From positions 180,039 to 244,038 of the forward strand of contig JAAOMT010000096.1 of NCBI GenBank assembly GCA_016748015.1: a stretch of DNA of 64,000 bases, written 5' to 3'. Each line of letters starts with the position of its first letter. The stretch's first letter is position 1. Positions 1-64,000 of the stretch are shown one piece after another. Source of the DNA: Geosiphon pyriformis. Taxonomy: Eukaryota; Glomeromycota; Glomeromycetes; Archaeosporales; Geosiphonaceae. Below the pieces are notes generated by a model, which was not told where the DNA came from, did no database searches, and saw nothing but the letters and a program-made list of their open reading frames with translations. The position numbers and the translations under genes were made by a program.

Positions 1-292
1 AGATAGGAGATTTTACTATTTCAGTTTCATTAATTTTACAAGTTATTCTTTGTCTCACAGAAAACTCAGATTTCTTTCATTTATAATTAGTACAACCTCA
101 CCCCAAGATAACAATTGGCTTCCTCAAAGAGTTTTCCAGGAAATGTAGGAGGTTAGCAACTGTATGATCAAAAGAATGAAACATGCTTCAATAAACTAAA
201 CTAAACTAAACTAAAGTCAAATACATATGGTTATTAATAAATATTTTATTAAAGAAAAAGTTTCTTTTCATGACTTCTCATTAAGATTTGAT

Positions 293-300
293 TATAAAAG
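293..300 (+). promoter_or_regulatory. TATA box of the first Opy2-like gene
   Basis: TATAAAAG lies 119 bases upstream of the ATG at 419, in a stretch that is identical in the second copy (10267-10274). Conservation of the whole upstream block in both copies supports it as the core promoter. Confidence 0.55.
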
Positions 301-418
301 GAATTGTACTTCTTTGGTCAGCCAAGATTTTAGCCTTCCGTTGTCAAATTTACTGAGGTTTTAATTTTATCATCGTTCAAATTTTAAGAAATAAGAAAGC
401 GTATTACCCCTTGAAAAA

Positions 419-1003
419 ATGAGATTAATTGTGGCAATTAGTTTCTTCTTTGTTCTTGTTCTCTTTGAAAGAACTTATTCAATAGCTTTAGAAGGGAATG
501 ATTGCGTAATCTGCACCCAACAGGTCCCACAATGCCCAGCTACTTGTCCAATGAATCAAGAATGTACAATCATTGGGCAAACGTGCACTCAATGCTCACG
601 AGCGGTCTGCCAAAACTCATCTACCGATCCCCCCAAAGAAGAGCCTGATCATGTTGCTTGTGTAAATTGTTTGGTCGGATGTCCACCGAATTATTGTAAA
701 GGGGGCTTGGTCTGTGTGGTTGTTGGCGCTGGTTGTAATAGTTGTGGGCAGGCTGTTTGTCAGCCACCAGGAGTGAGTATTATTATTATTATTATTATTA
801 TTATCCATCGTAAAAATTTTGTTTTCAATTAATTAATTCAGCTTTAATTTATGTGTCTTTAGAATGATGGGAAAGGAAATGGTGGGAAAGGAAATGGTTG
901 GAAAGGAAATGGTTGGAAAGGAAATAGTGGGAAAGGAAATGGTGGGAAAGGAAATGGTTGGAAAGGAAATGGTTGGAAAATAAATGGTTGGAAAAGGAAA
1001 TAA
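419..1003 (+). CDS. Secreted Opy2-like cysteine-rich protein with Gly/Lys/Asn/Trp repeat tail
   Basis: Two exons, 419-772 and 863-1003, with a phase-0 intron (GTGAGT...CTTTAG) that contains an ATT microsatellite; 164 residues. Residues 1-23 form a signal peptide with a hydrophobic core. Two cysteine modules follow, at about 28-65 and 80-115, each with the spacing CxxC...C...C...CxxC...C typical of the Opy2 extracellular domain (PF09463-like), seen for example as CTIIGQTCTQC. Exon 2 reads in frame through a 15-bp minisatellite, giving about nine GKGNG/GKGNGW-type pentapeptides before a TAA stop. Without splicing the frame runs into poly-Ile from the microsatellite, which argues for the spliced model. 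Fungal Opy2 is a membrane anchor of osmosensing MAPK signalling, but I see no transmembrane segment here, so a small secreted or wall protein is more likely. The paralogue at 10393 has three modules. Confidence 0.75.
869..1000 (+). repeat. 15-bp coding minisatellite
   Basis: About nine tandem copies of a unit close to GGGAAAGGAAATGGT lie in the second exon of the Opy2-like gene. Being 15 bp long, each unit adds exactly five codons. The matching place in the second gene copy (10991-11010) has only a short GGK-like stub, so the array expanded after the duplication. Confidence 0.9.
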
Positions 1004-4000
1004 AGTCACATTTAGCTGAGAATAATATAATTTTATATACTTATAGTATTTCGATACTAATTCCTGCTTATAGATTACTTTAAAATTCCTACCTGTTATA
1101 AATCTCCATATTGTAAAAAGGAGAAAAGAAAGTTTCAATTTTTTGTATCTAGATTATAAGATTAATATTGCTCAAAAGTTTTTGGAAAAGAAAATTTTGA
1201 TCATTTGTCTAATTATAAAATATTTTTAAATCCTTGAAATAATTCAAGTTTAATTATTTACATTATTAATGAAAATAAATAAAAATTTCAAGTTGTTTAT
1301 CATTTGATAAATGTAATTTACTTTAACTTTTTATCATTAAATTAAACAGGCTAAGTATGCTTATTTTAAGTTAATGATATTTTCTTTATATTTTTTTTAA
1401 AAATTTCTATTCAATCTTGTAAAATCAATCTTTGACTGGTTCAGAATTCGTGATGCGAATCAAAAATCATTTTTTTTTAGAAAAAACTAGCAATAAATTA
1501 TCCTTAATTTGATTTTTATATTAAAAAAAAAACAAATTAGGACTTGAAAAATTTTCGATATAATCAAAATAACTCAAATAATGTGTGTGAAAACTTGACT
1601 GAAATTCTTGATTTGGATAAATTAATTGTTTTTTTTTTAATTTCATTTTAGCTCAAAAAAATAAATCAATTTTGGTTACCTCAAAATAAAATTTCGTTAT
1701 TTGATCGGAATTATTGAAAACTCAACCTTTAATATTATTTTAAATATATTGTTTAAACTACCATTTATTTTTAAATCAGATATTTTAAATTCCGAGTAAT
1801 TAAGGAAGAAAGAAAAAACCAGTTATATAACTGAGGATGGGAGTAGGTGTATGTTTATATAGAAGATCTTTATTTAAACTATCAAAACTTTTCCTAATTA
1901 AAAACAACTATTAGTACCATTAATTCTTTCTTAATAATTTACATCGAAATTTTTTAGATTGAATTTTTGCCATGTTTTAAAAGAAGCGATATACTATCAT
2001 TTCGCATATTAAATAACTGTTTATTACTTTTGATAGATTTTATAAGAGCTATATCTTATCGAAAAGATTCTTTTGCAAAAATTCGATTATCAAGTTGCTT
2101 CCAATTAATGTTTGGGTAAAACATAGTTTTCGGAATTGACATTTTTAATAAAAGATCTTGAAGACGAGCAAAAATATCTGATTGTATATATATATATATA
2201 TGGAAATTGTGATATTCGAATTTCACTTTGTGTATGTCGTTATTTTTGATAGACTTTATGTATCAAATATATAAATTGACCAAATAATTAATCTCATTAT
2301 TTAAAAAAAAATTAAAAAGAAAAGCAATTTTAAATTAACAAGTATTTTATTTGATCTTAAATATTTTAGTGCTTATTGTAAAATACTGAATGCAAATCAG
2401 TTTTATGCTTAAGAAACTTATGATAATCTATTAAAAATATAATTAAGAGTAAAGTTAATTTGCTTAAAAACTTTTTTTCAAATACTATTTATTATTTAAG
2501 ATTATATAAGATGAAATTTTTTAATTAAACATGAAGCACAAACAAACTAACAGAAGTGCTAAAATGCATTAATAATAATAATAATAATAATAATATAAAT
2601 AAATTGTTTTTGAACAAAGCTTTGGATTTGCAACTAAAGAAATAATTAATTAATAGTCTTTTTGTTAATATTCGTTAAACTAAGAGCAAATTTTGTTGAA
2701 ATTTGATTGGTTCTAATATTGGTTGTTAAATAGATATGCCATGTTTTTTAGTAAAATCTTGCCAAATTTAGTTTTTTTTTTTCAAGATTATGCATTGGTT
2801 TTAAAGAGTTTAATGAATCTTGACCTTTAATAAACAAAAATTTGCTTAAAAAATTAGATAATAAAAGTAATATGAGTATATTATAGACATGTTTAAAAGA
2901 TTGAAAAAATTAGACTTCAAAAGTGTCATGCCTGGTTTTTTTAACCATTTTATAAAATTTTTAGATAGTAAACATTGTCACTCAATAAATTGTTATTTAT
3001 ATCTGAATTAAACATTTAGTGTTTAAATAATGAGCAAATTTACATAATGGTTTAGTAATAAATTGGGTGACAATAATGTGTCGTATAAGGCTACAGTTTA
3101 CTTTCAAGAGATTAATAAAAAATTAAATGCCCCTTTAATAATATTGTTTTTCCACTTTTACTGAATTGAAAGATATTATCGTGGGTTTTTTATGTATTCC
3201 AAGAGGTTTTTGTTTTAATATATTGTTAAATACTCAAGCTATATTAGAAAAAAAAGAATAGAATTGACAAATCACATAATGTTGTTTTGGAAGATAGGGT
3301 CATGTTTAGGATAAATCATTTGAATTATTTTCTGGTCAGACTAATTAAAGAACATATTAAATTAAAATATATTTTTACAATTGTTTATTTATTTTTTTAT
3401 ATTTCATAATTTTGTCTATTGCAAGTGGTTTTTCTTCAAGTTTTTAAGAAGCAAAGGGATAAGTTGGGACAGAATGGTGGATAAATAAAACGGATAGTAC
3501 CGGGAATAAATCAGAAATTTGGTGAAACTAGTGGTAAACAAGATTGACATTTATGCATTGGTTTTTTTTTTTGAAATTTGGAAACACAATAAATTTTGCA
3601 TAAAAATATATTTGTTTTTGAAGAATTTTAAAGAAACCAGTTTAGATTATATAATTAAATAATACATAATTGAATACTAACATTATTAAAACTTATAAAA
3701 AATTTTATATTTTATTGTTTTTGATACATAATTTAGTTTTAAGTAATTTTCAATTTAAAAATAATTTATTTTTTGGAAATCAAATTTAAATGTGATTTGA
3801 ACTAAGATTTATAAATAAATTGAGTTAAAATTATACCTTTTAAGAAATCATTATTTAAAATCTTTATTTGATTCAAAATAAACTATATTTTAATACACTA
3901 ATAATAAGTTTATTAACATAATGCCTGTGTCAATAAAAAATATATTATCATGATAAAACTGCAAAATTTATGATTATTATATTACAAATTAATTCAAAAT

Positions 4001-4945
4001 TAAAATTAAGAATTTTTTTTAAGTTTAAAAAAATGTTTAATGATCGAATTAAAAAATCAGACCCCAAATCAATTTAAGCGATATAAAATTGAGAAACTCA
4101 CTTTATATTCTACTTAATTATAAAATAATAACAACTATTATAGTAGTTATTCTTGGATTTCATGAGAGCGTTCAAAAAATATCAACGAAACTGTTAAAAG
4201 AGAATTTGGTATGGTTCATTGTGATTTACACTAGAACAACATCTTACATGAAAAAGAATACCCATTTATGATATATTAGTATTTATAATAAATTAATAAA
4301 ACTATATATATTTTAAAAAACTCGAATATATTTTTTTGCTGATTTAAAATTATTAATTGATTGATTGATTGATTGCTTTTTTATGATTAAGAATGCTCAT
4401 TTATTTAATTCTTTTCTTTGTCATGTGAGAACTGGGATTAGAGATAGATTTGCATGCATTTAATAAAAACAAAAAATCAAAGGTGTGGAGTTTTTTATTG
4501 TAGATATGTCCTTTTTTTTCGATACAATTTCAATACAAAGTGTTTTTCATTTTTCTTTTTGAACAGTTTTTTTTTTAAATGAAATGAAATGAAATTCAAT
4601 ATAAATAAATCATTGCTTAACTTTTCAAACTTTGAAATTTATTATCTTTTAAAAATATGAAAAAAAATACTTTTCAAATAAAATTATTTCAATATAAAAA
4701 ATTATTATTCAATTTTTTTGTGTAATATCTCTTTAGTATTTTATTTAATACAATTGATTCAATAAAATCTTATACAAGTTATCTATAGTGAAATATTTAA
4801 ATTTAATTCTTAGAATAAAAATTTTAAAATGATGAAAATTCAAAATATTTTATGAAAAGATAAAAGCAAAAGCCTTGATATGCTTAAATAGTAAAAACCT
4901 TTATTCCCTTTATACTTCTTCAAAAAACGAAGTGTATGATAATAG
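1004..4945. other. AT-rich intergenic region
   Basis: No gene was recognised. The region holds the decaying 3' flank of the duplication (to about 1820), a TA run at 2185-2201, an AAT run at 2570-2595 and many poly-A/T tracts. A 60-codon open stretch at 4089-4271 has random-looking composition and is not called. Confidence 0.6.
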
Positions 4946-5642
4946 CTATCCCAAACTGGTTTGAAAAAGTTTCTTTAATGTTTCATTCTCTTTCTTGAGT
5001 TTTTCTATTTCTTCTTTCAATTGTATAATGAAAAATAAAAGTGAGTTAATTCAATCAAAATTTTCTGCTTGGCCTTGACTGTTAATCCTCTGATCCGTTA
5101 AATTCAAATCGGGGATAGATGTGAAGGATTGATTTTGTTTCAAGGTAATAAAAGCGGTTGATTATTTAGCGTGAAGATTCCTGGTGTATTATCTGTCACG
5201 ATCAATTCATCAAGAAGTGGGTTCGTAATGTCTTCAAAATTTTGAGTATCCAAAGGATCAAAGGAGGAAAAGTCTCCTGAGAAAGATTCAAAAAAAGATT
5301 TTTCAAATGAAGCCTAGTTTGAATTTAAATCTTTCATTAAAAATATTTTTTGCATTTTGCATTCTTAACAGATTCTGGTTCTTCCTTCCATAATTGACCA
5401 GCAATTGATGAAACTTTTGACATGTCAATTGAAATTTTTTTGGCTTTAATCTGAAACGTGTAGTTCTTAAGGTAAAGAATAAAAGCATTCGCAGGTTTAG
5501 TTGGGGTTCTTCCTTTGCGCGTAACTCATGGAACTAGGTCATTAATAGTAAGAAGAGGTGGATAAGTTGGTTTGAATGAAATTTGAATTAGCCCATTTAT
5601 TGTGTCTGAAGTGGCTTGAAGAGAATCATTTTGAGGTAACAT
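4946..5642 (-). pseudogene. Broken MATA-type HMG-box gene with C-terminal zipper-like helix
   Basis: Reading the minus strand from the ATG at 5642, the frame opens MLPQNDS and then meets an in-frame TGA at 5526-5528. Right after it comes an HMG box of the MATA_HMG type, with the hallmark PANAFILY, then SSIAGQLWKEEPESVKN, in about 5360-5515. A frame change follows (NAKNIFNERFKF lies in another frame), then an acidic, Pro/Asn-rich tail (SFFESFSGDFSSFDPLD), another frame change, and finally a leucine-zipper-like helix (IIQLKEEIEKLKKEN) ending at TAG 4946-4948. HMG-box proteins of this class bind DNA and include mating-type regulators; the family is greatly expanded in Glomeromycotina. At least one nonsense and two frame changes make it a pseudogene unless undetected introns bridge them. 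No suitable GT donors are evident near the breaks. Confidence 0.7.
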
Positions 5643-5667
5643 ATTATTATTATTATTATTATTATTA
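5642..5667. repeat. ATT microsatellite
   Basis: A perfect ATT run that directly abuts the start codon of the HMG-box relic on the minus strand. Confidence 0.9.
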
Positions 5668-5708
5668 AAAGGTTTTTTAAGTAAAGTGATTATTTCGATT
5701 CAAGCGAT

Positions 5709-6056
5709 CTAATGAGTAAAATTTACGTGTTCAAGGTTGTTCGATTTTATAAGAATTTTCGTATAGAAGCGACGCATATATACTTTGCGCGACTGTGTAA
5801 CGATTGGTGGGTGGCGCAAATCATTCAATGGTTGAGACAAAGCAACTTTTGTGTACGACGGGATTTTATTTTGATGGTAACTTTTGTAACCGGTAAAGAA
5901 ATTAGCCCTCATAGGTCAGAATTTGGTTTTTAAATACTCAAAACTTTCAAGCGGCAAACTTGGTGTTTCCTTATTTTTGAAGTTTGTGGGTATTTGTCCA
6001 TTTTTGAGCAACTCAAACAAATCGTTTTTGGCTTTTCGAAAAACTTTTCCCACCAT
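5709..6056 (-). pseudogene. Unrecognised reading frame with one in-frame TGA
   Basis: From the ATG at 6056 the minus strand reads 46 codons (starting MVGKVFRKAKNDLFELLKNG) to a TGA at about 5916-5918. In the same frame it then continues for 68 codons (MRANFFTGYKSYHQNK...) to a TAG at 5709. The second half is basic and less AT-biased than the surroundings. I do not recognise a family. It lies just upstream of, and on the same strand as, the HMG-box relic, so it may be its former 5' part or an independent small gene. A TATA-like TA run is at 6168-6181. Confidence 0.35.
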
Positions 6057-7883
6057 AATAAAGTTGATGATTCTTAACTAAACAATTAAATTAAAAGACG
6101 TTCACAATCACAAAATAAAGTGCCGATCGACCTTTTAAACTAAAATTTATCTAATTTCCCCACTGTTATATATATATATATGACAAATTTTGGGGGCTGC
6201 TTCAGACTAAATAAAATTCGTTCAAACGTGCCTGGTTTGCAGATAAAGATATTTTTATTATACAGTCAATTATTTTAAGAAAATATTTTAGTGCACGTGA
6301 ATATCTAAGAAACGAGCGTTGTCAACCTCTAGTAATAATGTTATTCGGGCTAGTAAAAACGATCTCAAATTTTTATGAATGGTATATTTTTTTCACAAAG
6401 AAATTAAATTAATTAATTAAAATAGCATTAATAATTTCTCTTTTGTACAAAAGAGAAATAAACAAGAGTAGAGTTACAGAAATCCACATTACTAGACCAA
6501 TCACTATCTGAATGGCTAGCATATTTTCCTGAGGTGACCGAAAATGTTGATTCACAATTGTGAAAAGATGTAAAATTGTTATTCCCTGAGTTAGTTCAAG
6601 AGCACTTTGAATAAACCCTTCAAATGTGAGAATTAATAAAATTATATTTGCTGAACATGATCTTGGTGTGGAAGATTTTTACCTAAACATTTTTATATTT
6701 TTAGTAATAAAAAATAAACCTCAAATTATATTTTAGCTTTCAATAATAATATTTATTATTTGTTCAATATAATGGCATACGCTTCAATTGCTAGTTTTTA
6801 GTAGTAGGCAATTGAAATGTATATATATAATCATACAAGAGAAACCTTGGCCTGAAAATTAATTTCGGCACAGTTAATCAGGATATCGTTACTTTTGTAG
6901 CTTCGAAAGTTGGGAATAAGGAATTTTGGTGTAAGACTGAATAAAGTAATCTACCATTACCGAATCATCTATAGAAAATGGAGTGGAAAATTTTTGTATT
7001 GAAATATGGATCGAACTATTAAACACATGTGATTATCCAAAGGATCAAAAGATATAGATATATTGTGATTGTGATTGTGATTACACTGAGCTTGAAACGG
7101 GGAAAACAAAGACAAAGCTGGATTGCTAGAATATATTCTGATGAGAATAAGGTTCAGCACACATTTATCCAGTTATGAAAAATTTTTATCTTAGAAAACT
7201 GAAAAATTTGTGATATTTATTTTAGGAATGTTACTTTCCAGCATTCATAATATAGTTCAATGTGATTTTCTAATCACTTTTTTATATTTCTCTAATTTGA
7301 TCATTAGACAATTGTGGTTCTATCAACATTTCAAAAAGTATTCTTTCTCTAGTTAGGTTTCAAAACATTATGCTCATGTGGTAATCTTGTTCCGATTTTC
7401 AACTGAGTGAACAACCAGAAAGAAAATCATGGATTTTGTTTTGACAGAACTCAGAGTAATGAAATTGTGTAGAAATGATAATGAAAAATTATTAAACAAC
7501 AATTTTGAATATCTACAGTTAGATTAGATGATGAAACGGGAATCTAAAAATCTTCTAAATAAAGATAACTACATTTTGATGAATGTACATAGGCCCAAAA
7601 ATAAGAAATGTTTTAGACTTTTGATACTTTTGGTATCAATTTTGGTCACAATCGTTTTATAAGTGTGGAGATATTTTTTAATTTAGCTAATATTGGAGCC
7701 TTTTCTTGTTGTATTTTTTCGAATACAAATGTAGCCTCAAATGTGCTTAATGTAAGTGTAATAGAGTCTTGATCTGTTTGAATAGCTAGTCACTCATGAG
7801 AAAATGTGTGATTCATGTTTATTTTAGACATGTACATGTATTAGGCTAGTAAATTGTAAAAGGGCTACACTTATTAAGCATTT

Positions 7884-7951
7884 ACCGTATTTACTCGCTC
7901 CCATCTGATTTTTCAGTAAATTGGGAGTGCTTATTCCTGAGTAAATACGAT
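7884..7951. repeat. Imperfect inverted repeat (fold-back hairpin)
   Basis: The left arm at 7884-7896 (ACCGTATTTACTC) pairs with the right arm at 7939-7951 with one mismatch. A second inner pair, GCTCCCA near 7897-7903 against TGGGAGTGC near 7922-7930, extends the stem around a short loop. It resembles the remnant of a small fold-back element or a transposon end. No target-site duplication could be fixed with confidence. Confidence 0.6.
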
Positions 7952-8059
7952 AAATAAATCAATAAAAAATTTAAATATATATAAATTTAAATCTTAAAAA
8001 TTACAATTTTAAAATGAATTTTTAAACTTAACACTTATTTCCAATGAAATATTAATATA

Positions 8060-8498
8060 CAGTCTGGGACAAAAAAAATGGAAATCTAAATAGAATTTTT
8101 TAAAAAAAATTCTAAATTATTTTATTAAATATTATCAAGTAAACTTATTTATTAGCTTCTCAATAATATACAATTAAATTTTTATTAAAGTCTAATAATT
8201 ATTGATTATACAATTAATAAAAATAATATGATGACTTTTTTACTTATAACTTTTTTTAAAAAAAAAATTACATTTTTTATTAATTATTTATATATAAAAA
8301 ATTGAAAAAATACTTGTAATATATATTTTATAATTACTTTTTTTCATCTTTAAAAAATAGTTAAAAATAAACCCATTTATTTTTTATTAAAACTGTTTTA
8401 AATAAACTTATTCATTTAATATTAAACTATATTATTTGAATAGATCTTTATTAGATTATAATTAAAATAATAATTTCCATTTTTTTTGTCTAAAACTG
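8060..8498. mobile_element. Tc1/mariner-like MITE with 26-bp inverted termini and TA duplication
   Basis: The left end CAGTCTGGGACAAAAAAAAT... and the right end read on the other strand (CAGTTTTAGACAAAAAAAAT...) match over 26 bp with three differences. Each end is flanked by TA (8058-8059 and 8499-8500), as expected for TA-targeting Tc1/mariner elements, whose termini usually begin CAGT. The 439-bp interior is AT-rich with no transposase frame, so it is non-autonomous and depends, or depended, on a transposase encoded elsewhere. Confidence 0.8.
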
Positions 8499-9488
8499 TA
8501 TATATATGAAAATTTATTAAAAGCTGTTTTGAATTTGTAACTAGTTAAAATTTTTGAAATTTCAAAATATTATTTTTATTTTTAATTAATTTAATTAATT
8601 TTATCAATTTTTGATATTATAATAAAGTTTAATGTCATGTTTTTAAAATGCAAAAATCTTTTTTTTTGGTTGTATTTAATTTAATTGAATCCAATTAGTT
8701 GATTAAAGAAATTTATATAAAAAGTATTTACAATTGATTTGTTTTTCTTATAAAATAGGTGAAGTAAAAGTTTAAAAAAAATTGTTTTTTTATTGAAATA
8801 ACTTAACAAAGATCCTTAAATAAAATTGCAGATTCTTGAAAAAAGAATGATTTACTTAACAAACAAAGCTAACATTTTATCAAATAAATAAAAGAAACTT
8901 GAAAATTTTTTTTAAGCACTCCTAAATAACTATTGAATAGAGATTAATCAATTGTTTTTTTTATGCAAGTGGTATATTGAATTGTTAAGAGACTCAAAAG
9001 TAATGGTTTTTTGTTTCTCTGAAAAATTTCAAATATCTAAAATTATCTAAATTATTTTTAAAAAATTAATATCGAAATTATGCGTTTTCTTTATCTTAAT
9101 GAAATCATATATTAAATTTCGACTTCTAAGTTTGATGGGTTTTTTTCTGCATTCAGTTAGTTCAAATGAACTTTCCTAGCAAAAAACCCTCATCGTAATT
9201 ATAAAATATTTTTCTCCTGCTTTTGCTCGCCGCAATTAAATCAATTAAAAAGTTGCTAAATTAACTTCCCATTAGCACCGTGTATTAGCAACACAAATAC
9301 GTAAATTTCTAGAATGTCTTAAATAAGATACCTATTATTCGACAAATTGGTGCTTTGAAAATAATTAAATAGATAGAAATAAATGTTTGCCATATTTGAC
9401 TAAATCGTTTTTGAAAATGGTTAACTCTTTTTTCAATCAAACAAAATAGACGGATTTTCTAATTAAAAATAATAGGCTAAACATATTC

Positions 9489-9512
9489 TTATTATTATTA
9501 TTATTATTATTA
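9489..9512. repeat. ATT microsatellite
   Basis: Perfect ATT run in intergenic DNA. Confidence 0.9.
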
Positions 9513-10266
9513 GTCTTATATATTTATGTTTTAACAAGTTTTTAATTATTAGAGCGATGAACAAATTGTATTGAATTTCAGGGTTTAAATAAGTATTAGA
9601 TGACGCTCCAATTTTAATACAAACTTACATTTCATTAAGCCGCAAAAGATGCCTATTTTTAACTCTCGAATGTCTTATATTGTGATATTTTATGGTAGAT
9701 TCAGTCATTTAGAAAATATGATTAATAGCCTGTCTCAGAATGAATTAAGATTGATTTTTTATATATGGTATAATTCGCTTATTTTAGGTTAGAATCTCAA
9801 AATTATAAAAAATTAAAAGCTTTATGTATAAGACCGAACGAGATAGCTATAAATATAAAATTTTAAAAGATGAGATCAATGAATAAAGAACTTCACAACG
9901 GAGGATATTTTTACCCTTGATTTGCTGCTCTCGATTTTCGGTGACACATTGAGAGAAAAAAACGATAAAAGCTTTGATTTCTAAATACGAATTTAAATCT
10001 GTTCCAAAAATAAATTTTCTCGGAGCAGATTTCATACCCTTAAGCGCTAAATAATAACGGATAGATAAGCATAAAATTAACCGATATACTTCTCTTTCGA
10101 GAACAACACCGTATTGTGGTCACCCCGAGAAGATGACAATTGGCTGCCTGATAAAAGAATGAAAAAATGCTTCAATAAACTAAACTAAAGTCAAATACAT
10201 ATGGTTATTAATAAATATTTTATTAAAGAAAAAGTTTCTTTTCATGACTTCTCATTAAGATTTGAT

Positions 10267-10274
10267 TATAAAAG
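10267..10274 (+). promoter_or_regulatory. TATA box of the second Opy2-like gene
   Basis: TATAAAAG lies 119 bases before the ATG at 10393, with the same sequence and spacing as in copy 1. Confidence 0.55.
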
Positions 10275-10392
10275 GAATTGTACTTCTTTGGTCAGCCAAG
10301 ATTTTAGCCTTCCGTTGTCAAATTTACTGAGGTTTTAATTTTATCATCGTTCAAATTTTAAGAAATAAGAAAGCGTATTACCCCTTGAAAAA

Positions 10393-10881
10393 ATGAGATT
10401 AATTGTGGCAATTAGTTTCTTCTTTGTTCTTGTTCTCTTTGAAAGAACTTATTCAATAGCTTTAGAAGGGAATGATTGCGTAATCTGCACCCAACAGGTC
10501 CCACAATGCCCAGCTACTTGTCCAATGAATCAAGAATGTACAATCATTGGGCAAACGTGCACTCAATGCTCACGAGCGGTCTGCCAAAACTCATCTACCG
10601 ATCCCCCCAAAGAAGAGCAATGTTTAGCTTGCTCAAAAATATATCGACCTTGCCCAAAATGTCGTAAAGGCCATATCTGCGTTCGTCATCCTCAAACTTG
10701 CAACAAGTGTGAAACGGTCACATGTGAGCCAGATGTTTCCCAGCCTGATCATGGTGCTTGTGTAAATTGTTTGGCTGAATGTCCGCCGGATTATTGTAAA
10801 GGGGGCTTGGTCTGTGTGGTTGTTGGCGCTAATTGTAATAGTTGTGGGCGGGCTGTTTGTCGGGCACCCAAGAGTGAGTAT

Positions 10882-10917
<36 letters not shown>

Positions 10918-11010
10918 TATCCCATCGTAAAAATCTTGTTTCAATTAATTAATGGAGCTTGAATTTATTTGTGAATTTCGTTTCTTTAAGAAGGTGGCAA
11001 AAGAAGTTGA
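10393..11010 (+). CDS. Secreted Opy2-like protein with three cysteine modules
   Basis: The unspliced frame 10393-10884 gives 163 residues ending at TAA. By analogy with copy 1, a GTGAGT donor at 10874 and an acceptor ending at 10990 would instead join exons 10393-10873 and 10991-11010, replacing the last residues with a short KGGKRS tail and a TGA stop; I give that outer limit. A signal peptide covers residues 1-23. Three CxxC...CxxC modules follow at about 28-65, 75-112 and 118-155; examples are HPQTCNKCETVTC and ANCNSCGRAVC. All cysteines are evenly spaced and probably disulphide-bonded, as in the Opy2 extracellular domain. The protein has no transmembrane segment. The middle module (10618-10743, exactly 42 codons) is the one missing from copy 1. 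Likely a secreted or cell-wall protein; a role in signalling is only inferred from the domain. Confidence 0.75.
10876..10919. repeat. AAT/ATT palindromic microsatellite
   Basis: An AAT run switches into an ATT run, so the tract can fold back on itself. It lies at the stop codon, or inside the putative intron, of the second Opy2-like gene; copy 1 has only the ATT part. Confidence 0.8.
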
Positions 11011-11590
11011 ACTAAAGTCTCATTTAGCTGAGAACAATGAAATTTTGCATATTTATCCAAGACTTGGAGCGAATAAAAGTATTTCGATACTAAAGAAAAG
11101 GTTTAATTCTCAATATCTAAAGTATAATATTAAGGTTTGTTAAAAAAGAAATGTTCATTTTGTTTTAAATCCTTGAATAATTCAAGTTTTAGTTATTTAC
11201 AAATAAACCAAGATTTCAAGTTGTTTACCATTTGATAAATGTAATTAGTATCATTACTTATTTTAAAGTTAATAACATTTCTTTATATTTTTAAAAAATA
11301 TATTAGATTTTGAAAATTTCAAACTTTAATTCATGAAGCTAATCAGAAATAGAGTTTGTTTACAGGAAAACTAACAATAACTTATAAAATAAAAATCTTA
11401 ATCTGGTTTTCATATTAGAAAAAATAAATTTGGTCTTGAAAATTTTCGATATAATCAAAATAACTCAAAAAAGAGTTAAAATTCTTTATTTGGATATATG
11501 AATTATTTTTTAATTGGTTTTTAACTCAATCTTTCATATTATTTAAATCAACATATTTTAAATTCCAAATAATTAAGTAAGAAAAATAAA

Positions 11591-14138
11591 AACATTTGCA
11601 TAAGCGATGATAAAACTGTTGTTTACAGCTGAATTGACACTGATTGCGATTGTTTATGTAGAAAAAACAATACTGGTTGAAGACTCAAAAGTAGTGTTTT
11701 CAGTTTCAAAGTTCTTAAAAAAAACAAAATTGTTGCTTTTGGGAATACTATGAAGAAAAACTATTTTTGGTATTCCAAAGAAATTGGCTATTACTATTAT
11801 AATAATTGCATTTGGTCATATCAAAGTAGTCATGATAGTAGTAGTAGTAGTTGTTGTTGCAGTGTGTTAAAAAAAACACTTTTATCTGACTGTTTTTACT
11901 ACTAAAAAAAATTCTTGGTTGTTGCTTTCTTAATTATAATAACAAAAATAGTAATTGCTTTTTTTTTCTCTTTGTTTAAAATTAAAAGATAAGAAAATTA
12001 TCATTTTTTGTTTAAATTATTGCAAAATTAATAAAACAATATTTGAATCAATTTTTTCATTTAACATAGTAATTTATAATTAAGATAAAAGAAAAAGTAA
12101 ATTAATTATTCGAAGAAATAATTTTATATATTTTAATACATTTTTATTTTGGTTTTAGCTGAAATTCTATCAGCTTATTTAATTATTATTATGACAATAA
12201 TAATAATTGATGAATAACTAGAAAAATGAATAATTAAAAAAAAATAATCAATGAAAAAATAATTAACTGAAAAATAAAATTTTTTGTAATGAAATAATTA
12301 AAAGTAACAATTAGCAACATTTTGTAAATTAAAATAATTGAAATAAGAGAATAAATAATTATTAGAATTAATTTGATAGAAAAATAAATATACAATAAAT
12401 ATAATTTGTATTTTTCAGTTTTTAAATTTAACGATTTATGAATAATATAATTAAAATTGAATTACAAATTTATATTATATACATTATTTTAAAAATTATT
12501 ATAAAATAACTTTTACAATAAATTATTTGATATACTTAATACAAAAGCTATATTATTAAAACTAATCATAAATTTTGTAAAAAAAATTATTACAATTAAT
12601 TACAAAATGATTTATTAAAAAATTAACTTTTTTATTTTTTTATTTAAATTTGAAATTAAAATAATTTTATCATTATTCAATATATATATACTGTTCTTTA
12701 TTATAATAAATTTTTATAGTTTTTAAGTTGTGACTTTGTTAATTTCAATTAACTATAGCTTTAAATAAAAAAATAAATTTATACCTATTTATTATATTTG
12801 TTACAGTTTATTTTGAAATAATATTTTGTCAAAAAAATAAAAATAAAAAATATAAACCACTTTTTTAAAATAAAAGTCTTATAGTTAAACTTTATTTTTT
12901 TGGCATCAAAACATTGTTTTCACTTCCTAAATTTTGTCGTCAATAACTTAGTCTATAGAGCAAGTATTTTGCTTCGTGTCCTTTAGAAGGGTCCCTATTT
13001 ACTAAATTTGTTATATTTCCTCATTACTGAACAATGTTACCGTGAAAATTCCATTCTCGATTTGGTACACAGCAGTCGCCATATCAATTATCCCATATTG
13101 GGTATTGCATCGGAGCACGACTTAATTTAATAAATGAACAAAGCTGAGTTTTTTCAATTCAAGGGACGTTTTTCGAGCATAGTGGGCAAATAATAAAATT
13201 TCTTCAATTAAATAACTATATCAGTATCGATTTATAAGGGTTTAATTTACTAAGTTTGTCAACTTGCTTTGCTTAAACACCCATCAAAAAACGAATATAT
13301 CAATAAGAAAAGAGGAGAATGTTCGAATTTTGAGGTATAATACCTTTTATTTTCCCACCATAAATATGCAAGTTGCTAAAATTCAGGTTGTCCTCTAAAC
13401 TTTTGGCTAGCAAATAAAATTTAATTATATAAAAATTGTGCAATTTCAAGTTTTTTGAACAATAGAAATACTTTAACCCTGTATTTTCCAAGAAAAACCA
13501 GTTTCTTAAAGAGAACTAAAATATCATTATGGTTTTACCCACAAGTACATACATTTTTCATAGATGTACATAGATGTAATTACACATGTTAAAAATACTA
13601 TTATTTTCGCAAGTAAATGTGTCTATTATTTTCACCATCAAATTTACAGCGTAAATCAAATATTATAATATGTACAAAAATTTTTTCCAATCCTATTTTG
13701 AAGCTATTTCTGAAAAAGTCCAAATTGATTTTCAATTTTAACATTCAAAATAGTTTTATATTATGTTTGCTTACGAGAACAGTTTGCGCTAGAAATTTCT
13801 CTTATTTTATGCAACATCCAATTTAGTAAATCTAAAAGCGACAAAATTTTAGATGTGAATACCAAAATTATTGTATCACTGTAAGAGAAGGATATGGGAA
13901 AACTTAATATCATTGATTTTGTAAACAGGTATTTTATAAACAATCCTTCCATTGACAAATATTGTTGCAAAACAAGAAATGACTGTTTTAAGATCAGGTT
14001 AACAGGTTTTTATTTGAGCGAATCCTGTTTGTCAAAGAAAAAGATGAAGCCTATAATTACCTAACGTCGAAGTTCGAGCGAAAATAAAGAGGTTTTGGCA
14101 CGCTATAATTTTTTTCAAAATTCGATTTTTCTGCCATA
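11591..14138. other. AT-rich intergenic region upstream of the first giant gene
   Basis: No gene was recognised. It includes a GTA/GTT triplet tract near 11840-11865 and a TA run near 12680. The last 60 bases before 14139 keep weak similarity to the region upstream of the paralogue (for example the GTCGAAGTT block), so a shared ancestral promoter is plausible. Confidence 0.5.
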
Positions 14139-17100
14139 ATGCTCATTGTCAATCAATCTAAGGAAGAGATTGGTGAGTATTTGAAAAGTGAAAATATAGC
14201 GATAAAAGATCACAAAACTTTTAAAGAGTTTAAAAATACTCAAAAATTCAGACCTAGCATCATAAATTTGATAAGATAGGCCATTTAATCAAAGAGCATC
14301 TTCTCATTCTGTTTGTAACCTAAAGTGCCTGATAAAAAAGAAGAAACTACATCAATTTTTCAATCGATTCTACATTCCGGTCTCGAAAAAAAATCCGATG
14401 TTAAGATACAATCAAGTTTATCCTTGGCCAATGTGGCTACAGCTTCCTCCTTATATTCAACGGAAGAAACTTTTACGAAAGGTATGACGAAAACAATCAC
14501 TATTTCTCCAATCGCAGTGTAGGATGCAACTTTTGACAAAAGTGTTTGATAAAGACCAGAGACCTATTGATATCGACTCTCCATGGGAAAACCATGAAGG
14601 GGATGTCATTGATGAGATGGATATCGACCCTCTTCAAGAAACAAATCAAATTGATACCGAGAGCGCTATCAGTCGTGATCTCTGTGAATCGATTCCCGGG
14701 CTTTATCGTCTGCTAGACCTATGCAAAGACGAAGGATCAAATGGTCTTGGTATGTGATTGGTTTCTGAGATTCTTTATTATTAAGCTTGGTTCTAATTGA
14801 AACGTTATTTTACTTTGCTCTTAACTTTCAATAATTTCTAGTCGATAAAATTATTATTTCCCAACAGTTCGTAAAAAAGCTTTGTAACGAGATCGTACCA
14901 AACAGTTTTAAATCAATTTCAAAAGTCAATTATAAAAAGCTAAATTCCAAGGCGATTTCCCTTGTTGGAGTTTATGGTCGAAACGAAATGATTGCAAACT
15001 TTCTTTTGCACCAAAACATAATTAACCATTCAATGTAAATTTCGGGTTTTCCCGGTCAAGTTTTTTCTTGATTTAATGGGATGAACTTTTTACGCTCATA
15101 ATTCCTTCAATCTTCTATTCTTAGTCATGGATCGCTCCTTAACAAAACTTCCCAAACAATAAATCAAGGGGGATCTGATGAGGAGCTCGATACCCTGCGA
15201 CCTGGAATCTATCTTTTACGCACCCCTTTCAGATCCAGTGATTCCAATCCTGCTAAACTTCAATTTTTAGTTGTACATTGGGGCGAAGAAGGCTGTTATG
15301 AAGATTTGGCATCTTCTCATCGAAAGAAAAACTTGACCAATATGCATCGGTATGTTTTGTCAAAGTTCATGGCATTCTCTTTAATTTTCAGCTTAACTAG
15401 TATCCAGTGCTAATGTATTTTTATTATCAAAAGTTATCTTACCAAACTGACGGAACATCAAATTTGCTTGATGAGTGAAAGAGATTTGGAAAATATTAAT
15501 TGGCAGATTTTCGGCAAGGAATTTGACGACGATGAAAAGGAGTCTGATGAGGAAGATCAAAGTGACGAGGATATCTGCTACGATTTTGAGGTTACAAAGA
15601 GACAAGAACAAAAAGAAGATTTTGAGCTTTTTCCTGGATTTGAGGTGTTTAATTTTTCTTTTTTTTCTATCCTAAAGAAACTAAGGTCCCTAATAGATTT
15701 AGCTCATTCCAAAATTGATTCGCCTTTTGAAATATACAAACCTTTATTAGATGCAATTGCCGAAAAATATGACTCGTGAATATATTCATCAGAACGAGCA
15801 ATCTGGAAACCTTGGTCTGGATTCTCTCATCGTTGAATCTGTTACAAATCAAACTTTTTTAACTCGAGAGATTGTCCCAGCAACTAAAAAAATTGAAAGA
15901 GGAATCATAACTCTAGAATCGGAAAGCTATTTCCGCGAATATTTCAAGAGCAAACTTGAAAAGCAAAAGTGTGCCCTTTTTCTAAGTCGTCAACTAAAAA
16001 TGCGAGAATTGGAGATTATTGTCAAGGATGGATTGAAGCTGAATGATCTTTTCACACCTTTAGAGGATGAATTGAAAGTTTTGGAGAAGGAAAAAAAAGA
16101 GATCAAGATAAAGCAAAAAGCAAGTTTAAAAGAAGATGCGGCACTCGTCGAAAAATTTGGACGGCGTTCTTTAAAATACGCCTACAGGTAACAAATCTGA
16201 ATGAAACTCCTCTGAGTGAACTTAGTTTCAAATATTAATCATACCTATTTTCACAGTTTTTTCGAATCACTCTTGCAAGAGGATAAGGAAAAGATGCCCG
16301 AATCTGGTATATTCAATTTTCATAGCTCGTTAAACCTTTCTTTGATCTGTTGAAAAGGCAAATAACTCCTGAATCAACACATCTCGAACTTCAATCAAGG
16401 TACAAAACTTGGCCAAAATGAAGGACAAACTGACGGTCAAGGGGGATTCAATGAGTCACTATCATCTGGTTCGAGCAAAGAAAAAATAGAAAGCGAGACT
16501 GCAGCAGATGAAATTAGTAAGAAAATTTGCTTTTGAAATTTTATAAATGAAACTATATCTTCTAAATTTAAACCATATTATGCATCTTTAAAATTATAAC
16601 TTAGTGGCTGAATATATAAAAGACAATTACCCAGATATTATACCAAAATTTGAAGAAGCTATTACTGCTATAAACTATAGACCATGGTTTGATATGAAAT
16701 GCCGTTTAACCTTTGCAAGACATATTGGTTTGTCCTCAGATATTCCTTCCACCCCAACAAATAATTCGGACAGAGCGGCCGATGAACCAGCTTTCACTGT
16801 ATCACAAATATTTTTGGATAAAGAGAAGAACCTCTTTAATTTAGTAAAAAAATATACCAGACAGCCCGATGAAACTGGGGCAAAAGCGGTTCTGAGCTTC
16901 TTCGTTGGAGGTAATATGCAGTATAGGCAAAATATTATTGACAAAGTAATTGAAGAAGCCAAAAACCTTGGAGATATTGACTTCGTCCGTCAAAAGTTAA
17001 GCCAGGAAGATGAGGATATTGTCTTTGCATTTTTTGAAGAATATAAGCGTTGGCGAAAACAAGTTTTTCCGAGTAATTTGAAAAATGTCATCCAAAAGAT

Positions 17101-20100
17101 CGATTCAAATTTAAACCTTTCCAAGCTTCATAGCAAGATTGATACTGAATTTCAACAAAAGGAACAAGCCTTGTCAAAACGACATTTAGAAAGGATTTGT
17201 ACTGAGGTCGAACTCAGATATCCCACCGGAGAAAAGCTAATTATTTTAAACCTGGAAGGTAATAGTAAAATAATTATACATATTTTTTGTCCTTTTCGAA
17301 AAATTTTAATCACTGAATTCATTCCTCATTTACAAATATAGCAAATTCACCATACTCATACCGTCGTCATTTTAAAATGCTTCGTGAATTCGAAGTTGTT
17401 CGGCCTGCTTTGCTTCGCTTCACAATTTATACGACTCAATTGAGTGCAGAGGATAATATGCAACTCGATAAAGATCATTACTTTATACCACAACCGCGCT
17501 TGCATTTTTTTGGAAGAAATTTGGAAACTTCATTTGAGCTTGATCCTGAGGCATATGAACTGAGGTTGCTTTGGCTTGAATTTTGTTTTCGAAGTTTTAT
17601 CACCAACTCACTTGATTATTTTTTTAGACACATAGCACAATTAGAAAATAAAAAGTTCCTAGTATTTCTTTGGCATAAATCGACCCACAGGCTTGAGATT
17701 TACTTTGATACAATTCAACGGCTGCCTAAGACTATTCACGATCAATCTCCGTTGAAAAAACTCAATACGGGTGAACACTTCCTTTTAGCGGTTAATGAAC
17801 CTAAAGGTTTAATAGCCATATATAACACTGAGAGGGCTGTGGTATGCATAGGTCACTTTTGAGTCGTCTGTAAAAATTATTACCTGCATGAAATTAACCC
17901 GTTATCTTATTGTTTTCTAAGCTCAATACTTATGGCTTTGAGCAAGAGCAATCGAGTCTCTATTTGCATTATCGCAATATACAACTGTTGCATTGGTATA
18001 ATGATGCGATTCCCGAAATATCACATTTTTTCTTCATTAAAAACACCGAGGATATTTGCTTTGTAGAGAAGGATGGTAGAGCCAAAATTTATAACTTGGT
18101 AAATGACAATTTTCGACCTGGAATTTCTCATTTTCCGGCAAACTCCAAGAAAGTCATGAGCACCCCTGATGGCACGTGTATCGTCGCTTTTGTAAAAGAG
18201 CGAATGAACATATCTTTTGGGAGCCATCAAGATGAAATCGAGGATCAAAATGTGCCAGACGAATGTGACTCGTCAACAGACACTGCTTCTGAGGATGAAC
18301 CGATAGCTAATGGTTTGGAGGATGAAGTTTTGAGAGATTTAGCTGGTGCAGAACCTGATGTCATAGGAAAAGAAGTAGATAATTATATCGCCAAGGGGTA
18401 TATATACTTTTGCGAGAACTTTACACGAGATGCTAATAAAATTGTTGAGATTCCATTACTGAATCCTTCAATTGAAATTTTCGAGTTTTCCATGTTTGAT
18501 AAACGACAAATCCATCTTACAACAATCGATCAGGAAAAGGGTATTTTCCATTCAGCCATGGTCAAAATGACTCACGCAAAAACTCAATACAGATTTGAGC
18601 GCCAGTCACGCAACAAATCTTTGGGTCAAATCAAATTAGAAGGCCGACGACCCTTTACAATTCATGGCAAAGGCACAAAATTCATGCGTGATATTCGCAT
18701 CGGGGACTATTTGGTTTTGGGCCAGGAAAAACGACAAGTAGCTGAGATTTTGTCAGACACACTCCTTAAAATATCCCCTCAGGCTCCTCAATTTGTCAAA
18801 TTTGAATACGGCGTATGGAAAGATTTCGGCATTGAACAAAGAAATACAGTTAATGGACTGATCGATGTTTACTCCATGGTATTCACAAAATATGCCATCA
18901 ACAGCCCAATCGGTCGTGTAGATCAACCTTTGACGCTGACTATTGTATTAGAAATTTCTCCCGAGAATCCTTTGAATTTGAAAGAATGCCACAAAAGATT
19001 CCGAAAATATGTGGATAAAATGTTTTTGAAGTTTAAAAAAGACACGAAAAAACCAATTGGCCATTTGAAACATTTTAATACTAACTTCACGACTTTCCAA
19101 GCATTTGATAATTTCGAGGTACATGCTAACACGTACCAACTCGGCGAGTAGGTTTCCCGATTGTTTTCTTTGTTCACTGCCATCGCTTTGTTGCTTTCAG
19201 TGCTGGTCAAACTTAAAAATCTTCACTGAATATGTACAACAGATGGATGGTCGATTTCTTTTGCTTGATTCCTCTTCAGATCGCTGTTGCCCGAGATAAT
19301 GAATTCGTTCCATTGCAAGATGGTCTATTTTCTCTTGATATCGAAAAACCTTCATTAGATGATGGATATGGATTCATTGGCAGCGTCAGCAAGGCTATTT
19401 CTTTTGGTTGGTACGAGGCCATATTCGAACATTATGCTAATCTAGAAGTGAAAGTTGTTTCATCAATGGGGGAGCAATCATGTGGTAAGTTTTATTATAC
19501 GCCGTGAAAATTTCCATTGAAAATATCGTCTGATGTTTTATTTTTGAAATCGAAAAGGGAAAAGCTATTTATTAAATCATTGTGTCGGTTCAACCTTTGA
19601 TGGATCTGCAATGGTTTGTTTAGAGTGGTATATCAACTTTGAAATTTAAAAATGGTATTAAATTTGCTTCAAATCAATTCTCCAATTAGCGTTGTACTGA
19701 AGGCGTTTGGATGTCTTTGGGTGAGTATTAGTCAATCTATGTTCAAAGTCTTTTCTACTCGTAAAAACTTAGTCGTAATATAACGATGATTATGCTTCTC
19801 GACACTAGTCAAAACCGACGACGTTCTTTATGTAGCGCTTGATTTTGAAGGTAGGTAGATTTTTGAATTTCGCACCTTGAATTAATAGCTTTCAAATTCA
19901 TGAAAATCATTTACAATTCCAGGACTTGCCAGTATCGAAAGAACGCCTCAAGAAGAAACCTTTTTACAACTCTTGAATGCTGCACTTTCTAACCTTGTTT
20001 TGTTCAAAAGTCAATTCGCCGTGAGTCGCGATATCTCAACAATGTTTCAACGCTTTCAGGACGGGACGAATTATTTTGGTGATGATCCAGACATTTTCCA

Positions 20101-23100
20101 GGTGATGAATATTTAACTAGTTTAAACTTATTTTCCTTTTGAGATGGATTTAATCCTCACGGTTTGCATCTTCAAAATAAATTTCAATGAATAGGCAAGA
20201 TTTTGTATTATTATTAAAGATGTAGCACGGTCAGATCGAGAAGATATTGTATCCGAGTTTCAGTCAAAGTTTTCAAAAATCGTTGACAAGGTTCGTCAAA
20301 GTGTTGAATTTTCTCTTTTAAAATATGAACGAATAAAATTCTATATATTTGAACACTGCAGGAAGAAGAAGATAATTTCATAACAAAACTCTATCGCAAT
20401 GAAATGAGCATTGTCCCATGGCCAGTTTTCAATGAGGCTTCCTTTTACACAACTTTTAAGCAATTGAAGGTTAAATTGGATGGACAAAATTCCAAGTATA
20501 AGAATGCACGAATTTTTGTTGAAAAAATTAAGGTAAATTTAAGAATAAGAATTACTGAATCTTCACATGTGCACCATGTTTAATTAACAACTTAAAATTG
20601 TGGCTTACAAGGTTCTGATGACAAAGCTAAAGTACAGTAAACTATTTTGCTTCTCTTTAGTTGCTTTATTTTTACTTTGATTTAATTTGCTTTGATTTTC
20701 GTTGTATATTCAGAGTTTGCGATTGGGGCAGTGTCCAAGCAACATTAATTACTATGCGCACTTTGGAATTGAAGAAATTTTTGAAGGATGCAATATCATG
20801 TGGATTTGAGCAAAAAGAAGATTTTGAGATGGATATTTCCGCCGACAACACAGTATCAAACACTAATCCATTTGAAAATCAATCGACATTGAATACCAAA
20901 CACCTTATGGTATATTTCGAAATTTATTTAATCGTTTTTTTTGCAAAGTAGCTACTGGAGCTTAGAATTTGTCACTTTATTAGAGCCGTGACGATGGCCA
21001 ATTAATTCCTGACCCAGAAGTTTCACTCGTTGAAATATTTCATGACATTGAGAATGACTCAACAAAACTAATGCCCGATGCTGGCTTGGTTTTATTGAAG
21101 GATGGGATGACGCTAACAAACCTTTCCTCGGGTTAGTAATATAATATCACTATCAATTATAATTGCCATTTTATAACTCGTTTCGCAAAACTTACCTTTT
21201 CTTTATTTAATGCGCAGATCTGAGAAGCTTTTTTGAGGAAAAAGTACAACCACGTGGTCAGATTCCCGATTCTCAATGGCTAGAGGAACTCGAGATTTTT
21301 GTCAAATTTATTATTCAAAGGCGCATCAAACGTGTACAGCAATGGTTTGCACGAAACACTAATCGCTTCGAGAAGGAACAGAATGAAATTGTTATTACAA
21401 ACTATGCACTCGAGCAAGAAATCAGCAGACTAAGTTTATTCTGGAATTTTTGTCGTCTTCGATGTAATGATTGTGGGCTTTTATGTATGAAAGCGAGTCG
21501 TCACAGTGACAACGAGCAAGATATGACTCATGACTGTTTAACTGATCACAAATGTCATTCAGAATGTCAATTCAGCGAAGCTCATTTAGATCAGACTATA
21601 CCAAAATGTAATAAGTTTGCAGGTCACGAGGGTCGTCATGCTTGTGAACAAAGTCATGCCTGCGGTGCTCCTTGCGTTTATGATGGGAAAAGAAATTGCC
21701 AGTCAAGATGTACTAAAGACATTGGCCATGAGTCAAATAACGGAAATGAAATTCATTTATGTGAGGCTACACGTCATTATTGTGGATCCCCATGTTCATT
21801 GAAGGCCGAGACACAAAAGGGGGAATACGAATGTCATAATACTTGTATTGTAAGTTTCTATCTCAAGTTTTTCCTTCAAAGTTCTTAAAAGCTTATTACA
21901 TTTATTTCTTCTTAACTTAATTTATCAAACAGATTCCATGTGAGGAAGTGCATTCAGTACATAAATGTGAAAACGAAGTTTGCCCTATTGAATGTCCAAT
22001 AAGCAATTGCCATCGGCGGTGCGAAAGCAAAGAACATTTTCATGACCTAGAGGGAAGCATTGACCATTTTTGCGGGTAAATAAAAATGGTTCTAAATGAC
22101 CAATAAAAATTACCAATTTGGAGATCTTATTTTTTTCCCAACTTTATAATAATTTAGTGGAGAGCATCAATGTGTCGAAAAATGCGAAGAAAATGGGATC
22201 TGCAAGATTATTACTGAGCCAACAGCCATTGTAAAAGAGGAAGCTGAATATGTCAACAAATTTGGGAGTTTCATGTTTACTAAAGTAAAAGTTTTTAGTT
22301 TGAATTTAATTAAAAATCTGCAACTGTTGTTATATTAAGGCTCAGCTAATTAAATTACCGCTTGGAAAATATTTAGTATTCCCAAAGCCCTGAACGACTT
22401 CCATGCTGTATTAAAATTCCTCCCTACAAATTCAAACATGATGGAAAACATGTACATGAAGAAAAAAAAGAACATAAATGCTCTCGAGATTGTCCGTCTG
22501 ATATGGGGCTCCACATAAAGGAGGAGGATAAAAAGCAATACAATTTTCATTATTGCAATGTAAAATGCCCAAATTGCGGTTATTATGTAAGGTTTCATTT
22601 TAAAGTAATTAATTTATGATTTTTGAACACTCTTAATCGTTTTAAATTTACTTCAGTGTATATCACCATATGATCATGGCCGGGATTGCAACAGCAAGCA
22701 TGGTAAACAAAAATTTCGATATAACTTTTGAAGTTACCAAAATTTCAATTTATAATTTAATCAAATATGGAATTTCTAATTAGCCACTGTACACGGAAAT
22801 ATGTATTTGACAACTTTCACCTGCGAAGAAGAAGAATTCGAATTTGAAGGTAACTTAACCCTATAACATAAAAAGAAGACCTTGATCATATTGCATTATG
22901 CATTCAAGAAAAGTCACTTTATGTAAAATCTTCAACTTTAGGACATCGATTAACTGTTGGAGACCATGGTGATTTTGTTCTCTGTCATAAAGTGGGTGTT
23001 AAAGCAAATTTTAAGTTTTAGTTATTAGTTGTATCCAGAAAGTAATCAAATTGAATTGTTCTGTAGCTTTGTGAAAACATAGGCAGGCATCGTCATATCG

Positions 23101-24503
23101 ATTACTGCAAAGATCCTGATGTTTGCAAAACCCATGGTGGATTGAAAAAGGAAGGAATACTTGAGCATATTAATGGTAGGAAAATCTCTTGAATTTTCAC
23201 AAGTGAAGATGCTGAATTCATTACAATTTTTTAATATGAACAGCTAAAATTAGTCCAAGCCCTCTTCGAGAGAAAGATTATATTTCCCACAAAGTGTATT
23301 GGGAGCGAACTGACTTCCAAGGTAAAGCTTTTGGAGCCATTTTCCATATGGCTTGGAACTTATCTCAAATATGAATTCTCTTTTAAATTCTTTACATATT
23401 TTGTTAAGACCCATATAATAAGGATCAACGAGAAAATTTTAAACAATGCGATCATGAATGTGCTGATGAAAAGCATCATAAGATTGACGACGTTACTGGA
23501 AGAGATCCTGTCAGATCATTTTGCACTCAAGATATCTTCCATGCAAAATTAGATCATACAAAGGCTCCTCCCGGAAATACTGGATATGTTACAGTAGACG
23601 GTCATCATTTTGCCTGTGAGAATCCGGTAACAAATATTGGAAACTTCCATATTATATTTGTCGTTGATAGAAGCGGCTCAATGGGTGACCAGGATTGTCA
23701 ACCTCGTTGTAGCAGTACCAAAACAAGTCGACTCTTGCTTTCTCATAAAAATCGGCTCGGAGCTGTATATGAAGCTTGTTATTCATTTATTGAGACGCGT
23801 AAAAATTCTCGTCAAAATACAAGTGCTGGCCAATCAGCCATTGATCGTGACACAGTATCTCTTGTACTCTTTGATACCGGGGCAATAATACCATTTGAGA
23901 ATCGAAGTCTCTCGAACTCTGACGAACTTTTGCGAATTATGATGCAATATCACCCATCGGGTGGAACCTGTTATCAAGCAGGAATACTGAAAGTTGCTGA
24001 TATAATTAATCAATATCATGACCCCACAAGGTAAGTTCAGTCTTGATCTTACGATTCTTTTCAAAGTTTGGATTTTATTAAAAAAGCAAAAAAAATTTTC
24101 CAGGACCAATATCGTTCTTTTTTTATCTGATGGTGAAAGCTATGGTTCTCATGATCAAGAATTGAGAGATTTATGTAATCGGGAGGCGAGCCGAGGGTAA
24201 TTCTTCAATGATGCTGAGTTATGATTGTATTCATTCGTTCGTGCTAAAATGAATATTTCATTTGCATCTCTTTAAAGCTCCCCATTGTTCTTGTATACAG
24301 TTTTGTTTGCGGCCGATGGACATAGCGGTCAATCACTCAAGACCATGGTCGATATTGCGAATCAATATCATCCAAAAGGCAACGCAAAAGATGCGCTCAA
24401 ATGTCAGTATGCGCTGGCGGTAGACGAAATCAAGCTTGCCATGCATTTTACTCAAGTTGCCGAAAGTTTACGCAAACATCAACCAATGTTGATCAAGAAG
24501 TGA
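14139..24503 (+). CDS. Giant GBP-like GTPase / Cys-rich / vWA protein, copy A, frameshifted in the P-loop
   Basis: I infer 34 exons: 14139-14172, 14326-14481, 14543-14749, 14842-15034, 15125-15349, 15434-15644, 15751-16187, 16257-16306, 16400-16516, 16605-17258, 17342-17841, 17922-19147, 19243-19484, 19558-19614, 19690-19720, 19809-19850, 19923-20101, 20195-20290, 20362-20532, 20612-20631, 20714-20909, 20984-21131, 21218-21849, 21933-22075, 22158-22284, 22377-22586, 22657-22702, 22784-22849, 22942-22991, 23067-23175, 23244-23321, 23409-24030, 24104-24196, 24278-24503. Every junction is GT-AG and in phase except exon 14, which has one extra A in the run 19560-19564 (five As; four in copy B). 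Translation then stops after about 1,430 residues, just past GEQSCGK. Corrected for that base, the product would be 2,530 residues with the domain order described for copy B: GB1-type GTPase 1413-1620, Cys/His-rich 1811-2290, vWA with DRSGS at 2304. The rest stays open, so the break is recent or a sequence error. Confidence 0.85.
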
Positions 24504-24902
24504 AGGAACCTTGCGAAATATAAAGGAATAGCAACAATCATAGAATCGCAATTAAAATGAGTCAGATTAATTATCAAGGACACTGATCGATATTTTTCTT
24601 GAAAGTTTTTAACCGATCCCCACCTAACCCACAATAATAAACTTTTTCTGCTCCTAAAAACGAAGACATCTGTGATTTGAGAATATAATTGCTTCAAATT
24701 GAAACTTTATTGGACTAAATAAGATAAAATTTTTTTCAAGTTTGAAAACCAATTTAAATGGTGCTATTTTTTAGAGCAGAAATGATAATTGCGTTGTGAT
24801 CAAATTTTTATTATATATATTCTACATAATTTCTAAACGCCTACATTCAAACCCAATTAAACTCCATATTACCATGCAAGTCCAATTAGGCTCCGCGTCG
24901 GC
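24504..24902. other. 3' flank of the first giant gene
   Basis: No gene seen. The sequence diverges from the copy B flank immediately after the stop codon, so the detectable duplication ends with the coding region. Confidence 0.5.
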
Positions 24903-25033
24903 CTAAACCGACTCATTTTTAGCAAGATAGCAAAGGAGCACCTTGATATTCTTATCGAGCTCTGTTTTGTATTGAAGGCAGCGAAACACTTTGGATCCAT
25001 TACAGAATCCACCAATTTTGCTTGTGTATCCTC
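24903..25033 (-). other. Possible orphan 3' exon
   Basis: Minus-strand acceptor TTTGCACAG ends at 25034, followed by a 43-codon open frame to TAG at 24903-24905. It begins GGYTSKIGGFCNGSKVF and contains three cysteines. It is less AT-rich and more protein-like than its surroundings, but no upstream exons could be joined with confidence. I do not recognise the family. It may be the remaining end of a decayed gene. Confidence 0.3.
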
Positions 25034-27009
25034 CTGTGCAAATAACTATTTAACGCCATGAATGCTCAGGTATCTTGTCTATTACACATAGCTTGTCATA
25101 TACATGACAGAAACAATGAATCATATGACAACCAAACTTTGGTTATCATTGACAATTAGTGACACACATTATCGTAATCAAATTGTGTTTTTTTTGAAAT
25201 GGTTAAAAACAGTGTAACAGTAAAAAAATATGAAATCAAATTATGGTTTAAAGTTATTTTTCAATATTTCGAGGAGTCTTGAAAAGGTTTCATGTTACGT
25301 GTACATAGTTTGAATTAACCCATAAAAAGTACTTTGAGAAATGGTTTATTAATTAAAATATTAAATGGGCCATTAAAATCTATCTTGTGAATATCAGATT
25401 TTTTATGCATGCCAACCGGAATAAAAATAGAACCATTGAAAAGATTAAGCAACGGAGAATTTAAAAATAGGATATATATATTTTTTGGGTAATCCTATTG
25501 CATACTTTTAGTAAAACTTCAAGTTAAAAAACCATGAAGATAGGTGAAAAGATAAAAGGCTTAACCTTTTTTTTTTTTTTTTTTAATAAGTGTATATTGC
25601 GCCTCACATCCTGAGAAGGTACGACTAACTACAGTTATAAAGTTAATGGTTAAGCGATTCCTATTCAGATAAGAAAATTTATTTATGACCATAAGAAATA
25701 TTTATTCGCTTCCAAAGATTGGATAATAGTGTCATTATAAAATATAGCTTGTGAGAATACTTTTTATAATAATAAATTGAAAAAATAAAAATTATATTTT
25801 TTAAAATATTGAAATTAATATTTTAAACATTAATTCATCCTAACGAGTTCGGCAAATGCGATACTCAAAATTTTCAACTTTTTTATAGTTCTTTGTCTAA
25901 AAATTTTTTGGGTTAAAATATAATAAATTTATTAGTAAAAAATATATACACTCTAATACATGTACATTTATCCTTGAAGAGATTAATATAATTAAAGTTT
26001 TTTTTTCAATATATTTTCTTTTAAAAAAGATCACCTAATCGAAATAATAACTAATAAAATTAATCATACAAATAGAATATCAAAGAGATGCTCAATCTAT
26101 TTTAAACTCGTCTAGATACAATATATAGGATAATTCACTTTAAATTCTCAAATTCAGGTAAATAGATTAATTCTTTAATATATCATTTATAAAGTAAAAG
26201 TGAATAAATTCAATGGACAAATCTGTTGAAAATTTAACTATTTGAGCATTTAAAAACACAACTTGTATAAAATTCTCTTGGTTGAATTATTACTCTTGTT
26301 GAGTCGTTTCTACCATTTAATTTATGAGTTTCTCTGATTCTCTAAAGAATAATTATTTTATAAGCCTTAAATCATAAAGATATTAAAAAATTCCACCAAA
26401 TACCATTTAAATTTTCTGGCAGTAGAACGATTCTCAGGGAGGTTAGCATAAAGATCAAAGAAAACCTTGATAATGCTATTCAACATGTTACACAATTTTT
26501 AATTGAGATTATCCAAACTAATTGTCCTAGAAATTCTATTTATAATGGAGAAAGGGAATCAATTTTTTTTACAAATTCCCGTGTTTTAAAAAGGAAATCT
26601 GTGAATTGAACAAAAAGTTTTAAGAAAAATTAAATGATGATAAATAATATTAATCATGATCTATATTTGGTAAACGCCTCATCTCAATGATCGATGTTTA
26701 AGTTTTTCCAGGTTTCACACGAAAAAGCAATCACAATTTCTCCTTTTTTTTGTTTGTTTTTTCTTTTTGTTTATTTATAAAATTTACAGGGATTTTCAGG
26801 ATTGAACAGGTAATCGTAATTGAAACATAGAATGATTTGTTGTTATATGAATCATATGATAAACAGAGTATGAACGGGAGGATTATATTTTTTCCCAATT
26901 ATGGGTTTCGGTTGGTGTGTAAAATGCATAGAAAAGATAGTGAAGAAAAAAAAAAGAAAAAATGCGGATAGTAGAAAAAATGAAGAAGAAATAAATATCT
27001 AGTTTTTTA
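25034..27009. other. AT-rich intergenic region
   Basis: No gene was recognised. A long T-run is at about 25567-25584. Nothing else is distinctive. Confidence 0.55.
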
Positions 27010-27025
27010 AACATTATCTTGGTGT

Positions 27026-27064
<39 letters not shown>

Positions 27065-27427
27065 CGATGCTGTTGTTGTTGCTGCTGCTGTTGTTGGTTT
27101 TGATGTCCTATTGATGATTTAGAAATACGTGACTTTGGAGATGAGATTAGAGACCGAATAGTATTTTAATATGAATTAGAAATTCCGCTTAGACTCAAGG
27201 GAGATGGTTTGTTGGGATGAGTCATCGAGGAAAAACGGAAAGAGATTGATAAAGGAGCAATGAGCAATTCGAAGAAAACGGATGAGAGCTGGGTGAATGA
27301 GCAAGATAATTGGCTGCTGTAATGGGAATAAACGATAATTGAATAATAAAAATTTTAATATTTTAGATTAAAGAAAAGAAGCTTACCATGACCATTATCG
27401 ATGGAGGGGGAATTGTAGCTTGCATAT
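27010..27427 (-). pseudogene. Broken gene or gene end with polyGln-polyHis tail
   Basis: A minus-strand ATG at 27427 opens MQATIPPPSIMVM, followed by a good donor (GTAAGC) and an acceptor (CATTACAG) about 70 bases on. Downstream, several frames look coding: one reads NYLAHSPSSHPFSS, another reads SMTHPNKPSPLSLSGISNSY, meets a TAA, and continues in frame as NTIRSLISSPKSRISKSS into eight glutamines and about a dozen histidines, ending at a TAA near 27022. A TATA-like element lies at about 27760-27772 on the same strand. Such Gln/His tracts are typical of transcription-factor tails. The frame breaks suggest decay; a missed intron is possible. The family is not recognised. Confidence 0.4.
27026..27100. 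repeat. Trinucleotide tracts (ATG, then TGT/TGC)
   Basis: A near-perfect GAT/ATG run is followed by GTT/GCT triplets. On the minus strand these read as CAT (His) and CAA/CAG (Gln) codons, i.e. the homopolymer tail of the reading frame above. Confidence 0.9.
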
Positions 27428-28190
27428 TTTTTTCAATTTAAAAAATTGAGCTGGTTAAGTTTTTCTTGAGAAATTTGCTTAGAATTTAAGAAACAAGATT
27501 TTGCTTGTGATTTAATAATTTCATTTTTAGAATTTGTATAAATTAAAAAGTAAAATTTTATGATAAGATCAAAGCTGTTTGTAATTATTTTTCAAGACAA
27601 AACTCTTAAAAATCAAAGTAGACAAAAAGAGAAAATTAAAAATGAGGACTCAAAACAAATCTAAAATCAAGAAATTGAGATTTGATTGATTTAGTTTTTT
27701 AAACACACGAGATGCATTTGAGTAGTGAAAGGAAAAAGCCTTAGCAGATCCCCTTTGTATATATATAAAATTTCAGGAAATATGTAAATATTTAATTTGA
27801 ATATAACGTTTTAATTTTATAAATAGAAATTAAAATCTTTTTAAAGTAAAGTTATTATAAAACACTAGTTATTTTCTTTTTTGAAATTATTTTTGATCTT
27901 CAAGACACATAAGAGCACAAAAAATCGTGAAGCAAATCATTTATTAAAAAAAGATACCGTAAACTATGTAATTTCAATCAATTTTTTAGAAAAGAAATAA
28001 AATTCTATTGATTTTGATCCAATTAAAAGTGATGGTATGATTGTTTGTGTGGTTGTATGTGAGGTTTTGTGTGTGTGTGTTTTTCGTTTTCTCTTTTCAA
28101 TACTTCTTTTATTTCAATGAACACTCCTGTGGGGCTGGGACACAACATTAAGATTGGATTCACAACAGGATGGCTCTAATAATATTTCCA
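27428..28190. other. Intergenic region between divergent transcription units
   Basis: No gene was recognised. It carries a TATATATA-type element read on the minus strand near 27760 and a GT-rich tract near 28050-28080. Confidence 0.5.
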
Positions 28191-28191
28191 T

Positions 28192-28201
28192 TATATATAA
28201 A
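28192..28201 (+). promoter_or_regulatory. TATA box
   Basis: TATATATAAA lies about 57 bases before the ATG at 28258, a sensible distance for a short 5' leader. Confidence 0.5.
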
Positions 28202-28257
28202 GAGAGTCTGTATGAAGAGATACCATAGTTCTTCCTAAGTAATATTAATTATAAAAA

Positions 28258-28653
28258 ATGAATCCACCTTATTCACTTGATAACTCGCAATCTCAAAATC
28301 TTAATGTTTTTTCTAATAATCAGGATATTTCCCTTGGAAACCGCTATGAAAACATCAATTATAACGGCTTGAATCATATAACTCAAGATCACGCGGCTAA
28401 TCTTTCATCTGCACCTTCAGAACTAGCAGGAACTCATTCAAACCAGCCATCTACTCCACGAAATACGGAAGTACAATATATTCAGCAAGGTTTAAATTCT
28501 AGATTTATGGATCCTTCAGCTCAAACGCTTAGGCAAAGACAAATATACAATCAACAAGATCTTTTACAACAAATTGCAAACATAGAGCGGGATCTTTTAA
28601 ATTCAATACAAAACTTAGCTCAATTAAGAAATTTTATTTCTGGTACAGTCTGA
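28258..28653 (+). CDS. Small Asn/Gln-rich protein of unknown function
   Basis: A single-exon open frame of 131 residues with a TATA box close upstream. The first 100 residues are low-complexity, rich in Asn, Gln and Ser, and probably disordered. Residues about 95-125 contain Gln/Leu-rich heptad-like stretches (QQDLLQQIANIERDLLNSI) that could form an amphipathic helix or short coiled coil. No signal peptide, cysteine pattern or known domain is visible. It lies about 330 bases upstream of an HMG-box relic on the same strand; Gln/Asn-rich segments and short coiled coils are common in HMG-box protein tails, so a shared origin is possible but unproven. Confidence 0.55.
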   Translation: MNPPYSLDNSQSQNLNVFSNNQDISLGNRYENINYNGLNHITQDHAANLSSAPSELAGTHSNQPSTPRNTEVQYIQQGLNSRFMDPSAQTLRQRQIYNQQDLLQQIANIERDLLNSIQNLAQLRNFISGTV

Positions 28654-28984
28654 GAATTGACCTCCTTATAATGATAAATATAACTGAGGATAATCTTGAC
28701 TCTCAAAACCCTTTTTCATTCAGATATGAATTTAGAGAGTTATTAGACTCATCTTATCCTGGCTTAAAACTTTGAATTTAACATTAGAAACTAAAATTGT
28801 ATATTATAAATAGAAATTCTATAATATATATTAAGGGAATAAAATATTAAACTTACGCAAAGTTGTTTCTAATTCAAAATATCTTATTGCTTAATAAAAA
28901 TATTATAAGTCCAGTGATTATTTATTTACTTAATCACCAAATCTTTCATGATATCAGACTGCGTTTTTCATTCAAACAGAATCT

Positions 28985-29526
28985 ATGATTTCAATTAGGT
29001 GTGTTCGCAGCTATGCTGCTCTGAGAAAATATATTTATCATCTATATATTTCAAATCGCTATTTAACTGGTTCCTCTTTAGCTTGCTCAATAATAATAAT
29101 AGCACCCATATTCGAACTTTTTCAAATGCATTCATACTCTATTTTTGTGGCAAACAAACTGCCTGCTATTGTAGCAAACAATTAAGAATAAGATTTCAAA
29201 AGAGATTAGTAGAATGTGGCACGAAAAATGACTGAGATTCGAATAAAATTTCAAAGGATGGCTGAGATCACCAACAAGAGCATATAAAAAATTAGGAATA
29301 CCCGTTAATGTACAAGAAACCTATAGCTCAACACTGTGAATTCCTAAACGTGATGGTTCTTAATCCTAAAAAAATTCTTGATAATTTTAGTATTTACCGG
29401 AAGCCCTTAACAATGACGAGTTCTTCATATTCTCAAATGATGTTAACAACAACTCTGACATTTACATTCAAACTCCAACGATTAAATTATATAAAAAGTT
29501 TTAACAGATTACTTTTCAAAAAATAA
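28985..29526 (+). pseudogene. HMG-box gene relic (MATA_HMG type)
   Basis: Pieces of one HMG box are spread over three frames. SNAFILYF (about 29116-29140) leads in one frame, KLPAIVANN continues in the second, KISKEISRMWHEK in the third, and TEIRIKFQRMAEITNK returns to the second. Together they follow the order expected of a MATA_HMG domain. At least three frame changes and several stops separate them, so no functional protein can be made. Beyond the box, weak Asn-rich coding character (NNDEFFIFSNDVNNNSDI) continues to about 29470. No introns explain the breaks. It is a second relic of the family also seen at 4946-5642. Confidence 0.7.
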
Positions 29527-32152
29527 ATGGGTAGATGAATTTTTTAAGGCGTATAATTGCAACTTTTTATACCTCAAACAATTAAACTGTGAAATTTATG
29601 GTTAAATGTGTTTTTTCATGGTACAGTTTAACTGATTTTTGTAAGCTATTATTTTTTCTCATAAAATAGAGAGTTGGCTTTAATTTCTATTACCAGCACT
29701 TTTTGAAGATATTTAAGAAGTAAAAATTTGAAATGGCCAATGATTCCAAAAAGGCAATCAAATAAGGGTCTTTTCAAAAATCTATAATTGGCAATAGCAG
29801 TAATAAGGAAATTTCCAAGGAAATGATCAAAAAGTCTTTATTGTAACCTGTGTCTACTATGTCAACTGAGCATTCAAAAAATTGGGGAATGAGTGTACAG
29901 CATGCAAATTCATATTTATTGGAAAACTTTACAACAATTTTTCAGCGTGGCAATAAAGCAATTGATAAAATTAAGAATTATATTGTGTTATGCAATTTTT
30001 TAATTCAAGTTATGTTATATAATACATTAAAAAACATTTTGATTTGTTTTTTTGTTAAACTTTTTGTATATTAACAGTATATAATCCTTAATTATGTATG
30101 TTGTTATCTGTTATTACCTGTTTAAGCCAACTATGTTAGCTGGTTTTGAATAAAAGTGTTAATTTGAATATATAACTTCAAATTGATGTTGTTTGTTTAA
30201 ATAAATTATTGTTAATTTATATATTAATTTTTTGTATAATATTAGAATATAATATTCATAATATTGACAAGAAAAATTTGGATTTCACTATTCTGGAGTA
30301 GCTTTTTCATTTTGCTTGCTTAAAAAACAAAATTATACAGATATCTAAGAATGTAAAAATAATTTGTAAATTTTGAAAACCTTTTTGCTAATCACTCAGA
30401 GACTTGAATTGGTGATAACTTTTGGTCACTTGATTTGCAAAAGGGTTATCATCCTCATTACATTAAGTATGCAGCTTAAAGTGACTAAAGAAAAAATTAC
30501 ACCATTATATTTTTTTTTATAAGACAGTCGGCAGAATATCTCCGATTAAATGGCCTCGGGAAATTTCTGCAGGATCTCATCTTAGATTAATCATGTTATT
30601 ACTATTATTATTATTATTGTTGTTGTTGTTATTAGAACTTCTCATCAAAATCATTATTTAATAGCTAGGAAAATTATTCATTAATTAAGAATAAATTAAA
30701 TTAAAAAAGCCAAACAGCGTTATATAACTTGTTTTTGTTTTTGAGAACAATAATAAGAAAAAAGCTTCCATTCTGACTGAAATTTGAGAGCTAATATTTC
30801 TAACTATGAAAATAAAAATAAAAATAATAGTAGAAAACCCTATTTTTGAAAAATTGAAAATTTTTAATGTGGTTTTGGGTATTTGGTTACCCCTTTGTTA
30901 ATTCATGTGGTCTATGGTATTTTGGTTTCTCCCTTTCTTTTTCACATATGGCAGTAGGACAGGCAGTAGTCGTTCGTGACAACCTGACACATTTTTCACC
31001 CATGGAAACAGGTAGGACATACTGGCATGACGTTTGGGCAAACCAAACGTTTCTCAAGCGAACCTACTATTGATGTTTGCAATATGAAAAATACAATTAG
31101 CATTTTTCCATTTGCATAATTAGAAAAATTCCGAAACTTTTAACTTTTGTTAAAAATAGTAATTTATCAACTCATACTTTTTTCCTTTGGGAACGCATCT
31201 GCCAAAGTTAATAGAAAAGCATAAGCAAGAAAAGTGGATATGAGAAGAGTTTTGAAAACTAATTTTCTTTTGGTCATTGTAAAGACCCACTTCCTATTGA
31301 TAATTCAAATAACTGCGCTGTAGAAGGATTCATTCACTATGTTGGTCCAAATACAAAACGGCTTTTTATCCAGATGCAAAGCTAACCGAGGATTTGCTAT
31401 TGATAAATTACCTCTAATTAAATAATTTAAACACACCCTTCACTGTTTCCTTACATAAATTTGAAAGTTTTCGGAATGATTGCTTAATTACTTTCTTCTA
31501 AAAATTTAGTAATTAGACTTTTTAATGATAAAATTATTAAGAGTAAAGCGCTATTTTTTATCTGAAATTGAAGAAACTCTAAAGTTATATTTGGCGAAAA
31601 TGATATTTTTAACATTTAGATAGAGTTAGGAAATCAACAATTTATTAATCAAATACTTTTATATCATGGAATTTTCAACACGTTTGTGAAATTTAACTTG
31701 AAGATTTAACGAAATATATAAAGCGTATCTTCGCTAGATAACTCAATTTGATATTTATAGGTTTAATAGAATTTGAAATTATGTTGAAATATTAGGAACG
31801 ATTGGATATGTTTAACATATTTGTATTTTATTTTATTTTATTTAAAGTCATAGCTAAATGTTATTGATGCTTTCACCGAGTAGATGACTTAACTCGAATC
31901 CTTTTGCTTTTAAAAATAGGGTTTTATAGAACATATTTTAAAGTTTAAAACGTTTCTCTTTTGGTATTTATAAACGTCAATTTCATTTACAATATACAAA
32001 ATAGCAACAGTTTAGAATAATAAAATCAACATAAACAATATATCGAGTTATATATATCATTCAATAATCCTTTTGTCCATCAATCAATTCCTATTTCATA
32101 AATAGAACTCTGAAAATTTGTGTACTTTAGGTCATATTTCAATAATCCTCAC
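29527..32152. other. Intergenic region
   Basis: No gene was recognised. It has an ATT/GTT tract near 30598-30632 and a short patch of higher GC at 30940-31075, where an open frame (30867-31073) lacks any recognisable domain. Confidence 0.5.
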
Positions 32153-33001
32153 ATGGGCCTTCTAAAATTAAAAGTAGAAGAATTAAGGCATACTATATCT
32201 GATCAGAATCTCGAATCGCTTCCTGATTACGAGGAAAGAATCGCTGTTCTGCGAAAGCTCAATTCAAACAATATCTTCCTATGATAGATTAATTCAGCGG
32301 ATGAATTGATTATCACCGAATTAATACTTGATAATATCTTGGGTGACTTCAAACCTGAGGAGATTGTGTTTTTACTCTCTTGCTTCTTATTTCAAGAAAG
32401 AAAATAAGCGAACCTACCTTGACATACCATTTGGAAATGGTATGATGGCAGAATCAGGTACAATTAACCAGAAAAACTAAAATTAATATTTTTATTAGGT
32501 TAAAAGAAAATTATACTTGATGTTACTCAACATGTTGGAGAAATACAGAGCAAATGTGAATTACCTATTGGACCCAAAGATTACGTTTGTGAACTCAATT
32601 TTGGGCTTGTGGAAGTAGTATATGAATGGGCTAGAGGAATAGTAAAATTATCATATTTACTCTTGGATTAATATCATATCTAATTAGATCATCTCTCTAA
32701 TACAACCTCCTCGAAATTAAAGACCTTTAAAGATATTACCCAACTTACGGATATTTTAGAAGGCTTAATAGTACAATGTATTACTCGACTTGACGAAACT
32801 TGCCGCGAGATAAGAAATGCTGCTAAAATCATTGGTGATTCATCTTTATATAAAAAGATGGAAAATACGCGAGGCTTGATCAAACGCGATATTGTATTTG
32901 CTGCTAGTTTGGTAAGCCAACTTTGTTTGAAGGAAATATTTATTTGTTTCATGATAATTTGACCCTATATATATATATAATGTTTTTTGTAGTATTTTTG
33001 A
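32153..33001 (+). pseudogene. 3' fragment of a Ski2-type RNA helicase gene (DSHCT domain)
   Basis: The C-terminal DSHCT region of a Ski2/Mtr4-family DExH helicase can be followed in order: HTISDQNLESLPDYEERIAV, NSADELIITELILDN, PEEIVFLLSCFLFQERK, SEPTLTYHLEM, VGEIQSKCELPIGPKDY, LNFGLVEVVYEWARG, then after an 81-base intron (32642-32722) FKDITQLTDILEG, ITRLDETCREIRNAAKIIG and LIKRDIVFAASL. A last intron (32913-32992) leads to codons Y-F-stop, as in intact Ski2. Frame changes and stops occur at about 32283, 32405, 32440 and 32515, and the helicase core is absent. The intact enzyme feeds RNA to the cytoplasmic exosome. This copy is a truncated, decayed duplicate; a functional gene presumably lies elsewhere in the genome. 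Confidence 0.85.
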
Positions 33002-34831
33002 AGAAAAATATATAATTTTTACTTGACACGGGACTTTCATGACAAATATTTTTGTTTGAATGGCTCAACGTCATCAGGTATGTTGTCTATCGGTAATTCA
33101 AGGGCACTAGGCACCGCAATGTGTAGAGCAGACCTGTGGAATTAAGATAATAAAACATCATTGCTGTGCATTATCTGTTATGTATTATAGTAAAACACTA
33201 AATCTCTATCTGAAAAGTTGGCATAAACAATAGATGAAGCCATGATTGACTGTTAGTATAAGATTATGTTAACCGAAAAAGTAATCTATGAAAGCAGACA
33301 ACTAAAAAATTTTAATCATCGCAAATCGCATATCAACAAATTCAATTTTCAAAATATCTCTTAGATATTACTTTCGCTCTCTGAATATGTTCCCAAGTGA
33401 AAATTCCCAGTCAATTTATTTGAAGCTGCTATATCAAATAGAAGATTCTCTTCCATTATTAATATAAACGAATTCTCTTGGCCAATATCAAGGGTTCTTA
33501 GGGTTGAAGCTTGAATGCGATAAATCCTTTTATACTTTTTATAATTTGAGAATTTTTATGAAAATTCCAGTTTTAATGTTGAGGAAACATGAATTGACGG
33601 TTGGTTTTATCTTTCGCATTTTGATTTTGAATTCACAGTGAGTTGATAAATTTATTTTGCATATAATAGTAGAAAATGTTAGCATCGATCCAAAGAATCC
33701 TAAAAATGAGTCTGAAAAGTGAAACAGAGAAACTGTTTCACTAATTAAGTAAAAAGATGAGCAATTTTTTTTTTACATTCATCTCTTTGGCATCAGATAA
33801 ATCAGATGTAAAATTCTGAAATAAAATCTAACCTTTTCAATGATAAAAAAATTGGGTTTTCAAAGAAAAGAATTTTGAAAATTATGTCAAGTAACGCAAA
33901 AATTTTATTCTAAAAATCAAAAAGTATGTTTCATATTAACGATACATTGAACTTCAGAGTAGCGTTAAAAAATTATTTTTTGCTTAATTTCAAAGCATTA
34001 CCATATTACTAAGACACTATTATCAATATACAAAGATAAAACTATTTATACTCTTCTTCAAGTAAACTTTCAATGTGATAAAATTTAATGAAGTACAAAA
34101 TGAGATTCTTGAAAATTAAATGTAGATATAAAATTTACTTTATTACAAATATAAATTTGCTTAGATCTATACTAACATTCTAATATTCAAATTTTTTTTG
34201 TAATTTACCTCTATTTGATATAAAAATAAAAATGTGTATTTGTAATTGGAAAAAGTATTGATGATAAATAAATCAGGTAAAGGAAGATTAAAACAAAAAT
34301 TTCAAAATATTATCTTATCAAAAAAGTCGTGATTTTTTAGAAAATATTTTAGTGTTAAAATTTAATTTTAAAATCCTATATTATCATATCTTGGATTTTT
34401 TTGACCATCAAAATTTGTTAAAAAAATTAATTGTCCAATTATACAACAAAAATATTATTTTATATTAATCAAATAAAATTTTTAAAAATATCTATGTAAA
34501 AATAAAAATCGCAAAATTTTAACTTTATATTATGATAAAAAATTTTCTTTAAATTTGGATCAAGAAGTATTGAACTATTTAAGATTCTAATTTCTGATGA
34601 TAGTAATCCTTAAAAATAACAAATATCGCCTGAATGGGTCTGAAAGCTGTGCATTCATTTAGATTTAAACTATTTTAATTAGCATGTTCGGGTGCTTTGA
34701 AGCTTCAAGATTAGTTAATACATGTATTAAGTATAAAGTTCTAATCTTCAAATATTTTCTTCAGGCTACTCGATCGAATAGGATCAACCATATAAGAGTC
34801 AAAGGTGTGCCATATTCAGGTTCCTGAGGCA
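33002..34831. other. Intergenic region
   Basis: No gene was recognised; AT-rich with poly-A/T tracts. A minus-strand open stretch around 33360-33520 has mixed codon use but no motif I can name. Confidence 0.5.
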
Positions 34832-36132
34832 TCAACATATCCCCATTAAATAGCCGAAATATGGACCAAAGTGTGGCTCTAGTCTTAAATTATTTGGTGC
34901 TTGAGAAATTTGTGCCATTTCGTTGCATTCCTTTTATATAAATGGAAAAATTATGTCATATGAAGTTAAAATTTCTAGAAAATTTAAAAAGTTTAAAAAC
35001 TATCACCTTGGGCTCTTCAAATCTCTGTAAATATTCATTCCAAAATTCTTTACATGCATAAAGATTAAAATGTACTGAATTTATGTCAGAATTTTTTGAG
35101 ATAGATGGATCTGAGCATTCGCAATCTTGTTCAATCCAATATTCATACGCAGAATGAAAATATCCTTTTAAATCTTCGCTTCTGGGAGGCATTTGTGGGA
35201 TAAAATCATCTTGATAGGTGATCCGGTATATAGCTATCCAATCATTTAAAAATCTTGATAAAGGAAGTTCTCCCATTCGTGGTTGACCAAATGTAAAGAC
35301 AGATATCAATCTAGTATTCAAAATTCTTGAGATCCTGAAAGCACCTATGATAGCGTAAACTCGAAAAGAAGAAGAGCCAGGAAATATAATTAAAGTCTGA
35401 AATATGCGGCTATATAAAATTATAACTGTAAATTAAATAAAAAGCTTACCACCACCTTCACCATGACCGGTTGTGATTATCGCGTACTTAAGAATGTCTA
35501 TTTTTCTAACCAAACTCTTCATCATTTTCTCTATTTGTGGCCAGGCTTCTTCAAATGAATTCCACCAAAATTTATCCGCTTTATATTTGTAAATAATTGG
35601 GATGGGAATTAATACATTTTCTCTGTTTTTCCATTGATCCACACTCAAATTCATCCGTCCTCGAAAATAAATGATGATTTCTTTAGTTTCCTCCAGTTTT
35701 ATTGCTTTAGCTATTAAAAATTAAAAGACATCAATGTAAAATCAAGTTCTTATAAATGCGTCTTGTCTTACCCCAAACAAATGGCCCTTTTCTATCAGTT
35801 GAATCTTTCAAACAATAAGCTTTTTTGGCGTATTGAGCAAATTTCTTGAATGTAAAAAGAAGAGGAGGGTTATAATTAAGTCCAAGTAGCCTCTTATTTG
35901 ACCACCGGCTTTCTCGAGGAAATAAATTTATCGTTGAAGCATTTTTCAAATATTCCTGATTACTTTTGTAAAGTTTCACAGGACTTGAAATTTGACTTTC
36001 AAATGTCTTGAAAATTTCTGTTTTTTTCTTTGGCAATCGATTAAGTGAGAATAATGTAACCAAGCTTAAAATTAATAACAATATGTAATAAGATTTAAAT
36101 TTTCGCACCGATGATAAATTGAGAAAGCTCAT
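34832..36132 (-). CDS. Class-3 (fungal) lipase-like membrane-anchored protein with Ser-to-Gly nucleophile change
   Basis: Four exons in transcript order: 36132-35772, 35710-35450, 35359-35007, 34930-34832; all junctions GT-AG and in phase; 357 residues. Residues about 14-32 form a signal peptide or signal anchor (YYILLLILSLVTLFSL). The Lipase_3 fold is recognisable by IIIYFRGR, the EEAWPQIEKMMKSL helix, the nucleophile elbow at 202-207, VFTFGQPRMG (228-237), the acid-residue region DDFIPQMPP (Asp259) and a C-terminal HFGPYFGYLMGIC with His345. The elbow reads GHGEGG where active lipases have GHSxGG, so the catalytic Ser is Gly204. Asp and His are kept. The gene is otherwise intact. It is either a pseudoenzyme or uses altered chemistry. 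Exon 4 is short but supplies the conserved His and terminal Cys, which supports the model. Confidence 0.85.
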
Positions 36133-36195
36133 TACTATAATTGAGAATTGGGAATTTCTAGTTCTTGTTTATTTAGATAAGCTATTTAGATAAGT

Positions 36196-36208
36196 TATTT
36201 ATATAAAT
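36196..36208 (-). promoter_or_regulatory. TATA-like element of the lipase gene
   Basis: ATTTATATAAATA on the minus strand lies about 65 bases upstream of the ATG at 36132. Confidence 0.45.
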
Positions 36209-38953
36209 TGAACGACGATTATCCGGAATAATAAAAGGTGTCTAGAAATACATGAAGAAAATCCCTGTGTTTCAGTTTAAAATCGAGCAAATTTATTTCA
36301 ATATCAAAATAACCAATGTAAAATTCTGTTGTTGCAAATTGACCATAGCCTTTTGCCAAACTTTTTTAGATTTAATTGTTCTCATACTGGATCTCATAAC
36401 TAAAAAATTACTTTAATACAAGTGGAATTCTTTTATTTTAAAATATTGAAAATTTTTTCATTTTAAATATCGATCGTCAAGAGTAACTAGGAGCAAAGTG
36501 TAATGAATAACATTTTTTTGATATGCAATAGTATGATGGAGATGCATATCATGAATGTATTTTAAACAAGAAAACATACCTTAACTATCGCGATCATTTA
36601 TTGATACGAATTCAAAGCAGTGTATTTATATGTTTCTGCAAAGCGTTTGGTCGATGAATTAAATGTGCGTGACTTAAAACTTTTAATGTTACTTGTTAAA
36701 TATTTATGAGTTATGATTCAATTTGATTTCTTGTTATCCAACTCTATCTCGAATACTTTAAAATTCAAAAGATTTAATTTTCGTGAATCAGAAAAGATGT
36801 TTGTCCTTATGCTTTAGTGAATCCAACTGCTCTCTCAATAAAGATATGGATATAATAAAGTTAATAATATTTCTCGTATAAGAATAAAATGTAGAAGTTT
36901 TTTCTTAATATTTTAGAGCAGTATTCTGTCGGGAACAAAGAATTTAAACTTTATGTTTTTTCAATCAAAAATTCATTTATCGAGTTTTCAACATATATTG
37001 ATTATGCAGTTTCAAAGAGATTATGAAAACTCCTTTTAATTCCTGATCCAACATTTAATTCATAATGGATTACATTTTGGTATGCTAAATTCTGACAAAT
37101 GATTATGTTTAAAAATTGACTGCTATTTATTGTTGAAAATACTTTTTGTAAGATTTTTTTGAATCAAACAAGATTTAATATTTCAGCATATCATTGTTAA
37201 AATTATTTAAAAAGACTTTGTTTTTTTTTGGTTTTTTTTTTAGAAAATAATCAAAGATTTTCTATTATTTATTTAAAAATATTTATTTTTTATTATTGAT
37301 ATTATGAAAATTTTAATTAAAAATGTTGTTTATAAAGATTAAAACTGCTTTACATCTTTGATAATTTTTTATAATTTAATAAATTAAATAAAAATAAAAA
37401 ACTAAATATTCATGTAATATTATTAGACATAATTTAAATTCAATTTATTAAAATTGTATTTTTTAATATAAAATTGTATTTTTAATTAATTAAATTATTA
37501 TTTTTTATTAATACATTACATATATTTGATTTTTAAAAGGCGTTAAACTTTTAAATTGGTTTTTTTAAAATTTAAAATTTAAAATTTCCGAGATAAATTT
37601 AATATAGTGATAATTTTAAAATTATTATATAATATTAAAATGGTTTTTTAATAAATTATAATTAGTATGATTTTAAAAAAAAGATAAAAACATTATTTCA
37701 TTTTTATAATTATAACATGGTTGAAACTTCAAATTATATAAATACAATTAATTGCCATTAATATATTGATCATTTGTTTTATTTACAATTTCATTTCTAT
37801 TCAATATTAATTTTTATATATAATATTTGAATTTAATATTAAATAATATGTTAAATATATTTTGGCTATATATTTAAAATTTATAATTGAAAATTTTTAA
37901 GGTTAAAATATATTATATAAAAATAAAAAACATGCTTTTATTTGGTTTTTGAATTACTGTTCGAAAAAAATGATTAAAATTTTGTTTAAGCTATTCAAAA
38001 TAATATTTTAAAAGACTTTTTAAAATAATGAATTATTTTGTGATAATTTTGGACCAAATGAATAAAAAAAAAGTAAAAATGTTATCTTATAGCAAAAAGA
38101 TTATTAAAATCATAAAGATAAAATAACTATTATTACAATTATTAGAAATGAATACATATTAACAAAGAATTTTTTAAGTAATAAAAAAATTATAATTTTT
38201 ATAAAAGATATTACAATTACAATTTGTTTTTTAGTGATATCCAATAAAGGAATTTTTCTTAAAAACAATTCATAAACCAATTGGTTACAATGCAAAAAAA
38301 GCTTGACGTATTAGAGTCAATTATTAAATGCTTTCATATTATGAAAGGTTCAAAATTCTTTCATTTTTCCATTTAGCAATTGACGTAAGCAGAAACATCC
38401 CACATGGCAATCTTATGCTGAATTTAACGAGTAAAGACAGAAAGGTTATTTGATTATGGGTGAAAAAGTCTTAGAAAAATCAACCTTAATTTTTGTTGTG
38501 ATATAATTATTTCTGTATCTTTGCCGCAAAAATATAATCGATTAATCCATTTCAGTCGAGGAACTAATTCGACAAAAGTTATCATATCGATCTCTGTTAA
38601 TTTCTTTATCATGATCAAACTAAGGATAGTATTCTCTGTATAAAATTTTACCCATCATTTTTTTTCTACTATACATAAAAATTTTAAGTAATTTATATGA
38701 TTTAAAGCGCTGCAAAGACATTTTGAGTTGTAATATAAGCATAAAGCGTTGCCAAGAAATCTCGAATTGTAGTTAGACATTATTAAAAATCTCTTTAGCG
38801 GTCATCTTGGGTTTGGTTAAATTTGTAGAGGGAATTTTCCTCTTCAATTATAGAGCTAAATAAAATAATCTAATTAAAAAAGTTTAATATAAAGATACGG
38901 TTTCGTTGGTTCAAAATTTAATAAGGAGCAAATTACATTAATGGACCAAAAAA
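36209..38953. other. AT-rich intergenic region
   Basis: No gene was recognised. The part 37140-38300 is extremely AT-rich, with homopolymer runs; an open stretch at 38110-38295 (minus) there is compositional. Confidence 0.55.
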
Positions 38954-39342
38954 ATGTACAAAATCCAACATAAACTGTTTTTAAGTTTTATTATATTATT
39001 TCTCATTATTGCTCTAGCTTAGAATCGCCAACTCCCATTAGGTAAAGAAAATTTTGGGGTTTTCAATTATTAATTTATTTTATAAACTAAAAAATCGGCA
39101 AATTGTTAAAATTTATTCTATTTACATCTGACAAAATTTTATACTCTTGCTACCAAAAAGATGTTCGAGAAAAGTGTATCAAATGCTTGATAGTTAACCA
39201 CTGTGCAAATAATTCGTGTCGGCCATTCCAAAACTGTATAGATATTCCAGAAACGTATCAAAATTGTAAAGTTTATGAATGTTTAAATTCATGGATAGGA
39301 AATAATTTTAAAAGGTTTTTCAAAATATTTTTGGAATCTTAA
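38954..39342 (+). pseudogene. Third Opy2-like locus, in-frame TAG after the signal peptide
   Basis: Two exons in phase, 38954-39041 and 39161-39342 (intron GTAAAG...AAAAAG), would encode 89 residues. Residues 1-22 are an excellent signal peptide (MYKIQHKLFLSFIILFLIIA, ending ALA), but codon 23 (39020-39022) is TAG. After it the frame continues as NRQLPL and, across the intron, into a cysteine module: KCIKCLIVNHC, SCRPFQNC, and YQNCKVYEC. The spacing recalls the Opy2 modules at 419 and 10393, although similarity is low. It is either a pseudogene broken by one nonsense mutation, or a gene with a splice form I cannot see. Confidence 0.55.
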
Positions 39343-40203
39343 GCATGAAAAATATGATATATCTGTTTGGAATCTTATTTCTAATTTCTTTATTCAATTG
39401 AAATTAAAATAATAGATATCCAAGACCAGTCGGTTACATGTGTCATACTCAAAATAGCTGTTTTAAGCGGGATTTCTTTTTGAAAGATTCAGAATTTAGA
39501 TAAATTATTTTTAAGAAAAGGTTCCAAATTTTTTTTTTTAAAAATCAAAATCCTTTATAATATATTTTTAAAATTGAATTTGGACAATTTTATTAAAATC
39601 TTATTTATTAATTTAAAATTTTAATCCCACTTTAAAAAATTAAAGACTTTTAAAGATAACTATTAACTTTGTAAAACTTGGAAATTAAATATTATTCTCT
39701 ACTTAATTATTAAATATACACTTTTAATTAAATAAAAGAACAGTTATACGAATAGCAAATCTTTTAACAGTACAAAGGAATACCGTTTATTTTAATATCT
39801 CTGACTTTTCAGATTCAAAAACACCAATTTTCTCTATTTATTAAAGGATTTCATATCTTTGATTTTAAAGAAAGTTCTATATGAAATACTTGTTAAATAT
39901 AGTTTATTTATTGTCTTTTGAACCGTTAAAACTGCATCCTACTTTTATCTATTTATTGATAAATGATCGACAAAAACTTTTTTAAAATTTAAAAAGTTAC
40001 GATCTTATTTCATATCGTAATATTATCATTAAATTATTATTTCTTGTAAAATTTAAGACCTCTATAAGAATATACTAATTTTTTTGGCAAAAATATTATT
40101 AATTAAAAAACCATACTAATACTTATTATCTTATAAATCACTACAAATAATTTTTTTTACATGGTTATTATTAGAATAATAGATATTTTTTTTAAAGTTG
40201 GCC

Positions 40204-40240
<37 letters not shown>
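40204..40240. repeat. ATT microsatellite
   Basis: Perfect ATT run. Confidence 0.9.
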
Positions 40241-41642
40241 AAAACTATTGTAAATTTATATAACACAATAAAATAATATTACAAAATAATTTAACTTAAC
40301 ATATTTATATTGTAAAATAAGATTTTATTAAAATTAATTAACAAAATAAATAAATTCAAAAATAAACAAGATATAAAAGATAATTATTAATGTTAATCAG
40401 AATTAAAGAATTTTTGTTAATAATAATAAAGTTATATATATATAATAATAAATGAATTATAATATAAAATAAAAATTTTGTTATTTATAACATAAATAAA
40501 AAGATATATATAATAATGTAATTAAAAGTAATTAAGAATAATTAATCAAAATTATAATAACTGAAAGAATAATTACTTGAAAATATTACTAATTATAATA
40601 AAATAAAAAATCTTGATAATCAATTTTGATAACCAATCTTATAAAAGAGAATCAAAGATTTAAAATATATCAAATAAATATAAGGTAAAACAATAAATAT
40701 TACAATATTTGATTGTATATAATTTTGAATCAAATAAAAGACAAATTTCTTCAGGCTTTTTTAAATTAATCATAATTTTTTTGCCATTGAACTAAATTTA
40801 AATTTGATATTTATTCCAAATTTCTCTATCAGAGTAATAAACAGTAGCGAATCAAAATTAGGCTTTCCACAAACAGACTAGAGATTTCATTTTGCCAATA
40901 TCAGCTAGTTTTTACTATTAAATACGACATATTTCGTCATATAACTCTTTTGAACAAAACCTCAGCCGAACCGATTATTTGTTTCTTTGGTATTCGTGAG
41001 TTTTCCAAATTCATCTTTTTTTTCCAAATGTTTACATTATTAAAAAAAAAAAGTTTCATATTACCTAAAACGAAAGATAATAATCTTTTAATTGTTGTAT
41101 TTATTTAATGAATAATAATAATAATGAAAAATAAACAAAGACTTTGCGCCACCATTTTATAGGAACTCATATAATAAACACCTATTGATAAATCTAAATT
41201 TGATAATTAAGTAAAAAGTTATCACATAATATAAATATCTTATATGTATCTGGAAACCTTTTTATCAACATGTGAAAAGGGCATTGTTATTATCGTTTAC
41301 TGTGACTTCATTATTAATATTTACTCCCGACGAAACTTATCTAATGATTATTACTTCACATATCTTGGCAAGATTTTGATCTCTCACGCTCGGTTTTAAG
41401 ACAAAATTCCAAAATTCATGTGAGCTTCCCGATAGAGTTTCATTGACATTGCTTTAAGAAAGAAATGGTTGGAATTTGATCAGTTTACTCCGTTGATAAA
41501 ATTTGATTTGACTTCCGACAATGTGATTATGTTTAACGTGAAGGGTGAATGATTTGTGAATGATGAGAAGTACATGTAGAATATCAGAGCCCAGTAAAAA
41601 TTTTTTATGAAAGTGACTGAAATCAGTAAAATATCCACTTGG

Positions 41643-41644
<2 letters not shown>

Positions 41645-41689
<45 letters not shown>
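41645..41689. repeat. ATT microsatellite
   Basis: Perfect ATT run of about 15 units, the longest in the window. Confidence 0.9.
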
Positions 41690-42175
41690 GATAAATTAGT
41701 TTTCAACATATCATTGAAAGGATAATTCAAAGATTCATGTCAAATTTTTAATGATGATCGAGAAAAATGATAATACTTCAAAATGTCAATATTCTATGCT
41801 AATATATATTATTCAATCTTCTTTTAAAAAGTCAAATTCACTAAAACATAATCTTTTTGGATATTAAAAATAATAATAATTTAATGTTTTTATAAATAAA
41901 AGATTTAGAATTTAATTGCTCTGACGGAGTTTTTATTTTACTAAACAGTCATCATCAGAGGGAAACATATTAAAAAGATCGAGTAAAAATTATAATTGTA
42001 AGAGGAGTTGATGTAATCATTCCAAGAAACTGCCCACTAAGATATATTTTGATTAATTATGTGTTTAAACAATAATGATGTAATGTTTCTGAGCCTAATT
42101 GTGCTTGCGCAAAAATCTTTAAATACCTTAAGTCGAAGTTTGTAAATTTTCTCAAGAATTCGGTTTTCTATCGTC

Positions 42176-45100
42176 ATGCATCTCCCGCTTGACACTAAGA
42201 AAAAAGCTGGTGAATACCTGAAAATTCAGATTCGCCCCATGAATTTTACAATATAGACAACTGCTCATCACATTCTTTTTTTTTTGTCGAAAAAGAGGAA
42301 CCTACCTCGGTTTTGGAATCGATTTTTTTTTCCACTGAAGAAAAAAATGAAGCTGAAATACAATCAAGTTTACACATAGCCACAAATACAGCTGTTACTT
42401 CTTCCCACCCGTCTTCACCCGACAAAACTCTTCTTAATGAAGAAGATTTGACCAAAGGTATGATAAAATATATAATTACTATTTCTACAATCACAGCGTA
42501 GGATACAACTTTTGACAAAAGTGTTTCATAAAGACCAGAAACCTGTCGATATTGACTCTTCATCTGAAGAAGATGAAGGAGTTGTCACAGATGAGATGGA
42601 TATCGACCCTCTTGAACAAAAAAATCATCAAATTAATGGCGAGAGCGCTAGCAGTCGTGATTTCTGTGAATCAATTCCCGGGCTTTATCGTCTACTAGAC
42701 CTTTGCAAAGACGAAGGGTCAAATGGTCTTGGTATGTGATTGCTTTCTGAGATTCTTCATTATTAAGCTTGGATTTATATTGACTGTTAATTTACTCTTA
42801 AATGTCCATAATTTCTAGTTGATAAAATTATTATTTCTCAAGAGTTTGTAAAGAAGCTTTGTAACGAGATCGTACCAAACAGTTTCAAATCAATTTCAAA
42901 AGTCAATTATAAAAAGCTAAATTCCAAGGCGATTTCCCTTGTTGGAGTTTATGGTCGGAACGAAATGATTGCAAACTTTCTTTTGCACCAAAACATAATT
43001 AACCATTCAATGTAAATTTCGGGTTTTCCCAGTCAAGTTTTTTCTTGATTTAATGGGATGAACTTTTTACGCTCATAATTCCTTCAATCTTCTATTCTTA
43101 GTCATGGATCGCTCCTTAACAAAACTTCCCAAACAATAAATCAAGGGGGATCTGATGAGGAGCTCGATACCCTGCGACCTGGAATCTATCTTTTACGTAA
43201 CCCTCTCAGATCCAATGCTTTCAATCCTGCTAAACTTCAATTTTTAGTCATACATTGGAGCGAAGAAGGTTGTTATGAAGATTTGGCATCTTCTCATCGA
43301 AAGAAAAACTTGACCAATATGCATCGGTATGCTTTGTCAAAGTTCATGGGATTCTCTTTAATTTCAGCTTAACTAATATCTAAAGCTAATGTATTTTTAT
43401 TATCAAAAGTTATCTTACCAAACTGACGGAACATCAAATTTGTTTAATGAATGAAAGAGATTTGGAAAATATTAATTGGCAGGTTTTCGGCAAGGAATTT
43501 GACGACGATGAAAAGGAGTCTGATGAGGAAGATCAAAGTGACGATGATATCTGCTATGATTTTGAGGTTACAAAGAGACAAGAACAAAAAGAAGATTTTG
43601 AGCTTTTCCCGGGATTTGAGGTGTTTAATTTTTCTTTTTTTCTATCCTAAAGAAACTCAGGTCCCCTAATAGATTTAACTCATTCCAAAATTGATTCCTC
43701 GCCTTTTGAAATATACAAACCTTTATTAGATGCAATTACCGAAAAATATGACTCGTGAACATATTCATCAGAACGAGCAATCTGGAAACCTGGGTCTGGA
43801 TTCTCTTATCGTTGAATCTGTTACCAATCAAACCTTTTTAACGCGAGAGATTGTCCCAGCAACCAAAGTAACCGAAAAAGGACCCATACATTTTGACTCG
43901 GAAATCAAATTTCGCGAATACTTCGAGAGTAAACTTGAAAAGCAAAAATGCGCCCTTTTTCTAAGTCGTCAACTAAAAATGCGAGAATTGGAAATAATCG
44001 TCAAGGATGGATTGAATCTGCATGATCTTTTCACACCTTTAGAGGATGAATTGAAAGTTTTGGAGAAGGAAAAAAATAAGGCCAAGATAAAGCAAAGAGA
44101 AGATCTAAAACAAGATGCAAAACTTGTTGAAAAGATGGGATGGGTGCTTTTAAAAGTTCCCTATGGGTAAGATATTGGAAATTCCTTGAGTTAAACTCCG
44201 TATCAAAAACTAAAAAGAACTGTTTTCACAGTGGCTTCGAATCACTCTTGCAAAAGGATATGGAAAAGATGCCCGAATCTGGTATATTCAATTTTCTTAG
44301 CTTGTTAAACCTTTTCTTTGATCTGATTAAAAGACAAAAATCTTTAAAATCAAAACATTCCGAAACCTCAATAAAGGTATAAAGCATGGCCAAAATGAAG
44401 GACGAACTGAGTCACCAAACCTATCATCTGGTTCGAGCAAAGGAGAAATTCAAACTGAGGTTGCGGCAGAAGATTTAAATCATGAAGCTAGTAAGAAAAC
44501 CAAACTTTGGAACTTTTTCTAAATGAAACGATATTTTCTAATTTTAAAAACATTTTCTTATCTCTAAAATTTCAACTTAGTGGCTGAATATATAAAAAAA
44601 AATTACTCGGATATTCTGCCAAAACTTGGAGCAGCTATTTCTAATATCAACTATGAACCATGGTCTGAGATAAAATGCCGCTTAATCTTTGCAAGGGAAT
44701 GTGTTGAGTGGTACTCGAAGAATTGGGAAAACTCAGCCGATGAGCCAGCTCCAACTGTATCACAAATATTTTTCGATAAAGAAAGGAGCATGTTCAATTT
44801 AGTAAAAAAATATATCAAACAATCTGAGGAAGGTGTAACAAAAAGGTTTTTTAACTTTCTCACCGGAACTAAAGCGCTATATGTAGGAGATATTTTGGAC
44901 AGTGTAAAGAAAGAGGTCAAAAACCTTGGAGATGTTGACTTTGTACGTCAAAAATTGAGCCAGGAAGATGAACTTATTGTGGATGCATTTTTTGATGAAT
45001 ATAAGCGTTGGCGAAAACATATTTTTCCAAATAACTTGAAAAATGTCATCCAAACAATCGATACAAGTTCAAACCTTTCCAAGCTTGATAGAAAGATTGA

Positions 45101-48100
45101 GACTGAATTTCAACAAAAGGAACAAGCCTTGTCAAAACGACATTTCGAAAGGATTTGTACTGAGGTCGAACTCAAATATCCCATCGGAGAAAAGCTAGTT
45201 ATTTTAAACGTGGAAGGTAATAGTAAAATAATTTTACATATTTTTTGTTCTTTTCGAAAAATTTTAACCTCTGAATTCATTCCTCATTTACAAATATAGC
45301 AAATTCACCATACTCATACCGTCGTCATTTTAAGATGCTTCGTGAATTCGAAGTTGTTCGGCCTGCTTTGCTTCGCTTCACAATTTATACGACTCAATTG
45401 AGTGCAGAGGATAATATGCAACTCGATAAAGATCATTACTTTATACCACAACCGCGCTTGCATTCTTTTGGAAGAAATTTGGAAACTTCATTTGAGCTTG
45501 ATCCCGAGACATATGAACTGAGGTTGCTTTGGCTTGAATTTTGTTTTCAAAGTTTTATCACCAACTCACTTGATTATTTTTTTAGACACATAGCACAATT
45601 AGAAAATAAAAAATTCCTGGTATTTCTTTGGCATAAATCGACTCAGAGGCTTGAGATTTACTTTGATACAATTCAACGGCTGCATAAGGCTATTCATGAT
45701 CAATCTTCATTGAAAAACCTCTATACAGGTGAACACTTCCTTTTAGCGGTTAATGAACCTAAAGGTTTAATAGCCATATATAACACCGAAAGGGCTGTGG
45801 TATGCATAGGTCACTTTTGAGTCATCTGTAGCAATTATTATCCGTATGAAATTAACCCGTTATCTAATTGTTTTCTAAGCTCAATACTTATGGCTTTGAG
45901 CAAGAGCAATCGAGTCTCTATTTGCATTATCGCAATATACAACTGTTGCATTGGTATAATGATGCGATTCCCGAAATATCACATTTTTTCTTCATTAAAA
46001 ACACCGAGGATATTTGCTTTGTAGAGAAGGATGGTAGAGCCAAAATTTATAACTTGGTAAATGACAATTTCCGACCTGGAATTTCTCAGTTTCCGGCAAA
46101 CTCCAAGAAAGTCATGAGCACCCCTGATGGCACGTGTATCGTCGCTTTTGTAAAAGAGCGAATGAACATATCTTCTGGGACCCATCCAGAAGAAATCGAG
46201 GATCAAAATATGCCAGACGAATGTGACTCGTCAACAGATACAGATTCTGAGGATGAACCGATAGCTAATGGTTTGGAGGAAGAGCCTCATGTCATAGGAA
46301 AAGAAGTAGATAATTATATCGCCAAGGGGTATATATACTTTTGCGAGAACTTTACACGGGATGCTTGTAAAATCGTTGACATCCCATTAGCACACTCCTC
46401 GATTGAAATTTTCGAGTTTTCCATGTTTGATAAACGACAAATCCATCTTACAACAATCGATCATGAAAAGGGTATTTTCCATTCAGCCATGGTTAAAATG
46501 ACCCACGCAAAAACTCAATACAGGTTTGAGCGCGAGTCACGCAACAAATCTTTGGGTCAAATCAAATTAGAAGGCCGACGACCCTTTACCATTCATGGCA
46601 AAGGCACAAAATTCATGCGTGATATTCGCATCGGGGACTATCTGGTTTTGGGCCAGGAAAAACGACAAGTAGCTGAGATTTTGTCAGACACACTCCTTAA
46701 AATATCCCCTCAGTCTCCTCAATTTGTCAAATTTGAATATGGCGTATGGAAAGATTTCGGCATTGAACAAAGGAATACAATTAATGGACTGATCGATGTT
46801 TATTCCATGGTATTCACAAAATATGCCATCAACAGCCCAATTGGTCGTGTAGATCAGCCTTTGACGCTGACTATTGTACTAGACATTTCCCCGAATAATC
46901 CTTTGAATTTGAAAGAATGCAACAAAAGATTCCGAAAATATGTTGACCAAATGTTTTTGAAGTTTAAAAAAGACACGAAAAAACCAACCGGCCATTTGAA
47001 ACATTTTAATACTAACTTCACGACTTTCCAAGCATTTGATAATTTCGAGGTACATGCTAACACGTACCAACTCGGCGAGTAGGTTTCCCGATTGTTTTCT
47101 TTGTTCACTGCCATCATTTTTTTGCTTTCAGTGTTGGTCAAACTTCAAAAATCTTCATTGAATATGTACAACAGATGGATGGTCGATTTCTTTTGCTTGA
47201 TTCCTCTTCAGATCGCTGTTGCCCGAGATAATGAATTCGTTCCATTGCAAGATGGTCTATTTCTTCCTGAAATCGCCAACAATTCATTAGATGATGGATA
47301 TGGATTCATTGGCAGCGTCAGCAAGGCTATTTCTTTTGGTTGGTACGAGGCCATATTCGAACATTATGCTAATCTAGAAGTGAAAGTTGTTTCATCAATG
47401 GGGGAGCAATCATGTGGTAAGTTTTATTATACGCCGTGAAAATTTCTATTGAAAATATCGTCTAATGTTTTATTTTTGAAATCGAAAAGGGAAAAGCTAT
47501 TTATTAAATCATTGTGTCGGTTCAACCTTTGATGGATCTGCAATGGTTTGTTTAGAGTGGTATATCAACTTTGAAATTTAAAAATGGTATTAAATTTGCT
47601 TCAAATCAATTCTCCAATTAGCGTTGTACTGAAGGCGTTTGGATGTCTTTGGGTGAGTATTAGTCAATCTATGTTCAAAGTCTTTTCTACTCGTAAAAAC
47701 TTAGTCGTAATATAACGATAATTATGCTTCTCGACACTAGTCAAAACCGACGACGTTCTTTATGTAGCGCTTGATTTTGAAGGTAGGTAGATTTCTGAAT
47801 TTCGCACCTTGAATTAATAGCTTTCAAATTCATGAAAATCATTTACAATTCCAGGACTTGCCAGTATCGAAAGAACGCCTCAAGAAGAAACCTTTTTACA
47901 ACTCTTGAATGCTGCACTTTCTAACCTTGTTTTGTTCAAAAGTCAATTCGCCGTGAGTCGCGATATCTCAACAATGTTTCAACGCTTTCAGGACGGGACG
48001 AATTATTTTGGTGATGATCCAGACATTTTCCAGGTGATGAATATTTAACTAGTATAAATTTATTTTCCTTTTGAGATGGATTTAATCCTCATGGTTTGCA

Positions 48101-51100
48101 TCTTCAAAATAAATTTCAATGAATAGGCAAGGTTTTGTATTATTATTAAAGATGTAGCACGGTCAGATCGAGAAGATATTGTATCCGAGTTTCAGTCAAA
48201 GTTTTCGAAAATCGTTGACAAGGTTCGTCAAAGTGTTGAACTTTCTCTTTCAAAATATGAACGAATTAAAATGACATTTATTCGAATAATACAGGAAGAA
48301 GAAGATAATTTCATCACGAAACTATATCGCAATAAAATGAGCATTGTTCCATGGCCAGTTTTCAATGAGGCTTCTTTTTACACAACTTTTAAGCAATTGA
48401 AGGTTAAATTGGATGGACAAAATTCAAAGTATAAAAATGCACGAATCTTTGTAGAAAAAATTAAGGTAAATTTCACTATGGTAATTTGTTCTCTTAAAAG
48501 CATTGCTATAATTGACTATGCTCTGTCTTTAATAATAACTCTCCCTTACAAGGTTCTGATGACAAAGCTCAAGTTCAGTAAAATTTTTGTACTTTGCTCA
48601 TGCATTTTTTGATTTTTCTTTAATTTAATTGGTTATATTTCTTTTGAATTCAGAGTCTGCGATTGGGGCAGCGTCCAAGGAACATTATTAACGATGCGCA
48701 CTTTAGAATTGAAGAAATTTTTGAAGGATGCAATATCATGTGGCTTTGAACAGAAGGAAGATGCTCTACATGTTGAGCTGGATTTATTTGAAAATCATTC
48801 TGCACTGAATATCAAACATCTTATGGTAATCTTTTAATATAGCTTTATGAATTAGCTGTTTAGCTTTAAAAACTGGTAAAGCGTTATTGAATTCTTAGAG
48901 CCGTGATGATGGTCAATTAATTCCTGACCCAGAAGTTTCGCTCGCTGAAATATTTGATGAAATTGAGAATGAATCAACAAAACTAATGCCCGATGCTGGC
49001 CTTGTTTTACTGAAAGATGAGTCAACGCTTACGGACCTTTCCTCAGGTTAGTAATATATTTCCCAAATCAAATAACTATCCATAGGAATTCTAATTTTTA
49101 TCTTCTTGTAGACCTGAGAAGCTTTTTTGAGGAAAAAGTACAACCACGTTGCACGATTCCTGATTCTCAATGGATAGAGAAACTCGAAAATTTTGTCAAA
49201 TTTATAATTCAAAGACGTATCAAACGTGTACAGCAATGGTTTGCACGAAATACTAATCGTTTCGAAAAGGAACAGAATGAAATTGTTATTACAAACTATG
49301 CACTCGAGCAAGAAATCAGCAGACTAAGTTTATTCTGGAATTTTTGTCGTCTTCGATGTAATGATTGTGGGCTTTTATGTATGAAAGCGAGTCGTCACAG
49401 TGACAACGAGCAAGATATGACTCATGACTGTTTGACCGATCATAAATGTCATTCAGAATGTCAATTCAGCGAAGCTCATTTAGATCAGACTATACCAAAA
49501 TGTAATCAATTCGCAGGTCACGAGGGTCGTCATGCTTGTGAACAAAGTCATGCCTGTGGTGCTCGTTGCGTTTATGATGGGAAAAGAAATTGCCAGTCAA
49601 GATGTACTAAAGATGTTGGCCATGAGTCAACTAGCGGAAATGAAGTTCATTTATGTGAAGCTACACGTCATTATTGTGGATCTCCGTGTTCATTGAAGGC
49701 CAACACACAGAAGGGGGAATATGAATGTCATAATACTTGTATTGTAAGTTTCTATTTCAGGTTTTTCCTTCAAAGTTCTTAAAAGCTTATTACATTTATT
49801 TCTTCTAAACTTAATTTATCAAACAGATTCCATGTGAGGAAGTGCATTCAGTACATAAATGTGAAAACGAAGTTTGCCCTATTGAATGTCCAATAAGCAA
49901 TTGCCATCGGCGCTGCGAAAGCAAAGACCATTTCCATGACTCAGAGGGAGGCATTAACCATTTTTGCGGGTAAATAAAAATGGTTCTAAATGACCAATAA
50001 AAATTACCAATTTGGAGATCTTATTTTTTTCCCAACTTTATAATAATTTAGTGGAGAGCATCAATGTGTCCAAAAGTGCGAAGCAAACGGGATCTGCAAG
50101 ATTATCACTGAGCCAACAGCCATTGTAAAAGAGGAAGCTGAATATGTCAACAAATTTGGGAGTTTCATGTTTACTAAAGTAAAAGTTTTTAGTTTGAATT
50201 TAATGAAAAATCTGATATAAGCCCCAGCTAATTAAATTACCGCTTGGAAAATATTTAGTATTCCCAAAACGATGAAAGACTTCCATGCTGCATTAAAATT
50301 CCTCCCTACAAATTCAAGCATGATGGAAAACATGTACATGAAGAAAAGAAAGAACATAAATGTTCTCTAGATTGTCCGGCTGATATGGGGCTCCACATAA
50401 AGGAGGAGGAGAAAAAACAATACAATTTTCATTTTTGCAATGTAAAATGCCCGAATTGCGGTTATTATGTAAGGTTTTATTTTAAAGTGATGAATTTGCT
50501 ATTCTGTCATGATTTTTTGAACATTTTTAATCATTTTAAATTTACTTTAGTGTACATTACCATATAATCATGGCCTAGATTGCAACAAGGAACATAGTAA
50601 AGAAAACTTTCCATTTTTAAATTTTTAAAATTTCCACAATTCAGTTTATAATTTAATGAAACATGGAATTTCTTAATCAGCTACTGTACACGGAAATATG
50701 TATTTGACAACTTTTACGTGTGAAGAAGAGGAGTTCGAGTTTGAAGGTAAATAATCAATTTTGATCAGTCTTCGAGTTAGAAAGACCTTATTCATTTTCT
50801 AAAATCTACTATTCACCATTTTAGGACATCGGTTGACTGTGGGAGATCGTGGTGATTTTGTTCTCTGTCATAAAGTGAGTATTAAAGCAACTTTTGTTTC
50901 TTAATCATAAGTTTATCTAGCAAGTAATCAAATTGAATTTTTCTGTAGCTTTGTGAAAACATAGGCAGGCATCGTCATATCGATTACTGCAAAGATCCTG
51001 ATGTTTGCAAAACCCACGGTGGATTGAAAAAGGAAGGAATCCTTGAACACATCAATGGTAAGAAAATACTATGGAGCTTTTAAAATTTTCATACCCAGAG

Positions 51101-52380
51101 TGAAATTAATGAATTTTTATGAAAATAGCCAGTATCAGCCCAAACCCTAATCGACAGAAAGATTATATTTCCCACAAAGTCTATTGGGAGCGAACTAACT
51201 TCCAAGGTAAGTTTTTGCTTATTCCATGAATTGTTGCTCTACTTAATACAAACTTAATAGAGAACATGTAACATTGCTTTAAGACCCATACTCTAAAGAT
51301 GATCGAGATATTTTCAAAAAATGCGATCATGAATGCAAAGATGAGAAACATCATAAGACTGACGCCGTTACCGGAAGAGATCCTGTCAGATCATTTTGCA
51401 CTCAAGATATCTTCCATGCAAACCTAGATCATACAAAGGCTCCTCCTGGAAATACTGGATATGTTACAGTAGACGGTCATCATTTTGCCTGTGATAATCC
51501 GATAACAAATATTGGAGACTTTCATATTATATTTGTGGTTGATAGAAGCGGCTCAATGGGTGGCACGGATTGTCAACCTCGTTGTAGCAGTACCAAAACG
51601 AGTGCACTCATGCTTTCTCATAAGAATCGGCTCGGAGCTGTATATGAAGCTTGTTATTCATTTATTGAGACGCGTAAAAATTCTCGTAAAAATATAAGTG
51701 CTGGCCAATCAGCCATTGATCGTGACACAGTATCTCTTGTACTCTTTGATAGCGGGGCAATAATACCATTTCAGAATCAAAGTCTCTCGAACTCTGACGA
51801 ACTTTTGCGAATTATGAGGCAATATCACCCATCGGGTGGAACCTCTTATCAAGCAGGAATACTGAAAGTTGCTGATATAATTAATCAAGATCATGACCCC
51901 ACAAGGTAAATTCAGTCTTGATCTTACGATTCTTTTCATAGTTTGGATTTATTAAAAAAGCAAAAAATTTTCTCCAGGACAAATATCGTTCTTTTTTTAT
52001 CTGATGGTGAAAGCTGGGGGAGTTCTCATGATCAAGAATTGAGAAATTTATGTAATCGGGAGGCGAGCCGAGGGTAATTTTACAATGATGCTGAGTTATG
52101 ACTGTATTCAATCGTTCATGCTAAAAGGAATATTTCATTTGCATCTCTTTAAAGCTCCCCATTGTTCTTGTATACGGTTTTGTTTGCGGCCGATGGACAT
52201 AGCGGTCAATCACTCAAGACCATGGTTAATATTGCGAATCAATATCATCCAACAAGCAACGTAAAAGACGGTCTCAAATGTCAGTATGCGTTGGCAGTAG
52301 ACGAAATCAAGCTCGCTATGCATTTTGCACATGTTGCCGAAAGTTTACGCAAACATCAACCTATGTTATTCAAGAAATGA
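42176..52380 (+). CDS. Giant GBP-like GTPase / Cys-rich / vWA protein, copy B, intact
   Basis: 34 exons, all GT-AG and in phase, 2,510 residues: 42176-42209, 42296-42457, 42522-42731, 42819-43011, 43102-43326, 43410-43620, 43730-44166, 44232-44281, 44377-44490, 44581-45216, 45300-45799, 45880-47078, 47175-47416, 47490-47545, 47622-47652, 47741-47782, 47855-48033, 48127-48222, 48295-48465, 48553-48572, 48654-48825, 48899-49046, 49112-49743, 49827-49969, 50052-50178, 50259-50468, 50551-50596, 50681-50746, 50825-50874, 50949-51057, 51129-51206, 51284-51905, 51978-52073, 52155-52380. Seen in order: an N-terminal part with a degenerate G-like fold (SLVGVYGRNEM), acidic and coiled-coil stretches, a beta-propeller-like middle, a GB1-type GTPase (GEQSCGKSYLLN 1400-1411, TEGVWM, DFEG 1445-1448, KD 1515-1516), a Cys/His-rich zinc-binding-like region (about 1790-2270) and a vWA domain with MIDAS residues DRSGS (2283), Thr2383 and Asp2413. 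GBP-family proteins oligomerise on GTP in membrane defence or remodelling; the role here is unknown. Confidence 0.9.
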
Positions 52381-55300
52381 AAGATGTCTGTAGAAAGTAT
52401 TAGAAATCATAAATAAATATGAACTTTCTTGATATGTTAATTCAAAGGTGTTTTTGTGCTATTTTACAGATTATTTGTGAAATCAAGTATAAAAAATTTA
52501 TTTTGCAAAATTAGATTTTGAAAATCAAAATCTTTGAAATGTAAAACAGCAATATCGATTTAATCAAACATATTCATCAATGGATTGATAATTTTTTGGT
52601 AGTTTTATAGCAAACCGATAATAATATATAGAGGAATGAACAAGAAATAAAATCAAGTAATAAATACAGTTTTTAATTTTAAAAATAGAGTAGATTTAAA
52701 GATGTAAGAATAGTTTTTGAATGTTATATAACCAATATATATTTATGCACAAGCCAAAAAAATCTTGGATTTGAATATGAATATTTTTTTATTCAAAAAC
52801 TGTTATTTCAAAAAAGCAGCTCCATAAATCAAGTAGAAAAAAAAATTAAGTTTTAAAAATTGGGCATATAGACATTCCAATGTTTACTTATAAATAATCT
52901 ATTTAATAGAAGTTAAATTCATTTTATTTACAGTTCACTTATTTGATGTAATAAATATAATAATTATTTTATACATTTGTTTTAATTTTAAAATCATATT
53001 ATAATTAATGAAAAGTAAAATCAACAATATATTACTAAATATTTAAAAAAATTTTTCTTTTTATTAATTTATAAATATTAAATTATATTTAGCAAAAAAT
53101 AATAATCAATGAATATTTTCATAATTTTAAATTGATATTAAAATTAAAATATTTTATGATTTTATTATTTAACTATTTTTAATTGTACCATTTTTGCAAT
53201 ATTATTTTTTTAAAATATTTTAGCATTTTATGTTGAAGTTTAAATATCAAAAAATTATTTATTTAACAAAAAAAAGTTAATAAAAAAATTAATAGTAAAC
53301 TTATTTTCAACAAAATAAATATTATAAAATAATATTGAGCAATATATATAAAAAATAATTTCAAGTTTAGAAATTTAAATAAAAAAAAAGTAATGCAAGA
53401 AATTAAAAAATCTAAAAATAATTTTTTTTTTAAAAATACAAAAAGTAACTAATTACATAGAAATAAATATTTATTATAGTAAATATTGGTGAACTATTCA
53501 GATTTATTTGCTCGATTTATAATTAGTCCAATTAAAAATAGCTGCTTACATATTTCTAACTATTATGCTTGCTTATGAAATAATTGATTTACAAAAATTT
53601 AAATCGAAACTTAAAAATGCATCCTATTAGCTATTTTTCATTGTAGCATTCACCATTTAACTCTGTTATTTTCATAAACACTGCAACGTTTAAGGAATTT
53701 TCTGCTAATATTTAAAGTAAAAACCTGTAAAATGCCAAGACTTCTGGAAAATAATTAGCATTTCAAACAGCTAACCTTTAAAAAATATTAAATGTGTAAG
53801 AGATCGTATAGTATTTAATGATAATGTCGAATTGACTGTCTTACTGCTGCACCCTTTGGTTTTTCAAATTTAACTGAGGGGACATTCGCATTGAAATTTT
53901 GAGTACCCCATTAATCATAGACGTAAATTGTGTGACATCACATGAAACTTGAAGGCTAAACAATATTCCAGTCATCACATCTCTTGAGCACATGATAAAG
54001 TCAGCCCATTAATTTTTAAATTCAAGAAATGTAACTAGTGATCGCTATTTTCCTTATTTTTCATTTAAAGGTTTTAATATGTGAGCAAAACAGTGTCCTA
54101 GTTTCATGAAATCACTACGCTGCGCATATACGAAATTACAATTTGTTTGCCACATATAGGTCAACGATCGATAAGAATTATTCGTTCTGCAAAAAAAGTT
54201 TCAGCATTAAAAATTTTCAAAAATTACTAGAGTTACAGATTGTTATCCTAATGCTTAAGTTCGAGAAATAATACTATTTATTTATACCACTAATATGTGA
54301 CCAGCTACACAGAATAAAATTGCTTAAGGATTTATATGGTAAAGTTCAAATCTTTTTGAGAGTCACTAATCTAGGATTGGCACAAATCCCATATAATCCT
54401 ATCATTTGCTGAATAAAATATTTTTTAAAGCAAAATTATTAAATATCTACTTTAAGAGATAAAATAACCTGCAAAATCTCGATTTTTAGGGAAATTAGTA
54501 CGAAACAACGACTGATTTTTACTGAAAGTTATTTTTTATAAGATTCAATCCAACGATATACAGCAAAAATAATTTATTTTTAACTTTCTAAACTATACTC
54601 TTTGGAATATAAAATTTTAGAAATTTAATTTCAATTTTAAATTAAGTAGTTTAAACAAAACACTTTAAAAAAATATACATCTAGTTTCTTTAAATCCCAA
54701 TATAGCTAATCGTATTTCAAGAACAGAGTTCATGACGAAATCTGTGTGAAATGATTTTCATCAAAGTAAAAAGGTTTCATTTGCTGACAAATTATAATAG
54801 TCTAACCTTTGATAAGAAAAAACTTTTTAAGACAAATTAACTGAAACATTTTTATCGTTAATAAATAATCTATTATTAGATAAAATTCGATTTAAAAATC
54901 TAAATTTTATTTCCATCTTAAGATCAAATACATCATTTTCTCAACTTTTGAATGAGCTTTTTATTCTTGGTAAAGGAATTTTTCTTCATTGAGAAAACCT
55001 TTTAAATATTTATTCTAGCTATGTACTGCTTAATATTGAAAACTCAATAAAAATCTCGGTAGTTTCTAGCAATAATATTTAGCTTCATATATTTGCAACA
55101 AAGTAAATATTCGCAAAAATATTTCCCCATCAGCAAAAGCTTTGATAATCGAAAAAATTATTTATACAAAAATGTTTTAAAGAATTATTATTCTATATGA
55201 CCTAAATGGTTTGTAAGTCGAAGGTGTACAAACCTTTTTTTGGAAAATGCATTTTTGGGTATCTTAATTTTAAAGCGAATCACCGATAAGTATCGAAAAA

Positions 55301-58300
55301 AAAATTCCCCTTAAAACATTTTTTTTTAAGATCCATATTTTTCATAAGGGGCATGTGTAGTTCAATAATTCTATACCTTTATGTCAGAGAGTTATAATCA
55401 GTCGCTTTAATCTCTTCAGGTCCCTTCAAAGAAACAGCACCTAGATCAATCAAAACAATTCCATTCTAAATGAAATTTTTTTTCAGGAGAAATCGGCACG
55501 ATTTGATATTAATTATCAAAGAATATTTTTCATTATAAAAATCTATTTCAATATATTGAACGAAGCTTCTTCGAAAAAGGGTTCCCTTTCTAATCGAGAT
55601 CGAAAAAATGAGAACTTTAAAAATAAATTCTGAAATAAATACAATTGCCAAGGTTATTTTTAAAAAAAAAATTTACTTCAATTAGAATATCATTTATAAA
55701 TATCGATCCAGAGATTATCATCATGAAGTTTCAGAACTAACCTTTCTTACAAAAACTGAAGAGTATTATCGCAAAGATATTCATTACAGAATTGGAAAAA
55801 ATTGTTAATTAGATTTTTTCGAAAGATTAATAATAAGGGTTAGTTGGTTAATTTTGAAGCGAGGAATTTTGCTACCAACTTTATTTACAAAGTAATTTAA
55901 CTTTTCTAATTATTCGTTTGATTGGTTAAATCTACGATTTTTTAGAAGACTACCCGATTCAGAGAGTTACAATGCTTAATGATATCATTATTTCCCATGT
56001 GCTTAATTTTCCGAATTTGGTAAATTTTAATGGGGTGATCTTTCATTTCATGAGCGAAGGAAAATTCAAGTCTCAAAACTAACTTTCTATCACACATCTT
56101 CTGATTGACAAATTCCAATGACATTTTCACCACGGCTTGTAGAAATCTTTGATCTCATGAGTATTTGGTCCTCAGATAAAATAAGAAAAATCTTTTTGTA
56201 TTTAAAGTTTTGTCTTCCTCGAGATTATACATACTTCTATTTTATGAAAAAATTCGAATTCCTTATTTTTTGACAATGAATTTGTTGAGACTCAATAAAA
56301 ACTTTATAAGATAAATTTCAAAGATTGTAAAATGGACAATGTCAATTAAAAATTTTGCTCGAATTTCATGACTTGAAATTATTAGCGATTGATGATGGTC
56401 CAAACTTTACCAAAAAGGGAGAAAATAAAGAATGATGTGTTTATGTAAATAGATTTGCACGCTGATCTACATAAAATGCTGTGTAAGGCAATCCCTAAAA
56501 TGTGTGCAAATTATACCAAAATTATTATCAACTTGACAAAAACAGTAGTAAAATATTACTAATTACTTATCTTTTGCCCAACAATCGAGGACAAAATTGC
56601 GAATAGAAAAAAAAATATATCACAGAGGTTACAATTTGAATGTATAAAAAATGTTTTTAAAAGCTTGATTTTTGCAAGATTTTCTAATCTCAAAAAAATA
56701 AAACTAAAAATCATGTGAAACTTTAACCATTATTAATTCGGAGACCAATAATATGGTTTGAGTCTATAGATGGATTTTTGGGAAAAATTATAATCCATTG
56801 AAAAGTTTCTCTTTTACTCGGTCCAGATCTTGGTTTTTCTCATAATTTAGCTTTTAACATGCCTGGATTCGTAAAATTTAAATGTTTTGTTAACAGAATA
56901 TTCCAAAAAAATTCTGGTTTGAATTTACTTGTAAACAAACAATTTTTATCCGGAAATACTTTTAATAGTAAGCTTTTTTCTTTATTATCAACCTTGCCCG
57001 AATCCTAAGCAATATTTATTTATCAATTTTACAAAAGAAGTAAAGTTTCTTTTTTGTCTAAAGTAAAAGAACCATTCAATTTAAAGTTTTCTACAATCTG
57101 GTATTTCGGTCCATGTAAAGATATACTTTCTTATCAAGTATATATATTTGAAAATGTTTCTTCTTTTAACAGATAATTCTTTTAAAAAGATTTAATTTCA
57201 AGATAACCAATGAATTCATAACAGACGTCTGATATTTTAATATCTTTTATTTATAACTACTTTAAGCTTCATGTTACTGATAAAATAAGTGTCACTAAAT
57301 GGTAGATATTTTGTTTGACATGTTATCAATGGCTTACACAATCAACTCCACTGAATTTTATGGGTTTTTGGGCTCTTTGGGTTAATTTGCGCATCCAGAT
57401 TTTGACGATCTGGGGAATTCGGTGGAACTTGTGAAACTATTTTCTATAGTAAATAAACAATATTTGATGTAACTGGATACCAATTGAAGCGGTTTTATCA
57501 CAAAAGGCTTTCGTTTCAATCAATTAGCTTATCAAAATGGTGACTTGTAAGGGTCAATATTTTGTCCAAAGATATTCTTTTTTTCCGAAACTATGAAAGT
57601 CGCACAAGAAACTTGAGAAATCCATTTTCGGTAAATCTCAAACCAAAGAATTAAGGCTGCAAAATGAAACCAAATCAAGTTACTCAAAAAGAGATCAAAA
57701 TAAGGCTTAAATTTTTCCACCAGGATCAATGAATTTTCAACATGATCCACCCCCAAAAAACATTTTCGAAAAAAGAAACCGTTTTCAAAATAGAATATTA
57801 CGGTAATCTAATCAAATTAAACGTGACAATTATTTTGGCTCTTATTGCCATAAATTTGGTTTAGGTTTATGCTGGTGATCATTGGATCAATCGCATGTTA
57901 TGCTCTTTTAATCATACTAGAAATTTTAATTTTATGAAACCATGGCGAGCGATTGGCTCTTCTGAAGCATTTTATTTAAACTAGCTATATGGAGAACATG
58001 TGCTCAAGGAATATCAGGAATCGTAAAAAAAAAATTACACTGGATTTATTTATTTTTGCTAGAGGTTGGGGAGCGAGAATGTAATTAATTTTAGACGGAA
58101 AAACTGCTCTTTTTTCATTTAGAAAAATTTCGAAACTTTTGGCGATTGATCTAGATAATTTTTTGAATATTTACAAATTTTGAGCTAGCTTATAGAGGAA
58201 AGACAAAAATAAATCATTCGTCACTTTATGGCGATCAATTTTAGACGTCATTGTAGGGGTATTGTAAGCGTTAATCTTGCCAAGTAAGAGGATCCTATCT

Positions 58301-58306
58301 TATTTA
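52381..58306. other. Long intergenic region
   Basis: No gene was recognised. 52381-53560 is extremely AT-rich. 53560-58260 is less AT-rich and evenly mixed, with no frame longer than about 75 codons, and contains recurrent short words such as AGAGTTACA or AGAGTTATA (near 54231, 55388 and 55968). It may be a very old repeat or mobile-element relic, but I could not define a unit. Confidence 0.45.
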
Positions 58307-60275
58307 TTACCCCTTGCTTGATTTCTCTTTGTCGATCCATCTCTGTATAGCTCTACGAGTTTCTATGGGTTTTGGTACAGCGATACGTCGCATCATTGTT
58401 GAAACAGAACCTTGAGACATTTTACATGTATCACTATTAGATAATGCAATTATTTCTTCGGCGATATGTGATTGGGTACATTTTGGGTTATCAAGACGAG
58501 GAGTGGCATATTTAATGAATTCTTCGATCAAGTCATGATCTTCTGGTTTCAGCGGTTTTGGGGTATATATATGAGTTTTAGCTTCTCGAAACCAATCAGC
58601 AGCAGAACCGCTTCGATGTGCAACACCATTCAAGAAAAAACTGTGCAGGGTGGGGCCAGTGGTTGTTGGTAAATCATCTCTCAGTTGATCCATAAAGGGT
58701 TCAAGAGCTGAATTTGGCTGATCAAGAGTCGAAAATTGATAAGGAGTTGATGGTCGGCCTATAGGGGATGGTGATTCATTAAATATATTGTGCGGATAAT
58801 TCGGAAAGGCCGATATGGTTTTCGCTGATGTTTTAGTTTGTTGTTGAGATGATGCCATATCAAAAGTTCCCTTTTCTAATTGCGGCACCACAATTATAGT
58901 TTCTTCCCAACGATTTGTTAATTTTCCCTTTTCTTTTCCTGGATGCCCTGCTAAGCGTCGCTTTTTTGTTGTAGGAATCGAGGCAACAGTAGATTGTGAA
59001 ACAGCCGTGCTTTGTGACATAGCAGTGGACTGAGAGGCAATGGTATCAATTGTTGATTCTCGTTTAAAGGATTTTCGTGATTTGAAGAACCCATTCATAT
59101 TCTTCGCCTGCCCTCTACTGCTCAATTCAGTTGGTGAACTTGAAATTTGTGTGAAAGTCGAATTCCCCATCTGAGGAATAGATTTAGGAGCATGAAACAT
59201 TGAGTCGTTAGGTGAGATTTTTGCGACATCTGTCAAAATCGTATCAATCTGTGGAATTGTTATAAAAGTTGAGTTGATCCGAGGAACTGGTACATAATCT
59301 CTGGGACTGTCAAACTGTGGACTTGAAGATGGGGATGTTTTGAAAGTTGAATCGATTTTGGAAAGTCGGGGCGTGATTGGTAAATCAAAAGAACGTTCCT
59401 GAGATACTACATCTACAGGGTTTGCTATTTCTGCAACTTTTATAGCGTTTTGGGTGTTTGAAACAGGTTCATCCCATCTGCTCATAATTAGATTTGGTAA
59501 AGAGTTTTTCTCATTGATAATTGATTTTTCGATTTTATTAATGGCAGAATTTCCCGAAACATCCATCCATATATCAAGTTTATTTTCATTTGTTTCTTCC
59601 TCGCTGATAATTTCCCTAGTCTTTTGATAGCCTTGTTCAACGTGTCTTTTTTCTTTAATTTGCCTTCCTGAAAAATTTTCTTCAGCAGATAGGTTTTCTG
59701 GCTTCTCACTGTTCGATGATACCGATTCTTGTGTTACTTGTGAATATTCAAGAGGCAAATTTTCAATTTCAAATTCATCGGTATCAGTTTCAAATTTTGG
59801 TCTAGGTCTCTTTTTATGCCGCCTATTCTTTTGTATTCTTTGATATTTCACCCGTGATCTTTGCTTAAAGTTCTCGAAATTTCTTTCAGCAGGATTGATT
59901 TCATGGGGTAAAAGGTGAATTGATGAATTTGTCAAGTTATTGAATAAGTCTTCAGGCAATTGTATACACATATCATCGGGTAGAAGCCCTTTTAATTCGT
60001 CAACTTTTTTTGCTGCATAACGTAACGACTCACTTGCATTCTTAAATGCTTCACCGGCAATTTGATAGGCTTTTAATACCTGAGATTGACGTTAATTAAT
60101 TTAGTCCAGCAGTGAAAAATCATTATTAAAGGAGAAATCACCTTTAAGAACTTTTGTAAAGGCTTACCTCATTTGTCTTTGCTACTATTTCTTCATGCAG
60201 AAGCGGTTCTTCACTTTCGCTTTCTGAACTTGTTTCATTTTTCCAATTTTGATCACTTTCTGTTCCTTCACTCAT
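58307..60275 (-). CDS. Large disordered protein with C-terminal CUT-like helix-turn-helix
   Basis: Two exons in transcript order, 60275-60168 and 60079-58307, joined in phase 0 (GTAAGC...CTCAG); 626 residues. The N-terminus is acidic (ESESEEPLLHEE), followed by an Ala/Lys-rich helix (AGEAFKNASESLRYAAKKVD). Residues about 90-500 are low-complexity and Ser/Thr/Pro/Lys-rich, with a basic patch near 406-420 (KKRRLAGHPGKEKGK) that may be a nuclear localisation signal or AT-hook-like. The C-terminus (about 555-620) is ordered: an acidic helix, then TQSHIAEEI and MSQGSVSTMMRR, then RAIQRWI. The SQGSVS turn and spacing recall the CUT/POU-type DNA-binding fold, though homology is not proven. I infer a nuclear DNA-binding regulator. 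The start at 60275 is chosen because the intron then joins two coding-like exons without a stop. Confidence 0.75.
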
Positions 60276-63200
60276 ACTAAATATTGGGTTACTTGTGAGG
60301 TGTGAAATGTTCAAATGCTTTTTTCCTAATTTTTAAAATCTTTTAAATCTGTTAAAGTAGAACAATCCTTGTTGAGTTTTATTTGCCACAATTTATTCGA
60401 AACTCTGTGACCAGAATATTATAAGAAATAGAACAAAGTCCCAGTAGTATATTTCGCACCTTTTTTTGGCTTTTACGAAACATAAGGTATCAAAAATGAA
60501 TCAGGAGACCAATCGATCAACATATTTACAATGCCACCGTTCATTTTGGCTAAGCGATAATAACAGATAATAGTCATATAGAGACTAAGAATGGATTTAT
60601 TTGGTTTTTGATCAATGTGATACAATCATCTATGCTATTAAGATGCTATATGTTAAATAAATGAATATAAAAAATAAACTGTTATACATTCATAGAATTA
60701 GATGTTCATTAAATATCTATTTGGATGGTGGTGGGAGACAAATTTGCCCATTTAGGAAGGACAAAGTTTTGGTAATGAACTTAGATTTCTGATAAGAGGT
60801 AATTTAAATTAGGAAAAAAATTGTGTAAATCTCACATGCATATTCCCATTTTGGGGTTCGAAAATATGAGAAAATGTTAAGGGCCAAAAGCGGACATTTC
60901 TGTCGTCCTCCCCTAAAATTATAAGACAGTCTGGTCCAATAAAATTTTTGGGAATTCTTTTTAAAAAAAAATTTGATTTTTTTTTTCACTTTTTATTTTA
61001 ATGAATTTTCAATCAAGTGGCTAAACTAAACGACTTGAAATTCAGAGAGAGTAGATGATTCAAAAATTCTCAAGATAGATAGCAATTCAACGATTCTGAG
61101 ACAATTTCTCACACACAGCCCCGATGCAGGCTTACAATGGTTTACGATTTTGGAAGGCTTGCAAAAAAACTCTTTGTTCCCATTAACTATCCCGTTTTGG
61201 TTAGGAGACACCGGGACAAATCAAGTTTAACTTGGCTGGGCTCGCCCTATTTGGAAATCGCAATACTATTTATTGTGTGTTGTATAACGTCACCAATTAT
61301 TAAAAATCTATGCCTAAATCACTTAATTGTAATAGGTGAGAATCATGATGATCACTTGAATTCAACCTTTAGATGTAGAATGGCTGTTCAAAGACTATTA
61401 TCCCTTTTATTTGGCATATGTTCTTTTACAAATCTAGGTTTCGTCAAAAAATATGTTTTGAATTTGATTCTTAAATATTCAAAACCTAACACAGAATTTA
61501 CCCGATGAAAAGCATAATGAAAGAAGTTTAATTTCTAGTTAAAAAAAATAATATTGCTACATCATTTGCAAAATATATTTAATGTTTAGAAAATTTTTTG
61601 TTACTTTTGAATTAGTTGCTAACCCATTTCAATGACTCTGAACGTTTTGATCTTTTTACCTTCAAAAGGATTGCGAAGGATTTACTGGATCGAATAATCT
61701 CAACAGCATATGAATACAGTGTGAAATATTTTTTCAAAGGAATACCGGAGGATTTTGCAACATTAAAAATTTAAAACATTCAGCATAAAATGACTTTAAA
61801 TTCAGCACCATTTTTATAATGCATGAAAATTTTACATTATATGAGGCAGAAATATTTTAAAACTCACTGGGATTCAACATTTTTAGCTTTATATATATTT
61901 GGAATTAGTAACAAACCTAAAATACGTATAATATACATAATTGCAAAGGAAAATTTACAAATGGCTTGAATTTTTACGTGCTTCAATATCAAGCTAAGCA
62001 AGAGAAGGAATCGAAGATTTATGGGAAAAGAAACGTAAAGTTCAGATGACAACTATTAATCCTCGAAAGAAGGTGTCCAAGAATATATGGAAATATTTTT
62101 TTTTATAGCTAGGGAAAATCCCTTTCTTTGTAATGTATATATTTCTTGGAATATTTTAGTTTGATAAAATTTCAATTTCACTAATTCTTTATTCTACAGC
62201 CCTCGATATTTTTACTCAATTTTTTAGATTCCTTTAATGAAAACGATTGTAAGACTTTTTGATTAGTCTTTTGGCTGCACGATTTTTCCTTATAATTTTT
62301 TATTATTATTATTATTAACTTTACGCTGGATTCATGCCAATTTTTCAGTCTTCAGGAAATGAATTTAACTCCTCTTTTCGTTTTGGATGTGATTTTGAAA
62401 AGTGATTTGTTCCTTTCCAACTGATTCTATTGATATTTAAGCCGATAAAAAAGTCATAAAGATTCGAAGATAAAATTCCTTGATTGCGATGGTCAACAGA
62501 ATTTCTGAACTGTTCATAGACCTTTAAAACAATGAAAAGCGATGAAGCTCATTCCAATTATACCGATCAAACAAAATTGGCTAAACTTTTGTCATAGTAG
62601 TAAGAAAGATAGAGATTTTCAGGGAAAGGAAGAGTATTTATAAGTGGAACAAGGCAAAAAATCGTTAATTCAGTATAAACTATTTTTTGTTTTATCATTC
62701 TATAAATGAATAGGGATGCAATTGAGAAGATGATTGATCAATCTTTTCACACTAAGTCTTGCTTTCATTTATATCGATCAATTTTTTTAGCATTAATACT
62801 TTTTAAAGTACCACAATCCTCCAAGTTGAATAAATTTTTCTTTAATACAGAGGTTTTTATTTCGCAAGGTTCAGATCCAGGGCCAAAGTATGAAAAAATC
62901 TAGATTCAGTTTGAGACTGCATGCATTTAGTTTTTTGAAATTTATAATAGAAATATGAAAAATATTTTTTGGCCAATTTTCTCACTTGATATGAATATAT
63001 TGATTCAAAGCGTAATAAGATTATTATCTCTGAACCTAAATTGGAATAGTCCGACTCTAACCCCTTATTAATAAACCATTAAAACTAACCGCTTTATCTC
63101 TGTATCAGAAATTCCAAATTAAGTCAATTTTACAGTCAGCTGTTTGAACTTAATTTATAGTTTTTTAATATAATATCAAAATTTAAAATTGCTTGAAAGC

Positions 63201-64000
63201 TAACAGTGCAATAATATAAAATATATTTGTGATGCCAGAAATTATAACCTGTATAAATCTGGTTTCTATTCGGATTCGGGATGAATGAAATAAAATAGAA
63301 TTTTTTAGTATCATAAAGACATGTTTAGTAATTAAAAGCTATGTTGAAGTAAAATTATCCTGAATGGTGAGTTAAATCATATTGTGAAGATGCATATTAA
63401 TAATCAAATTTTTCTTCAATAGAGTAAAAACCGGGAATATGTTTGTTCTACAGATAAAAGCTTTCAAAATATTTTTTACCGGCTGCAACTTATTGATGGC
63501 ACAAAGTTTCGCCAAGAGAAGGATTACTTTAGATTATAAAAGATAATTAATTATGAAGATATTCTGGTTTAATTTATTGATGTAAAACAATAAAATTGTC
63601 AGTTAATATTTCAACCCCTATATTTTAAAATGAGTATTTTAAATCTTCAGATTTGAGTGAAAGTTCTCTTGGTAACTTGCTTTGTTTAGTCGTTTCTTGG
63701 AAAATATTTTTCAGATAAGAAAAAAAAAGAAAAAATAAATGAGTGCTGTTTTATTTGCAAGAAAAATTAATGATAACTTTCAAGTAAATAAAAAAAAGCA
63801 CCAATAATCCAAAATCTAAATGAATTAAAGAATGAATTAATATTCTGGTGTTTTAAAATTTTCAATTTTTATAATTATGTAAAATACTCATTTTGATTTC
63901 ACATCTGTAACTAAAAAATCTGATAAAAATGTGATTCAAAATATTTTTTAAATTATATACAATTATTAGTCAACTTCATATATCTATTAATTTTACTATA
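60276..64000. other. Intergenic region with short coding-like scraps
   Basis: No complete gene was recognised. A 123-codon open frame at 61137-61508 (plus) is hydrophobic in part, but starts inside a longer unpatterned stretch and has no known motif. A 52-codon open piece at 61616-61774 (plus) has protein-like composition (SERFDLFTFKRIAKDLLDRI). An ATT run lies near 62300-62321. Confidence 0.5.
61616..61774 (+). pseudogene. Short coding-like fragment of unknown family
   Basis: This 52-codon frame between a TAG and a TAA has no ATG at its start and reads THFNDSERFDLFTFKRIA, then DLLDRIISTAYEYSVKYFF. Its composition is unlike the AT-driven random frames around it (many charged residues, few Asn/Lys/Ile runs). 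It may be an exon or relic; no family was recognised. Confidence 0.25.

Follow-up and report, generated by a model that had tools for sequence, protein, structure and literature searches.

GBPs and GVIN1, known from animals, are immune GTPases that coat bacteria. GBP1 forms antimicrobial coats on bacteria (PMC11746146), and GVIN1, described with two large GTPase domains, forms a coat on Burkholderia (PMC11974893). The giant protein predicted from the Geosiphon pyriformis gene studied here (g2) differs from GVIN1 in having one P-loop motif in its 2,504 residues; a degenerate second GTPase domain is possible. Like the VLIG/GVIN/URGCP proteins, it is of giant size and its G domain matches their profile (PF25683) best, and the RCT-x-G context of its G2 motif is common to the genome's own VLIG-type pair. 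Unlike them, it reaches only 37.5 bits on that profile against a cut-off of 55, and it adds a Cys/His-rich region and a vWA domain.

GBPs (PF02263) share with g2 the motifs GKSYLLN, TEGVWM and D-x-E-G-L and account for its PDB matches, but the g2 protein is about four times larger and carries KD where GBPs have RD. No profile of the GBP C-terminal helical domain matched anywhere in the g2 protein, and the CaaX prenylation site of GBP1, GBP2 and GBP5 is absent from its C-terminal end, HQPMLFKK. Atlastin/Sey1/RHD3 proteins (PF05879) show weak similarity in the G domain (E 1.9e-5), but g2 falls below the profile cut-off and has no candidate transmembrane hairpin. MIDAS-type vWA proteins such as midasin, Rpn10 and Ssl1 have in common with g2 the vWA fold profile and the MIDAS residues; to our knowledge, none of them is linked to a GTPase of the g2 type. 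We found no paper on this architecture or on fungal VLIGs in a searched literature that lacked most subscription journals, and automatic annotations of a GTPase-Cys/His-vWA architecture in other fungi may exist. As modelled, g2 encodes one giant protein that unites a single GB1/RHD3/VLIG-group G domain, a region rich in Cys and His, and a vWA domain of the MIDAS type.

Gene model, copies and family history

The window, meaning the whole stretch of 64,000 nucleotides that was analysed, corresponds to C259:180039-244038, and the genome searched comprised 124.7 Mb in 406 contigs. A search of this genome with the G-domain part of g2 yielded two further long copies: g1, a tandem paralog in the same window, and a copy near 33.2-42.6 kb of contig C402. 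The features of the two window copies are as follows.

42176..52380 (+): complete gene g2; splice-aware model with paralog correction, dN/dS below 1
42176..45522 (+): N-terminal region of g2, exons 1-11, an acidic/low-complexity start followed by a fast-evolving stretch; no Pfam match
45586..47078 (+): middle region, exons 12-13, rich in predicted beta strands; no Pfam family
47380..48363 (+): G domain; Pfam, PDB matches, dN/dS
48364..49347 (+): linker, second half helical (low-confidence prediction); no Pfam family
49348..51513 (+): Cys/His-rich region, 485 aa; enrichment, motif list, conservation
51514..52380 (+): C-terminal vWA domain; PF13519, PF00092, MIDAS residues
14139..24503 (+): tandem paralog g1, 35 exons, 2,509 aa, all domains intact; alignment, corrected model

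A splice-aware Viterbi gene model, trained on the region's long open exons, recovered the start of g2 at 42176 and its stop at 52380 on the forward strand. Paralog-based correction gave 34 exons and 2,525 aa; the final model has 35 exons and 2,504 aa (~280 kDa) and no internal stop, after recognition of an in-frame 63-nt intron at 45523-45585, which was taken as an intron because the C402 copy carries indels and stops there. A retained intron (48223-48294) and a small exon (48553-48572) were corrected through the three-copy alignment. An alternative frame, VGQTSKIFIEYVQQMDGRFLLLDSS, at 47135-47212 was rejected: substitutions in the C402 copy hit third positions of the WMVDFFCLIPLQ frame, and that copy has an indel just upstream of the acceptor. 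The sequence-only reading had described a soluble, one-gene fusion of G domain, Cys/His-rich region and vWA domain, with 34 exons and about 2,510 residues. It was right on coordinates, strand and the order of domains and roughly right on size, and the fusion is supported by both the gene model and the paralogs; its exon count stands after paralog correction and rises to 35 once the 63-nt intron is recognised. Solubility agrees with the finding of no candidate transmembrane segment in g2 (highest 19-residue hydropathy, 1.53).

Neither g1 nor the C402 copy had been noted in the sequence-only reading. The g1 protein is 88% identical to that of g2, has the same exons and contains no internal stop. 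The C402 copy is 72% identical to the g2 protein over the aligned part and largely shares the exon chain from the third exon on; its N-terminal region is shorter, and it may carry a small lesion around the sixth exon. These copies bear on whether the locus could be an artefact, either two or more genes joined in error or a decaying pseudogene. The gene model is known from DNA alone, some donor sites are weak, and the g1 and g2 models are least secure in the first one or two exons. However, the exon chain recurs in g1 and, in large part, in the C402 copy, neither window copy has an internal stop, mismatches between g1 and g2 are in excess at third codon positions (180/148/304 for positions 1/2/3), and their dN/dS is 0.34, making an artefact highly improbable.

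Nei-Gojobori dN/dS between g1 and g2, computed with the 34-exon model as were all overall and regional values, was 0.34 over the whole length; by region it was 0.02 for the G domain, 0.19 for the Cys/His-rich region and 0.4 for the vWA domain. The overall value for g2 versus the C402 copy was 0.32. Constraint on the g2 protein is strongest in the G domain, the N-terminus evolves faster, and the copies differ most at residues 1-117 and 518-721. Neither the N-terminal 900 residues nor the strand-rich middle matched a Pfam family, and AlphaFold models of two single contiguous exons, built from two-row alignments, were unusable (mean pLDDT 43 and 32).

Exons of g1 and g2 are 91.6% identical and introns 85.5%, and the divergence is a mosaic: stretches that are 97-99.6% identical, even in their introns, are interspersed with others at 71-80%. 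In the G-domain part (47079-48222 versus 19147-20290), exons and introns are 97-99% identical, with introns at 97.6%. Such a pattern suggests that the tandem copies have undergone gene conversion. Since conversion-like tracts lower dS locally, the windows in which dN/dS exceeds 1, containing just 0.5-2 synonymous changes, are no evidence of positive selection, of which pairwise windowed dN/dS gave no reliable sign. Judged by these comparisons, both genes look real and under purifying selection over most of their length.

Two decayed fragments with many stops were found at C251:94.1-95.7 kb (-) and C402:262.7-264.0 kb (-), the latter adjoining ORFs that on inspection resemble hAT-type transposons. 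Beyond this genome, no relatives were found in the viral contigs scanned, in the prokaryote genomes scanned with two peptide patterns, or by tblastn of phages. As reconstructed from these copies, the family is low-copy, small and partly tandem, with duplication, conversion and loss in its history.

The G domain and its relatives

In g2, the G1 motif GEQSCGKS (47401-47497) is split by an intron and is followed by G2 TEGVWM (47628-47645), G3 LDFEG (47770-47856) and KD (48139-48156). The first three are present in all three copies, and KD, retained in g1 and g2, is replaced by TD in the C402 copy; the motifs on which the sequence-only reading had based its GTPase are thus borne out. Pfam ranked URGCP_GTPase first for this domain (PF25683, E 1.6e-9), in an alignment spanning only about 72 residues. 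RHD3 came second (24.7 bits against a cut-off of 42.4) and GBP third (E 1.5e-4), the latter passing its cut-off by 0.4 bit (21.5 versus 21.1 bits) over profile positions 17-140 of 264. A PDB search with the G domain matched only GBP2, GBP1 and GBP5, GBP2 giving the best E value (1.2e-4). The profile search proposed with the earlier reading thus assigns the segment to GTPase families, but to call it GBP-type is too narrow: membership in the GB1/RHD3/VLIG group stands, whereas the URGCP/VLIG profile outranks that of GBP. From the Pfam ranking, the PDB matches and the motifs, we conclude that the predicted G domain is a real, divergent member of the dynamin superfamily within this group, with no single family passed firmly.

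Other GTPases of the same genome help to place it. A VLIG/URGCP-type pair lies at C327:478.7-483.9 kb and C146:179.4-184.5 kb (~1,590-1,630 aa as modelled), and with 94.7 bits on PF25683 the C327 member exceeds the Pfam cut-off. The genome also has G domains of the GBP type, above the cut-off of PF02263, at C360:794760-795155 (-) and C280:35206-35913 (+). In profile-profile comparison, the g2 G domain matched the VLIG-type pair at 96.1% (E 2.9e-9) and the GBP-type domains at 94.1% (E 1.3e-7), which would put it slightly nearer the former, an order that is only indicative given the shallow profiles. A separate Sey1/RHD3-type gene at C291 has exons scoring up to 85.8 bits. Given this true VLIG-type pair, the GBP-type G domains and the separate Sey1 gene, we regard g2 and its copies, on sequence grounds, as a distinct low-copy family.

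The RHD3 match raises the possibility that g2 encodes a GTPase of the atlastin/Sey1 kind, acting in membrane fusion or shaping. This seems improbable: the match falls short of its cut-off, the g2 protein lacks a transmembrane hairpin candidate, and a separate Sey1/RHD3-type gene is present at C291. Because the genome has this gene of its own, the membrane-fusion half of the earlier proposal, which had offered immunity or membrane fusion by analogy, is weakened.

The Cys/His-rich region and the vWA domain

The 485 residues preceding the vWA domain contain 45 Cys and 42 His, and their sum of 87 compares with a maximum of 57 in windows of the same size from 2,000 shuffles of the protein; the dense stretch, put at some 450 residues by the earlier reading, is therefore confirmed. 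Across the three copies, 84 of these 87 residues are identical, as against 302 of the 398 others. Motifs of the form C-x4-9-H-x-C-x2-4-C recur in the region: five stretches fit C-x3-9-H-x-C-x2-4-C, four of these have the tighter form C-x(4-5)-H-x-C-x3-C, and C-x2-C pairs lie on the flanks of the array. The pattern is compatible with zinc binding. Metal sensing, at which the earlier reading had hinted, would be inference only, as a zinc-compatible pattern does not make a sensor.

By eye, the four tighter motifs look like an NFX1 core, and their recurrence could mark g2 as a giant in the style of RNF213 or NFX1/ZNFX1, ubiquitin-ligase-like or RNA-related, in which the Cys/His-rich region would be the business end. 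However, the region matched no Pfam family up to E 10, including zf-NF-X1 (PF01422), RING and RZ, so the NFX1-type zinc fingers suspected earlier did not materialise, and we consider such a protein unlikely.

The C-terminal vWA domain exceeds the cut-offs of both PF13519 (5.1e-11, 43.6 bits) and PF00092 (2.3e-7, 31.6 bits). Its MIDAS residues (D-x-S-x-S, T and D) are complete in all three copies and read DRSGS, SGGTSYQ and LFLSDGE in g2, as the sequence-only reading had held.

Possible roles and neighbouring features

The combination of an intact G1-G3 and KD set, in the part of the protein under the strongest constraint, with a complete vWA domain and MIDAS, together with the profile order (VLIG/URGCP, RHD3, GBP) and the profile-profile lean towards the VLIG-type pair, is perhaps best explained by a GTP-assembled scaffold. 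Its likeliest role, which we put forward tentatively and by analogy, would be cell-autonomous defence or dealing with structures that are damaged or foreign, such as intracellular bacteria or fungal viruses. In such a scaffold, the G domain would bind and hydrolyse GTP and would dimerise or oligomerise when loaded, as in GBPs and GVIN1; the Cys/His-rich region may use zinc to fold into a stiff stalk or an array for docking; and the metal site of the vWA domain may serve to hold a protein ligand. Target recognition, or regulation by a target, could fall to the variable N-terminal and middle regions, and GTP-driven assembly could then cover an intracellular target with a soluble coat or scaffold. 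Because the GBP helical domain and CaaX tail are absent, the protein would have to be anchored in some other way for any step at a membrane or in a coat.

Alternatively, g2 may encode a scaffold in the cytosol that is regulated by GTP and serves an everyday process such as trafficking, the cytoskeleton or protein quality control, with the vWA domain and Cys/His-rich region serving protein-protein contacts and no part in defence. This is nearly as likely as the defence reading. The other vWA domains found by profile in the genome sit in housekeeping-looking proteins (by inspection, a midasin-like giant, Rpn10-like and Ssl1-like proteins), and purifying selection over most of g2 fits such a role, but a low-copy, duplicated and partly pseudogenised family would be unusual for a core housekeeping scaffold.

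By analogy with GBP and GVIN1, a role in defence is plausible, and one in organelle quality control is a further possibility. The family shows tandem duplication, relic pseudogenes, conversion-like mosaicism and an N-terminus that evolves faster than the G domain, much as defence families under birth-and-death evolution do, though such a pattern is not specific to them. The defence profiles of PADLOC, a prokaryotic library, gave no match. A more specific version is doubtful: a fungal family for cell-autonomous defence against intracellular bacteria or viruses that couples a VLIG/GBP-type GTPase to a target-binding module of its own, made up of zinc repeats and the vWA domain. If true, it would extend GTPase immunity of the VLIG/GBP kind to a fungus and represent a single-protein sensor-effector design. 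The presence of VLIG-type, GBP-type and giant GTPase-Cys/His-vWA proteins in one fungus-like genome makes the age of GTPase defence (pre-animal versus separate origin) testable, and likewise the means by which a fungus could keep intracellular bacteria in check.

The window as a whole has low GC content and an intron-rich gene structure, which together with its Opy2-like ORFs are in keeping with a fungus. Between g1 and g2 lies an exon (32684-32959, +) with DSHCT, the C-terminal domain of Ski2/Mtr4-type helicases, followed by class 3 lipase exons at 34959-35720 (-). Downstream of g2, an open frame of 594 aa (58310-60091, -) is without a Pfam match. Upstream of g1, two Cys-rich ORFs (395-829 and 10369-10881, +) share a 300-nt identical block that takes in their start and sequence upstream of it; the second of them matches Opy2, and a 15-nt unit forms a tandem array of 9.2 copies at 863-1001.
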